DNA from: Lachnospiraceae bacterium
GTDB lineage: Bacteria; Bacillota; Clostridia; Lachnospirales; Lachnospiraceae
Length of the DNA stretch: 44,434 bases
Direction of reading: 5' to 3'
Assembly: GCA_016284315.1 (NCBI GenBank)
Contig: JAEEOO010000030.1
Coordinates: 1 to 44,434, forward strand
In this document: positions 1 to 44,434 of the stretch, piece by piece
How the letters are laid out: each line of letters begins with the position of its first letter
Position numbering within the stretch: the stretch's first letter is position 1
The notes under the pieces: model-generated
What the model was told of the DNA's origin: nothing
Databases searched by the model: none
Seen by the model: only the letters and a program-made list of their open reading frames with translations
Made by a program: the position numbers and the translations under genes

Positions 1-2057
1 TCTTCGGTGTAAGCAGGGCAGGTCTTCTTGTAGATCTCGGATGCTCCCGTATCACGACCGACAACGGTCTCTGCGATAGATACCCAAGGGTTATTGTGGC
101 AGAAGATTCCGGCGTTCTCCTTGTATCCCGGGGGATATGAAGAAACCTCACCGAGTTCTTCGTGATAAACGGTATAAGCGGGCTGGAGGATCATAATACC
201 GTAATCGGTATCAAGTCTTTCCTTAACGGAGTCAAGTGCCTGAACAGCCTGGCCACTCTCAACACCAACACCTGCAAGTACGCAGAAGCCCTGGGGCTCG
301 ATGTAGATCTGACCTTCCTCACATTCTGCACCGCCGACTTTATTTCCGTATGAATCGTAAGCTCTTACGAACCACTTTCCATCCCAACCTGCATCTGAAA
401 GGAGAACCTTCTCCATCTCAGCAACTTCTTTAAGTGCTCTCTCTGCCTCGTCGTTCTTGCCCTGAAGCTTGCAAAGATCTGCATACTCACGACCGTACTT
501 AACGAACATACCACCGATGAATACTGACTCTGCAACGGGGCCTTCTGAAGGACCGAAGGTCTGGAAGGATTCGCCGGGCTGAGTTGAGTGGCAGTTGAGG
601 TTCAAGCAGTCATTCCAATCTGCACGTCCGATGAGAGGAAGCTTGTGAGGCCCCTTGTGATTAACAATGTAATCGAAGGATCTCTTAAGGTGCTCCATAA
701 GGGGCTGTGCAACTGACATATCATTATCGAAAGGAACGATCTCGTCAAGGATTGAAACATCGCCGGTCTCACGAACATATGCATTGGTACCTGCAATGAG
801 CCAAAGGGGATCGTCGTTGAATCCTGATCCGATGTCTGAGTTACCCTTCTTGGTAAGGGGCTGATACTGGTGATATGCGCTACCATCCTGGAACTGGGTA
901 GAAGCGATATCGATGATTCTCTGGCGGGCACGATCGGGGATAAGATGTACAAATCCGAGAAGGTCCTGACAAGAATCACGGAAGCCCATTCCACGTCCGA
1001 TACCTGACTCGTAGTAGGAAGCTGAACGTGACATATTAAAGGTAACCATGCACTGATACTGGTTCCAGATGTTGACCATGCGGTTAACCTTGTCGTTAGC
1101 TGATTCAACGGTGTACTTGGAAAGAAGACCATCCCAGTACTCGCAAAGTTCTGCAAATGCTGCATCAACCTTTGCATCGGTATCAAACTTAGCGATCATA
1201 GCCTCAGCAGGCTTCTTGTTGATAACCTGGTGTGACTCCCACTTCTGATCCTCGGGATTCTCTACATATCCAAGCAAGAAGATGTAGTTCTTGCTCTCGC
1301 CGGGAGCGAGGGTAACGTCAAGCTGGTGAGAAGCGATGGGACTCCATCCGCTTGCCATTGAGTTGGTGCACTTGCCGTTCTTAACTGCATCCGGCTTATC
1401 GGGTCCGTTGTAAGCGCCGAGGAAATCGTCACGGCTTGTATCGAAGCCTGCGATAGGAGCGTTTACATGGTAGATTGCGTAGTGATTACGTCTCTCACGG
1501 TACTCGGTCTTGTGGAAGATGGTTGATCCCTTAACTTCTACTTCACCGGTACTGAGGTTTCTCTGGAAGTTCTTCATATCGTCGTCTGCGTTCCAGAGAC
1601 ACCATTCTACATATGAGAATACTGAGAACTTCTTTTCAGCTGAAGACTCGTTGGTAAGGGTGAGTCTGCTGATCTCTACGTTATTATTAATAGGAACGAA
1701 GGAAAGGATATTAGCCTTTAAGCCGTTCTTGGTTCCCATGAATTTGCTGTATCCGATACCGTGACGGCACTCGTAAGAATCAAGCTCGGTCTTGGTAGGC
1801 TGCCAACCGGGGTTCCAAACGGTCTCTCCATCCTTAATATAGAAATACTTACCGTTTGTATCGGTGGGGCAATCGTTGTAACGATAGCGGGTTAATCTAA
1901 GGAGTTTTGCATCCTTATAGAAAGTATAACCTCCGCAAGTATTGGAGATAAGTGAGAAGAACTCGTTGCATCCAAGGTAGTTGATCCAGGGAAGGGGAGT
2001 CTTCGGGGTGGTGATGACGTATTCTTTAGCCTGATCGTCAAAATAACCGAACTTCAT
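1..2057 (-). CDS. Cellobiose phosphorylase, GH94 (3' end outside window)
   Basis: The translation of this minus-strand frame begins [20 protein letters not shown] and stays open to the window edge, giving 685 visible residues of a family that is usually about 810 long. The C-terminal part is therefore missing only because the window ends. GH94 enzymes split cellobiose with phosphate into glucose 1-phosphate and glucose in the cytoplasm, saving ATP. The motif [11 protein letters not shown] contains the family's general acid, Asp480 here. The N-terminal beta-sandwich features (TPWINYL-like start, WGW-rich middle, RYNDCPTD) also fit. There is no signal peptide. The start at 2057 is preceded by an AAGGAG ribosome site at 2065-2070. 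It is divergent from a LacI regulator and shares an operator with it. Cellobiose rather than chitobiose or cellodextrin specificity is inferred from overall resemblance; family assignment is firm. Confidence 0.93.
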
Positions 2058-2107
2058 GTTTTTTCTCCTTATATAATATAGATTGATTGTTTACGGGTTA
2101 ATAAGTC

Positions 2108-2124
2108 CTTAAACGTTTTCGTAA
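2108..2124 (-). promoter_or_regulatory. LacI-family operator at the GH94 promoter
   Basis: On the minus strand this reads TTACGAAAACGTTTAAG, directly downstream of the -10 box of the phosphorylase gene. It matches the site at 2449-2465 in 16 of 17 positions, and both sit in the same place relative to their -10 boxes. The central ACG/CGT elements are typical of LacI-family sites. The neighbouring LacI protein is the obvious candidate binder (inference). Confidence 0.65.
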
Positions 2125-2127
2125 ACG

Positions 2128-2156
2128 ATTATATATAATAAAAAAGAAAAAATCAA
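2128..2156 (-). promoter_or_regulatory. Sigma-A-type promoter of the GH94 gene
   Basis: Read on the minus strand there is a TTGATT -35 box (2156-2151), a 17-base spacer and a perfect TATAAT -10 box (2133-2128). The predicted start point, near 2121, falls inside the operator at 2108-2124, so repressor binding would block initiation or early elongation. Confidence 0.7.
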
Positions 2157-2214
2157 TCTCAATTTATTGTGCAAATCCTTATAAAAACGGAATATTTCGT
2201 AATCTATTTTCAGA

Positions 2215-2226
2215 GCAAACGGTTGC
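2215..2226. promoter_or_regulatory. Possible third LacI/CcpA-type site in the divergent intergenic region
   Basis: GCAAACGGTTGC has perfect GCAA/TTGC arms around a central CG, the general form of LacI/GalR and cre sites. It lies between the two divergent promoters, about 190 bases upstream of the lacI -35 box. It could be a cre-like site or an auxiliary operator; it differs in sequence from the two 17-bp operators. Confidence 0.4.
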
Positions 2227-2415
2227 GCAAGAAACAGTGTAATCTCTTACACTTCATTAACGAAAGTTTCGCAAATCCATGATAATACAACATTTCGACG
2301 TTTTAGCCCTGCAATAATTTCGTAACATATACGGTTAATGTGTACAAAATAGCCCTCGGATTGTTGTGAAAAAGCACAAAGTTGTAAAAAATGTATAAAT
2401 TTTCTAAAATATAGT

Positions 2416-2444
2416 TTGCAAATTGAAAAGAATAGCGTTATATT
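2416..2444 (+). promoter_or_regulatory. Promoter of the LacI-family regulator gene
   Basis: TTGCAA (2416-2421), a 17-base spacer and TATATT (2439-2444). The predicted start near 2451 lies within the operator at 2449-2465, which implies autoregulation. Confidence 0.65.
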
Positions 2445-2448
2445 GAAA

Positions 2449-2465
2449 TTACGAAAACGATTAAG
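2449..2465 (+). promoter_or_regulatory. LacI-family operator at the regulator's own promoter
   Basis: TTACGAAAACGATTAAG begins four bases after the -10 box of the regulator gene. It is the plus-strand counterpart of the site in front of the phosphorylase gene, with one mismatch in 17. The rest of the two promoter regions is not alike, so the shared block is unlikely to be chance. Confidence 0.65.
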
Positions 2466-2483
2466 TGGATATGGAACAGTGCT

Positions 2484-3497
2484 ATGGCTTCTTTAAAAGA
2501 CATATCCCGCCAGTGCGGGGTGTCGGTAGCCACAGTCAGTAAGGCTCTGAACAATCATACAGACATTAGCGAAGAAACCAGAGAACGGGTCAGAAAGGCT
2601 GCGAAGGAATTAGGATATTCGCCAAACTTCTCTGCAAGAGCACTAAAGACAAACAAAACTCACGGAATTGGAGTGCTGTTTGTCGATGAAGCGCGCAGTG
2701 GACTTACCCATGACTATTTCGCCGGAGTGCTGGACAGTTTTAAGAGTACGGTTGAGGATAAGGGCTACGACATAACCTTTATCAACTGCAGTAAAAAGCA
2801 GCCCAATCGGATGACTTTTTTAGAGCATGTTCGGTACCACGGATTCGATGGGGTTGTCATCGCCTGTATCGATTTCAACGCTCCCGAAGTTGCGGAGCTT
2901 GTCCAGAGCGAAATACCGGTTGTGACGATCGACCACTTATTTAACAACAAAATAGCGATCATGTCCGACAACATTACCGGCATGACAGAGCTCACCCAGT
3001 ATTGCATATCAAAGGGTCACAAAAAGATCGCTTATGTGCACGGAGAGCCATCAACGGTAACCACCGCCCGCCTTACAGGATTCTATAGGGCAACGGATAA
3101 AAAGGGAATCACGATTCCCGATGAGTATGTTGTCGAGACTAAATACAGAGATACAAAGGGTACATATGAAGAGACACTAAATCTTCTTAAGTTAAAGGAT
3201 CGCCCCACATGCATCCTTTACCCCGATGACTTCTCGGCACTTGGCGGAATGAATGCCATCAGAGAGATGGGACTGAAGATTCCAGAAGATATCTCCGTAG
3301 CGGGATATGACGGGATCAACGCAGTTTCAAATCTCGAACCTCAGCTTACCACCATCGTCCAGGCAACGGATCAGATAGGCGAAAGAGCAGCGAAAAAGCT
3401 CATAAGCCTTATTGAAAAGCCCAAGACAACCATCATTGAACAGGTTGTTATCCCTGGCCACCTGAGAGAAGGCAAGACGATCGCAGACATAAACTGA
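2484..3497 (+). CDS. LacI-family transcriptional regulator
   Basis: This 337-residue protein has a helix-turn-helix at residues 1-55 (LKDISRQCGVSVATVSKALN, then the hinge region ELGYSPNFSARAL). A sugar-binding periplasmic-binding-protein-like domain follows from about residue 60 to the end (GIGVLF, DGVVIACID, SVAGYDGI). The length is normal for the family. It probably represses the divergent GH94 gene and itself, and perhaps the downstream transporter, until a cello-oligosaccharide or its product binds; the effector is an inference. The ribosome site is weak (AACAG only), so expression is probably low. The gene is followed after 63 bases by the permease gene. A TATAAT at 3511-3516 could start a separate transporter transcript, but it has no good -35 box. 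Confidence 0.92.
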   Translation: MASLKDISRQCGVSVATVSKALNNHTDISEETRERVRKAAKELGYSPNFSARALKTNKTHGIGVLFVDEARSGLTHDYFAGVLDSFKSTVEDKGYDITFINCSKKQPNRMTFLEHVRYHGFDGVVIACIDFNAPEVAELVQSEIPVVTIDHLFNNKIAIMSDNITGMTELTQYCISKGHKKIAYVHGEPSTVTTARLTGFYRATDKKGITIPDEYVVETKYRDTKGTYEETLNLLKLKDRPTCILYPDDFSALGGMNAIREMGLKIPEDISVAGYDGINAVSNLEPQLTTIVQATDQIGERAAKKLISLIEKPKTTIIEQVVIPGHLREGKTIADIN

Positions 3498-3560
3498 GAA
3501 TAATATCTACTATAATTAAGAAAGACATTTTTGCACGAGCATAAATGATGGAGGGATAAG

Positions 3561-4475
3561 ATGAATAGATTCGGCTACTTCATAAAGAATACTTGGAAGC
3601 ACAGAGCGCACGTTATCATGGCTCTTCCCGTTTTCATTATTCTTTTACTTTTTGCCTACATTCCCATGGGCGGACTTGTAATGGCATTCAAGAAATTTGA
3701 CTATAATTTGGGAATCTGGGGAAGCCCCTTCATCGGACTTGACAACTTCAAGTTCCTCATCGCTTCTAAGCAGACATTCCTTGAGATGACGAAGAATACT
3801 CTTATGTATTACGTTATTTTCACTGCCCTCGGAACTTTCCTTAACGTTGCACTTGCAATCGCTATTGACCAGTTCATAATCAAACAGGCAGCTAAAGTAA
3901 TGCAGACATTGATGATCATCCCCGTATTCATTTCTTATGCGGCAGTACAGTTCATCGTATTTGCATTCTTAAATGGTGATACCGGTATCATCGCTCACTT
4001 AACAGGAGTTAACTACAAGTTCTACTCCAACGCTCAGTACTGGCCCGCAGTACTTACGGTAGTTAAGATCTGGAACAGCGTAGGATACGGATCAGTTCTT
4101 TACATGTCAGTCCTTGCAGGTATCGATCAGGAGCTTTATGAAGCAGCTGAGATCGACGGTGCAAACAGATGGCAGAAGATCTTCCACATCACCATTCCTT
4201 CACTTATCCCTATGATCACCGTTATGCTCCTTCTTTCAGTCGGTGGTATCATGAGATCAGACACAGGTCTTTTCTATCAGGTAACACGTAACGTCGGAGG
4301 ACTTTACAAGACCACACAGGTTATCGACTCCTACGTTCTGAATGCGATCTTCAAGAACTCGAACTTCGGTTATGTTGCTGCGGCAACCCTGTTCCAGTCG
4401 GTTATCGGTTTGATCATGATGCTTGTAGCCAATGGCATTGTCCGGAAAGTAGAACCGGACGGAGCATTGTTCTAA
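3561..4475 (+). CDS. Sugar ABC transporter permease (LplB type)
   Basis: This 304-residue polytopic membrane protein has six predicted helices. Its cytoplasmic coupling motif, EAAEIDGANRWQKIFHITIP, is the EAA loop that contacts the ATPase in binding-protein-dependent importers. The N-terminal part (LPVFIILLLFAYIPMGGLVMAFKKF) resembles permeases of the LplB group that work with large DUF3502-type binding proteins. A GGAGGG ribosome site lies at 3550-3555. The next gene begins 19 bases downstream, so the two permeases are co-transcribed. Together with the binding protein at 5501 they form an importer, and the neighbouring phosphorylase suggests a beta-glucan oligosaccharide substrate (inference). 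No ATPase gene is present in the cluster. Confidence 0.9.
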   Translation: MNRFGYFIKNTWKHRAHVIMALPVFIILLLFAYIPMGGLVMAFKKFDYNLGIWGSPFIGLDNFKFLIASKQTFLEMTKNTLMYYVIFTALGTFLNVALAIAIDQFIIKQAAKVMQTLMIIPVFISYAAVQFIVFAFLNGDTGIIAHLTGVNYKFYSNAQYWPAVLTVVKIWNSVGYGSVLYMSVLAGIDQELYEAAEIDGANRWQKIFHITIPSLIPMITVMLLLSVGGIMRSDTGLFYQVTRNVGGLYKTTQVIDSYVLNAIFKNSNFGYVAAATLFQSVIGLIMMLVANGIVRKVEPDGALF

Positions 4476-4494
4476 GAGGGAGGAGAGAAGAAAA

Positions 4495-5421
4495 ATGGCA
4501 AAGAAAAATTTGGACCTTGCTCCTTCAGGCAAGAAACAGAAGTTTACAGTTGGTCAGTTCTTTTTAGGACTCATCTTACTTATTTACACATTGTTTTGCT
4601 TTTTACCCGTTGTTCTCGTTGTAGTAAGTGCATTTACCGATGAGAAAACACTTATCCAGAACGGATTCAGCCTCTTCCCCAAGAAGTGGTCACTGGTTGG
4701 TATGAATGCGGTTCTCAAGTATGGTAAGCAGTTGGCTATCTCCTATGGTGTAACCATTGGAATCACCGTCGCCGGTGTTGTGGTTGGACTTTTCACCATG
4801 AGCCTTTTCGCTTATGCCATCAGCCGCAGGGACTTCCAGTTTAGAAAGTTCCTTAATGTATTCCTTATCATACCCATGCTCTTCTCAGGAGGACAGCTTT
4901 CCTGCTACATTATCTACACTTCAATGTATGGACTTAAGGATACATTCGCACTTCTTGTACTTCCTATCTGCGTAAGTACAATGAATGTAGTCATCCTTAG
5001 AACATATATTGCAAACAGTATTCCTGAAGAACTTATGGAAGCAGCTAAGATCGACGGCGCCGGTGAGTACCGTACCTTCTTCCAGATCACATTCCCTCTT
5101 CTTAAACCCTCACTGGCAGCAGTAGGATTTATGATGGCGACAATGTACTGGAACGAGTGGCAGAACGCACTTCTTTACATCACCAGTGATAAGAAGAAGC
5201 CCCTTCAGCTCCTTCTCGTAAGTATTCAGAAGAGTATTGAGTTCCTTCTTAACAACACCAACGTGCCTTCATCCGTTAAGGCAGCCATGGGTGGAACAAT
5301 TCCTCAGTACTCATCAACAATGGCAACAGTGCTTGTCGTTGTAGGCCCTATCGTTATTGTATATCCTTTCTTCCAGAAGTACTTCGTAAAAGGACTTACA
5401 GTAGGATCTGTAAAGGGTTAA
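4495..5421 (+). CDS. Sugar ABC transporter permease (YtcP type)
   Basis: This is a 308-residue partner permease with six predicted membrane segments. The EAA loop reads EELMEAAKIDGAGEYRTFFQ, and the C-terminus ends in the typical FVKGLTVGSVKG. The N-terminus before the first helix is longer and more basic than in the partner. A GGGAGGAGAG ribosome site precedes the ATG. It is expected to pair with the product at 3561 to form the membrane channel. The 79-base gap to the binding-protein gene contains no convincing promoter, so the three genes probably form one transcript. Confidence 0.9.
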   Translation: MAKKNLDLAPSGKKQKFTVGQFFLGLILLIYTLFCFLPVVLVVVSAFTDEKTLIQNGFSLFPKKWSLVGMNAVLKYGKQLAISYGVTIGITVAGVVVGLFTMSLFAYAISRRDFQFRKFLNVFLIIPMLFSGGQLSCYIIYTSMYGLKDTFALLVLPICVSTMNVVILRTYIANSIPEELMEAAKIDGAGEYRTFFQITFPLLKPSLAAVGFMMATMYWNEWQNALLYITSDKKKPLQLLLVSIQKSIEFLLNNTNVPSSVKAAMGGTIPQYSSTMATVLVVVGPIVIVYPFFQKYFVKGLTVGSVKG

Positions 5422-5500
5422 GGGAACTTATCTATTAATTTGATATCACAGTCGCATAGTGCGGCTTGTAGATATAGAAGACCAAAGGGAGGTTTTATTA

Positions 5501-7030
5501 ATGAAAAAAAGAGTTTTTTCAGTATTGCTCGTAGCAGCAATGGCAGCAAGCATGCTTGCTGGATGTACTCAGACAACTGAGACAACAACCGGTGGCGACA
5601 CTACAACAACCACCACAACTACTACCTCTGATGGCGGATCAACCGCTACCACCGGTGACCTCGTTACCGTAAGAGTAATGAGAGACTGCTTCAACCTTGG
5701 CGCAACCTCAGAAGAGAGAACCAAGGAAGTACAGGATGCAATCAATGCTTACATCGCAGACAAGATCGGTGTTCAGATCGAGCTTACCGACATCGACAAC
5801 GGATCTTATGCTGATAAGGCAAACCTTGCAATCGCTAACAAGGAAGTTGACCTTCTTTGGACTGCAGCTTGGATGGGAACCGTAGGAACTAAGGATCTCT
5901 TCAGAGCAAACGCAGCTAAGGATATCACCGATCTCCTTCCCGGAACCGATCTTTACAACTCAATGGATGCTAATACTTGGGAAGCTACCAAGTACGATGG
6001 AAAGAACTACTTCATCCCTGTTTACAAGGATAACGTAGAAGGATACAACTTCATGTTCCGTACCGCTTTCCTCGATGAGGCAGGTCTTGATGTTTCTAAC
6101 GTAAAGAGCCTTGCAGATCTTGAGCCCGTTCTTGCAGCAGCTAAGGACGCTGGTCTTAAGTATCCCTTCCTTACTCAGAAGACCGCAATGTTCTATCGTT
6201 GGTACATTGACAGCTTCGATTTCTTCACCGGTGACTCTTCATCTGACTGGGTTGCTGTTGACAGAGACACCAACGAAGTTGTTAACACCATCGCTACCGA
6301 TGAGTACAAAGAGTTCGTAACCCTTATGGCTAAGTGGTCAGACGCCGGATACATCTCAGAGGAAGAGGCTCAGAAGGCTACTTCAGAGCAGGCTACTTCT
6401 TCACAGGATTGGGCAGTATCATGGTGGACTGATATCCCTAACAACGGCGAAGCTAAGGGACGTTATAGCCAGGATGTAACCATGGTTAAGGCTTCTAAGA
6501 ACTATCTCCACACTGATTCAGCTCTTGGATCATGCTACGCAATCGCTGCATCTGCAAGCGACGAGGCTACCCAGGGCGCAATCAAGTTCATGGGACTTCT
6601 TTACACTGATAAGAAGCTTGCTGATATGTACACCTTCGGTATTGAGGGAACTGACTTCAACTACGATGCAAACGGATATGTTGCAAAGGTTGCTGATGCT
6701 ACTTACAACCACTCAATGTGGGAGTCTGCAAACGCTACCGTAGTTACCTGCGAAGCAGAGAACCCTTACACTCCTGAAATGTACAAAGAGTTCAACGAGA
6801 GCGCTGTAATCTCTTGTGCAAACGGATTCCAGTTCGACAAGACCCCTGTAGAAGACAAGTATGCTGCATGCCAGAACGTATTTGAGCAGTATGGCTTCAT
6901 GCTTGAGAACGGTGGTGTTGCAGAGGCTGACGTTGAGTCTACCCTTGCTGCATACCAGGCAGCTCTTGACGAGGCAGGATTCCAGGATGTACTTGCTGAG
7001 TTCCAGAGCCAGTATGACGCTTGGAAGTAA
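5501..7030 (+). CDS. Sugar-binding lipoprotein with C-terminal DUF3502-like region
   Basis: This 509-residue protein has a lipoprotein signal peptide (MKKRVFSVLLVAAMAASM, lipobox LAGC) followed by a Thr/Gly-rich linker with a run of nine Thr. The extracellular solute-binding fold comes next. The end (YQAALDEAGFQDVLAEFQSQ) resembles the DUF3502 tail of binding proteins that serve LplB/YtcP permeases. The ATG at 5501 is chosen over an upstream in-frame GTG at 5459 because GGGAGG lies just before it and the signal peptide starts there. Codon use is strongly restricted, a sign of high expression. A strong terminator follows. It would be anchored outside the cell membrane and deliver oligosaccharides to the two permeases; the substrate is an inference from the neighbouring phosphorylase. 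Confidence 0.92.
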   Translation: MKKRVFSVLLVAAMAASMLAGCTQTTETTTGGDTTTTTTTTTSDGGSTATTGDLVTVRVMRDCFNLGATSEERTKEVQDAINAYIADKIGVQIELTDIDNGSYADKANLAIANKEVDLLWTAAWMGTVGTKDLFRANAAKDITDLLPGTDLYNSMDANTWEATKYDGKNYFIPVYKDNVEGYNFMFRTAFLDEAGLDVSNVKSLADLEPVLAAAKDAGLKYPFLTQKTAMFYRWYIDSFDFFTGDSSSDWVAVDRDTNEVVNTIATDEYKEFVTLMAKWSDAGYISEEEAQKATSEQATSSQDWAVSWWTDIPNNGEAKGRYSQDVTMVKASKNYLHTDSALGSCYAIAASASDEATQGAIKFMGLLYTDKKLADMYTFGIEGTDFNYDANGYVAKVADATYNHSMWESANATVVTCEAENPYTPEMYKEFNESAVISCANGFQFDKTPVEDKYAACQNVFEQYGFMLENGGVAEADVESTLAAYQAALDEAGFQDVLAEFQSQYDAWK

Positions 7031-7075
7031 GTTTTAGTTCTAACTAAAAAACTTCTATAGTACAACAAAAAATAT

Positions 7076-7110
7076 CCCCTCAGTCGGGTAACCGGCTGAG
7101 GGGTTTTTTT
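7076..7110 (+). terminator. Strong intrinsic terminator, probably bidirectional
   Basis: CCCCTCAG (7076-7083) pairs perfectly with CTGAGGGG (7096-7103), with an inner CGG/CCG pair, and is followed by seven T. On the minus strand the same stem is followed by ATATTTTTTG, so it could also stop transcription from the convergent AraC gene. Confidence 0.9.
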
Positions 7111-7141
7111 AACAAGAAAGTAACACTTTCTTGTTAAAAAA
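7105..7141. repeat. 16-bp-arm perfect inverted repeat overlapping the terminator T-run
   Basis: TTTTTTAACAAGAAAG is followed by the five-base loop TAACA and then the exact reverse complement. The left arm uses the T-run of the preceding terminator. No T-run follows on either strand, so it is not itself a classical terminator. Confidence 0.75.
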
Positions 7142-7229
7142 CGCTCCGCGAGGATGCGACTCGTGCGGATGTGTAGATTGTTGCTTCGCAACACCGCACT
7201 CGCGCGAGCGTATCGCGGAACGATACGCT
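7140..7229. repeat. Nested GC-rich palindromic element
   Basis: Several nested inverted repeats lie in about 90 bases. TGTTGC/GCAACA (7179-7193) is inside GTGCGG/CCGCAC (7163-7168, 7194-7199). That pair is inside GCGA/TCGC and CGCTC/GAGCG (7142-7146, 7206-7210). A second hairpin, AGCGTATCG/CGATACGCT, spans 7207-7229. The block is visibly more GC-rich than the surrounding spacer. It looks like an extragenic palindromic (REP- or MITE-like) unit, but no second copy is visible in this window. Confidence 0.6.
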
Positions 7230-7242
7230 ATTGTACAAGTTA

Positions 7243-8163
7243 CTACAGTACTACGGGAAGAGCATTTTCTCTTCTGTACTCAAGAGGGGTGCAGCCTGTA
7301 GCTGCTCTGAAGCATTCACCGAAGTAGCTGGGGCTTGAGAAGCCTGTTTCGTAACTGATATCGGTAATGGAAAGATCGCTGGTCTTTAAAAGGTCCATGC
7401 TCTGCTCGATACGATAATCTCTCAGGAACTCAAAAGGAGTTCTGTTAACGTAGGTTGAGAAAAGCTTGGTGCACATGGTCTTTCCGACGCATCCTGCGCT
7501 GCTTATATCATCAAGAGAGATCTTTTCCTGATAATGCTGCTGTATAAAGGAGATCATCTCTTTTAATGTGTTGAGGTGATGATTGGACTTGATATGTTCA
7601 ATTACAGTGCTCTTGCCCTGACGGTAAATATTTACCCAAACGGAGAAGAAGAGCATCTGGATCTTAAGCTCTGATTCTTCCTCCTCGGTTGCGAAATACA
7701 TCTTCTCAACGTCAGTAAGGATCTCTTTCTGCCAGTCAACGCTTTCATCAAGGAACATATACTTAAGGGATGAGTTCCTGATGATGGGCTCTATGTATTG
7801 CCTGTCCACGTGCTTTGACGCACAAAGGAGCATAGGGTGAAGAATGACACAATAAAAGTCGCAGGAGTCATCACCATTGGCACTTCCCACATGAAGTTTT
7901 CTTGAGTTGATAAAGAGTCCCTGGCCTGCATGAAGAGTGACCGGAGTTCCCTCTACGGTGTATATAAGGCTTCCCTTTGTGCAATAGATGAATTCCACTT
8001 CGTCATGCCAGTGATCTGTGACGCAAAAAGGGTACATTTCCGGGTATGAATTCTTTTTAATATCTGAGAAAAAACCGGGTGTCTTGTAGAGAAAAATCTG
8101 GGATCCGTCTTCCGCCACACTGCAGTGTCTGGGAGCCTGGGATTTGTTCTTGTTAAAATCCAT
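7243..8163 (-). CDS. AraC-family regulator with N-terminal cupin
   Basis: This 306-residue protein has a cupin-like sensing domain at about residues 45-130 (FCVTDHWHDEVEFIYCTKGS, then GTPVTLHAGQGLFINSRKLH). The C-terminal AraC DNA-binding domain runs from about residue 205, with two helix-turn-helix motifs; the second is DISYETGFSSPSYFGECFRAATGCTPLEYR. Proteins of this form usually control sugar uptake or hydrolase genes in Firmicutes. GGAAGG lies just upstream of the ATG. It follows the MATE gene by 32 bases on the same strand and is probably co-transcribed. It may regulate that exporter or a distant sugar locus; nothing in the sequence decides this. Confidence 0.9.
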   Translation of the reverse strand: MDFNKNKSQAPRHCSVAEDGSQIFLYKTPGFFSDIKKNSYPEMYPFCVTDHWHDEVEFIYCTKGSLIYTVEGTPVTLHAGQGLFINSRKLHVGSANGDDSCDFYCVILHPMLLCASKHVDRQYIEPIIRNSSLKYMFLDESVDWQKEILTDVEKMYFATEEEESELKIQMLFFSVWVNIYRQGKSTVIEHIKSNHHLNTLKEMISFIQQHYQEKISLDDISSAGCVGKTMCTKLFSTYVNRTPFEFLRDYRIEQSMDLLKTSDLSITDISYETGFSSPSYFGECFRAATGCTPLEYRRENALPVVL

Positions 8164-8195
8164 ATCGTTGCCTTCCTATATTTTTGATATTTAAA

Positions 8196-9608
8196 TCATA
8201 TATTTGACTCGAGTTCTTCAATCGCTTCTATTTCGTCTAAATTAGGTAACTTCTTGTACCATACTCCTGAGAAATATCTCCAGTTACAAATGATGGCTGT
8301 AACGAGCCAAGTTGCGCCTGTTGCCCACCAGATTCCCATCTTTCCGATGAATGCGATCTGGGTAAGTCCGAATGAAAAGATGACTCTGCAGGCAACTTCC
8401 GTGAGGCCGTTGATAAGGGAGAACTTTGCGTCTCCAACGCCGTTAAGAGTTCCTCTGGGTACGTATATAAGTCCGAGAGCAAGGTACATAAAGCAGGTGA
8501 TGTGAACTGCCTGTACGCCAAGCTCGATAACCGGTTCCTCGTTTACAAAGAATCCCACGATGTATCTGCTTAAGAAAAATACAATGGGAATGACGATCAG
8601 GTTATAAATGGTTATCAGGAATACGCCAAGTTTGTAACCGCCCTTAACACGCTTAAGCTTCTTTGCACCAAAGTTCTGACCACAGTAGGTGGTAAGAGAA
8701 CTGCTGATGGCGTTATAAAACATTGAAACAACGATATCAACCTTTGATGTAATGGTGAAGGCTGACATTGCGATATCACCAAAGCTGTTAACTACGCCTT
8801 GAAGAACGATGAGGGAAATGGCGATCATGGAGCTCTGAATGGCAAGGGGAATACCAAGCCTGAAAGAGTGCTTGATGATCTGCATGTTGGGCCGGAGTTC
8901 TTCAATGGTAAGCCTAAAGTAGGGCACCTTTATAAATGCATAAATAAGGCTTATGGTTGCGGAGATTGCCTGAGCAATAACTGTTGCAAGGGCAACACCG
9001 AAAACTCCCATATCAAACTTGATAACGAGCAAAAGGTCCATACCCACATTTAAAAAGCTTGATATTATAAGGAAGATAAGGGGCGTCCTTGAATCTCCCA
9101 AAGCTCTCAATACGGAAGATACGCCGTTATAAAGGGCTATGAATATGATTCCGCAAACCGTTGTACGAAGGTAGATCACCGCGTTTTCAAGGATCACACC
9201 TTCAGGAGTCTGTAAAAGGACCAAAATGGGCCTTGCTAAAGTAAATCCAATGAATGTTACAACGAGAGCGGAGAAAACCAGTACATAAAATGAACTGGAA
9301 ATGGTCTCTTTGATCTTGCCGTCGTCCCCTGCGCCGAAGTACTGGGCAACGATGATTCCGATACCGATGGCAAGACCTGCGCTAAGTGAAAAGAATAAAA
9401 AGCTTAAGGATCCGCAGCTTCCGGTAGCGGCAAGGGCATCTGCGTCAATGAACTTTCCGACGATGACCGAGTCCACCATATTGTAAAACTGCTGGAACAG
9501 GTTGCCGATGAAAAGGGGCAAAGCGAACAACAGGATATGTTTGGTAGGATCTCCGACGGTCATATCGATGGAGTTCTTGGTGTTTTTACGGGTTTCAATA
9601 TCATTCAT
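8196..9608 (-). CDS. MATE-family efflux transporter
   Basis: This 470-residue protein has about twelve predicted membrane helices in two halves. Typical MATE motifs are PLFIGNLFQQFYNMVDSVIV near the N-terminus and RALGDSRTPL in the first half. In the second half it has CGQNFGAKKLKRVKGG and LNGVGDAKFSLINGL. The family exports organic cations, drugs or other small molecules in exchange for Na+ or H+. The length is normal. AGAGGA precedes the ATG at 9608. The first gene of a minus-strand pair with the AraC regulator, it is divergent from the diguanylate cyclase gene. The substrate cannot be told from the sequence. Confidence 0.92.
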   Translation of the reverse strand: MNDIETRKNTKNSIDMTVGDPTKHILLFALPLFIGNLFQQFYNMVDSVIVGKFIDADALAATGSCGSLSFLFFSLSAGLAIGIGIIVAQYFGAGDDGKIKETISSSFYVLVFSALVVTFIGFTLARPILVLLQTPEGVILENAVIYLRTTVCGIIFIALYNGVSSVLRALGDSRTPLIFLIISSFLNVGMDLLLVIKFDMGVFGVALATVIAQAISATISLIYAFIKVPYFRLTIEELRPNMQIIKHSFRLGIPLAIQSSMIAISLIVLQGVVNSFGDIAMSAFTITSKVDIVVSMFYNAISSSLTTYCGQNFGAKKLKRVKGGYKLGVFLITIYNLIVIPIVFFLSRYIVGFFVNEEPVIELGVQAVHITCFMYLALGLIYVPRGTLNGVGDAKFSLINGLTEVACRVIFSFGLTQIAFIGKMGIWWATGATWLVTAIICNWRYFSGVWYKKLPNLDEIEAIEELESNI

Positions 9609-9877
9609 AGCATTTCCTCTTATAAAGACTATTAAATCAAATAGGTTAAGCAGTGGCTAAAACTCAATTTAAATCTTTGGTGCCATTAATGATATATCCC
9701 ACAAACCAAAACAGATATATACATTTTTCACATATTTATATCAAAATATTTCATTTTGGTGGTAAAGTAGTCACTTTTATTATAACAAGGCCATAAAATA
9801 AATAAATAACATTGTTAGAAAATTTAGAAAAATTTTCGTATTTTATTTAAGAAAGAAAGGCAGGCATAGACTCTTGA
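9609..9877. other. AT-rich spacer between divergent genes
   Basis: No gene is seen here. The stretch is very AT-rich. An ATTATA at 9779-9784 would read TATAAT on the minus strand and could be the -10 box of the MATE gene, but no good -35 box is found. A small AAGT/ACTT palindrome lies at about 9765-9776. Confidence 0.4.
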
Positions 9878-9906
9878 TTGCTAGAAAATATGGGCTGTGA
9901 TATAAT
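9878..9906 (+). promoter_or_regulatory. Promoter of the sugar-sensing diguanylate cyclase gene
   Basis: TTGCTA (9878-9883), a 17-base spacer and a perfect TATAAT (9901-9906), with TGA just before the -10 box as in extended -10 promoters. The start codon is 55 bases downstream. Confidence 0.6.
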
Positions 9907-9961
9907 AATTTAGTAGATTTGCAGTTTATCGTTGCTTGATTTCCATGGGCGGAGGACATAT

Positions 9962-12286
9962 ATGGGCAGCGTGAATAGAAAACGTAAATTAATAGGGCTA
10001 CTGGTCAGCGGCATTACAGACATTTTCTCTGCTCAGCTGATCCGTGGAGTTATGCGCGCGGCAAAGGTGCGAGGCGTTGATGTTGTTATTTTCCCGGGAA
10101 AGTATCTGGACAGAGACCTTTCTGATCGTACGGAGATAATGTACGAGTACCAGTTTGCCACGCTTTTTTCATACGCAAATATCGGAACCTGCGACGGACT
10201 TATCATATCTGCCAACAGTATCGGCTGCCATACCAACGAAGAGAGAATGAAGGAATTCGTAGACAGTTATTCAGACATTCCTTCAGTCCTTGTTGCAACC
10301 AGATTTGAAGGCCATACTTGTATTTGTTATGACAATACCAACGCTGTTAAGGAAGGAATTGATTACCTTATTAACCGAGAAGGTTGCAGAAAGGTTTGCG
10401 TTCTTGAAGGACCGGAGTGCAACACCGATGTAATAGAAAGAACCAATGCTTACGTTGAAGCTCTTAAAGCAAACGGAATGTCCTTTGAGCCGGGAATGGC
10501 TGCAAACGGCGATTTCATGGACTCTGAGGAAAGCCGTGAGGCTATGGAAGTTTTGATGCAGAACAATCCTGACATGGATGCCGTTTTTTGCCACAACGAT
10601 AATATGGCCATTGCTGCCTATGATGTGATCAGAAAACATGGTCTTACTCCCGGAACTGATATCAAGGTCCTTGGATACGACAATATCCTTGAAAGCGCAT
10701 CCCTTGATCCACCGCTTGCTACCATAATCGCGGACCCGATTCTCATGGGAGAAGAAGCTCTGACCTGGCTCTTAAGAAAGATGGGTGGAGAAGAGCTTGG
10801 AGATATAACCCTTCCCGCAAAACTTGTGGGCAGAGAATCCCTTGGACCCCAATATGCGGAAGAAAGACTTCATCTTATCACGGATGAAAAGACTCTTCGC
10901 GAAGATTTTTCAGAGATTTACTATAGATATATTAATGAACATACTCCCGAGGAAACGGAAGAAATCTATCAGAAGTTTGAAGTTGTCATGAGAGCGGTGC
11001 TTCGCTCTTTGAGCAAACAGATGGACCTTTCCGAGACTTCTTCGGATATATTAAAGAAGTTTGACGACCTGGTTAAATCCCCGGCCCTTCCTTATATGGA
11101 TACGGAGGCGATGCTGAGATTCGTTGACAGACAGGGAACAAGATCTACGGAATTAAGGAGCGAGGATCCTGTTTCTGCCATGAAGAGCAGAGCCATCGTT
11201 GCGGAAATATACAGGCGCATTATCCAAGCCGGAGAGACCAAGATAAGGGACATTACCCATCAGAAGCTGGAAATGGCTTACGCCACAAAGAATTTCGTTA
11301 AAGAATCCTTGAGCTTCAGACATGGTACCGACCAGAGCTACCAGGTGCTCTTGAGCGACCTTGAGTGGGCGGGGGTAACCGATGGAGCTGTATATATTTA
11401 CGACAGGCCCATTATTCATATGGAGGGAGAGCGATTTGTTCCGCCAAAGACCGGTCTTTTAAAAACCGTAATGAAAGACGGAAAGGTTAAGGTGCCGGCT
11501 GCAGGAAGGCAGAGAAGACAATCAGTTGACCTGATTCCGACAGAACTGTCAAGCGAGCCCAGAAACATGTTGGTAGCGCCCTTGTTCTTCAACGAAGAAC
11601 TATTTGGACTCTTTATCTGTAACATGAGCGAGACTCTTTTCTCAGAGGGAGAGTTCATTATTAACCAGCTTGGGGCAGCGGCCCGTATGCTTGATATCCT
11701 TCGAGAGAATGAGGATAACCAGCAGCGTCTTGAAGATAACCTTTCTTTGATAAGCAAGATGAATGTGGAGCTGGATACCATTTCCAAATCCGACGTTCTT
11801 ACCGGACTTATGAACAGGAGAGGATTTGGCGAGGCGGCCAAGGAGTTCCTTGAAAGGGTCAAGAAGAATGGCGAGCCTTGCATAGTCGGTTATGTAGACA
11901 TGAACAACCTTAAAGTTATCAACGATAAGTTTGGTCACGAAGAGGGAGACTTCTCCCTTAAGAGCATAGCTACGATCCTTTGTAATGTCCTTTGCGGAGG
12001 CAACTCCGTTGTGGGACGTATCGGCGGTGACGAATATGCTTTTATAACCCTTGGATATACTGAGGAAGCTGACACAATCGAGGAGAAGATAAAGACTACC
12101 TTCGCAGAGTTTAATACATCCACAGATAAGCCTTATAACGTTACTGCATCCGTTGGCATGTACCCCATTAAGGGCAACGAAAAGATCAGCCTTGATGATG
12201 CACTGTCCTATGCTGATGAAGCCCTTTATGTGGCTAAACTGACCAAGGATAGGAATGTACTCAAGACAAACGTACCGGGATTTTAG
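9962..12286 (+). CDS. LacI-like ligand-binding domain fused to diguanylate cyclase
   Basis: This is a 774-residue protein from the ATG at 9962, chosen because GGAGG lies eight bases before it; an upstream in-frame TTG at 9932 has no such site. Residues 6-300 match the sugar-binding domain of LacI regulators (KLIGLLVSGITDIFSAQLIRG, VLGYDNILESASLDPPLATI), but the DNA-binding helix-turn-helix is absent. A helical region and a GAF-like domain (about 430-575) follow. The C-terminal GGDEF domain starts at Asp611 (DVLTGLMNRRGF) and has GGDEY at 688-692, so it should make cyclic di-GMP from GTP. The usual RxxD inhibitory site before it reads GGNS, so product inhibition is probably missing. There is no signal peptide or membrane helix; a cytoplasmic sugar would be the signal (inference). 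Confidence 0.9.
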   Translation: MGSVNRKRKLIGLLVSGITDIFSAQLIRGVMRAAKVRGVDVVIFPGKYLDRDLSDRTEIMYEYQFATLFSYANIGTCDGLIISANSIGCHTNEERMKEFVDSYSDIPSVLVATRFEGHTCICYDNTNAVKEGIDYLINREGCRKVCVLEGPECNTDVIERTNAYVEALKANGMSFEPGMAANGDFMDSEESREAMEVLMQNNPDMDAVFCHNDNMAIAAYDVIRKHGLTPGTDIKVLGYDNILESASLDPPLATIIADPILMGEEALTWLLRKMGGEELGDITLPAKLVGRESLGPQYAEERLHLITDEKTLREDFSEIYYRYINEHTPEETEEIYQKFEVVMRAVLRSLSKQMDLSETSSDILKKFDDLVKSPALPYMDTEAMLRFVDRQGTRSTELRSEDPVSAMKSRAIVAEIYRRIIQAGETKIRDITHQKLEMAYATKNFVKESLSFRHGTDQSYQVLLSDLEWAGVTDGAVYIYDRPIIHMEGERFVPPKTGLLKTVMKDGKVKVPAAGRQRRQSVDLIPTELSSEPRNMLVAPLFFNEELFGLFICNMSETLFSEGEFIINQLGAAARMLDILRENEDNQQRLEDNLSLISKMNVELDTISKSDVLTGLMNRRGFGEAAKEFLERVKKNGEPCIVGYVDMNNLKVINDKFGHEEGDFSLKSIATILCNVLCGGNSVVGRIGGDEYAFITLGYTEEADTIEEKIKTTFAEFNTSTDKPYNVTASVGMYPIKGNEKISLDDALSYADEALYVAKLTKDRNVLKTNVPGF

Positions 12287-12330
12287 GGAATGCAGCTCGT
12301 TCGAAGCAATGATACTAAATAATTCGAAAC

Positions 12331-12362
12331 AAAAAAGGAAGCGCATCTGCACTTCCTTTTTC
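12331..12362. terminator. Bidirectional terminator between convergent genes
   Basis: AAAAAGGAAG and CTTCCTTTTT pair around a ten-base loop, giving a T-run on either strand. It serves the cyclase gene and the convergent XRE gene. Confidence 0.85.
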
Positions 12363-12391
12363 TTATATACATATAGATAAGTCTGTAATAC

Positions 12392-12727
12392 TTAACCGAT
12401 GGTCTTGTTGTAGAAAGCGATAACTTTGTTAAATGCTTTCTCATCGGCAGCCTTGAGACCCTTTACAAGAGCAAAGAGATCGGGGTCTTCTTTCTTTGTT
12501 ACAACGATCCTGTCGGGAGTAGAAGTCTTTTTGGCTCCGCTGAGGTACTCATAAGAAACACCAAACTTCTCGGCGATGAACTGAGCGGTCTGGAATGAAG
12601 GAGTACGCTCTCCGCGCTCATATCTTCCATATCCCATTGCAGACATGTTGAGAAGTCTTGCTGCTTCAGCTCTGGTGAGGCCAAGCTTCTTTCTTGCTGC
12701 TTCCAATCTTTCAGGCATAAAGTCCAT
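12392..12727 (-). CDS. XRE-family helix-turn-helix regulator
   Basis: This 111-residue protein has a classic XRE/Cro-type DNA-binding domain at residues 5-62 (ARKKLGLTRAEAARLLNMSA, then YERGERTPSFQTAQFIAEKFGVSYEYLSG). A basic linker and a short helical tail (LFALVKGLKAADEKAFNKVI) of unknown role follow. GGAGG precedes the ATG at 12727. It is divergent from the oligopeptide transporter operon across a 447-base spacer, so it may control that operon or itself. The 16-bp palindrome at 13058-13073 is a candidate target; this is inference only. Confidence 0.88.
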   Translation of the reverse strand: MDFMPERLEAARKKLGLTRAEAARLLNMSAMGYGRYERGERTPSFQTAQFIAEKFGVSYEYLSGAKKTSTPDRIVVTKKEDPDLFALVKGLKAADEKAFNKVIAFYNKTIG

Positions 12728-12999
12728 AACTAATTCCTCCTTATATTATAATAATGAAAAGCAATTAATTAAAAAAACGACTGTCTAAAAAGAAAAAATG
12801 GAACGGTAAAAAATATATGTAACCAATGGATATAATATCATGTATTGAGAAATTTTTCAACCACAACATATGGGCACTATACGGAAACTCTGCATAATGA
12901 TACATATTAAATATGATCAAGAAATCACGGCTTTAAGGACACTATAACCGGTAATAATAGGAAACTTTAGCAAGTTTTTATTTTTTTTGGTTATGTAAA
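12728..12999. other. AT-rich divergent spacer, no gene seen
   Basis: No reading frame with a ribosome site is present. TATAAT occurs on the minus strand just upstream of the XRE ribosome site (about 12742-12752) and may be its -10 box, but no matching -35 box is clear. Confidence 0.4.
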
Positions 13000-13028
13000 T
13001 TGATTTATTTTATCATCCGTGCTATACT
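13000..13028 (+). promoter_or_regulatory. Promoter of the opp operon
   Basis: TTGATT (13000-13005), a 17-base spacer and TATACT (13023-13028). The transcript would carry a leader of about 140 bases before oppA. Confidence 0.7.
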
Positions 13029-13057
13029 TTGTATGCTTGTTTCTTGGAAAACGTGGA

Positions 13058-13073
13058 TTATTGTATACAATAA
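13058..13073. promoter_or_regulatory. 16-bp perfect palindrome in the oppA leader, possible operator
   Basis: TTATTGTATACAATAA is a perfect palindrome about 25 bases downstream of the predicted start point. Its symmetry suits a dimeric repressor. The divergently encoded XRE protein is one candidate; other global regulators are equally possible. Confidence 0.5.
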
Positions 13074-13174
13074 CACAATATCCCACTCCACAATCGTTCC
13101 CGTCTGTGATATTTCTTATAATATTATAGAAAACGGGTTAAATAGATTGAAAATTTTTTTAGGAGGAACCATTT

Positions 13175-15625
13175 ATGAAAAAGTGGAACAAAGCACTTGC
13201 GGCTGTTCTCGCTCTTACTATGGTAGCCGGCATGCTTGCAGGCTGCTCTAAGAAGACCCCTGATCAGCCCGTTGTCGATGGCGACAACACCGTCGTTTCT
13301 ACAGACGACAACAACACAGTTGCTGCAGCCGGAAAAGATTACACATATCATGCGTATTCAACCGCACTTGCAGATAACTGGAACCCTCACACCTGGGAAA
13401 CCAATGCAGATGACAACATGAGAAGATACTTCAAGACCATGCTTGTTGACACTACTGTTAAGGATTCAGAGGCCGGTGAATATCAGCTCATCTGGGAAGG
13501 CGCTACTTCAATCGAAGACGTAACCGCAGATCACCAGGATGACCTTGACAAGTACGGATGTAACCTTCCCGAAGGAAAGACTTCCGCAGACATCACCGAG
13601 GGTTACGTTTACGAGATCAAGCTTAATCCTGAGCTTGCTTGGGAAGATGGAACACCCATCAACGCTGATACATTTGTTTACTCAATGCAGCAGCTCCTTA
13701 ACCCCGACATGCTCAACTATCGTGCTAACAACTACTACGACGGCGACTATGCTGTTGCAGGTGGACGCAAGTACTACTATTCAAAGACCGAAGGCTACTA
13801 TGTTCCTTTGACCAATCACTTCGACTCGTTCGCAGCTGCACAGGAAGCAGGCGATGTGTTCGCAAATGCTTGGGATCTTTGGAACGCACAGGGCTACATC
13901 GATGCTGACGGAAACGAAGTTCCTCAGTATGTAAATGTTACCGATGAGACTGTTTACAGCGCGGACGGTGCAGGCGATGACGCTTTCTCCGGTGTTGATC
14001 TTGCTGCATACGGCGATGCATATCCTGAGTACTTTTACGTATGGGAAAACAACGAAGATCTTGGCGCAAGCTTCGATGTTGTAGGTTTCTACAAGGTTGA
14101 TGATTATACTCTTCGTTATGTTGGACAGGAAGCTACCGATTACAACCTTATGGTTATCGGACATCTTGGAGACTTGGACGTTGTTTATGAGCCCCTTTAC
14201 GAGTCACTTAAGGACACCACCGGTGATCTTGTGACTACCAGCTACGGTACTTCAAAAGAGACTACCGTATCTTACGGTGTATGGAAGCTTGATTCCTTCC
14301 AGGATGACAAGCAGGTTGTTCTTACCCGTAACGAGAACTGGTTCGGTTGGGAGCAGGATGAGAACGGAAACCTCGTTTCTTACACCTTAGTTCCCATCGA
14401 TGGCGAAATCAGACAGCAGTATCAGACCACCAAGATCGTTATCGACGTTATGACCGATGACGCTGCTAAGCAGGCATTCCTCAAGGGCGAACTTGATACA
14501 TGGGTACCTTCAAGCGCAGACCTTACTACTTATGGTCTTTCTGATAAGATGTACAAGGCTCCCGAGACCTACACTGAGAGACTCTTCTTCAACTGTGGTC
14601 TTGATAACCTTAAGGAGATGGATGCTTCAAAGGGCAACACCAACTCTGTAGTACTTAGCAATGAAAACTTCCGTAAGGCATTCTCACTCTGCATCGATCG
14701 TTCAGAGTGGGTTGGAAAGACAGCAGGATTCATTCCCGCATACGCTATCCTTAACAGCCTTTACTACTATGATTTCTACAACGATCCTACTTCAAAGTAC
14801 AGAGCTACCGACGAAGCTATGCAGGCTATCTGCAATGTTTACGGCGTAGAGTACGGCGAGGGCAAGGCATATGCAACTCTTGAGGATGCATACAACTCAA
14901 TCAACGGATACAACCTTACCGAAGCTAAGGAACTTATGGCAACTGCTTGTCAGGAACTTGTTGATGCAGGCCTTTACACCGCAGGACAGGATATCCACGT
15001 TCGTGTTGCTTGGATGAAGGGACCCCTTGATTCTGATGCAGAAGCTCAGGTATCTCTCCTTCAGGACTACTTAAATGCAGCTATGGACGGATCCGGATTT
15101 GGTAAGATCACTCTTGAAGCACTCGGAAGCATAACCGATCGTTACGGTGACACTGCTAAGGGTGAGTACGCAATCGGATACGGCGCATGGGGTGGTGCAG
15201 CATTCTATCCCTTCACCATCTTCCAGGTATACTGCGATCCCGACTATGTTTCAATCCACGAGGCAGGATGCTGGGATCCTAAGACCGAGACTCTTACCCT
15301 TAATGTTAAGGGTGAAGATGTAACCATGACTTGGCAGGAGTGGTCAAGCTGCATGGCCGGTACCGGTAAGTTCGCAGCTGAAGACTTCAAGACTAAGCTT
15401 GGAATCCTTGCAGGAATCGAAGAAAATTACATCGAGAAATATTACTGCATCCCTCTTGCAAGCATGAGTACCTGTGAGATGATCTCTTACAAGGTTAACT
15501 ATGCAGCAGAGGAGTACAACGTAATGTATGGCTTTGGTGGCATTCGTCTTATGACTTACAACTATGACGATGCTGAGTGGGCTGAGTTCGTTGCTTCTCA
15601 GAGCGGTGCATTAAGCTACGAATAA
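13175..15625 (+). CDS. oppA: Oligopeptide-binding lipoprotein OppA (enlarged)
   Basis: This is an 816-residue family 5 solute-binding lipoprotein. It has signal peptide MKKWNKALAAVLALTMVAGM, lipobox LAGC (Cys24) and an Asp/Thr-rich linker. Family features include KLNPELAWEDGTPINADTFV near residue 150-168 and FRKAFSLCIDRSEW in the second half. Usual members are about 550 residues. Here an extra acidic and Tyr-rich segment of about 80 residues lies between residues 175 and 305, and the C-terminal half is also longer. AGGAGG precedes the ATG. Highly restricted codon use suggests strong expression. It would capture peptides outside the membrane for the OppBCDF complex encoded next. Peptide rather than nickel or sugar specificity rests on the company of OppD/OppF-type ATPases. 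Confidence 0.9.
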   Translation: MKKWNKALAAVLALTMVAGMLAGCSKKTPDQPVVDGDNTVVSTDDNNTVAAAGKDYTYHAYSTALADNWNPHTWETNADDNMRRYFKTMLVDTTVKDSEAGEYQLIWEGATSIEDVTADHQDDLDKYGCNLPEGKTSADITEGYVYEIKLNPELAWEDGTPINADTFVYSMQQLLNPDMLNYRANNYYDGDYAVAGGRKYYYSKTEGYYVPLTNHFDSFAAAQEAGDVFANAWDLWNAQGYIDADGNEVPQYVNVTDETVYSADGAGDDAFSGVDLAAYGDAYPEYFYVWENNEDLGASFDVVGFYKVDDYTLRYVGQEATDYNLMVIGHLGDLDVVYEPLYESLKDTTGDLVTTSYGTSKETTVSYGVWKLDSFQDDKQVVLTRNENWFGWEQDENGNLVSYTLVPIDGEIRQQYQTTKIVIDVMTDDAAKQAFLKGELDTWVPSSADLTTYGLSDKMYKAPETYTERLFFNCGLDNLKEMDASKGNTNSVVLSNENFRKAFSLCIDRSEWVGKTAGFIPAYAILNSLYYYDFYNDPTSKYRATDEAMQAICNVYGVEYGEGKAYATLEDAYNSINGYNLTEAKELMATACQELVDAGLYTAGQDIHVRVAWMKGPLDSDAEAQVSLLQDYLNAAMDGSGFGKITLEALGSITDRYGDTAKGEYAIGYGAWGGAAFYPFTIFQVYCDPDYVSIHEAGCWDPKTETLTLNVKGEDVTMTWQEWSSCMAGTGKFAAEDFKTKLGILAGIEENYIEKYYCIPLASMSTCEMISYKVNYAAEEYNVMYGFGGIRLMTYNYDDAEWAEFVASQSGALSYE

Positions 15626-15663
15626 TAGCTGATATGAACGGTAATTAAAGCATGAAAATGCGT

Positions 15664-15687
15664 GGAGGGGCACGTTGTTGCCCCTCC
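15664..15687 (+). other. GC-rich hairpin after oppA without a T-run
   Basis: GGAGGGGCA (15664-15672) and TGCCCCTCC (15679-15687) form a nine-base-pair stem. With no T-run after it, this is more likely a 3'-end stabiliser or pause site that favours oppA mRNA over the downstream genes than a full terminator. Confidence 0.6.
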
Positions 15688-15707
15688 AATTCGCGTGTAA
15701 ACACAAT

Positions 15708-15770
15708 ATAAAAACTGTTTTTTTCCTGATGTCGCTGTAAAAGCGGCACATGGAAAAGCATAGTTTTTAT
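15708..15770. repeat. 63-base long imperfect hairpin between oppA and oppB
   Basis: ATAAAAACT (15708-15716) pairs with AGTTTTTAT (15762-15770). Inside, TTTTCC pairs with GGAAAA, TGT with ACA and CGCT with AGCG around the loop GTAAA (15737-15741). Nearly the whole stretch is in one stem. It could be a leader RNA structure or a tiny MITE-like insertion; no T-run follows. Confidence 0.6.
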
Positions 15771-15824
15771 GTTTTAAATGTAATTAATATATAACTAAAC
15801 TTGACGTACGGAGGTTTTTTCCCA

Positions 15825-16790
15825 ATGCGAATGTTCAAATACGTGCTAAAGCGTATTGCGCTAATGTTTTTTGTTCTTTTTGTTATCACTACGATAGCAT
15901 TTGTCCTCATCAGGATACTTCCCAGAGACTTGCCTCTTGAGGCTTCTCAGAAGGAGGCAATCCTTGCAAGATGGGAAGCACTAGGTTATAACGAGCCCCT
16001 TCTTATCCAATATGGAATTTATTGGAAAAATATCATAACCAAATGGGACTTTGGTACCAGCTGGCAGATTGCTTATCGTAAACCCGCATGGGACCTTCTT
16101 GTTAGCCGTCTGACTCCCACTGTACTCATCAACGTATACTCACTTTTATTCTCAATCCCTCTTGGACTTGCTCTCGGCGTATTCGCCGCGATCAAGAAGA
16201 ATAAGTGGCAGGATAACGTTATCAGTACATTGGTTATCGTGTTCATATCCGTACCAAGCTATGTATACGCATTCCTCGTTCAGTATATTTTCTTCTTCAA
16301 ACTTGGATGGCTTCCTCTTCAGCTCTATTCACTTGCTGATGCGGGAAATACATACTTTAGCTGGAAGATGTTCCATTCAATGATCGGCCCCGTTCTTGCC
16401 ATGAGTTTTGGTGAGATCGCCGGACTTTGCCGTTTCTCAAGAGCGGAGCTTACAGAGACCCTTACATCCGATTACATGCTTCTTGCCAGAACCAAAGGCC
16501 TTACCAGAGCCCAGGCAACTGCAAGACATGCATTCAAGAATGCTATGGTGCCCGTACTTCCTTCCATTATCGGTAGCTTTGTATCCATCATGGGTGGATC
16601 AATGATCATCGAGAAGATCTTCTCCGTTCCCGGTGTTGGTCCTCTTTACCTCACAGCTATCGGAACCCTTGACTATGATGTGTTCATGCTTGACAGCTTG
16701 TTCTACACATTCATTGGTCTTATTGGTGGTATCATCATCGACTTGAGTTATGGATTTATCGATCCTAGAATCAGAATGGGAGAGAAATAA
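15825..16790 (+). CDS. oppB: Oligopeptide ABC transporter permease OppB
   Basis: This 321-residue permease begins MRMFKYVLKRIALMFFVLFV, the typical OppB/DppB start. It has six predicted helices. The coupling loop near residue 215 (LTSDYMLLARTKGLTRAQAT) is followed by the conserved PSIIGSFVSIMGGSMIIEKI and FSVPGVGPLY. The length is normal, unlike its partners. The ATG at 15825 is used because GGAGG lies ten bases upstream; the in-frame TTG at 15801 has none. The next gene starts one base after its stop codon. It forms the channel with OppC. Confidence 0.92.
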   Translation: MRMFKYVLKRIALMFFVLFVITTIAFVLIRILPRDLPLEASQKEAILARWEALGYNEPLLIQYGIYWKNIITKWDFGTSWQIAYRKPAWDLLVSRLTPTVLINVYSLLFSIPLGLALGVFAAIKKNKWQDNVISTLVIVFISVPSYVYAFLVQYIFFFKLGWLPLQLYSLADAGNTYFSWKMFHSMIGPVLAMSFGEIAGLCRFSRAELTETLTSDYMLLARTKGLTRAQATARHAFKNAMVPVLPSIIGSFVSIMGGSMIIEKIFSVPGVGPLYLTAIGTLDYDVFMLDSLFYTFIGLIGGIIIDLSYGFIDPRIRMGEK

Positions 16791-16791
16791 A

Positions 16792-18372
16792 ATGAGCACC
16801 GTAAATGTTAATGAAATCAAGATAGATCCGAGCAAGTTCGCCTTCGTTAACGAAGCGGATAAGCTCCATGATAAAAAATTTGAAGATAAACCCATCGGAT
16901 ACTTTAAAGATGCCTGGATCCGTTTCCGTAAGAGCAGAGCATCCGTAGTAGCTTTGATCATCATTTTAAGCATCGTAGCTTTTGCTTTTGTTGCGCCTTT
17001 GTGCGTAAGAAGCCATGATCAGGCATTCATGGTTCCTACATATGCTAAAAACTCTCCTCGTATTGTAGCTCTTAAAAATCTTGGCCTAAAGACCGGATTT
17101 ACAAGCCGTGACTTCTCCGACAGAAGCCTTATGAAGGCTCTTGCGGTAGGAGTCGGAGCAGAAGAGTACAAAGGGCAGGATGTAAGCTTTGCTGACGCTA
17201 TGGACAGCGAATACATGCCCATCCTTGAGATCACTAATGTAACTACTTCAATCGGAGCAGATAAAAAGGAGACTCATAGCTACACCGCAGATATCGAGAC
17301 ATATCTTGAGGTTGGTTTCCTTTACAAGAGCATTGAACAGCATGAACTTGAGAGCATCCTTGCCTGGGAGCAGGAAACCGGTAAGAAGGTTCTTTATCCC
17401 CTTGTTGAAAACAACGAGTACAATATGGATCCCACCGATGCAAACTGCTGGTACAAGTCAGATGCAAAGGGAAATCCTTTAAAGGAAAAGGGTGACAAGG
17501 TTACTAAGATCAAGGAATACGACGAGTCTCTTGTTCTCGCAGACAACTATAAGAGAGATAAAGACGGAAATCCTATTTACTATGAGTACACCGGCGGTGG
17601 TAGTGTAGATACCGCACAGTACAAGATCCGTGTTCTTTATATTAACTACTATGAGTACCTTTACGGCGCAGAGCCCAACTATATATTCGGTACCGACGCT
17701 CAGGGTCGTGACCTTATGCTCCGTCTTGCAGGCGGTATCAGATTGAGCCTCCTGATCGCTGTATGTGTATCCGTTGTTAACTTCATCATCGGTGCATTCT
17801 ACGGATCAACCGAAGGCTACTACGGAGGTGCTGTTGACCTTGTTATGGAGCGTATCTCAGATATCCTCTCCAACATGCCTTTCGTCGTAGTAGCAACCCT
17901 TTTCCAGATCCACCTTGCAAAGAAAGTAGGACCTATTCCTTCGTTGCTCTTTGCTTACTTCACCACCGGATGGATCGGAACCGCATACCGTGTACGTACC
18001 CAGTTCTACAGATTCAAGAACCAGGAATACGTTATGGCGGCAAGAACCCTTGGCGCAAAGGACAAGAGGATCATTTGGAAGCATATCTTCCCCAACTCTC
18101 TTGGCACCATTATCACATCCGCAGCCCTTACCATCCCCGGAGTAATCAACTCTGAGTCAATGCTCAGCTACCTGGGAATCGTAAAGCTTGGATCTTCATC
18201 CGGAACATCACTCGGTACTTTGCTTTCGGATGCAGCCGCAATTTGGACGAACTACCCTCACCTTTTGTTCTTCCCTGCGATCACACTTTCACTTCTGATG
18301 ATCTGTTTCAACCTCTTCGGTAACGGACTCAGAGACGCATTTAACCCTGCACTTCGTGGCGTGGAAGAATAA
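16792..18372 (+). CDS. oppC: Oligopeptide ABC transporter permease OppC with large extracytoplasmic insert
   Basis: This 526-residue protein has the first helix at about residues 51-72 and the conserved FGTDAQGRDLMLRLAGGIRL motif only at 299-318. In ordinary OppC (about 300 residues) these lie roughly 45 residues apart. About 180 extra residues are therefore placed on the outer face of the membrane. They are polar, rich in Asp, Lys, Glu and Tyr, and have no extra helix. The C-terminal channel part, with coupling loop YVMAARTLGAKDKRIIWKHI, is normal. The start at 16792 follows the oppB stop by one base and uses the GGGAGAG inside the oppB end. The insert may contact the enlarged OppA (inference). 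Confidence 0.9.
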   Translation: MSTVNVNEIKIDPSKFAFVNEADKLHDKKFEDKPIGYFKDAWIRFRKSRASVVALIIILSIVAFAFVAPLCVRSHDQAFMVPTYAKNSPRIVALKNLGLKTGFTSRDFSDRSLMKALAVGVGAEEYKGQDVSFADAMDSEYMPILEITNVTTSIGADKKETHSYTADIETYLEVGFLYKSIEQHELESILAWEQETGKKVLYPLVENNEYNMDPTDANCWYKSDAKGNPLKEKGDKVTKIKEYDESLVLADNYKRDKDGNPIYYEYTGGGSVDTAQYKIRVLYINYYEYLYGAEPNYIFGTDAQGRDLMLRLAGGIRLSLLIAVCVSVVNFIIGAFYGSTEGYYGGAVDLVMERISDILSNMPFVVVATLFQIHLAKKVGPIPSLLFAYFTTGWIGTAYRVRTQFYRFKNQEYVMAARTLGAKDKRIIWKHIFPNSLGTIITSAALTIPGVINSESMLSYLGIVKLGSSSGTSLGTLLSDAAAIWTNYPHLLFFPAITLSLLMICFNLFGNGLRDAFNPALRGVEE

Positions 18373-18389
18373 TGGTTGGAGAATAGACA

Positions 18390-20561
18390 ATGGATAAGAT
18401 ATTAGAAGTTAAAAATTTAAAAATATCATTTAGGACCAATTCCGGAATCGTTAGAGCGGTTCGTGATATTTCCTTAGATCTTGAAAAGGGAAAGACACTT
18501 GCCATCGTAGGAGAATCCGGATCAGGCAAGTCCGTTACCAGCAAAGCAATCCTTGGAATCCTTGCAGGTAACTCCATCGTAGAAGGCGGAGAGATCCTCT
18601 ATGATGGTATGGATCTTCTTAAGATCGATGAAGAGCAGATGCACAAGGTTCGTGGAGATAAGATCTCAATGATCTTCCAGGATCCTCTTTCATCCCTTAA
18701 CCCCATCGTTAAGATCGGTAACCAGATCACAGAGGCTACCCTTCTTAAGAACAAGGCTAACAGAAGAGAAGCCCGTAATCAGTTTAACAGTGTACTTGCT
18801 CTCCTTCGTCAGGCCATGGTTGATTCGAAGGCCTGCAGCGAGGAAAAGGCAAAGGAGATGTGTGGAACCTTTGATACTTTCTGTATCAAGGCAAACAAGT
18901 TTGAACATCTCTACAATGTAGATGATGAGGTTTGCGAAGACTGTTCAGCTCACCTTAAGGACCTTCTTTTCAAGGCTGAGAAAAACCAGAAGCAGAACGT
19001 TAAGTATATCGTTGGCGATGTATTAAACAAGACCGGCAATTTTAAGAGTGAATTCTTTGTACATGAGTACAAGGAAAAGCTTGCAAACGCTTCAAAGGAA
19101 GTTAAAGAACTCCTTTCAGATTACAAGCCTACCGCAGACAATAACCGTCTCGGCGAGAAGCTTGAGAATGCTATCAAGGAGTTGGATTCAGTTATTGAGG
19201 CTATGTACAACCAGACAAAGCCCAACTTCTTCAGAATCGGTTTCTATGCTCTTAAGAACCCTAACGAGGATATCTATTCAGAGGATACCGAGGCTCTTAA
19301 CGAGAAGGCTCTTAAGTTCCTTGATGAGAACTTTATGCTTGAGTTCCTTGAGTATACCGAGAAGGCTCTTAAGTACAGCGCAGAAAAGTATCTAGCCAAG
19401 AAGCGCGAGGCAGTTAAAGTTCTTCAGGAGCAGCTTTCATACTTCGATGGAACTATTTCCGAGAAGGAGTCAAAAGCTCGTGCTAAGGTTATGACCGGCG
19501 CTGTTCTCGGTGCCATCGATCCACTTGAGATCAAGAAGGATAACCGTGCATACACTTTTGATACCGGTATCAATGACGCCGTAAACCGCTACTTCAGATT
19601 CGAAAAGCAGAATCCCAAGGAGCAGGCTCGTTTCGATAAACAGACCGCAAAGGTTGAAAAGCTTAAGGCCAGAGGCAAGAAGGTTGACTGGAAAGTTGTT
19701 CCCGCAAACATCGTTGACCTTGACCTTCTTAAGAAGAATATCAGCAACGTGATCAACGGACTTATCGATGATTACAGCGAGTTTGATAAGAATTTTGAAA
19801 AGATCGCTTTCTCAGAGCGTAAGGTTGAGATCGTAGACTTCTTTAAGGATCGTGCATCCAAGGTTGTTTACAAGATCACCAGATCAATGGCAAAGGAAAA
19901 TGCTATCAAGCTCATGGAGGAAGTTGGTATTTCCGAGCCTCGTATGAGATATAATCAGTATCCCTTCGAGTTTTCCGGTGGTATGAGACAGAGAATCGTT
20001 ATCGCTATCGCGCTTACAGCCGATCCCGAGATTCTTATCTGCGATGAGCCCACAACCGCTCTTGACGTTACCATCCAGGCTCAGATCCTTGAGCTCATCA
20101 ACGACCTTAAGAAGAAGAGAAACCTTTCAATCATCTTCATTACACATGACCTCGGCGTTGTAGCAAACATGGCAGACGACATCGCAGTTATGTACGCAGG
20201 TAAGATCGTTGAACAGGGAACTGCAAGTGATGTCTTCTATGATCCCAGACATCCTTACACCTGGGCACTTCTTTCATCAATGCCCGACCTCGATACCAAG
20301 GAGAAACTTGAGTCCATACCCGGAACTCCTCCTAACATGATCTATCCTCCTGTTGGAGATGCATTTGCAGATCGTAACAAATATGCTATGCAGATCGACT
20401 ACGAGATGCAGCCCCCCATGTTTGAGATCTCTGAGACTCACAGAGCAGCTACATGGCTCCTTCATCCCGATGCTCCCAAGCTCGAGACCCCCGCTATCAT
20501 CCGTGATCGTATCGCACGTATGAAAGCAAAGAATAACAACGGAGGTGAGATCAATGGCTGA
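18390..20561 (+). CDS. oppD: Oligopeptide ABC transporter ATPase OppD with ~365-residue insertion
   Basis: This 723-residue ATPase belongs to a family usually about 340 long. Walker A GESGSGKS is at residues 41-48 and the Q-loop Gln at 97. The signature SGGMRQR comes only at 529-535, then Walker B LICDEPTTALD and the switch His in FITHDLG. The insertion sits between Q-loop and signature, about residues 125-495, inside the helical subdomain that faces the permeases. It is mostly charged helix and carries five Cys near its start (149, 158, 165, 182, 185). The C-terminal peptide-transporter tail (PGTPPNMIYPPVGDAFADRN) lacks Cys, as in many Gram-positive OppD. All ATPase motifs are intact, so it should be active. 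The reading frame is continuous, and the gene overlaps oppF by eight bases. Confidence 0.9.
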   Translation: MDKILEVKNLKISFRTNSGIVRAVRDISLDLEKGKTLAIVGESGSGKSVTSKAILGILAGNSIVEGGEILYDGMDLLKIDEEQMHKVRGDKISMIFQDPLSSLNPIVKIGNQITEATLLKNKANRREARNQFNSVLALLRQAMVDSKACSEEKAKEMCGTFDTFCIKANKFEHLYNVDDEVCEDCSAHLKDLLFKAEKNQKQNVKYIVGDVLNKTGNFKSEFFVHEYKEKLANASKEVKELLSDYKPTADNNRLGEKLENAIKELDSVIEAMYNQTKPNFFRIGFYALKNPNEDIYSEDTEALNEKALKFLDENFMLEFLEYTEKALKYSAEKYLAKKREAVKVLQEQLSYFDGTISEKESKARAKVMTGAVLGAIDPLEIKKDNRAYTFDTGINDAVNRYFRFEKQNPKEQARFDKQTAKVEKLKARGKKVDWKVVPANIVDLDLLKKNISNVINGLIDDYSEFDKNFEKIAFSERKVEIVDFFKDRASKVVYKITRSMAKENAIKLMEEVGISEPRMRYNQYPFEFSGGMRQRIVIAIALTADPEILICDEPTTALDVTIQAQILELINDLKKKRNLSIIFITHDLGVVANMADDIAVMYAGKIVEQGTASDVFYDPRHPYTWALLSSMPDLDTKEKLESIPGTPPNMIYPPVGDAFADRNKYAMQIDYEMQPPMFEISETHRAATWLLHPDAPKLETPAIIRDRIARMKAKNNNGGEING

Positions 20562-21609
20562 AGTTAAGCATGGCGAGGAACTCCTCAGAGTAGAACATCT
20601 CTGCCAGTATTTCGGAAGAACAAAGGCAGTTGATGATGTAAGCTTCTCCATATACAAAGGAGAGGTATTCGGACTTGTAGGTGAGTCCGGATGCGGAAAG
20701 ACCACTACCGGTCGTTCCATCATTAAGATCTATGACATCACATCAGGTAACATTTTCCTTGAGGGAAAGCGCGTCGCTGCCGGTGTTATGTCTTATAAAA
20801 AAGCAATCGCTGAGGCAAAGCAGAAGTTAAAGACTGCTGCAACTGCCGAAGAGAAGGCAGCTCTTAAGAAAGAGATCGCAGATAATCGCGAAGAGATCAA
20901 GAAAGCTCTTCACGTTCAGAAGAAAGAAAAGGTTGTTGATAAGGTTCAGATGATCTTCCAGGATCCCATCGCTTCCCTTGACCCCCGTATGACTGTACGA
21001 GAGATCATTGCAGAAGGTCTTATCATTAACGGTGAAAAAGATAAAAAGGTTATCGACGAGAAAGTATTCGAAGCTCTTGAGAAGGTAGGACTTGTACGTG
21101 AGCACGCAGGACGTTATCCTCACGAGTTCTCCGGCGGACAGAGACAGAGAATCGGTATCGCAAGAAGCGTTATCATGCATCCTGAGATGATCATTGCCGA
21201 CGAGCCCGTATCAGCTCTCGACGTTTCAATCCAGGCACAGGTTATCAACCTTCTTAATGACCTTAGAAAAGAATACGGAATCACCATCATGTTCATTGCA
21301 CATGACCTTTCCGTAGTTAAGTATTTCTCAGATCGTATCGGCGTTATGTATTACGGAAAGCTTGTAGAGCTTGCATCATCAGATGAACTTTTCGCTCATC
21401 CCCTGCATCCCTACACAAAGTCACTTCTTTCCGCAATTCCTCTTCCCGATCCCGATACCGAGAAGAATCGTAAGCGTATCGTATATGACAAGCTGAAGGA
21501 TCACGATTACAGCAAGCAGGGACCTACCATGCGCGAGATCGTTCCCGGCCACTTCGTATACTGTAACGACGAAGAAGCAGAGCGTTACAAGAAGATCTGT
21601 GCTGAATAA
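20554..21609 (+). CDS. oppF: Oligopeptide ABC transporter ATPase OppF with charged helical insert
   Basis: This 352-residue ATPase has Walker A GESGCGKT at residues 43-50, a Q-loop at Gln136 (MIFQDPIASLDPRMT), signature SGGQRQR, Walker B IIADEPVSALD and switch His in FIAHDLS. Between Walker A and the Q-loop, about residues 74-128, lies an extra Ala/Lys/Glu-rich segment (AIAEAKQKLKTAATAEEKAA) predicted to form a helical hairpin. The short tail ending EIVPGHFVYC fits the Gram-positive OppF group. The ATG at 20554 overlaps the end of oppD and follows GGAGG. It pairs with OppD as the second motor subunit of the peptide importer. Confidence 0.92.
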   Translation: MAEVKHGEELLRVEHLCQYFGRTKAVDDVSFSIYKGEVFGLVGESGCGKTTTGRSIIKIYDITSGNIFLEGKRVAAGVMSYKKAIAEAKQKLKTAATAEEKAALKKEIADNREEIKKALHVQKKEKVVDKVQMIFQDPIASLDPRMTVREIIAEGLIINGEKDKKVIDEKVFEALEKVGLVREHAGRYPHEFSGGQRQRIGIARSVIMHPEMIIADEPVSALDVSIQAQVINLLNDLRKEYGITIMFIAHDLSVVKYFSDRIGVMYYGKLVELASSDELFAHPLHPYTKSLLSAIPLPDPDTEKNRKRIVYDKLKDHDYSKQGPTMREIVPGHFVYCNDEEAERYKKICAE

Positions 21610-21657
21610 GCATGGCGTAAAGCAAAGATAATATGCCGTATTAAGAAAGGGAAATCA

Positions 21658-22086
21658 GTGAAGTCACCATTGTCACCACTTATCAGAAACCTTATAAGCT
21701 ACGGTGTTACCATCCTCGTAGGACTTGGAATGGCATACCTTTATATAAGGAATCGTGAATTCCCTGTGGAATCCGCAGTGGAGAATTATCGTATTCTTGC
21801 AGATGCCTTCACTGTTCCCGCTCTGCTGTTTCTTATGTTCGGAGCTCTTTTATGGGCTGCCGGCAAGGGAGCTGTAGATGGAGTTTCCTATGCATTCACC
21901 TGGGCCATCAAGTCCCTGCTCCCCGGAGCAAGGCTTGCTTCAAAGGATCTCAGCTATGCTGCTTATGTAGAGGAAAAGCGGGAGAAGAGGAAGAAATCAA
22001 GAGGTTTCTCATTCCTGTTCTTTTGCGGCCTGGGCTTTATGGCGGTTACAGCAGTATTCATATTCCTGTTTTACAAGAACCGCTGA
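21658..22086 (+). CDS. DUF3899-like membrane protein
   Basis: This 142-residue protein has three predicted helices: residues 8-26 (LISYGVTILVGLGMAYLYIR), about 43-62, and 115-137. The middle part (YRILADAFTVPALLFLMFGA, then GAVDGVSYAFTW and a basic YVEEKREKRKKSRG stretch) resembles the DUF3899 family, whose function is unknown. The start codon is GTG with AAAGGG upstream. It lies 48 bases after oppF and may be the last gene of the opp transcript, followed by the hairpin at 22131-22172. The family call is from memory of its motifs and is moderate in certainty. Confidence 0.7.
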   Translation: MKSPLSPLIRNLISYGVTILVGLGMAYLYIRNREFPVESAVENYRILADAFTVPALLFLMFGALLWAAGKGAVDGVSYAFTWAIKSLLPGARLASKDLSYAAYVEEKREKRKKSRGFSFLFFCGLGFMAVTAVFIFLFYKNR

Positions 22087-22130
22087 ATTTAGCGACTTAT
22101 TGGCAAATACGAGCAATAATTGAAGATAAT

Positions 22131-22181
22131 GGACTCGCAGCTTATGGTATAATCTACCTAAACTGCGGGTCCTTTGTTTTT
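22131..22181 (+). terminator. Terminator hairpin whose loop contains an extended -10 box
   Basis: GGACTCGCAG (22131-22140) and CTGCGGGTCC (22163-22172) form a ten-base-pair stem with one G-U pair, followed by TTTGTTTTT. The 22-base loop contains TGGTATAAT (22145-22153), an extended -10 promoter element with no strong -35 box. The site may both end the opp transcript and start that of the xylanase gene. Confidence 0.6.
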
Positions 22182-22225
22182 GATAAGCCCGCTTGCTTTA
22201 GCTTAAATTCACAGGGGGATAGAAT

Positions 22226-24292
22226 ATGAATTTAAAAACAGCTTATGAACCTTACTTTAAGATTGGTGTCGCTCTTTCAAACAAAAACCTTAGAACACCT
22301 GCACATATGCAGCTTGTGAAGGAACAGTTCAGCAGCTTTACCGCCGAGAACGACATGAAGCCCATGTTCTATCTCGACAGAGCGGAGAACAAAAAAGATC
22401 CGAAGAAATATGCCCTTGCGCCTGCGTTAACCTTTGAGCATGCAAAACCCTATCTTGATTTTGCAAAGGCTAACGGTATTCCCATGCGCGGACATACTCT
22501 TCTTTGGCATAACCAGACTCCCAAGTGGTTCTTCCATGAGGACTATAACGAGATGAAGAAGCTTGCAGGCCGTGAGACCATTCTTGCGAGACTTGAAAAC
22601 TATATCAAGGGAGTTCTTACATTCGCTCAGACAGAATATCCCGGTGTCATCTATGCCTGGGACGTTGTAAATGAGATCGTTGACGAGGGAGATTTCAGAA
22701 AATCAATCTGGCTTAAAACCGTTGGTGAGGATTTCTTCATCAAGGCTTTTGAGTTCGCAAGAAAGTATGCTGCTCCCGACGTTTCGCTTTTCTATAATGA
22801 TTATGAAACGGCGGAGATTTGGAAGAGAGATTTTATCATCGAGAAGGTCCTTAAGCCTCTTATGGAAAAGAAGCTTGTTGATGGTATGGGAATGCAGTCC
22901 CATTTGTTAATGGATCATCCCGACCTTGAGCAGTATAAAACAGCAGTTGAAATGTACGGCGCTCTTGGGCTTCAGGTTCAGATAACAGAACTTGATATGC
23001 ACAATAACGACAATTCCGAAAAATTCCAGCATGAGCTTGCTGAGAGATACAAGGAATTCTTCAAGATCTATCTTGATGCAAAAAAATCGGGAAAAGCAAA
23101 TATAACCGCTGTCACTTTCTGGAATCTTAGAGACGGAGACAGCTGGCTCAGCGGATTCAGAAGAGAGACCAGTTATCCTCTTTTGTTCACTGATAAATGC
23201 GAAGCCAAGGAAAGTTATTATGCTGTTCTTTCGGCCGCTGTATCTGAAGATAAGATTGATAAGTATGAACTTAAATGCAACGAAGAAGATTTCGTGACTG
23301 CTCCCGGACCTAAGAGGGATAAGCGAATTTTTAGAGAGCCCATCTGGGAAGAGGGCGAATATGATTATGCAGCTGCCTACGGATTTACACCAAATATTTT
23401 CGCATATCTTCACGATGACGATGAAAAGAGAGATTGCATGATCGTTGTACCCGGTGGCGGATATTGCATGTGCTGCGGTCATGAGGGCGAGCTTGTGGCA
23501 GATGAATTTTTTAAGAGGGGCATGAATGTATTGGTGCTTACCTACACTACGGATATCACCATGTCAATTCCTCTTAAGAAACAGCCCCTTGAAGATATAT
23601 CAAGAGCAGTTAGATTTGTCAGAAAGAACGCTTCGAAGTATAATGTTGAGGGAAAAAGAATCGTCATTACCGGATTCTCTGCGGGGGCACATGTTTGCGG
23701 AAGCCTTGCGGTCCATTTCGAAGATGTAAAAGATGTTAACCCCGAGTATACCAAGTTCTCCAACAGACCTGACGGAGTTATACTTTCATATCCTGTTATA
23801 ACCACCGGTGAGTACACTCACAAGGATTCTGTAAGAGCCCTTCTTGGTAATGAGCCTACTGCGGAAGAACTTGAATATTTCTCACTTGAAAAACAGGTTA
23901 AGGAGAATACTCCTCCCTGCTTTATCTGGCAGACTGAAGAGGATGGACTTGTTCCTGTTGAGAACAGCTACCTTTTTGCAACTGCTCTTAGAGAGAAGAA
24001 GGTTCCTTTTGCACATTATGTTTTCCCCAAGGGATTCCATGGCCTTACCGTTGCAAACGATGATTATTTTGCAGGATGGTCAGGTGGAGACTACTCCATG
24101 GAGCAGACCATGCGCGCCGTGTTCAATGTAAGAGAGGGCAAGGGCGTTAACGTTTCCGAGCAGAGAAAGGCAGAGCTCATTGAGCAGTTCTTCGGAGGAA
24201 ATGAAATGCCTCCCGTAGAGATCGACGAGAGCCTTAAAGAGGATGTAGGCCGCTGGCCCGGTATGGCGGAGGCCTGGATTAAAAGACTGTAA
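22226..24292 (+). CDS. Cytoplasmic GH10 xylanase fused to an acetyl-xylan-type esterase
   Basis: This 688-residue bifunctional enzyme has two catalytic domains. Residues 1-345 form a GH10 domain. Its acid/base is Glu150 in WDVVNE and its nucleophile Glu255 in ITELD; TAENDMKP and HTLLWHNQTP are also typical. Residues 365-640 form an alpha/beta hydrolase with oxyanion motif PGGGY, nucleophile Ser485 in GFSAG, probable Asp573 and His605 in KGFHG. It resembles acetyl-xylan esterases of the BD-FAE type. No signal peptide is present, so it should act on imported xylo-oligosaccharides, cutting the backbone and removing acetyl groups. GGGGGATAG precedes the ATG. Esterase specificity is inferred; the GH10 call is firm. 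Confidence 0.93.
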   Translation: MNLKTAYEPYFKIGVALSNKNLRTPAHMQLVKEQFSSFTAENDMKPMFYLDRAENKKDPKKYALAPALTFEHAKPYLDFAKANGIPMRGHTLLWHNQTPKWFFHEDYNEMKKLAGRETILARLENYIKGVLTFAQTEYPGVIYAWDVVNEIVDEGDFRKSIWLKTVGEDFFIKAFEFARKYAAPDVSLFYNDYETAEIWKRDFIIEKVLKPLMEKKLVDGMGMQSHLLMDHPDLEQYKTAVEMYGALGLQVQITELDMHNNDNSEKFQHELAERYKEFFKIYLDAKKSGKANITAVTFWNLRDGDSWLSGFRRETSYPLLFTDKCEAKESYYAVLSAAVSEDKIDKYELKCNEEDFVTAPGPKRDKRIFREPIWEEGEYDYAAAYGFTPNIFAYLHDDDEKRDCMIVVPGGGYCMCCGHEGELVADEFFKRGMNVLVLTYTTDITMSIPLKKQPLEDISRAVRFVRKNASKYNVEGKRIVITGFSAGAHVCGSLAVHFEDVKDVNPEYTKFSNRPDGVILSYPVITTGEYTHKDSVRALLGNEPTAEELEYFSLEKQVKENTPPCFIWQTEEDGLVPVENSYLFATALREKKVPFAHYVFPKGFHGLTVANDDYFAGWSGGDYSMEQTMRAVFNVREGKGVNVSEQRKAELIEQFFGGNEMPPVEIDESLKEDVGRWPGMAEAWIKRL

Positions 24293-24346
24293 AGGACTAT
24301 AAATGACTATGCTTAGACAATAGTCTGAAAGTCGGAAGGAGTCAAA

Positions 24347-24910
24347 ATGGATTTTAAAGAGATTACAGCTCAAAGTAAAAAAGCAGTTGAAGAGATCCTT
24401 GCAGGAGCAAGAATGAAGCCCGGTGATATTTTTGTTATCGGATGTTCATCCAGTGAGATCCTGGGAGATCAGATCGGAACAGCAACAAATATCGATTCAG
24501 CAAATGCAGTATTTGATGGAATCATTCCTGTTCTTAAAGAACATGGAATCTTTGCGGCGGCTCAGTGCTGCGAGCATTTAAACAGAGCCCTTGTTGTTGA
24601 GAGAGGGGCAATGGAAAAATATGGCTTTGAACAGGTAAATGCAATTCCCAAGCCCAATCATGCAGGGGGCGCTTTTGCAACTGTTTGCTATGAGAGATTC
24701 GACGATCCCGTCCTTGTTGAGAGCCTTAATGGAAAGGCTGATGCAGGAATCGACATTGGCGGAACCATGATCGGAATGCATATGCACAGTGTTGTCGTTC
24801 CAATGAGAATTTCTCTTAGAAAGATAGGTGAAGCACCTATCATCTGCGCCCGCCACCGCCCTAAGTATGTGGGCGGACAGAGAGCCGTTTATGATGAAGA
24901 TCTTATGTGA
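24347..24910 (+). CDS. UPF0340 / TIGR01440 family protein (YwlG-like)
   Basis: This 187-residue protein closely fits the conserved UPF0340 family found in Firmicutes. It shows FVIGCSSSEILGDQIGT, CCEHLNRALVVER, a GG-rich stretch with DIGGTMIGMHMHSVVVP, and ARHRPKYVGGQRAVYD near the end. The conserved Cys-Cys-Glu-His and His-Met-His residues hint at a metal or nucleotide site, but no function is established. The length is typical. GGAAGGAG precedes the ATG. It lies 54 bases after the xylanase gene; a small GACTAT/ATAGTC hairpin sits in the gap. Confidence 0.9.
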   Translation: MDFKEITAQSKKAVEEILAGARMKPGDIFVIGCSSSEILGDQIGTATNIDSANAVFDGIIPVLKEHGIFAAAQCCEHLNRALVVERGAMEKYGFEQVNAIPKPNHAGGAFATVCYERFDDPVLVESLNGKADAGIDIGGTMIGMHMHSVVVPMRISLRKIGEAPIICARHRPKYVGGQRAVYDEDLM

Positions 24911-24988
24911 CGACGGATTGCGCTGAATGCAGAGTATTTATGTTATTCACATGATCATATAAATTAAGTTTTGAGAGGTTTTAAGAAA

Positions 24989-25471
24989 TTGAGTATCGAA
25001 AATAGGATCAGAATTCCTGCGATCATCGCATTGGCAATTCAGGGAGCATTAACTCTTATAAGTATAATATTGGTGATCTTTCAGGAACCGTTGGTTAAAG
25101 CTTTGTATATGAGGAACCTGTATGATCAGAAAACGTCGGTGCATTTTTTGATACCGTCATCAGTCATCTTTATGATCGTTTATCTTGCGTTATACAGTGT
25201 TTACGTTGGCATTTTATATAAATACAATGGAACAAAAAGAAGAGTAGTAGGGATAGTATTTTTAGTTGTATACTTGGCTGTTGCAGTACTTTCCGGCTTA
25301 GTAAGCTATGTATCATCGATGATCGTAGGAAGATTCATGGGAACCATGGATTTAGCAGTTTATTCTTCTGTTAGTAGCCTTGTGTCGATTCCGGCAGTGT
25401 TCTTGGGATTTGCACCCGCACCTTTATTCTTCTTCTCACTTGGAAGATATTCTATAACCGTAGCAGAATAA
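24989..25471 (+). CDS. Unrecognised four-helix membrane protein
   Basis: This is a protein of about 160 residues that I do not recognise. Four hydrophobic segments are visible: about residues 9-30, 51-75, 85-108 and 125-150. A short basic stretch (KYNGTKRRVV) lies between helices two and three. The start is uncertain: a TTG at 24989 has AGAGG ten bases upstream and is preferred, while another in-frame TTG at 24971 would add six residues. The nagZ gene begins 21 bases after its stop, also with TTG, so the two are probably co-transcribed and weakly translated. No function can be inferred beyond a membrane location. Confidence 0.6.
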   Translation: MSIENRIRIPAIIALAIQGALTLISIILVIFQEPLVKALYMRNLYDQKTSVHFLIPSSVIFMIVYLALYSVYVGILYKYNGTKRRVVGIVFLVVYLAVAVLSGLVSYVSSMIVGRFMGTMDLAVYSSVSSLVSIPAVFLGFAPAPLFFFSLGRYSITVAE

Positions 25472-25492
25472 GATTTTTAAAGAGATAAAACT

Positions 25493-26629
25493 TTGAAAGA
25501 AATAATAATTGCAATTACAACGGCAGCACTTCTGATGGTAAACATCGGCAATGCTGCCGAAACTACAAAAGAAGGGTCGTTAAAATATTATGTCCCTGAC
25601 ATAGAGGTCGAGGAACAAATGGCATCCATGACTCTTCATGAGAAGGTCTGCCAGATGGTCATCGTATCAACCACGACTTTGACAGGAGTAAAGGATGCAA
25701 AGATCTCCGGGGATATAACAAAATCTGCGCTTGAAAAATATCCTGTTGGCGGCATTATCTACGACTCAAAGAACATTGAAAATGCTGAGCAAACAAAAGC
25801 AATGCTTTCCGGAGCTCAGAGCTTTTCAAAGATCCCTCTTATCTTAACTCTTGATGAGGAGGGTGGTCGTGTTACAAGGATAATGAATATTCTTGATACC
25901 ACCAAGATCGGGCCAATGCTGGATTATGAATCAGAAGGCCCGGAGAAAGCAAAGGAAAATGCAAAGATCCTTGCTAAGGATATTTCTGCTTACGGATTTA
26001 ATTTCGATATGGCCCCCGTGGCGGACGTTTGGTCAAACCCTAATAACAAAGTCATCGGAGACAGAGCCTATAGCAAAGACTTTAATAACGCGGCAGTACT
26101 TGTTTCATCCGCTGTGGAAGGTTTCCATGAAGGCGGAGTGGGCTGTACATTAAAACATTTTCCCGGTCACGGAGATACTTCAAGTGACAGCCATTACGGC
26201 GCAGTTTACGTTTATAAGACTCTGGATGATCTGAGAGCAAACGAATTTATTCCATTCAAGGCAGGAATCGAAGCCGGGGCTGATGCTGTTATGATGGGGC
26301 ACCTTATCGTCAGCGATATCGACGAAGAACCTGCTCCTTTTTCAAAGACCATAGTTACGGATATACTAAGAAATGAGCTTCACTTTACCGGGGTTATCAT
26401 GACGGATTCACTTCAGATGCAGGCTATGACAGATCATTACGGTGTGGGCGAAGTAGCTGTCAAAGCAGTAAACGCCGGAGTAGATGTCCTTCTTATGCCA
26501 ATGGATCTTGAAGAGACGGTATCAGCTATTGAAGCCGCTGTTAACGACGGTACTATCTCTGAAGAACGCATCAACGATAGTGTAAGGCGTATCCTTACCA
26601 TGAAGAAAAATCTTGGCATTATACAGTAG
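25493..26629 (+). CDS. nagZ: GH3 beta-N-acetylhexosaminidase, NagZ type
   Basis: This 378-residue protein contains the NagZ signature KHFPGHGDTSSDSH at 221-234, whose Asp232 and His234 form the unusual acid/base dyad of these enzymes. The nucleophile is Asp305 in MTDSLQMQAM. NagZ removes terminal N-acetylglucosamine, typically from muropeptides in cell-wall recycling. The N-terminus (MKEIIIAITTAALLMVNIGN) looks like a signal peptide, which fits the extracytoplasmic NagZ of Gram-positives. Only the catalytic barrel is present; the second GH3 domain found in some relatives is missing. The start is TTG with a weak AGAGA site. It follows an unknown membrane protein by 21 bases. Confidence 0.88.
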   Translation: MKEIIIAITTAALLMVNIGNAAETTKEGSLKYYVPDIEVEEQMASMTLHEKVCQMVIVSTTTLTGVKDAKISGDITKSALEKYPVGGIIYDSKNIENAEQTKAMLSGAQSFSKIPLILTLDEEGGRVTRIMNILDTTKIGPMLDYESEGPEKAKENAKILAKDISAYGFNFDMAPVADVWSNPNNKVIGDRAYSKDFNNAAVLVSSAVEGFHEGGVGCTLKHFPGHGDTSSDSHYGAVYVYKTLDDLRANEFIPFKAGIEAGADAVMMGHLIVSDIDEEPAPFSKTIVTDILRNELHFTGVIMTDSLQMQAMTDHYGVGEVAVKAVNAGVDVLLMPMDLEETVSAIEAAVNDGTISEERINDSVRRILTMKKNLGIIQ

Positions 26630-26663
26630 AAAGATGTATAACCATCGGAGACAGGAGAGCAAA

Positions 26664-26885
26664 ATGGCCGGAAAATATGATGATATAATCGATCATGAAC
26701 ATTATCAGTCTAAGAAGAGACCTCATATGAGCATGCACGACCGTGCTGCTCAATTCTCTCCCTTTGCGGCGCTAACCGGCTATTCCGAAAGGGTAGAAGA
26801 AGCGCAGCAGGCGTATTTTTCCCAGTCCGATATTGAATATGTTGCCGAAGAAGATGACTATTACGGCACACATTTTGATGACTGA
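26664..26885 (+). CDS. Small acidic-tailed protein, possibly YolD-like
   Basis: This 73-residue protein runs MAGKYDDIIDHEHYQSKKRP, then SMHDRAAQFSPFAALTGYSE and an acidic Asp/Glu/Tyr tail. The DRAAQFSPFAALTGY block is shared, as far as I recall, with small Lachnospiraceae proteins annotated as YolD-like. Those often lie beside an error-prone Y-family DNA polymerase gene. No polymerase gene is adjacent here, and the tail differs. AGGAGA lies just before the ATG at 26664. It follows nagZ by 34 bases and is closed by a strong terminator. The role is unknown. Confidence 0.7.
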   Translation: MAGKYDDIIDHEHYQSKKRPHMSMHDRAAQFSPFAALTGYSERVEEAQQAYFSQSDIEYVAEEDDYYGTHFDD

Positions 26886-26949
26886 AGCAGGATAGAAGCG
26901 CTACAACTAAAATAATAAATAAAGACAATTTTATGATCATGAATAAGGA

Positions 26950-26993
26950 AACTCGGAAATGTCAAAAAAGCGATTGACATCTCCGAGTTTTTT
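26950..26993 (+). terminator. Intrinsic terminator after the nagZ cluster
   Basis: AACTCGGA-A-ATGTCAA pairs with TTGACAT-C-TCCGAGTT, 15 base pairs with one mismatch around an eight-base loop, followed by TTTT. The remaining spacer to 27184 is AT-rich with no gene; a possible -10 box TATATT lies at 27147-27152. Confidence 0.9.
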
Positions 26994-27184
26994 GCACATT
27001 ATAACATGCTGACAAGATGCTTTTTGTACATTATCACAACATTATGCACAAATATATGTGCATGATTAACGCATTATCCGTCAAATAGTAAAAATAATGC
27101 TTATTTTAAGTAAAAGATTTCTATTCTAACTTGCCTTTTGATTGATTATATTTAGTGTAGAAGAGAAGGAGGGGGGAGATCAAA

Positions 27185-27736
27185 ATGAAAAAGAACATAA
27201 TATCAATCTTCTTGATCGCTGTATCTGCTTCCTTTATAGCCCTTATGGTTACGGGCTGTGGTAAAAAAATCGAAAGCTGGGCCTACGACTATGAGCCGAC
27301 CGAGGAAGTAGCAGCATTCTATAAAGGCGGAAAAGCCGTATTCAAAGGCGAAAAATACACCTACGTTAAAGACGATTCCTATATAACATTTACCGGAAAA
27401 GATGAAACATTAAAACTAAGATATACGGAAGACGATGGACAGATGGTTCTCTATGAGAAAGCCACCTATGTCCGCTCGGCGCAGACTCCCGGAGCTGAGC
27501 TTGTCGGAGCATGGTACTCCGATACTGTAAACGGCTGGTCCTATGAATTCAACGACAGAGGAGAGTTTTCAGAGGACGGTATCTTCTATGGATATTATTC
27601 AATTGACGAAGATAACCAAAGGATAATGCTCATGTATACGGATCCGGTTCCTAACATCTACATTTACTACGAGATGGATGGTGATAACCTGACTATTTCG
27701 TATCCATGGACTCTTGTTCCAACCACACAATCCTGA
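27185..27736 (+). CDS. Hypothetical lipoprotein
   Basis: This 183-residue protein has a lipoprotein signal peptide (MKKNIISIFLIAVSASFIAL, lipobox VTGC) and a Tyr- and Asp-rich mature part. A repeat-like block near the C-terminus (ELVGAWYSDTVNGWSYEFND, GYYSIDEDNQRIML) recalls the small lipocalin-like DUF5640-type modules of Clostridia lipoproteins. That resemblance is by eye only. GGAGGGGGGAG precedes the ATG. It stands alone between a terminator and the binding-protein gene at 27833. A weak AAAAGC/GCTTTT hairpin with a T-run lies at 27741-27766. Function unknown; likely on the outer face of the membrane. Confidence 0.75.
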   Translation: MKKNIISIFLIAVSASFIALMVTGCGKKIESWAYDYEPTEEVAAFYKGGKAVFKGEKYTYVKDDSYITFTGKDETLKLRYTEDDGQMVLYEKATYVRSAQTPGAELVGAWYSDTVNGWSYEFNDRGEFSEDGIFYGYYSIDEDNQRIMLMYTDPVPNIYIYYEMDGDNLTISYPWTLVPTTQS

Positions 27737-27832
27737 AATTAAAAGCAGCATGCGCTTTTATTGTTTTTAAAGTTTTAAAAATGGCAGGCAACTGCCGCGT
27801 CACCCTACTTTTGTAAAGGAGAGGAAAAAGTT

Positions 27833-29155
27833 ATGAAAATGAAACGTTTAGTATCAAGCGTTTTAGCCGGCCTTCTTGCAGTTACCATGATAGGCTGTAC
27901 AAACGCACCTGCAGGCGGAAGCGCAAGTTCCGGCTCAAGTTCAGGTTCTTCAAGTGCTCCTACTACTGCAGCAGAGAGTGGAAAGATCACACTTAACATG
28001 TGGTGTATCGCTACAGAGAGCGATTCAAACCGCAAGTCCTATGAGAAAGCTATTGCGGATATGGAAGCAAAGTATCCCGATATCACATTTAACTGGGAAG
28101 CTATCGAGAACCAGTCATACAAGACAAAGATCAAGGCGGCAGTTTCCGCTAATGAAACCCCCGACATCTTCTTCACCTGGTCATGCGCATTCCTTGGCGA
28201 TTTCGTAGAAGCAGGTAAGGTATATTGCCTTGACGAAGCATATGAGAAATATAAGGATGAGCTCCCTGAGAAGATGCTTGCCAATACCACTTATGACGGA
28301 AAGCACTACGGTGTTCCCACAACAATGAACATTGTAGGTCTCTTCGCAAACATGGAACTCCTCGGAGAAGTTGGATATGATGAGATCCCCGGAACCTATG
28401 ACGAGTTCATCGAGTGCTGCGATAAGCTTAAAGAAAAAGGAATCATTCCTTTCGGTTGTGCTGGAAAAGAGACCTGGTGCGTAACCGAGTATCTTGAGTC
28501 CGTAATCGAGAAGAGCGCAGGCGCAGATACCCTTAACTCAATCTTTGCAGGTGAAGCTTCATGGAACAATCAGGACGTTGCTGATGCAGTTGATACGTTC
28601 CAGAGTCTTGTAAACAATGGTTACTTTGATCCTTCAGGAATCGGACTTACCAACGATGAAGTAAAGAACAACTTCATGGCAGGAAAGTATGCATTCTACA
28701 TGAACGGAACCTGGAACTGCGCAGACTTCGCAGCTAACGAAGAGTTCTTCCCCAAGGTAAAGGTTGGCGAGTTCCCCGTTATCAACGCTGACAAGGCTAA
28801 GCTTGGACAGCTCATCGGCGGACCTTCAGATACCCTCGCAGTATCAGCATCATCACCCAACGCAGCAGTAGCAGCTGACTACGCTTTCGAACTTGGTAAG
28901 CTTATCTGCCACTACGGATATCTTGATGGTTGCGGACTTCCCGCATGGACTCCTTATGGAGACACCAGCAACGTTAACGGACTTACCCAGACTGTTGCAG
29001 GTATTGTAGCAGATTCAGATACAATGGTTCTCTTCGGTGATACCGCTATGGCAGCAGACTCTGCAGCTACCTATCTCTCATACGTAGATCAGGTTTACGG
29101 ATGCCTCCTTGATGGTCAGCAGTTCATTGATGGACTTGCTAAAGACATTAAATAA
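27833..29155 (+). CDS. Sugar-binding lipoprotein of an ABC importer
   Basis: This 440-residue family 1 solute-binding lipoprotein has signal MKMKRLVSSVLAGLLAVTM, lipobox MIGC and a Gly/Ser linker. Binding-protein features include ETPDIFFTWSCAFLGDFVEA, DGKHYGVPTTMN and KNNFMAGKYAFYMNGTW. AAAGGAGAGG precedes the ATG. Restricted codon use suggests high expression. It is the first gene of the second sugar importer and is separated from the permease genes by a terminator-like hairpin, which would keep it more abundant than the channel. The sugar bound cannot be told; the kinase-regulator pair downstream probably controls it. Confidence 0.92.
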   Translation: MKMKRLVSSVLAGLLAVTMIGCTNAPAGGSASSGSSSGSSSAPTTAAESGKITLNMWCIATESDSNRKSYEKAIADMEAKYPDITFNWEAIENQSYKTKIKAAVSANETPDIFFTWSCAFLGDFVEAGKVYCLDEAYEKYKDELPEKMLANTTYDGKHYGVPTTMNIVGLFANMELLGEVGYDEIPGTYDEFIECCDKLKEKGIIPFGCAGKETWCVTEYLESVIEKSAGADTLNSIFAGEASWNNQDVADAVDTFQSLVNNGYFDPSGIGLTNDEVKNNFMAGKYAFYMNGTWNCADFAANEEFFPKVKVGEFPVINADKAKLGQLIGGPSDTLAVSASSPNAAVAADYAFELGKLICHYGYLDGCGLPAWTPYGDTSNVNGLTQTVAGIVADSDTMVLFGDTAMAADSAATYLSYVDQVYGCLLDGQQFIDGLAKDIK

Positions 29156-29176
29156 TTACAGATAAGATTATCTGGG

Positions 29177-29216
29177 TCCTTCCCGGCTTCCTTAGGGAAG
29201 ACGGGAGGGATTTTTT
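29177..29216 (+). terminator. Partial terminator between binding-protein and permease genes
   Basis: TCCTTCCCG pairs with CGGGAGGGA (one G-U pair), with an inner CTTCC/GGAAG, followed by six T. Because the permease genes have no promoter after it, it probably acts as a leaky terminator that sets the ratio of binding protein to channel. Confidence 0.8.
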
Positions 29217-29252
29217 CCATGCAGGATTTATATAGAACCGAAAGGCTTTATT

Positions 29253-30128
29253 ATGAAAAAGTTAAAAAAAGGATTTGCGATTTTTATTTTCCTGCTACCC
29301 GGACTGTTTCTTTTTGTAAGTATTCTGATAGCGCCTATAGCAGTGTCTGTCTACAGAAGCCTTTATGACTGGAACGGTTTTAGTGAGGGTACATTTATCG
29401 GATTTGGAAATTACATAGAATTGTTCACCAATGGTTCTATTAAGTTTATGACTGCCCTGAAGAATTCCCTTATTCTTGCTTTCTTTTCTGTTTTTGTTCA
29501 GTTGCCCTTTGCACTCTTGCTGGCGCTGCTTTTGGGAAGAGGTATCAAGAGGGAGAAAACCTTCTTGTCAATATTCTTCATGCCTGTGCTTATATCAACA
29601 GTGGTTATCGGCCAGCTTTGGCTTAAGATCTACAATCCCGATTATGGTCTCCTTAACAGATTCCTTGACTTTGTCCATCTTGGTGCATGGAAGCATACTT
29701 GGGTTGGTGAAGTTGGAACTGCTCTCGGTAGTGTCATAGTTCCCACTATCTGGCAGTATGTGGGTTATCATATGCTTCTTATGTATGCCGGCGTTAAGGG
29801 TGTTGATATAGATCTTCGCGAAGCTGCAATGCTTGACGGAGCTACTAAGTGGCAGGTTGACAGATATATTGTCATTCCGATCATCAAGCCTATTATAAGA
29901 GTCAGCGTTATCTTTGCAGTCACAGGTTCGCTAAAGACTTACGACCTTGTTCGTATCTTAACAGAAGGCGGCCCCTTCCAGACGACGGAGGTTCCAAGTA
30001 CTTTACTTGAAAATATGCTGTTTTTAAGGAACAGGTACGGAATGGGAAGTACTATTTCCGTAATGCTGATCATTCTGTGCTTTGCATTTGCTCTTGCCAT
30101 AACCGCGGCTTTTAAGGAAAAGGATTAA
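29253..30128 (+). CDS. Sugar ABC transporter permease (MalF/UgpA type)
   Basis: This 291-residue permease has six predicted helices. The first (FAIFIFLLPGLFLFVSILIA) is followed by PIAVSVYRSLYDWNGFS, typical of family 1 sugar permeases. The coupling loop is REAAMLDGATKWQVDRYIVI and the late motif LTEGGPFQTTEV is also conserved. GAAAGG precedes the ATG. It stops three bases before the partner permease. With the product at 30132 it forms the channel served by the binding protein at 27833. No ATPase gene is nearby. Confidence 0.92.
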   Translation: MKKLKKGFAIFIFLLPGLFLFVSILIAPIAVSVYRSLYDWNGFSEGTFIGFGNYIELFTNGSIKFMTALKNSLILAFFSVFVQLPFALLLALLLGRGIKREKTFLSIFFMPVLISTVVIGQLWLKIYNPDYGLLNRFLDFVHLGAWKHTWVGEVGTALGSVIVPTIWQYVGYHMLLMYAGVKGVDIDLREAAMLDGATKWQVDRYIVIPIIKPIIRVSVIFAVTGSLKTYDLVRILTEGGPFQTTEVPSTLLENMLFLRNRYGMGSTISVMLIILCFAFALAITAAFKEKD

Positions 30129-30131
30129 AAA

Positions 30132-30980
30132 ATGGAGAGTATAACACAAAAGGAAAGTAAACCCGCTGCAAAAGTGGGGATTTATATATTCTTAAGTATC
30201 TGGGCATTGATAAATATTTTTCCGATCTATTTCATGTTTACCTTTTCTCTTAAATCAAACGATGAAATATTCGGAAAAAATATCATCGGTCTTCCGGCTA
30301 AGTGGCTTTGGTCAAACTACGCCACAGCGATGAAGACCGGAAACATGTGGCTGTACTTTTTAAACAGTATAATTGTTACTGTGGCAGCGATCGCGATCTC
30401 ACTAATGGCGGCCATGATGGCAACTTACGCCATGACCAGGATCAAATGGAAATTCAGTAAGATCACCAATGCCTTTTTCATGTTGGGGCTTACCATACCT
30501 ATTCAGGCTTCCATCGTTCCCGTATACGTTATTCTTTCAAGAGCACATTGGCTCAATAAGTATTCTACATTGATAATCCCTTACGCAGCTTTTGCGTTAT
30601 CAATGGCTATACTTATCTGTACCGGCTTTATGGCAGAAATTCCCTCTGCTCTTGATGAAGCAGCGAGGATTGACGGATGCGGATATTTCGGAACTTTCTT
30701 TAGGATCGTGTTGCCCCTTATGAAACCGGCAGTATCAACCGTTGGTGTTTACTCATATCTTCAGTGCTGGAATGAGTTCATGTTCGCAAATGTATTTATT
30801 TCGGACAAGGCCCATAAGACACTTCCGGTGGGAATTAAAGCTTTGTCCGGTCAGCATACAACAGAGTGGGGACCAATAGGTGCGGCTCTTGTTATTGCAA
30901 CCTTTCCGACGCTTATCGCATACCTGTTCCTTTCAAGGAAAATACAGGCAAGTTTTATTGCCGGGGCGGTGAAAGGCTGA
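30132..30980 (+). CDS. Sugar ABC transporter permease (MalG/UgpE type)
   Basis: This is a 282-residue permease with six predicted helices and the coupling loop DEAARIDGCGYFGTFFRIVL. It has the conserved W-N-E-F segment in the last third and the C-terminal QASFIAGAVKG end that is typical of MalG-type proteins. It begins three bases after its partner with no strong ribosome site of its own, so translation is likely coupled. The two-component system genes follow after a separate promoter. Confidence 0.92.
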   Translation: MESITQKESKPAAKVGIYIFLSIWALINIFPIYFMFTFSLKSNDEIFGKNIIGLPAKWLWSNYATAMKTGNMWLYFLNSIIVTVAAIAISLMAAMMATYAMTRIKWKFSKITNAFFMLGLTIPIQASIVPVYVILSRAHWLNKYSTLIIPYAAFALSMAILICTGFMAEIPSALDEAARIDGCGYFGTFFRIVLPLMKPAVSTVGVYSYLQCWNEFMFANVFISDKAHKTLPVGIKALSGQHTTEWGPIGAALVIATFPTLIAYLFLSRKIQASFIAGAVKG

Positions 30981-30991
30981 TATCAATTGAG

Positions 30992-31020
30992 TTGTTCACG
31001 CATGCTTTGCGAAGTATAAT
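30992..31020 (+). promoter_or_regulatory. Promoter of the two-component system genes
   Basis: TTGTTC (30992-30997), a 17-base spacer and a perfect TATAAT (31015-31020), 50 bases before the kinase start. The regulators can thus be made without the transporter. Confidence 0.65.
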
Positions 31021-31069
31021 CAAGGTGTAACAACAAGGTATTTGATCTGACATATTTCGCGGAGCAGAT

Positions 31070-32845
31070 ATGTTTTCAAAGATTTGGAAAAGCTTGTTCA
31101 CAAGTAAAAAGAGATTGTCACTGTCTACGGGGATAAAAAATGTGATGGTGGGAACGATGCTGGTGGTTACTGCATCCTTCCTTCTTTCCACATATGTAGT
31201 CACCATCAACGAGAGAAAAGATTTCTCAAAAAGAGAATCAGAAAGCGTTATCGCCACACTTTCAAACAATATTGTTTCGGAGATAGACAAATACAAATCT
31301 CTTTCCAGACTGATCATGACAGATGACAGCATTCTGACTTTTTTAAGATCGGATGTATCAAGGGTAGACATCAGCATGATCAATGATGCCAGATATGGGA
31401 TCATGGATATTTTGAACGTAACCGAAGGTGTGGACACGGTCATGATATTCAGGGAAGACATGATCATGGCTACAACCAATAGGTTTTCATACAAGTACGA
31501 CTCTGACGTGCTAAACGGTGAAGAGTGGAAAAAGGACATCTACGCCGGAATGGGTAAGGCTGTTATATCCATAAACAGCAATGGCATAGCTCATAAACTG
31601 GAACATAAACCTGTTGTAACCATTGGCAGGGCGATTTACGACATTGATTCCCAGAAAAGAACCGGAATTCTTTTGATGAATATTTCCGGAACTGCTTTTT
31701 CAAGACTTCTGGATAATCTTAATTACAGCGATATTTGCATCATGGGTGAGGACGGAAGTTTTATAGCCGGGAACAGCGAATATGTGGATCTTTTTGAAGA
31801 CGAATTCTTATCTACCGAGACTACACATAAAAATGTCCGGGTTAATAAAAAACTGACTCTTTTGTCCGGAGCCAGGATTGAAAATACTCCCATAGTAGTT
31901 ATGAGGGTATCACCATACGGAATGGCCGGAATCCCTCACAGGATGATCTACATCCTCGTATTCCTTTTATTTGTAATCATCCTGCTTACCGCATGTATTG
32001 GCTTTTATATAAGGCTAAACATTACTGAACCAATATTTGAACTGTCAAATTCGATGGAGAAAAACAGACAGTGCGGAAAGCTGGATAAGATAGAAGTACC
32101 GGTTCCCAATACGGAACTTGAAATGCTGGAAAATGATTATAACAGCATGATTGACCATGTGAACGAGCTCATCGGAAAGCTGGTGGAGAAGGAAAAGAAT
32201 CTCCAGAAGGCTGAGATGAGAGTTTTGCAGGAGCAGATAAAGCCTCATTTCCTCTACAATTCGATTGACACCATTGGTTATATGGCTTTTGATGCGGGAG
32301 CGAAGAATGTTCACGAAGCTCTGGAAACACTTGGAAGTTTTTACAGGAATTTCCTGAGCAAAGGAGAGAAGAATATACCTCTGTCGAGAGAGATATGGAT
32401 AGTTAAGGATTATCTTTCGATACAGAAATTGAGGTACGGAGATATTTTAGAGGATGAGTATGATATAAGCGAAGAGGCAACAAGTTATATTGTTCCCAAA
32501 CTTATATTGCAGCCTCTTGTAGAGAATTGTATTTATCACGGCATCCGTCCCAAGGGTGAAAAGGGGACCATTTCAATTAAGGCCGAAGTCATTGATGAAA
32601 AACTCCACCTTTCCGTCAAGGACACAGGCGTTGGAATGACGCAGGAACAGATAGAGAAGATAATGACAACTCAAAAAGGAGAAGAAGAGGATATTGATTC
32701 CGAGAGCTTTGGACTCTGGGGAACAATAGAGAGGATCAGATACTACACCGGTGTGGAGGATGTTGTATCTATCAGCAGTGAAATTGGGGAGTACACAGAG
32801 ATCGAGTTTACGATCCCGAATCTGTCGTATCCCGCGGGGGAATAA
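31070..32845 (+). CDS. Sensor histidine kinase, YesM type
   Basis: This 591-residue membrane kinase has two helices, about residues 24-46 and 285-310, flanking an extracytoplasmic sensor domain of about 240 residues. A HAMP linker (LNITEPIFELSNSMEKN) follows, then a His-kinase domain with the phosphorylated His393 in QEQIKPHFLYNSIDT. The C-terminal ATPase domain has the N-box LQPLVENCIYHGI and the G-box DTGVGMT. This is the YesM/LytS-like class that controls carbohydrate uptake with an AraC-type partner, encoded three bases downstream. GGAG precedes the ATG. It probably senses the sugar carried by the binding protein at 27833, perhaps by contact with it (inference). Confidence 0.92.
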   Translation: MFSKIWKSLFTSKKRLSLSTGIKNVMVGTMLVVTASFLLSTYVVTINERKDFSKRESESVIATLSNNIVSEIDKYKSLSRLIMTDDSILTFLRSDVSRVDISMINDARYGIMDILNVTEGVDTVMIFREDMIMATTNRFSYKYDSDVLNGEEWKKDIYAGMGKAVISINSNGIAHKLEHKPVVTIGRAIYDIDSQKRTGILLMNISGTAFSRLLDNLNYSDICIMGEDGSFIAGNSEYVDLFEDEFLSTETTHKNVRVNKKLTLLSGARIENTPIVVMRVSPYGMAGIPHRMIYILVFLLFVIILLTACIGFYIRLNITEPIFELSNSMEKNRQCGKLDKIEVPVPNTELEMLENDYNSMIDHVNELIGKLVEKEKNLQKAEMRVLQEQIKPHFLYNSIDTIGYMAFDAGAKNVHEALETLGSFYRNFLSKGEKNIPLSREIWIVKDYLSIQKLRYGDILEDEYDISEEATSYIVPKLILQPLVENCIYHGIRPKGEKGTISIKAEVIDEKLHLSVKDTGVGMTQEQIEKIMTTQKGEEEDIDSESFGLWGTIERIRYYTGVEDVVSISSEIGEYTEIEFTIPNLSYPAGE

Positions 32846-32848
32846 GCT

Positions 32849-33592
32849 ATGGACAGAACTTATAGGGTCATGGTAATTGATGATGAAGAGTCGGCCAGGA
32901 ACCTTATGAAGGCCGCTTTTGACTGGGAGAGTCTTGGCATGGAAGTGGTCGGAGAGGCTGCCAGTGGAATTGAGGCCATCAATACCATCGATGAGATCAA
33001 GCCGGACATTGCTTTTGTTGATATATCCATGCCTTTTATGGATGGAATAGAGTTCACAAAGCTTGCTACGGAAAGATATCCCAACCTGATCATTATCATA
33101 ATGACCGCCATTGACCAGTTTGAGTATGCAAGGAAATGTGTAAGTCTCCCTGTTTTTGACTATATGCTTAAACCCGTTGTCCGAACCGAGGTTACGGAAG
33201 TTCTTGAAAGAGCAGGTAATAAACTGGCGGGGATGGATGACTTTTGGGAAGCTATAGCGGATAAAGATGGAGCTACTGAAGGCGATAATCCTACGGAGTC
33301 TATAAAAAAATATGTAAAGGAAAACTTTACGGATCCTAAGCTTAACCTTGCTTTTATAGCGCAGAATTTTGGATTCAGTGCAAGTTATTTATCGAGGAAA
33401 TTCAAGGCAGATACAGGAAAGAACTTTGTGGAGTATTTGACGGATATTCGCATGACCAAGGCTATAGGTTTTGCGAGAAGCGGTTATAAAATGTACCAGA
33501 CTGCTTCTGCTGTAGGAATCCCCGATCCCAATTATTTCGGAAGATGCTTTAAAAAATACACCGGAAAGAAGTATTCGGAGTACGGTTTATAA
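32849..33592 (+). CDS. Response regulator with AraC output domain (YesN type, short)
   Basis: This 247-residue regulator has a receiver domain at residues 5-122 with acidic Asp11/Asp12 and phosphorylated Asp58 (VDISMPFMDG). An AraC helix-turn-helix domain follows at about 150-245 (LNLAFIAQNFGFSASYLSRK, then AVGIPDPNYFGRCFKKYTGK). Many YesN relatives are about 500 residues with a long middle region; here only about 25 residues join the two domains. It is co-transcribed with the kinase and is expected to activate the neighbouring transporter operon when phosphorylated. Confidence 0.92.
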   Translation: MDRTYRVMVIDDEESARNLMKAAFDWESLGMEVVGEAASGIEAINTIDEIKPDIAFVDISMPFMDGIEFTKLATERYPNLIIIIMTAIDQFEYARKCVSLPVFDYMLKPVVRTEVTEVLERAGNKLAGMDDFWEAIADKDGATEGDNPTESIKKYVKENFTDPKLNLAFIAQNFGFSASYLSRKFKADTGKNFVEYLTDIRMTKAIGFARSGYKMYQTASAVGIPDPNYFGRCFKKYTGKKYSEYGL

Positions 33593-33619
33593 TGATTTAG
33601 GATAAAAGTTTACGGAATA

Positions 33620-33660
33620 AGCCCGAAGATGAGGACAAGTATCTCTCTTCGGGCTATTTT
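33620..33660 (+). terminator. Intrinsic terminator after the two-component genes
   Basis: AGCCCGAAGA (33620-33629) pairs perfectly with TCTTCGGGCT (33646-33655), with further GAG/CTC pairing, followed by ATTTT. Confidence 0.85.
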
Positions 33661-33684
33661 GATATGTTTTCAACGATTATTTTA

Positions 33685-33693
33685 TGGTATAAT
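33685..33693 (+). promoter_or_regulatory. Extended -10 promoter of the YitT gene
   Basis: TGGTATAAT is an extended -10 element with a perfect TATAAT at 33688-33693, 38 bases before the start codon. The -35 region is poor, as is often tolerated with an extended -10. Confidence 0.55.
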
Positions 33694-33730
33694 AACTTAG
33701 AATAACGTATTATTAGATATAGGATGATGT

Positions 33731-34624
33731 ATGAAAAAGATTTTTAGGAAGAGGACCAAAGCCGAGATTCGAAAGCTTACTAAACGTCTCGCGCTTGATA
33801 CTTTGTGCGATCTCATAGGTAGTATCGCTTACGCAATGGGTATTTATACCTTTGCTAAAATGGCGAATTTCTCACCGGGAGGTATCTCCGGTATCGCACT
33901 TATCATGAACTACCTTTGGAATCTTCCCATCGGTGTCATGACCCTTATCATGAATATCCCCCTTGTAATTGTGAGTTACAAGATAGTGGGACCCAGATTC
34001 CTTGCCAAGACGGCAAAGAGCATGATAATAAGCACAATATTTTTGGATGTAATATTCCCCCTCATCCCCTTATACGAAGGAAACCGTATGATGGCGGCTT
34101 TGTATTCGGGACTTCTGATGGGTGCGGGAATGGCATTCTTCTACATGAGAGGAAGCAGCTCCGGTGGAATGGATTTCCTTTCCATGATCATCAAAGTAAA
34201 GCACCCTCATATTTCACTGGGAATCGTTACCGCGGTAACGGACTTTTTGGTAATACTCATCGGTTGGCCGGTGTTTAAGGATGCGGACGCAGTCCTTTAC
34301 GGACTTATCTGTTCCTTCTCGGCATCGATAGTAATAGACAGGATTCTATATGGTCTCGGCGCAGGAAAGCTGGTCATCGTCATCACGACTCAGACGGATG
34401 ACCTTATAAACAAGATCAGCGATCTTACGGACAGAGGCTCAACAGTTATTAAAGCAATCGGAAGCTACACAAAAGAAGAAAGGGATGTAATACTTTGCGC
34501 ATGTTCTAAGTCCCAGACCTACATGATCACAAGCGCAGCCCACGAGGTCGATCCCGGGGCATTCGTGATGGTAACTGAGACAAGCGAAGTATTTGGGGAA
34601 GGATTTAAGGAATACAAGAAATAA
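33731..34624 (+). CDS. YitT-family membrane protein
   Basis: This 297-residue protein has five to six hydrophobic segments in the first 210 residues. Family motifs are ANFSPGGISGIALIMNYLWN, FFYMRGSSSGGMDFLSMIIK and GLICSFSASIVIDRILYG. A soluble C-terminal DUF2179 domain follows from about residue 215 (KLVIVITTQTDDLINKISDL, VDPGAFVMVTETSEVFGEGF). The domain order and length match the YitT family of Firmicutes, whose function is not settled. It begins after its own extended -10 promoter and is followed 18 bases later by an unknown gene. The N-terminus is unusually basic. Confidence 0.92.
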   Translation: MKKIFRKRTKAEIRKLTKRLALDTLCDLIGSIAYAMGIYTFAKMANFSPGGISGIALIMNYLWNLPIGVMTLIMNIPLVIVSYKIVGPRFLAKTAKSMIISTIFLDVIFPLIPLYEGNRMMAALYSGLLMGAGMAFFYMRGSSSGGMDFLSMIIKVKHPHISLGIVTAVTDFLVILIGWPVFKDADAVLYGLICSFSASIVIDRILYGLGAGKLVIVITTQTDDLINKISDLTDRGSTVIKAIGSYTKEERDVILCACSKSQTYMITSAAHEVDPGAFVMVTETSEVFGEGFKEYKK

Positions 34625-34642
34625 CACGGAGGAAAAAGCAGT

Positions 34643-35023
34643 ATGGAAAAAGAAAAGACTAACGACAGTCAGTCCGCATTTGAGTACGCCATTTATGTTA
34701 TTATCGGAAGTTATTTTAAAAAGACATCTTGTATCAGTCCACAACTTGAAAAAACACTGAAAGTAAAATTCTTGGAGCAGAAGCAGGATAAGCAGACAGC
34801 CCTTGAAGAAAACTGCATCAGCTATGTTGAGAAGAAACTGCTGAGAAGCCTTCCCGAGCAGGTTTGGGATGGTGAGGCCAAGGTACAGCTCGGTATCAAA
34901 AATGAAGAGCGTGTTCCCGAGGTCAGATTTACCACGGACAAATATATGCTGAGAATATTTGGACGCTATAAAGGAAAAGGAACGGAGCTTCAGTATAAGC
35001 TCTTATCTAAAAAGACATCATAA
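34643..35023 (+). CDS. Unrecognised 126-residue soluble protein
   Basis: I do not recognise this 126-residue protein. It is highly charged, starts MEKEKTNDSQSAFEYAIYVI, and ends in a basic stretch (RIFGRYKGKGTELQYKLLSK). Two cysteines (about residues 30 and 56) and the motif EVRFTTDKYMLRIFGRYKG stand out. CGGAGG precedes the ATG. It lies 18 bases after the YitT gene and 15 bases before the M3 peptidase gene, so all three probably form one transcript. The good ribosome site and tight spacing support a real gene, but no role can be inferred. Confidence 0.7.
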   Translation: MEKEKTNDSQSAFEYAIYVIIGSYFKKTSCISPQLEKTLKVKFLEQKQDKQTALEENCISYVEKKLLRSLPEQVWDGEAKVQLGIKNEERVPEVRFTTDKYMLRIFGRYKGKGTELQYKLLSKKTS

Positions 35024-35038
35024 GGAGTACTACACAGC

Positions 35039-36712
35039 ATGGAAAAATTTTCTAAACTTCCCTACGAACGCGTAGATTTAGAGGGAATGAAAAAAGACTA
35101 CGCAGCGCTCGTTCAGCGTCTTAAGGATGCGAAGAGCGGAGAGGAGCAGTGGGAAGTTCATCAGGACTATTACAAGCTCACCAACCACATTTCTACTATG
35201 CTTGTAATTGCCTCTATTCGTCATGACATCGATACCACCGATGAATTCTATGAAAAAGAAGACGACTATTACAATGCATTCAGACCCGAGTTCACAAATT
35301 GCCTGAATACCTATTCCAAGGTACTTTATGAGTCTCCTTATCGTCCTTTCCTTGAGGAGAAGCTTGGACCTGTTGCTTTCAAGAACATCGAGATCGCTCT
35401 GAAGGCATTTGACGAAAAGCTTATCCCTCTTATGCAGGAAGAGAACGAACTTGAGAGCAAATATACCAAACTCATTGCTACCGCAAAGATTGAGTTTGAA
35501 GGCGAAGTTTACAACTTAAGCCTTATGTCCAAGTTCCTTACTTCACAGGACAGAGACGTTCGTAAGCGCGCAGTAAAGGCTATGAGCGATTACTTCCTTA
35601 CCGTTACCGACGAGATCGACGAGATCTACGACAAGATGGTAAAGAACCGTACCGCACAGGCAAGAATGCTTGGCTATGATAACTATATTCCTCTTGCTTA
35701 CCTCCGCATGCAGAGAAACAGCTACGGACAGGAGCAGGTTGAGAATTTCAGAAAACAGGTTAAGGAAGCGTTTGTTCCTTTCGTTTCAGAGATACACGAA
35801 AAGAGAAGACAGCGCATCGGCGTAGACAAGCTTAAGTTCTACGATAACGGTGTTTACTTCCCTAACGGAAACCCTGCACCTACCGGTACTCCCGAAGAGA
35901 TCCTTAAAGCAGGCCAGGAGATGTACCGTGAGCTCTCGCCCGAGACCGCAGAGTTTATCGACTTCATGATGGAGCATGAGCTCTTCGACGTCCTTGGAAG
36001 AAAGACCAAGCGTCAGGGCGGATACATGACTTACATGGCTGATTACAAGGCTCCCTTCATCTTTGCAAACTTCAACGGAACCAGTGGTGATGTTGATGTT
36101 ATCACCCACGAGTGCGGACATGCGTTCCAGGGCTATATCAACAGAGATGATGAGATAACCGAGCACAACGATATCACCATGGAGACCGCAGAGATCCACT
36201 CCATGTCTATGGAATATTTCACCTACGGATGGATGGAGAAATTCTTCGGCGACCGTAAGAATGATTATCTTACCATGCACCTCGAGGATGCCATCATCTT
36301 CGTTCCTTACGGATGTATGGTCGATGAGTTCCAGCACATTGTATATGCAAATCCCGATATGACTCCCGCTGAGCGTAAAGCTACTTGGAAAAAGTTGGAG
36401 GAGACATATCGTCCTCATATCGATTTTGATGGTGATCCTTTCTTCGGAGAGGGCGGATACTGGCAGCGTCAGGGCCATATCTTCCAGTCACCTTTCTATT
36501 ACATCGACTACGTACTTGCAAGCATCTGCGCTATGCAGTTCAAGGTTAAGATGGACGAGAACTTTAAAGATGCTTTTGAAAAGTATCTTGAGCTTTGCAA
36601 GCTTTCCGCAAAGAAGTTCTACGAGCCCATGCTTGAGACCGTTGGACTTAACAGCCCCTTCAAGGATGGCTGCATAAGCGAACTTGTTTCAAAACTTAAG
36701 GAAAAAGTATGA
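35039..36712 (+). CDS. M3-family zinc oligoendopeptidase (PepF-like)
   Basis: This 557-residue cytoplasmic metallopeptidase has the zinc motif HECGH at 357-361; Glu385 in ETAEIHS is the likely third zinc ligand. The upstream FANFNGTSGDVDVITHE and the late GHIFQSPFYYIDYVLA are typical of M3 oligoendopeptidases. These enzymes trim short peptides and would complete the use of peptides brought in by the Opp system. The length is normal for the M3B group. AAGGAG precedes the ATG. It is the last gene of the yitT transcript. There is no signal peptide. Confidence 0.93.
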   Translation: MEKFSKLPYERVDLEGMKKDYAALVQRLKDAKSGEEQWEVHQDYYKLTNHISTMLVIASIRHDIDTTDEFYEKEDDYYNAFRPEFTNCLNTYSKVLYESPYRPFLEEKLGPVAFKNIEIALKAFDEKLIPLMQEENELESKYTKLIATAKIEFEGEVYNLSLMSKFLTSQDRDVRKRAVKAMSDYFLTVTDEIDEIYDKMVKNRTAQARMLGYDNYIPLAYLRMQRNSYGQEQVENFRKQVKEAFVPFVSEIHEKRRQRIGVDKLKFYDNGVYFPNGNPAPTGTPEEILKAGQEMYRELSPETAEFIDFMMEHELFDVLGRKTKRQGGYMTYMADYKAPFIFANFNGTSGDVDVITHECGHAFQGYINRDDEITEHNDITMETAEIHSMSMEYFTYGWMEKFFGDRKNDYLTMHLEDAIIFVPYGCMVDEFQHIVYANPDMTPAERKATWKKLEETYRPHIDFDGDPFFGEGGYWQRQGHIFQSPFYYIDYVLASICAMQFKVKMDENFKDAFEKYLELCKLSAKKFYEPMLETVGLNSPFKDGCISELVSKLKEKV

Positions 36713-36799
36713 TCTGAACAGTCATAATGGCTTTATAACCATTGGCTAGAAGTAAAAAGAATTCATGCAGCGTCATTTTTTATGGCGCCGCGGTAGATA

Positions 36800-36828
36800 C
36801 TGAACTTTAAAAGAAATAGTGATATAAT
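36800..36828 (+). promoter_or_regulatory. Promoter of the PPOX-type gene
   Basis: A perfect TATAAT lies at 36823-36828, with a weak -35 match CTGAAC at 36800-36805 and a 17-base spacer. The -10 box touches the left end of the palindrome at 36826-36865. Confidence 0.55.
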
Positions 36829-36865
36829 ATAAGTTGTTTGGAACAGTTTCCAAACAACTTATATT
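36826..36865. promoter_or_regulatory. Perfect 18-bp-arm palindrome over the transcription start
   Basis: The left arm, AATATAAGTTGTTTGGAA (36826-36843), is followed by the four-base centre CAGT and the exact reverse complement (36848-36865). It starts inside the -10 box and covers the expected start point. It may be an operator for a dimeric regulator. Alternatively, as a run of T follows (to 36868), it may form a leader hairpin that ends transcription early. Confidence 0.75.
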
Positions 36866-36890
36866 TTTGCCATTTTACAGGAGGGATATC

Positions 36891-37283
36891 ATGGAAAGAG
36901 TAGAAAAATTTTTAAAGGAAGCAGGAGCATATTATCTTGCAACAGTTGACGGAGATCAGCCCAGAGTAAGGCCTTTCGGTACTGCACATATTTTCGAAGG
37001 AAAACTTTACATCCAGACCGGAAAGAAAAAGGATGTTTCAAAACAGATCCATGCTAATCCCAAGGTTGAGATCTGCGCTTTTAAGGATGGTGACTGGGTT
37101 CGCGTTGCCGGAGAACTTGTAGCAGATGACAGAAGAGAAGCAAAGCAGTCCATGCTTGACGCATATCCTTCTCTTCAGGGAATGTATTCCGCAGATGACG
37201 ACAATACAGAAGTTCTTTATTTTAAGAATGCTACCGCAACTTTCAGTTCATTTACCAAGGCTCCCGAAGTAGTAAAGTTTTAA
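36891..37283 (+). CDS. Pyridoxamine 5'-phosphate oxidase-like flavin-binding protein
   Basis: This 130-residue protein has the split-barrel PPOX fold signature: AGAYYLATVDGDQPRVRPFG, then KLYIQTGKKKDVSKQIHANP and VEICAFKDGDWVRVAGELV. Such small members usually bind FMN or a deazaflavin-like cofactor and reduce or oxidise small molecules; they are not the true PdxH enzyme. The ATG at 36891 follows AGGAGGG; the in-frame TTG at 36834 lies inside the palindrome and has no ribosome site. It is a single-gene unit with a palindrome over its start point, suggesting regulation by a specific signal. Substrate unknown. Confidence 0.88.
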   Translation: MERVEKFLKEAGAYYLATVDGDQPRVRPFGTAHIFEGKLYIQTGKKKDVSKQIHANPKVEICAFKDGDWVRVAGELVADDRREAKQSMLDAYPSLQGMYSADDDNTEVLYFKNATATFSSFTKAPEVVKF

Positions 37284-37419
37284 GAACGAAAATAAAAAAT
37301 AGTGAAAGAAAATGCTTTTATTATTCTTGGTTTTATTATATAATGTTTCTCGTTTGCGCGTCTTGTACTAAATATAAGGCTTGTGAATAAATTACAGGTA
37401 TGAGGAGCATGATTTTAAA

Positions 37420-37821
37420 ATGAACTACATGGATCTTGTTAAGAATTCCGATGTTGTTGTTAAGGCAGCAAACCTTTTGGAATGCCCCCTGGATCTTTCT
37501 GAGATCGATCCCGCTAACGACAAAGGAATGAACTATTGGTTTTTGCTGTATATCAGATATATTGCTTTATGCCTTGAGAAGGACGGTTGTGAAGCAGTTA
37601 CGGATGAAGCAATCCTTTCTGTTGTAGATAATACTAAGAGAAAGGCAGCAGAGATCTTGATAGCAAATGTACTCAGAGAGTATTCTGAGAATGAAGAGTG
37701 CGGAAAAGCGGAGTTTGAGATCTGCGGACCCCACATCAAGAAAGCACCTATCTATCTCATCTACGGTGCCCACAAGAAGGTTATCAGTGCCTTTGGTTAT
37801 GTAGCAACCAAATCAGCATAA
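37420..37821 (+). CDS. Unrecognised 133-residue protein
   Basis: I do not recognise this 133-residue protein. It is soluble and looks mostly helical in the first two thirds (DLVKNSDVVVKAANLLECPL, TDEAILSVVDNTKRKAAEIL). The end is beta-like (KAPIYLIYGAHKKVISAFGY). Four Cys are spread through it. GAGGAG lies about 12 bases before the ATG, a little far; another in-frame ATG at 37429 is possible. A TATAAT at 37339-37344 is its likely -10 box. A terminator follows. It stands alone between the PPOX-type gene and a tRNA, so context gives no hint of function. Confidence 0.7.
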   Translation: MNYMDLVKNSDVVVKAANLLECPLDLSEIDPANDKGMNYWFLLYIRYIALCLEKDGCEAVTDEAILSVVDNTKRKAAEILIANVLREYSENEECGKAEFEICGPHIKKAPIYLIYGAHKKVISAFGYVATKSA

Positions 37822-37847
37822 CAAACAGATTAATAGTAAATTAAAAG

Positions 37848-37881
37848 ACGGTTATCATCACGATGATGGTAACCGTTTTTT
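37848..37881 (+). terminator. Intrinsic terminator after the 133-residue gene
   Basis: ACGGTTATCATC pairs with GATGGTAACCGT (one G-U-type mismatch) and is followed by six T. On the minus strand the upstream A-run becomes a T-run, so it may also end the tRNA transcript. Confidence 0.85.
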
Positions 37882-37886
37882 GTCAG

Positions 37887-37974
37887 CGGAGTTGGAGGGA
37901 TTTGAACCCTCGCGCCGGTCGCCCGACCTACCGCATTTCGAGTGCGGACCCTTCAGCCACTTGGGTACAACTCC
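37887..37974 (-). tRNA. tRNA-Ser, anticodon CGA
   Basis: The minus strand folds as a class II tRNA. The acceptor is GGAGTTG/CAACTCC with discriminator G. The anticodon stem is CCGCA/TGCGG with loop CTCGAAA, so the anticodon is CGA (codon UCG). The long variable arm is GGTC/GACC, and the T arm is GAGGG/CCCTC with loop TTCAAAT. The long variable arm and G discriminator are serine hallmarks. CCA is not encoded. Confidence 0.96.
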
Positions 37975-38001
37975 ATTGTTTGCACGCTTGCAACAATGGT
38001 A

Positions 38002-38030
38002 ATTGTACCCATTTTTTATTGCTTTGACAA
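38002..38030 (-). promoter_or_regulatory. Promoter of tRNA-Ser
   Basis: On the minus strand: TTGTCA (38030-38025), a 17-base spacer and TACAAT (38007-38002). This is 28 bases before the tRNA. Confidence 0.75.
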
Positions 38031-38066
38031 GGGATTTTTAAAAGTAATCAAAATGGTTGGTGCTGA

Positions 38067-38095
38067 TTGAGATAAGGGCGGAATTGTGGTAAAAT
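38067..38095 (+). promoter_or_regulatory. Promoter of the phosphofructokinase gene
   Basis: TTGAGA (38067-38072), a 17-base spacer and TAAAAT (38090-38095) preceded by TGG as in extended -10 promoters. It is 33 bases before the pfkA start. Confidence 0.7.
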
Positions 38096-38127
38096 TAATC
38101 AGAATATACGTATAAGGAGGTACTGCG

Positions 38128-39198
38128 ATGAAAAGAATCGGTATGCTTACCAGTGGTGGTGATTGTCAGGCTCTAAATGCAGCAATGCGTGGCGTGGTAA
38201 AAACTCTTACTTTCAGCGGCGAAGACGTTGAAGTGTACGGCTTCCAGGACGGCTACAAGGGATTGATCTATTGCAATTTCCAGATGCTTACGGGACACGA
38301 TTTTTCAGGTATTCTTACAAAAGGTGGAACTATCCTCGGTACCTCACGTACTCCTTTTAAGCTCCTTGATGAGCCTACTCCCGAGGGGCTTGATAAAGTC
38401 GCCGAGATGAAGAGAAACTACGCGAAGCTTGGCCTTGACTGCCTTGTTATCCTTGGCGGAAACGGTACTCACAAGACCGCAAACAGACTTCGTGAAGAAG
38501 GTCTAAATATTGTTACCCTTCCCAAGACAATCGATAACGATCTTTGGGGAACGGATATGACCTTCGGTTTCCAGAGCGCAGTTGATATTGCAACCAACGC
38601 GATCGACTGCATTCACACAACGGCATCATCTCATGGACGCGTATTTATAGTAGAAGTTATGGGACATAAAGTCGGATGGCTGACTCTTAATGCAGGTATG
38701 GCCGGCGGCGCTGACATCATCCTTCTTCCAGAGATCCCTTATGATATCGATAAGGTCATTGAGAAGATCGAGGAAAGGGACAAAAATGGCAGCAGGTTTA
38801 CCATCATTGCCGTTGCGGAAGGCGCGATCTCAAAGGACGATGCAAAGCTTTCCAAGAAGGAATACAAGAAAAAACTTGAGAAGCGCAAAGTTTCTGTTTC
38901 TTATGAAATAGCAGATGAGATATTTAAGAGAACCGGACGCGAAGTTCGCGTAACTGTTCCGGGACACATGCAGCGAGGCGGAAGCCCCTGCCCTTATGAC
39001 CGTGTATTTGCAAGCCGCCTCGGCGCTGAAGCAGGTAAGCTTATCCTTCAGGGCAAGTACGGATTCATGGTAGGCTACAAGAACAGAGAGATCGTTCGCG
39101 TTGAGCTCGCTGACGTTGCGGGTAAACTGAAATATGTTGATCCCGACGCTTCCATCATCAAAGAGGCGAAGCTCCTCGGAATCAGCTTCGGCGACTAA
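38128..39198 (+). CDS. pfkA: 6-phosphofructokinase (Gly/Lys-type, group III-like)
   Basis: This 356-residue enzyme phosphorylates fructose 6-phosphate, the committed step of glycolysis. Motifs are MLTSGGDCQALNAAM at the N-terminus, GGNGTHKTANRL at 110-121, PKTIDNDLWGTD at 132-143 with the catalytic Asp136, and PGHMQRGGSPCPYDR. The two positions that sort phosphate donors (104 and 124 in E. coli) are Gly113 and Lys133 here. Gly favours ATP, while Lys is the residue typical of pyrophosphate enzymes. The metal-binding Asp of GGDG is Asn112. This combination is seen in long PFK forms of Clostridia and actinomycetes; ATP use is likely but not certain. AAGGAGG precedes the ATG. Confidence 0.93.
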   Translation: MKRIGMLTSGGDCQALNAAMRGVVKTLTFSGEDVEVYGFQDGYKGLIYCNFQMLTGHDFSGILTKGGTILGTSRTPFKLLDEPTPEGLDKVAEMKRNYAKLGLDCLVILGGNGTHKTANRLREEGLNIVTLPKTIDNDLWGTDMTFGFQSAVDIATNAIDCIHTTASSHGRVFIVEVMGHKVGWLTLNAGMAGGADIILLPEIPYDIDKVIEKIEERDKNGSRFTIIAVAEGAISKDDAKLSKKEYKKKLEKRKVSVSYEIADEIFKRTGREVRVTVPGHMQRGGSPCPYDRVFASRLGAEAGKLILQGKYGFMVGYKNREIVRVELADVAGKLKYVDPDASIIKEAKLLGISFGD

Positions 39199-39225
39199 TA
39201 GATTTGACACAGGCAGGTACTTAAA

Positions 39226-40797
39226 ATGGGTTCTTACACAGCCCTTTACAGAAAGTTTCGTCCCGACAATTTTGGCGATGTCAAAGGTCAGGACCACATT
39301 ACAACTACATTAAGAAACCAGCTTAAAGCCGATCGTATAGGACATGCATATCTTTTTACCGGTACAAGAGGAACGGGTAAGACCACCGTTGCGAAGATCT
39401 TTGCCAGAGCGGTAAACTGCGAGAACCCGACAGACAACGGACCTTGCGGAGAGTGCCCTACATGCAAAGCTATCATGAACGGCTCAAGCATGAATGTTAT
39501 AGAGATCGACGCCGCTTCCAACAACGGCGTCGATAATATACGTGAAATAATTGATCAGGTATCCTACAGACCCACCGAGGGAAAGTATAAGGTCTACATC
39601 ATAGACGAGGTTCATATGCTTTCCACCGGTGCATTCAATGCAATGCTCAAGACTTTGGAGGAGCCGCCGGAATATGTGATCTTTATTTTGGCAACCACCG
39701 AAGTTCACAAGCTCCCCATTACGGTTTTATCAAGATGCCAGCGCTATGATTTCAGACGAATATCCATCGATACCATTGCTGCGAGACTCAGCGATCTTAT
39801 GGCGCAGGAAAATGTTAAGGTAGAAGAGAAAGCCATCCGGTACATTGCAAAAACCGCCGATGGCTCCCTTCGTGATGCCCTGAGTTTACTTGACCAGTGC
39901 ATCGCATTCCATCTCGGAGAAGAACTGACCTACGATATGGCTCTCGACGTTCTCGGAGCTGTTGATACAGAAGTCTTCAGTAGGCTTCTCAGAAGCTGTC
40001 TTGAAGGAGACGTTCATACAGCCATCTCTATTCTTGATGAGGTAATAACCCAGGGCCGTGAGCTGACTCAGTTCATCATCGACTTTACATGGTATTTAAG
40101 AAACCTTATGCTGGTTCAGACTTCAGATGTCCTTGAAGATGTGGTTGACATGTCCAGCGACAATCTTGCAAGGCTTAAAGAAGAAGCAACTCTTGCAAAG
40201 CGCGAACAGATAATAAGGTTTATCCATATATTCTCAGACCTTGCAAACCAGATAAGATACGCATCCCAGAAGAGAGTTCTTGTTGAGATCGCGCTTATCA
40301 GGCTCTGCAAGCCTGCAATGGATCAGGACAATGCAGCTATCCTTGGAAGGATTGATGCAGTTGAAAAAAGACTTGATGAGGGAGTGTTCACCACAATAAC
40401 CAACGGTGACGCACCTGCTCCCGTTCATCATGAACAGGTTCACAAACAGGAATTGCCAAAATCAATTCCCGATGATATAAAAAAGATCGTTGCCAACTGG
40501 AAAAAACTTATCGGCAATTTTTCAAACGATCTGCCCATGGCGAGTGCGCTTGAAAGAGCGAAACCGTCACTTGATAAAAACGGCAATCTGCTTATCAGCT
40601 TTGATGCAGGAGACCTGGCAGGAGAAAGGCTCATCAATGAGCCCGGACGATCAAAACTCCAGCAGGGGCTTAATGATATAAGCGGAAAAGAAATTGTATT
40701 TTCTGTCAGCGAAGCCGCAAGCAGCGAAGAATTCGAAAGCGGTGTGATTGACTTAAGAGAATTTATAAAAATCGACATAGACGAGGAGGACATATAA
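39226..40797 (+). CDS. dnaX: DNA polymerase III gamma/tau subunit
   Basis: This 523-residue clamp-loader ATPase has Walker A GTRGTGKT at 46-53, zinc-binding Cys65, Cys74, Cys77 and Cys80 (GPCGECPTC), Walker B YIIDEVHML and the SRC-type arginine-finger motif LSRCQRYDF. The C-terminal 150 residues are less conserved, as expected for the tau part. It loads the sliding clamp at the replication fork. The next gene, a YbaB-type protein, starts directly at its stop codon, and recR overlaps that; this order is conserved in bacteria. The ATG is preceded by a modest AGGCAGG site. Confidence 0.96.
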   Translation: MGSYTALYRKFRPDNFGDVKGQDHITTTLRNQLKADRIGHAYLFTGTRGTGKTTVAKIFARAVNCENPTDNGPCGECPTCKAIMNGSSMNVIEIDAASNNGVDNIREIIDQVSYRPTEGKYKVYIIDEVHMLSTGAFNAMLKTLEEPPEYVIFILATTEVHKLPITVLSRCQRYDFRRISIDTIAARLSDLMAQENVKVEEKAIRYIAKTADGSLRDALSLLDQCIAFHLGEELTYDMALDVLGAVDTEVFSRLLRSCLEGDVHTAISILDEVITQGRELTQFIIDFTWYLRNLMLVQTSDVLEDVVDMSSDNLARLKEEATLAKREQIIRFIHIFSDLANQIRYASQKRVLVEIALIRLCKPAMDQDNAAILGRIDAVEKRLDEGVFTTITNGDAPAPVHHEQVHKQELPKSIPDDIKKIVANWKKLIGNFSNDLPMASALERAKPSLDKNGNLLISFDAGDLAGERLINEPGRSKLQQGLNDISGKEIVFSVSEAASSEEFESGVIDLREFIKIDIDEEDI

Positions 40798-41133
40798 ATG
40801 GCTAAAAGAGGTGGATTTCCCGGAGGCGGAATGCCCGGTAATTATGCAAATCTCATGAAGCAGGCTCAGCGCATGCAGCGCCAGATGGAGGAGAGCCAGA
40901 GAGAGCTTGAGACAAAGGAGTTTGTCGGAACCGCAGGCGGCGGAGCAGTTGAAGTTAAAGTTAACGGAAGCAAGGAAGTGCTTGGAATAAAGCTTGATCC
41001 TGAGATCGTAGATCCCGAAGATGTAGAAACTCTTCAGGATTCTATTGTTGCTGCATTCAACGAGGCAATGAAGAAAGCTGATGAAGCAAGTGCTAACCTT
41101 ATGGGCAAGATGACCGGAGGATTATCCTTTTAA
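40798..41133 (+). CDS. YbaB/EbfC-family nucleoid-associated protein
   Basis: This 111-residue protein shows the family hallmarks [40 protein letters not shown] and a [15 protein letters not shown] segment. Such dimers bind DNA without strong sequence preference. The ATG follows the dnaX stop with no gap, and GAGGAGG lies in the dnaX end. The stop codon shares a base with the recR start, so the three genes are translated as a coupled unit. Confidence 0.95.
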
Positions 41134-41729
41134 TGGAGCTTTACAGCGGTTATATCAATAAACTTGTGGATGAACTTGCAGCCCTTCCCGGCATTGGTAA
41201 CAAGTCGGCCCAGAGACTTGCGTTTCATCTTATAGGAATGCCCGAAGCAAAGGTAAGGCGACTTGCAAATTCTATGATAGAGGCCAAGGCAAATGTTAGG
41301 TACTGCAGTAAATGCTTTACACTTACTGACAGCGATCTTTGCCCTATCTGTTCAAAAGCAAACCGTAACCATAGGTTAATAATGGTGGTTGAGAACAGCA
41401 GGGACCTTGCAGCATACGAAAAGACGGGCAAGTTTGAGGGAGTATATCATGTGCTCCACGGAGCTATATCTCCCATGACGGGAATAGGCCCCGGTGATAT
41501 CAAGATCAAAGAACTGGTGGAGCGTTGCGCGGATGATGTGGACGAGGTAATTCTCGCTACAAACTCTAGTCTTGAAGGCGAAACAACAGCTATGTACATC
41601 AGTAAGCTTTTGAAACCAATGGGTATCAAGGTGACACGTATCGCCAGCGGTGTACCTGTGGGCGGAGATCTTGAATACATTGATGAAGTTACTCTTACCA
41701 GAGCGCTAGACGGAAGAGTAGAAATATAG
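41133..41729 (+). CDS. recR: Recombination mediator RecR
   Basis: This 198-residue RecR has a helix-hairpin-helix at about residues 10-35 ([20 protein letters not shown]) and a zinc finger with Cys58, Cys61, Cys70 and Cys73. A TOPRIM domain follows ([39 protein letters not shown]). The C-terminal Walker-like end is [20 protein letters not shown]. It helps load RecA at single-strand gaps together with RecF and RecO. All expected elements are intact and the length is normal. Translation is coupled to the ybaB gene. Confidence 0.96.
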
Positions 41730-41775
41730 AACTAACCGATGGATAACCATCAAACAATTTCAAAGGGAGGCAAAT

Positions 41776-42825
41776 ATGTCAGTAACTCAGGAAGCATTTG
41801 GAAAAAGCCGTGACGGAAGAGATTTATATCTCTATACCATTACAAACAGTAAAGGAATGAAGGCGAAGGTAACTAACCTTGGCGCGATCCTCGTGGAACT
41901 TTGGGTTCCCGATAAGAATGGAAATCTTCAGGACCTCGTTCTCGGATATGAGAGCGCGGATCGTTATTACAAGAATCCCAGCTTTTTCGGCGCTACCGTT
42001 GGCCCCAGCGCTAACCGTATCGGCGGAGCTTCCTATGAAATAGACGGAATGAATTACGAGCTCGATGTAAACGATGGTGAGAACAATCTTCACAGCCATT
42101 TTGAGCTTGGCTATCACAAGAGAGTTTGGGATGCAGAAGTATTTGATGACAGCGTTAAATTCTCAATCTATGATCCCGCTACCCTTGGCTTTCCCGGAAA
42201 CAAGGATGTCTCTGTAACCTACACCGTTACCGAGAACAACGAGATCAAGCTTCACTATCACGGAACCAGTGACCAGCCTACTATCTTAAATCTTACCAAC
42301 CACACCTATTTCAATCTCGACGGACATGACAGCGGAAGCATCATGGATCATGAGATCCAGCTTATTTGCGCGAATTACACCCCTACCGTACCCGGGTCCA
42401 TCCCTACCGGAGAGATTGCTGAGGTTAAGGGGACACCCATGGATCTTACTTCAAGAAAGAGAGTGGGAGACGACATCGATAAGGACTTCGACCAGCTTAA
42501 GATGGCCGGCGGATATGATCACAATTTCTGCATCGATGGATTTGATGGCAATTTAAGACAGTGTGCTACCGTTTGGGGACCTAAGTCAGGAAGAGTCATG
42601 AAGGTTTATACCGATCTTCCCGGTGTTCAGTTCTATGCAGGAAACTTCATTACTCCCGAAGATGGAAAGGGCGGCTACCACTATGAGAAGCGTAGTGGAC
42701 TCTGCCTTGAGACCCAGTATTATCCCGACACCATTCACCATGAGAATTTCCCTTCATGTGTATTTGGCGGAGAAGAGGAAGGCGCAAGAGTATACGACAC
42801 CGTAACCGTATACGCATTCGAGTAA
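41776..42825 (+). CDS. galM: Aldose 1-epimerase (galactose mutarotase)
   Basis: This 349-residue enzyme interconverts alpha and beta anomers of sugars such as galactose and glucose. Catalytic residues are His106 in ENNLHS, His176 in TNHTYFNLDGH and Glu312 in GLCLETQYYPD. No signal peptide is present. GGGAGG precedes the ATG. It would feed sugars released by the cytoplasmic phosphorylase and hydrolases into metabolism. It lies 46 bases after recR, with the DUF5711 gene three bases downstream. Confidence 0.94.
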   Translation: MSVTQEAFGKSRDGRDLYLYTITNSKGMKAKVTNLGAILVELWVPDKNGNLQDLVLGYESADRYYKNPSFFGATVGPSANRIGGASYEIDGMNYELDVNDGENNLHSHFELGYHKRVWDAEVFDDSVKFSIYDPATLGFPGNKDVSVTYTVTENNEIKLHYHGTSDQPTILNLTNHTYFNLDGHDSGSIMDHEIQLICANYTPTVPGSIPTGEIAEVKGTPMDLTSRKRVGDDIDKDFDQLKMAGGYDHNFCIDGFDGNLRQCATVWGPKSGRVMKVYTDLPGVQFYAGNFITPEDGKGGYHYEKRSGLCLETQYYPDTIHHENFPSCVFGGEEEGARVYDTVTVYAFE

Positions 42826-42828
42826 ATT

Positions 42829-44022
42829 ATGTCGATATTTGGAAAAAATAAGGACAAGTCCGCAGACTCTTCAAGAGACTATAAGGACAAGATCCGAATT
42901 TACAAAGTACAAAATCTATACAGAGCTCTTCTTATTATAGCTGTAGTGGCAGTTGTTGCTATTATAGTCAGAGTGCAGTACGTAAATCACGTATACACAG
43001 GCTATAGCGTTGTATCGGCAGTAGAAAGGAGCAAGTCGGCAGATTCCAAGGATGTCCGTCTCGGAAACTCTATTCTTACCTATAGTAAGGATGGTGCCCA
43101 TCTTACCGACGCCAAGGGTGGAATTCCCTGGAACCAGACCTACGAGATCCAGGATATAACTCTCGATGTTTCCGGAGGCGTAGTGGCCATAGGAAACTAT
43201 AACGGCAGGGATGTTTATGTTCTTGACGAGAAAGAACAGCTTTGCAAGATTTCCACCACAATGCCCATACGAAACGTGGCTGTATCACAGAACGGTTATT
43301 CAACGGTTGTGATTTATGATACAGATGTCACATATATAGATACCTATGATCCTAAAGGAAACCTTCTCTACAGTGGCCAGGCTCATATGTCCGGTAGCGG
43401 ATACCCTGCGGCTGTTGCACTGTCTCCAAACGGAAGGCTTCTTGAGGTTTCTTATATATATGTAGATGCAGGTACAGTTAAGACGACCGTGGCTTTCTAT
43501 AACTTCGGCCCGGTCGGCGACAACTACAAGGATTATCTTGTTGGCGGACATGACTATACCGATACCATCGTACCCGAAGTGGGATTTCTCGGAAACTCCA
43601 CCGCTTATGCCGTAGCAGATAACAGGCTCATGTTCTATGTTGGTGACGAGCAGCCATCACCTGCTGCAGAATATCTTGAGTACAGCGACAAGGAGATCAA
43701 GGCGGTTTATTCCGGAAGCGGTCATCTTGGAATAGTTCTCAATTCAGAAAAAGAAGACTACAGATACCGTATGGATGTATATGATGCGGGTGGTAATCGC
43801 GTGGACAGCTTCTACTTTAATATAGAATATACGGATATCTTCTTTGAGAAGAATGATTTCGTTATTTACAATGACAGCCGGTGCCTTATCACAACCTACG
43901 ACGGTAAGGTAAAATTCGACGGAAGTTTCGACAGCACTGTCAATGTTATGCTCCCTACGGACAAACCATATAAGTATGTTATTGCCGATGATAATGAGAT
44001 CAAGACCATCCAGTTGAATTAA
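42829..44022 (+). CDS. DUF5711-like membrane-anchored beta-propeller protein
   Basis: This 397-residue protein has a basic cytoplasmic N-terminus and one membrane helix at about residues 33-50 (ALLIIAVVAVVAIIVRVQ). An external domain of about 340 residues with repeating strands and Gly/Asp turns follows (RNVAVSQNGYSTVVIYDTDV, YPAAVALSPNGRLLEVSYIY), as in beta-propellers. It resembles the DUF5711 family of Clostridia, function unknown. No ribosome site precedes the ATG, and the galM stop is three bases upstream, so translation is probably coupled. A terminator and an rRNA operon follow. Confidence 0.82.
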   Translation: MSIFGKNKDKSADSSRDYKDKIRIYKVQNLYRALLIIAVVAVVAIIVRVQYVNHVYTGYSVVSAVERSKSADSKDVRLGNSILTYSKDGAHLTDAKGGIPWNQTYEIQDITLDVSGGVVAIGNYNGRDVYVLDEKEQLCKISTTMPIRNVAVSQNGYSTVVIYDTDVTYIDTYDPKGNLLYSGQAHMSGSGYPAAVALSPNGRLLEVSYIYVDAGTVKTTVAFYNFGPVGDNYKDYLVGGHDYTDTIVPEVGFLGNSTAYAVADNRLMFYVGDEQPSPAAEYLEYSDKEIKAVYSGSGHLGIVLNSEKEDYRYRMDVYDAGGNRVDSFYFNIEYTDIFFEKNDFVIYNDSRCLITTYDGKVKFDGSFDSTVNVMLPTDKPYKYVIADDNEIKTIQLN

Positions 44023-44070
44023 TTCCTTCATTATAGTTGGCATATTGGTCAAAATACATAGAAAAAGCGT

Positions 44071-44114
44071 AAAGCCACCTCTTCTTTTTATATAAAAGAT
44101 AGGGTGGCTTTTTT
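44071..44114 (+). terminator. Intrinsic terminator before the rRNA operon
   Basis: AAAGCCACC pairs with GGTGGCTTT across an AT-rich interior that can itself pair, ending in TTTTTT. It separates the galM-DUF5711 transcript from the rRNA promoter. Confidence 0.85.
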
Positions 44115-44174
44115 GATGAAAGTATAGTATACTGAAGTTCCTTCACCGCTAAGGAAAAGCTCTTAAAAATTGAG

Positions 44175-44238
44175 CAAAAAAACTTTTTTAAAAAATTTGA
44201 AAAAAGTTGTTGACAAACATTTCCTATAGTGGTAATCT
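44175..44238 (+). promoter_or_regulatory. rRNA operon promoter with UP-like A/T tract
   Basis: TTGACA (44210-44215), a 17-base spacer and TAATCT (44233-44238) with an extended TGG before it. A/T runs at 44175-44207 directly upstream resemble an UP element. This form is typical of strong clostridial rRNA promoters. Confidence 0.88.
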
Positions 44239-44420
44239 AAGTGAGCTGTCGCCGAGAACGGCACAGCAAAAACGAAACGATCCTTGATAACTGAACAGCA
44301 ATGCAACCCTGAAAATTCTTTAAAGAAAATTCAGAGAACGAGGTCTATAAAGACCTAACCTATATAACAGTAAATGTTATGGATATTAAGCCAGTTTAAC
44401 TGGACTTGATCAAAACTTTT
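44239..44420 (+). other. rRNA leader with boxA-like sequence and small hairpins
   Basis: The leader carries a GCTGT-GCCG/CGGC-ACAGC hairpin at 44245-44267 and a boxA-like TCCTTGATAACTGAACA near 44281-44297, similar to antitermination leaders of Firmicutes rRNA operons. Several short stem-loops follow, such as AGGTCT/AAGACCT, ATAACA/TGTTAT and CCAGTT/AACTGG. These would serve antitermination and processing of the 16S precursor. Confidence 0.7.
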
Positions 44421-44434
44421 AAACATGAGAGTTT
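44421..44434 (+). rRNA. 16S rRNA, first 14 bases only
   Basis: The window ends in AAACATGAGAGTTT, which matches the 5' end of bacterial 16S rRNA (GAGAGTTT is normally followed by GATCCTGGCTCAG). It lies the right distance after a strong rRNA promoter. The rest of the operon is outside the window. Confidence 0.88.

Follow-up and report, generated by a model that had tools for sequence, protein, structure and literature searches.

The stretch of DNA analyzed here (the window; 44,434 nucleotides, positions 1 to 44,434 of the forward strand of contig JAEEOO010000030.1, Lachnospiraceae bacterium, GCA_016284315.1) encodes an OppD ATPase that carries a true conserved domain of approximately 373 residues, predicted to be all-helical, between its Q-loop and its ABC signature motif. 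The existence and site of this domain are well supported. The gene (18390..20561, + strand) begins with ATG and encodes a 723-aa protein with Pfam ABC_tran and oligo_HPY matches, and its C-terminal region corresponds to the oligo_HPY family PF08352 (E 4.1e-14, 53.2 bits against a cut-off of 27.1). Walker A, Q-loop, signature, Walker B, and H-loop are all intact, as judged from the sequence and from the alignment columns of 78 homologues. The Walker A motif (GESGSGKS, residues 41–48, 18510..18533), Gln97 of the Q-loop (in FQDP, 18678..18680), and the signature (SGGMRQR, residues 529–535, 19974..19994, or FSGGMRQR when counted from residue 528), all on the + strand, are invariant in 78/78 aligned homologues. 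The Q-loop and the signature are 432 residues apart, compared with 59–60 residues in all 17 short OppDs examined, and this difference defines the size of the insertion. The distance from Walker A to the Q-loop is 55 residues, as in the other long OppDs and several short ones; the extra residues follow the Q-loop, and none precede it. The inserted domain (approximately residues 120–493, 18747..19868, +) is missing from 17/17 short OppDs and is kept in 77 loci. An earlier note on this DNA had described the two motifs as about 430 residues apart, with an open frame and intact motifs, and had put the insertion at about 365 residues; the first description holds, and comparison with the 17 short OppDs adjusts the second figure only slightly.

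The insertion is shared by many other genomes. A genome of the same genus encodes the whole OppD, including the insertion, at 89% identity. Full-length or nearly full-length insertion-bearing OppDs were found in 13 of 299 sampled genomes of the family with its own included, a lower bound since three candidates were scored per genome; among these 13, G228 ends at a contig edge, G295 has a shorter insertion, and G218 has one TGA inside the matched stretch, yet its open frame is 715 aa. The corresponding counts, with its own genome included each time, were 2/31 in the genus, 11/246 in the order, and 6/391 in the class, and a further sample contained 3/150 true cases after removal of a PepF-like match in one locus (L004, discussed below). 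The domain is thus present in Lachnospiraceae, the matter on which the earlier note had left a question, but its presence is patchy. A species-wide scan with one genome per species and the insertion as seed returned 163 related stretches, the best 80 of which were kept. In 77 of these best 80, OppD is one open frame of more than 650 aa with more than 380 residues between the Q-loop and the signature; in the remaining three, OppD is split over two frames (L110) or cut by contig ends (L111 and L117). The many open frames in other genomes rule out an assembly error, which the earlier note had named as a possible refutation, as well as a pseudogene. By record title, most carriers belong to the Lachnospiraceae, Oscillospiraceae, and other Clostridia, and gut and rumen samples are the source of many; the cultured Acetivibrio ethanolgignens (L088) is one carrier. 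Two insertion-bearing OppDs lie on short contigs labelled Treponema (L080, 5.3 kb) and Acholeplasmatales (L091, 8.9 kb), and these labels reflect either cross-phylum transfer or a binning error.

The 78 aligned homologues are 36–82% identical to the window over the insertion, in which eleven positions are invariant (K120, R125, Y175, F280, G284, K338, K383, R414, G429, W434, and P438). Two motifs stand out in the column counts. Residues of FFRIGFY (residues 280–286, 19227..19247, +) are kept in 78 (F280), 73 (F281), 72 (I283), 78 (G284), and 73 (Y286, the commonest residue at its position) of the 78 sequences, and those of IDxLEIxKDxxAYTF (residues 376–390, 19515..19559, +) in 77 (I376), 77 (D377), 78 (K383), 77 (D384), and 77 (F390). 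Between the window and its same-genus relative L006, dN/dS is approximately 0.086 in the insertion, where dS is near saturation, and 0.025 in the core. The insertion is therefore under purifying selection, although its rate of evolution is roughly threefold that of the core. This higher rate, the patchy presence, and the existence of a form with only about 112 extra residues (L021/L118) would all be consistent with a lineage-specific spacer or stiffener that has no specific partner. Such a role is nevertheless quite improbable, given that the eleven invariant positions persist among homologues of such modest identity and that the distance from the Q-loop to the signature is held within 404–462 residues across the 91 long rows (which comprise 88 different OppDs, some species being present twice from two genome collections).

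An AlphaFold model of residues 108–505 is confident (mean pLDDT 91.4, pTM 0.77) and consists of a string of helices with no strands, as the earlier note, which had described the insertion as mainly helix, anticipated. The full-length OppD model contains nearly the same helices, with ten-residue blocks in the insertion at pLDDT 71–94, but is weak in the C-terminal third (the RecA part), where residues 625–684 and 686–698 are below 50. In both models, helix 109–145 runs unbroken from the nucleotide-binding domain (NBD) into the insertion. The earlier note had also considered that the insertion might belong to an already described domain family, and no convincing match of this kind was obtained from Pfam, NCBIfam, or the PDB. 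Pfam gave only sub-threshold matches to the window insertion (best E 0.0059), and NCBIfam gave none. A family scan of the insertions of all 78 members produced scattered matches, with no family found in more than 2/78 (best E 3e-4). Against PDB sequences, a single-sequence search gave no match and a profile search gave none better than E 0.12. Foldseek searches of the model, the check that the earlier note had proposed, yielded no match at E ≤0.001 in the PDB or BFVD (best E 0.22 and 0.11, respectively), and the query-normalised TM-score was at most 0.24 among the matches listed. The predicted fold thus appears to be new as far as these two libraries go. No description of this OppD insertion was found in the open-access literature searched, mostly by title.

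The earlier note had further pointed out a patch of five cysteines near the start of the insertion and raised the idea of a regulatory or metal-binding domain. The positions of Cys149, Cys158, Cys165, Cys182, and Cys185 (stretch 18834..18944, +) are as it gave them, and these are the sole cysteines between the Q-loop and the signature of the window OppD. Five cysteines within 37 residues would indeed be suggestive of a metal or Fe-S site. Among the 78 homologues (window included), however, cysteine occurs at these positions in 1, 18, 30, 8, and 5 sequences, respectively. All five occur together in 1/78, which is the window itself, at least four of the five occur in 5/78, and 3/78 have no cysteine in the insertion at all. 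Even within the genus, L006 lacks Cys149; L009 has none of the five. In the AlphaFold models, Cys158, Cys165, Cys182, and Cys185 are spread along one helix (residues 151–197). At 1.5 Å per residue, Cys165 and Cys182 would be approximately 25 Å apart along this helix, which would not allow them to share an ion within one chain. The column counts and the predicted helix led us to reject a metal site in the insertion, which we regard as highly improbable; the stretch is not a conserved site.

The insertion begins close to a residue that is likely to contact the membrane channel. Glu115 of OppD (18732..18734, +), invariant in 78/78, is taken to align with Glu114 of E. coli DppD; this pairing comes from the end points of a phmmer match to the DppD chain 8z1v_C (4–124 and 3–123). 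According to PMC12136057, Glu114 of DppD forms a salt bridge with Lys243 of DppB on the coupling helix. Lys224 of the window OppB aligns with this lysine, and Lys is present at the position in 91/92 aligned OppBs, the remaining one having a gap. The insertion starts approximately 5 residues after Glu115, in keeping with the earlier note's placement of it within the helical subdomain that touches the permeases. Together with the unbroken helix 109–145, this short spacing indicates that the insertion is rooted at the joint between motor and channel, and movement may be passed via the insertion. A site beside the coupling-helix contact would also suit a regulatory domain that senses a ligand or partner (peptides, nucleotides, or a cytosolic protein) and inhibits or activates transport, with the OppF insertion (see below) as its counterpart and with no major part in assembly. 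Among the residues invariant in 78/78, Y175, K338, K383, R414, and W434 could serve such a function, and regulatory domains and proteins on ABC importers are known from MetNI, ModBC, MalFGK, and MlaB, as PMC7367683 describes. No known sensor family or fold convincingly matches the domain, and we consider a sensing role possible but rather unlikely.

Three trees bear on the origin of the insertion. The 91 rows whose OppD has extra residues between the Q-loop and the signature all fall into one clade in the tree of OppD cores (99/98); this tree has 110 rows, with L006 in place of the window and with L021–L037, L038 (identical to L006 in protein), and two truncated rows (L083 and L111) omitted. 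The insertion-bearing systems likewise form one clade in the OppB+OppC tree (SH-aLRT 100), in which L046 and L107 were flagged for long branches, and in the OppF core tree (SH-aLRT 98), both of which are quick trees. The first branches within the insertion clade are L119 and L120 (482- and 497-residue forms) and L118 (462-residue form), and their order is weakly supported (98/75 and 81/72). The insertion of L021/L118 shares homology with the beginning of the long insertion, mainly over the first 48 positions; it scored 24.2 bits (E 9.7e-8) in a small test set, against 3.2 bits for the best shuffle. In the same test, no homology to the long insertion was detected for L022/L023 (= L119/L120). 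These results fit a single origin, after which the insertion grew or, in L118, was partly lost; an alternative reading of L119/L120 is two events at one site. The insertion was most simply gained once. Its patchy presence and the mixture of families among its carriers suggest transfer between lineages.

The second motor subunit, OppF (351 aa, 20554..21609, +), has an insertion of its own. It is rich in charged residues and lies in the stretch from Walker A to the Q-loop (20779..20937, +), which measures 92 residues in the window. This distance is 84–160 residues in 82/82 measured long-form loci (OppF was unmeasured in nine of the 91 long rows) and 91–128 in 3/3 intermediate ones, whereas it is 51 in 17/17 short-form loci and in 2/2 loci of the other OppD insertion class. 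Thus, an OppF insertion of 33–109 extra residues accompanies the OppD insertion in 85/85 measured loci and occurs in 0/19 others, counts that omit rows L021–L037 because these are the same genes as, or overlap, L118–L137. On the trees, this co-occurrence is one shared ancestral event and not many independent ones. At 10.3 bits, the L120 OppF insertion ranked above the shuffles in the small test set, but these did not include shuffled OppF insertions, and we place no weight on this score.

In 50 complete operons, the distances of the OppD and OppF insertions are correlated once the divergence of both cores is taken into account (partial r 0.21), a value reached by 2/2000 permutations. Divergence of the OppD insertion showed no clear link with that of OppB (0.07), OppC (0.04), or OppA (0.11) in the same operons, and these values were reached by 409, 654, and 165 of 2000 permutations, respectively. 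The OppD and OppF insertions therefore co-diverge weakly. In the locus L046, oppD and oppF belong to the main branch, oppB and oppC belong to another, and oppA is divergent. This sequence pattern could be that of a hybrid operon in which oppD and oppF moved as a pair.

The operon has the order oppA-oppB-oppC-oppD-oppF in the window and, as far as each contig reaches, in the relatives. It begins with the binding protein OppA (816 aa, 13175..15625, +, Pfam SBP_bac_5; 602–614 residues in 8 short systems), followed by the permeases OppB (15825..16790, +) and OppC (526 aa, 16792..18372, +). OppC matches Pfam OppC_N and BPD_transp_1, and an extended segment separates its OppC_N region from its transport domain. 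Median lengths in long-form and short-form systems are 845 and 609 for OppA, 527 and 381 for OppC, 724 and 355 for OppD, and 402 and 314 for OppF, whereas those of OppB are nearly equal (321 and 313); these medians are based on complete ORFs only (53–75 long and 8–17 short), a few of which are fragments. The importer thus seems to be enlarged outside the cell as well, in OppA and OppC.

Immediately after oppF lies a gene for a small membrane protein of the DUF3899 family (21658..22086, +, Pfam PF13038). DUF3899 lies near the end of oppF in 69/70 long-form loci with enough sequence and is present on 3/3 intermediate and 6/17 short-form loci. Its presence in intermediate and some short-form loci suggests that it is probably older than the OppD insertion, and it may be a constant sixth part of these importers. 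The name DUF3899 was not found in the open-access literature searched. Just downstream of the operon in the window, 22226–24292 encodes a 688-aa protein with GH10 xylanase and BD-FAE-type esterase domains.

The enlargement of OppA and OppC would fit large or unusual substrates, and the domain, as part of the motor, should face the cytosol. It could accordingly be pictured as a cytosolic scaffold at the pore exit that takes over peptides as they arrive or offers a docking site for a peptidase. We regard this as improbable. Besides DUF3899, no ORF cluster of at least 120 aa recurs downstream in more than 3/75 loci, as assessed on the downstream side with partly annotated clusters. The one hint of a peptidase, the PepF-like match of the insertion in L004 (E 7e-4), failed both the shuffle test, in which the insertion HMM scored no better than shuffles, and the profile comparison, in which the hhalign probability was 0.2%. 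We therefore rejected a PepF origin and attribute this match to chance.

We tentatively favor a different role, to which we give somewhat less than even weight: the insertion would be an accessory domain that links the coupling subdomain of OppD to OppF as an assembly clamp, possibly also as a brake or lever. In this reading, OppD is the motor of an enlarged peptide-type ABC importer, and its added helical domain lies within a loop of the helical subdomain, immediately past the coupling-helix contact. The first helix of the insertion, predicted as a single helix with residues 109–145, would prolong the helix that bears this contact. The domain would reach the OppF insertion and join OppD to its unlike partner motor; besides serving as an assembly clamp, it may act on coupling in the manner of a brake or lever. 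Metal binding would have no part in the mechanism.

Several of the results above point in this direction, namely the confident all-helical prediction with its continuous first helix, the conserved counterparts of the DppD–DppB salt bridge, the constancy of the OppF insertion alongside that of OppD, and the single clades formed by the OppD cores, OppB+OppC, and the OppF cores. The co-divergence of the two insertions, with no clear link to OppA, OppB, or OppC, and the apparent joint movement of oppD and oppF in L046 are also in line with it. As PMC12136057 indicates, assembly of E. coli DppBCDF requires the cysteines of a C-terminal [4Fe-4S] cluster. No such set of four cysteines is present after the signature region of the window OppD, and at least four cysteines in the last 110 residues occur in 0/78 long, 0/3 intermediate, and 0/17 short OppDs. 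The absence of these assembly cysteines is a further point in favor of the assembly clamp. The short OppDs lack them and yet have no insertion, so that loss of the cluster does not call for the insertion as a substitute, which weakens replacement of the Fe-S domain as the sole reason for the insertion.

Other considerations speak against the assembly clamp. The models are of single chains, and the full-length one is poor in its C-terminal RecA part, so that the placement of the domain on the motor and its contact with OppF are putative. The partial correlation is weak, and the co-occurrence of the two insertions is a single ancestral event. The double presence of some species among the loci and the long branches flagged for L046 and L107 in the quick OppB+OppC tree likewise count against it. 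Since these systems also have a larger OppA and OppC, the partner of the domain could be elsewhere. A bolder reading would combine these features into a new importer architecture, in which an OppD domain of new fold, rooted at most two helical turns from the coupling contact, meets the OppF insertion. The two would together form an integral clamp or brake that replaces the C-terminal Fe-S domains as the link between the unlike motors, and the importer would be larger both outside and inside the cell so as to handle unusual peptides. Taken as a whole, this combination is unlikely.

Additional domains of importer motors are usually appended at the C-terminus or are separate proteins. A domain inside the coupling subdomain of OppD, constantly accompanied by an OppF insertion in the measured loci, therefore amounts to a natural experiment on the transmission between motor and channel. 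The insertion also provides a testable mark for a large group of unannotated transporters in gut and rumen Clostridia, and two kinds of OppD insertion can now be told apart by their site.

The second kind is represented by the Mycoplasma-type OppD model NF043079 (MMSYN1_0167, 561 positions), in which OppD is also lengthened by an insertion. NF043079 is the best NCBIfam model for the window OppD, at 456.2 bits, below its cut-off of 740 bits. The extra part of NF043079 precedes the Q-loop, whereas that of the window OppD follows it, and we therefore rejected the possibility that the two insertions are the same. Two genomes of the same genus as the window encode 582-aa OppDs (L007:1471-3216, − strand; L008:1477-3222, − strand) with their extra part between Walker A and the Q-loop. 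These proteins match positions 1–555 of the 561 in NF043079 with scores of 732 and 715 bits, slightly below the cut-off. Their Q-loop is located 288 residues past Walker A, the distance from the Q-loop to the signature is 59 residues, and their OppF is without an insertion. A member of the family (L138) with a 592-aa OppD frame passes the model at 756 bits. The kind of OppD insertion located between Walker A and the Q-loop is thus already covered by NF043079.

Compared with the OppD/DppD importers (E. coli OppBCDF and DppBCDF, and M. tuberculosis OppABCD and DppABCD; PDB 8z21, 8z1v, 8j5q, and 8wd9), the system in the window shares the NBD motifs, the oligo_HPY region, the gene order A-B-C-D-F, and the putative coupling pair Glu115/Lys224. 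In contrast to them, its OppD has the helical insertion of about 373 residues and lacks the four C-terminal cysteines, and its OppF carries an insertion too. As outlined in PMC7367683, MlaFB includes a separate protein, MlaB, which binds the helical subdomain of MlaF, with both motor subunits contributing, and which assembly requires. This arrangement resembles the assembly clamp considered here in the position of a domain on the helical subdomain, the involvement of both motors, and the support of assembly, and the analogy is part of the case for it. The likeness is one of position only. MlaB is a separate STAS-type protein, whereas the OppD domain is in-chain and predicted to be all helix, which does not correspond to a STAS fold. 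PMC7367683 also indicates that the extra C-terminal domains of MetN, ModC, and MalK are thought to alter the association of the NBDs. Those domains are C-terminal and self-associate away from the membrane, whereas the domain of OppD is placed inside the subdomain that faces the channel.
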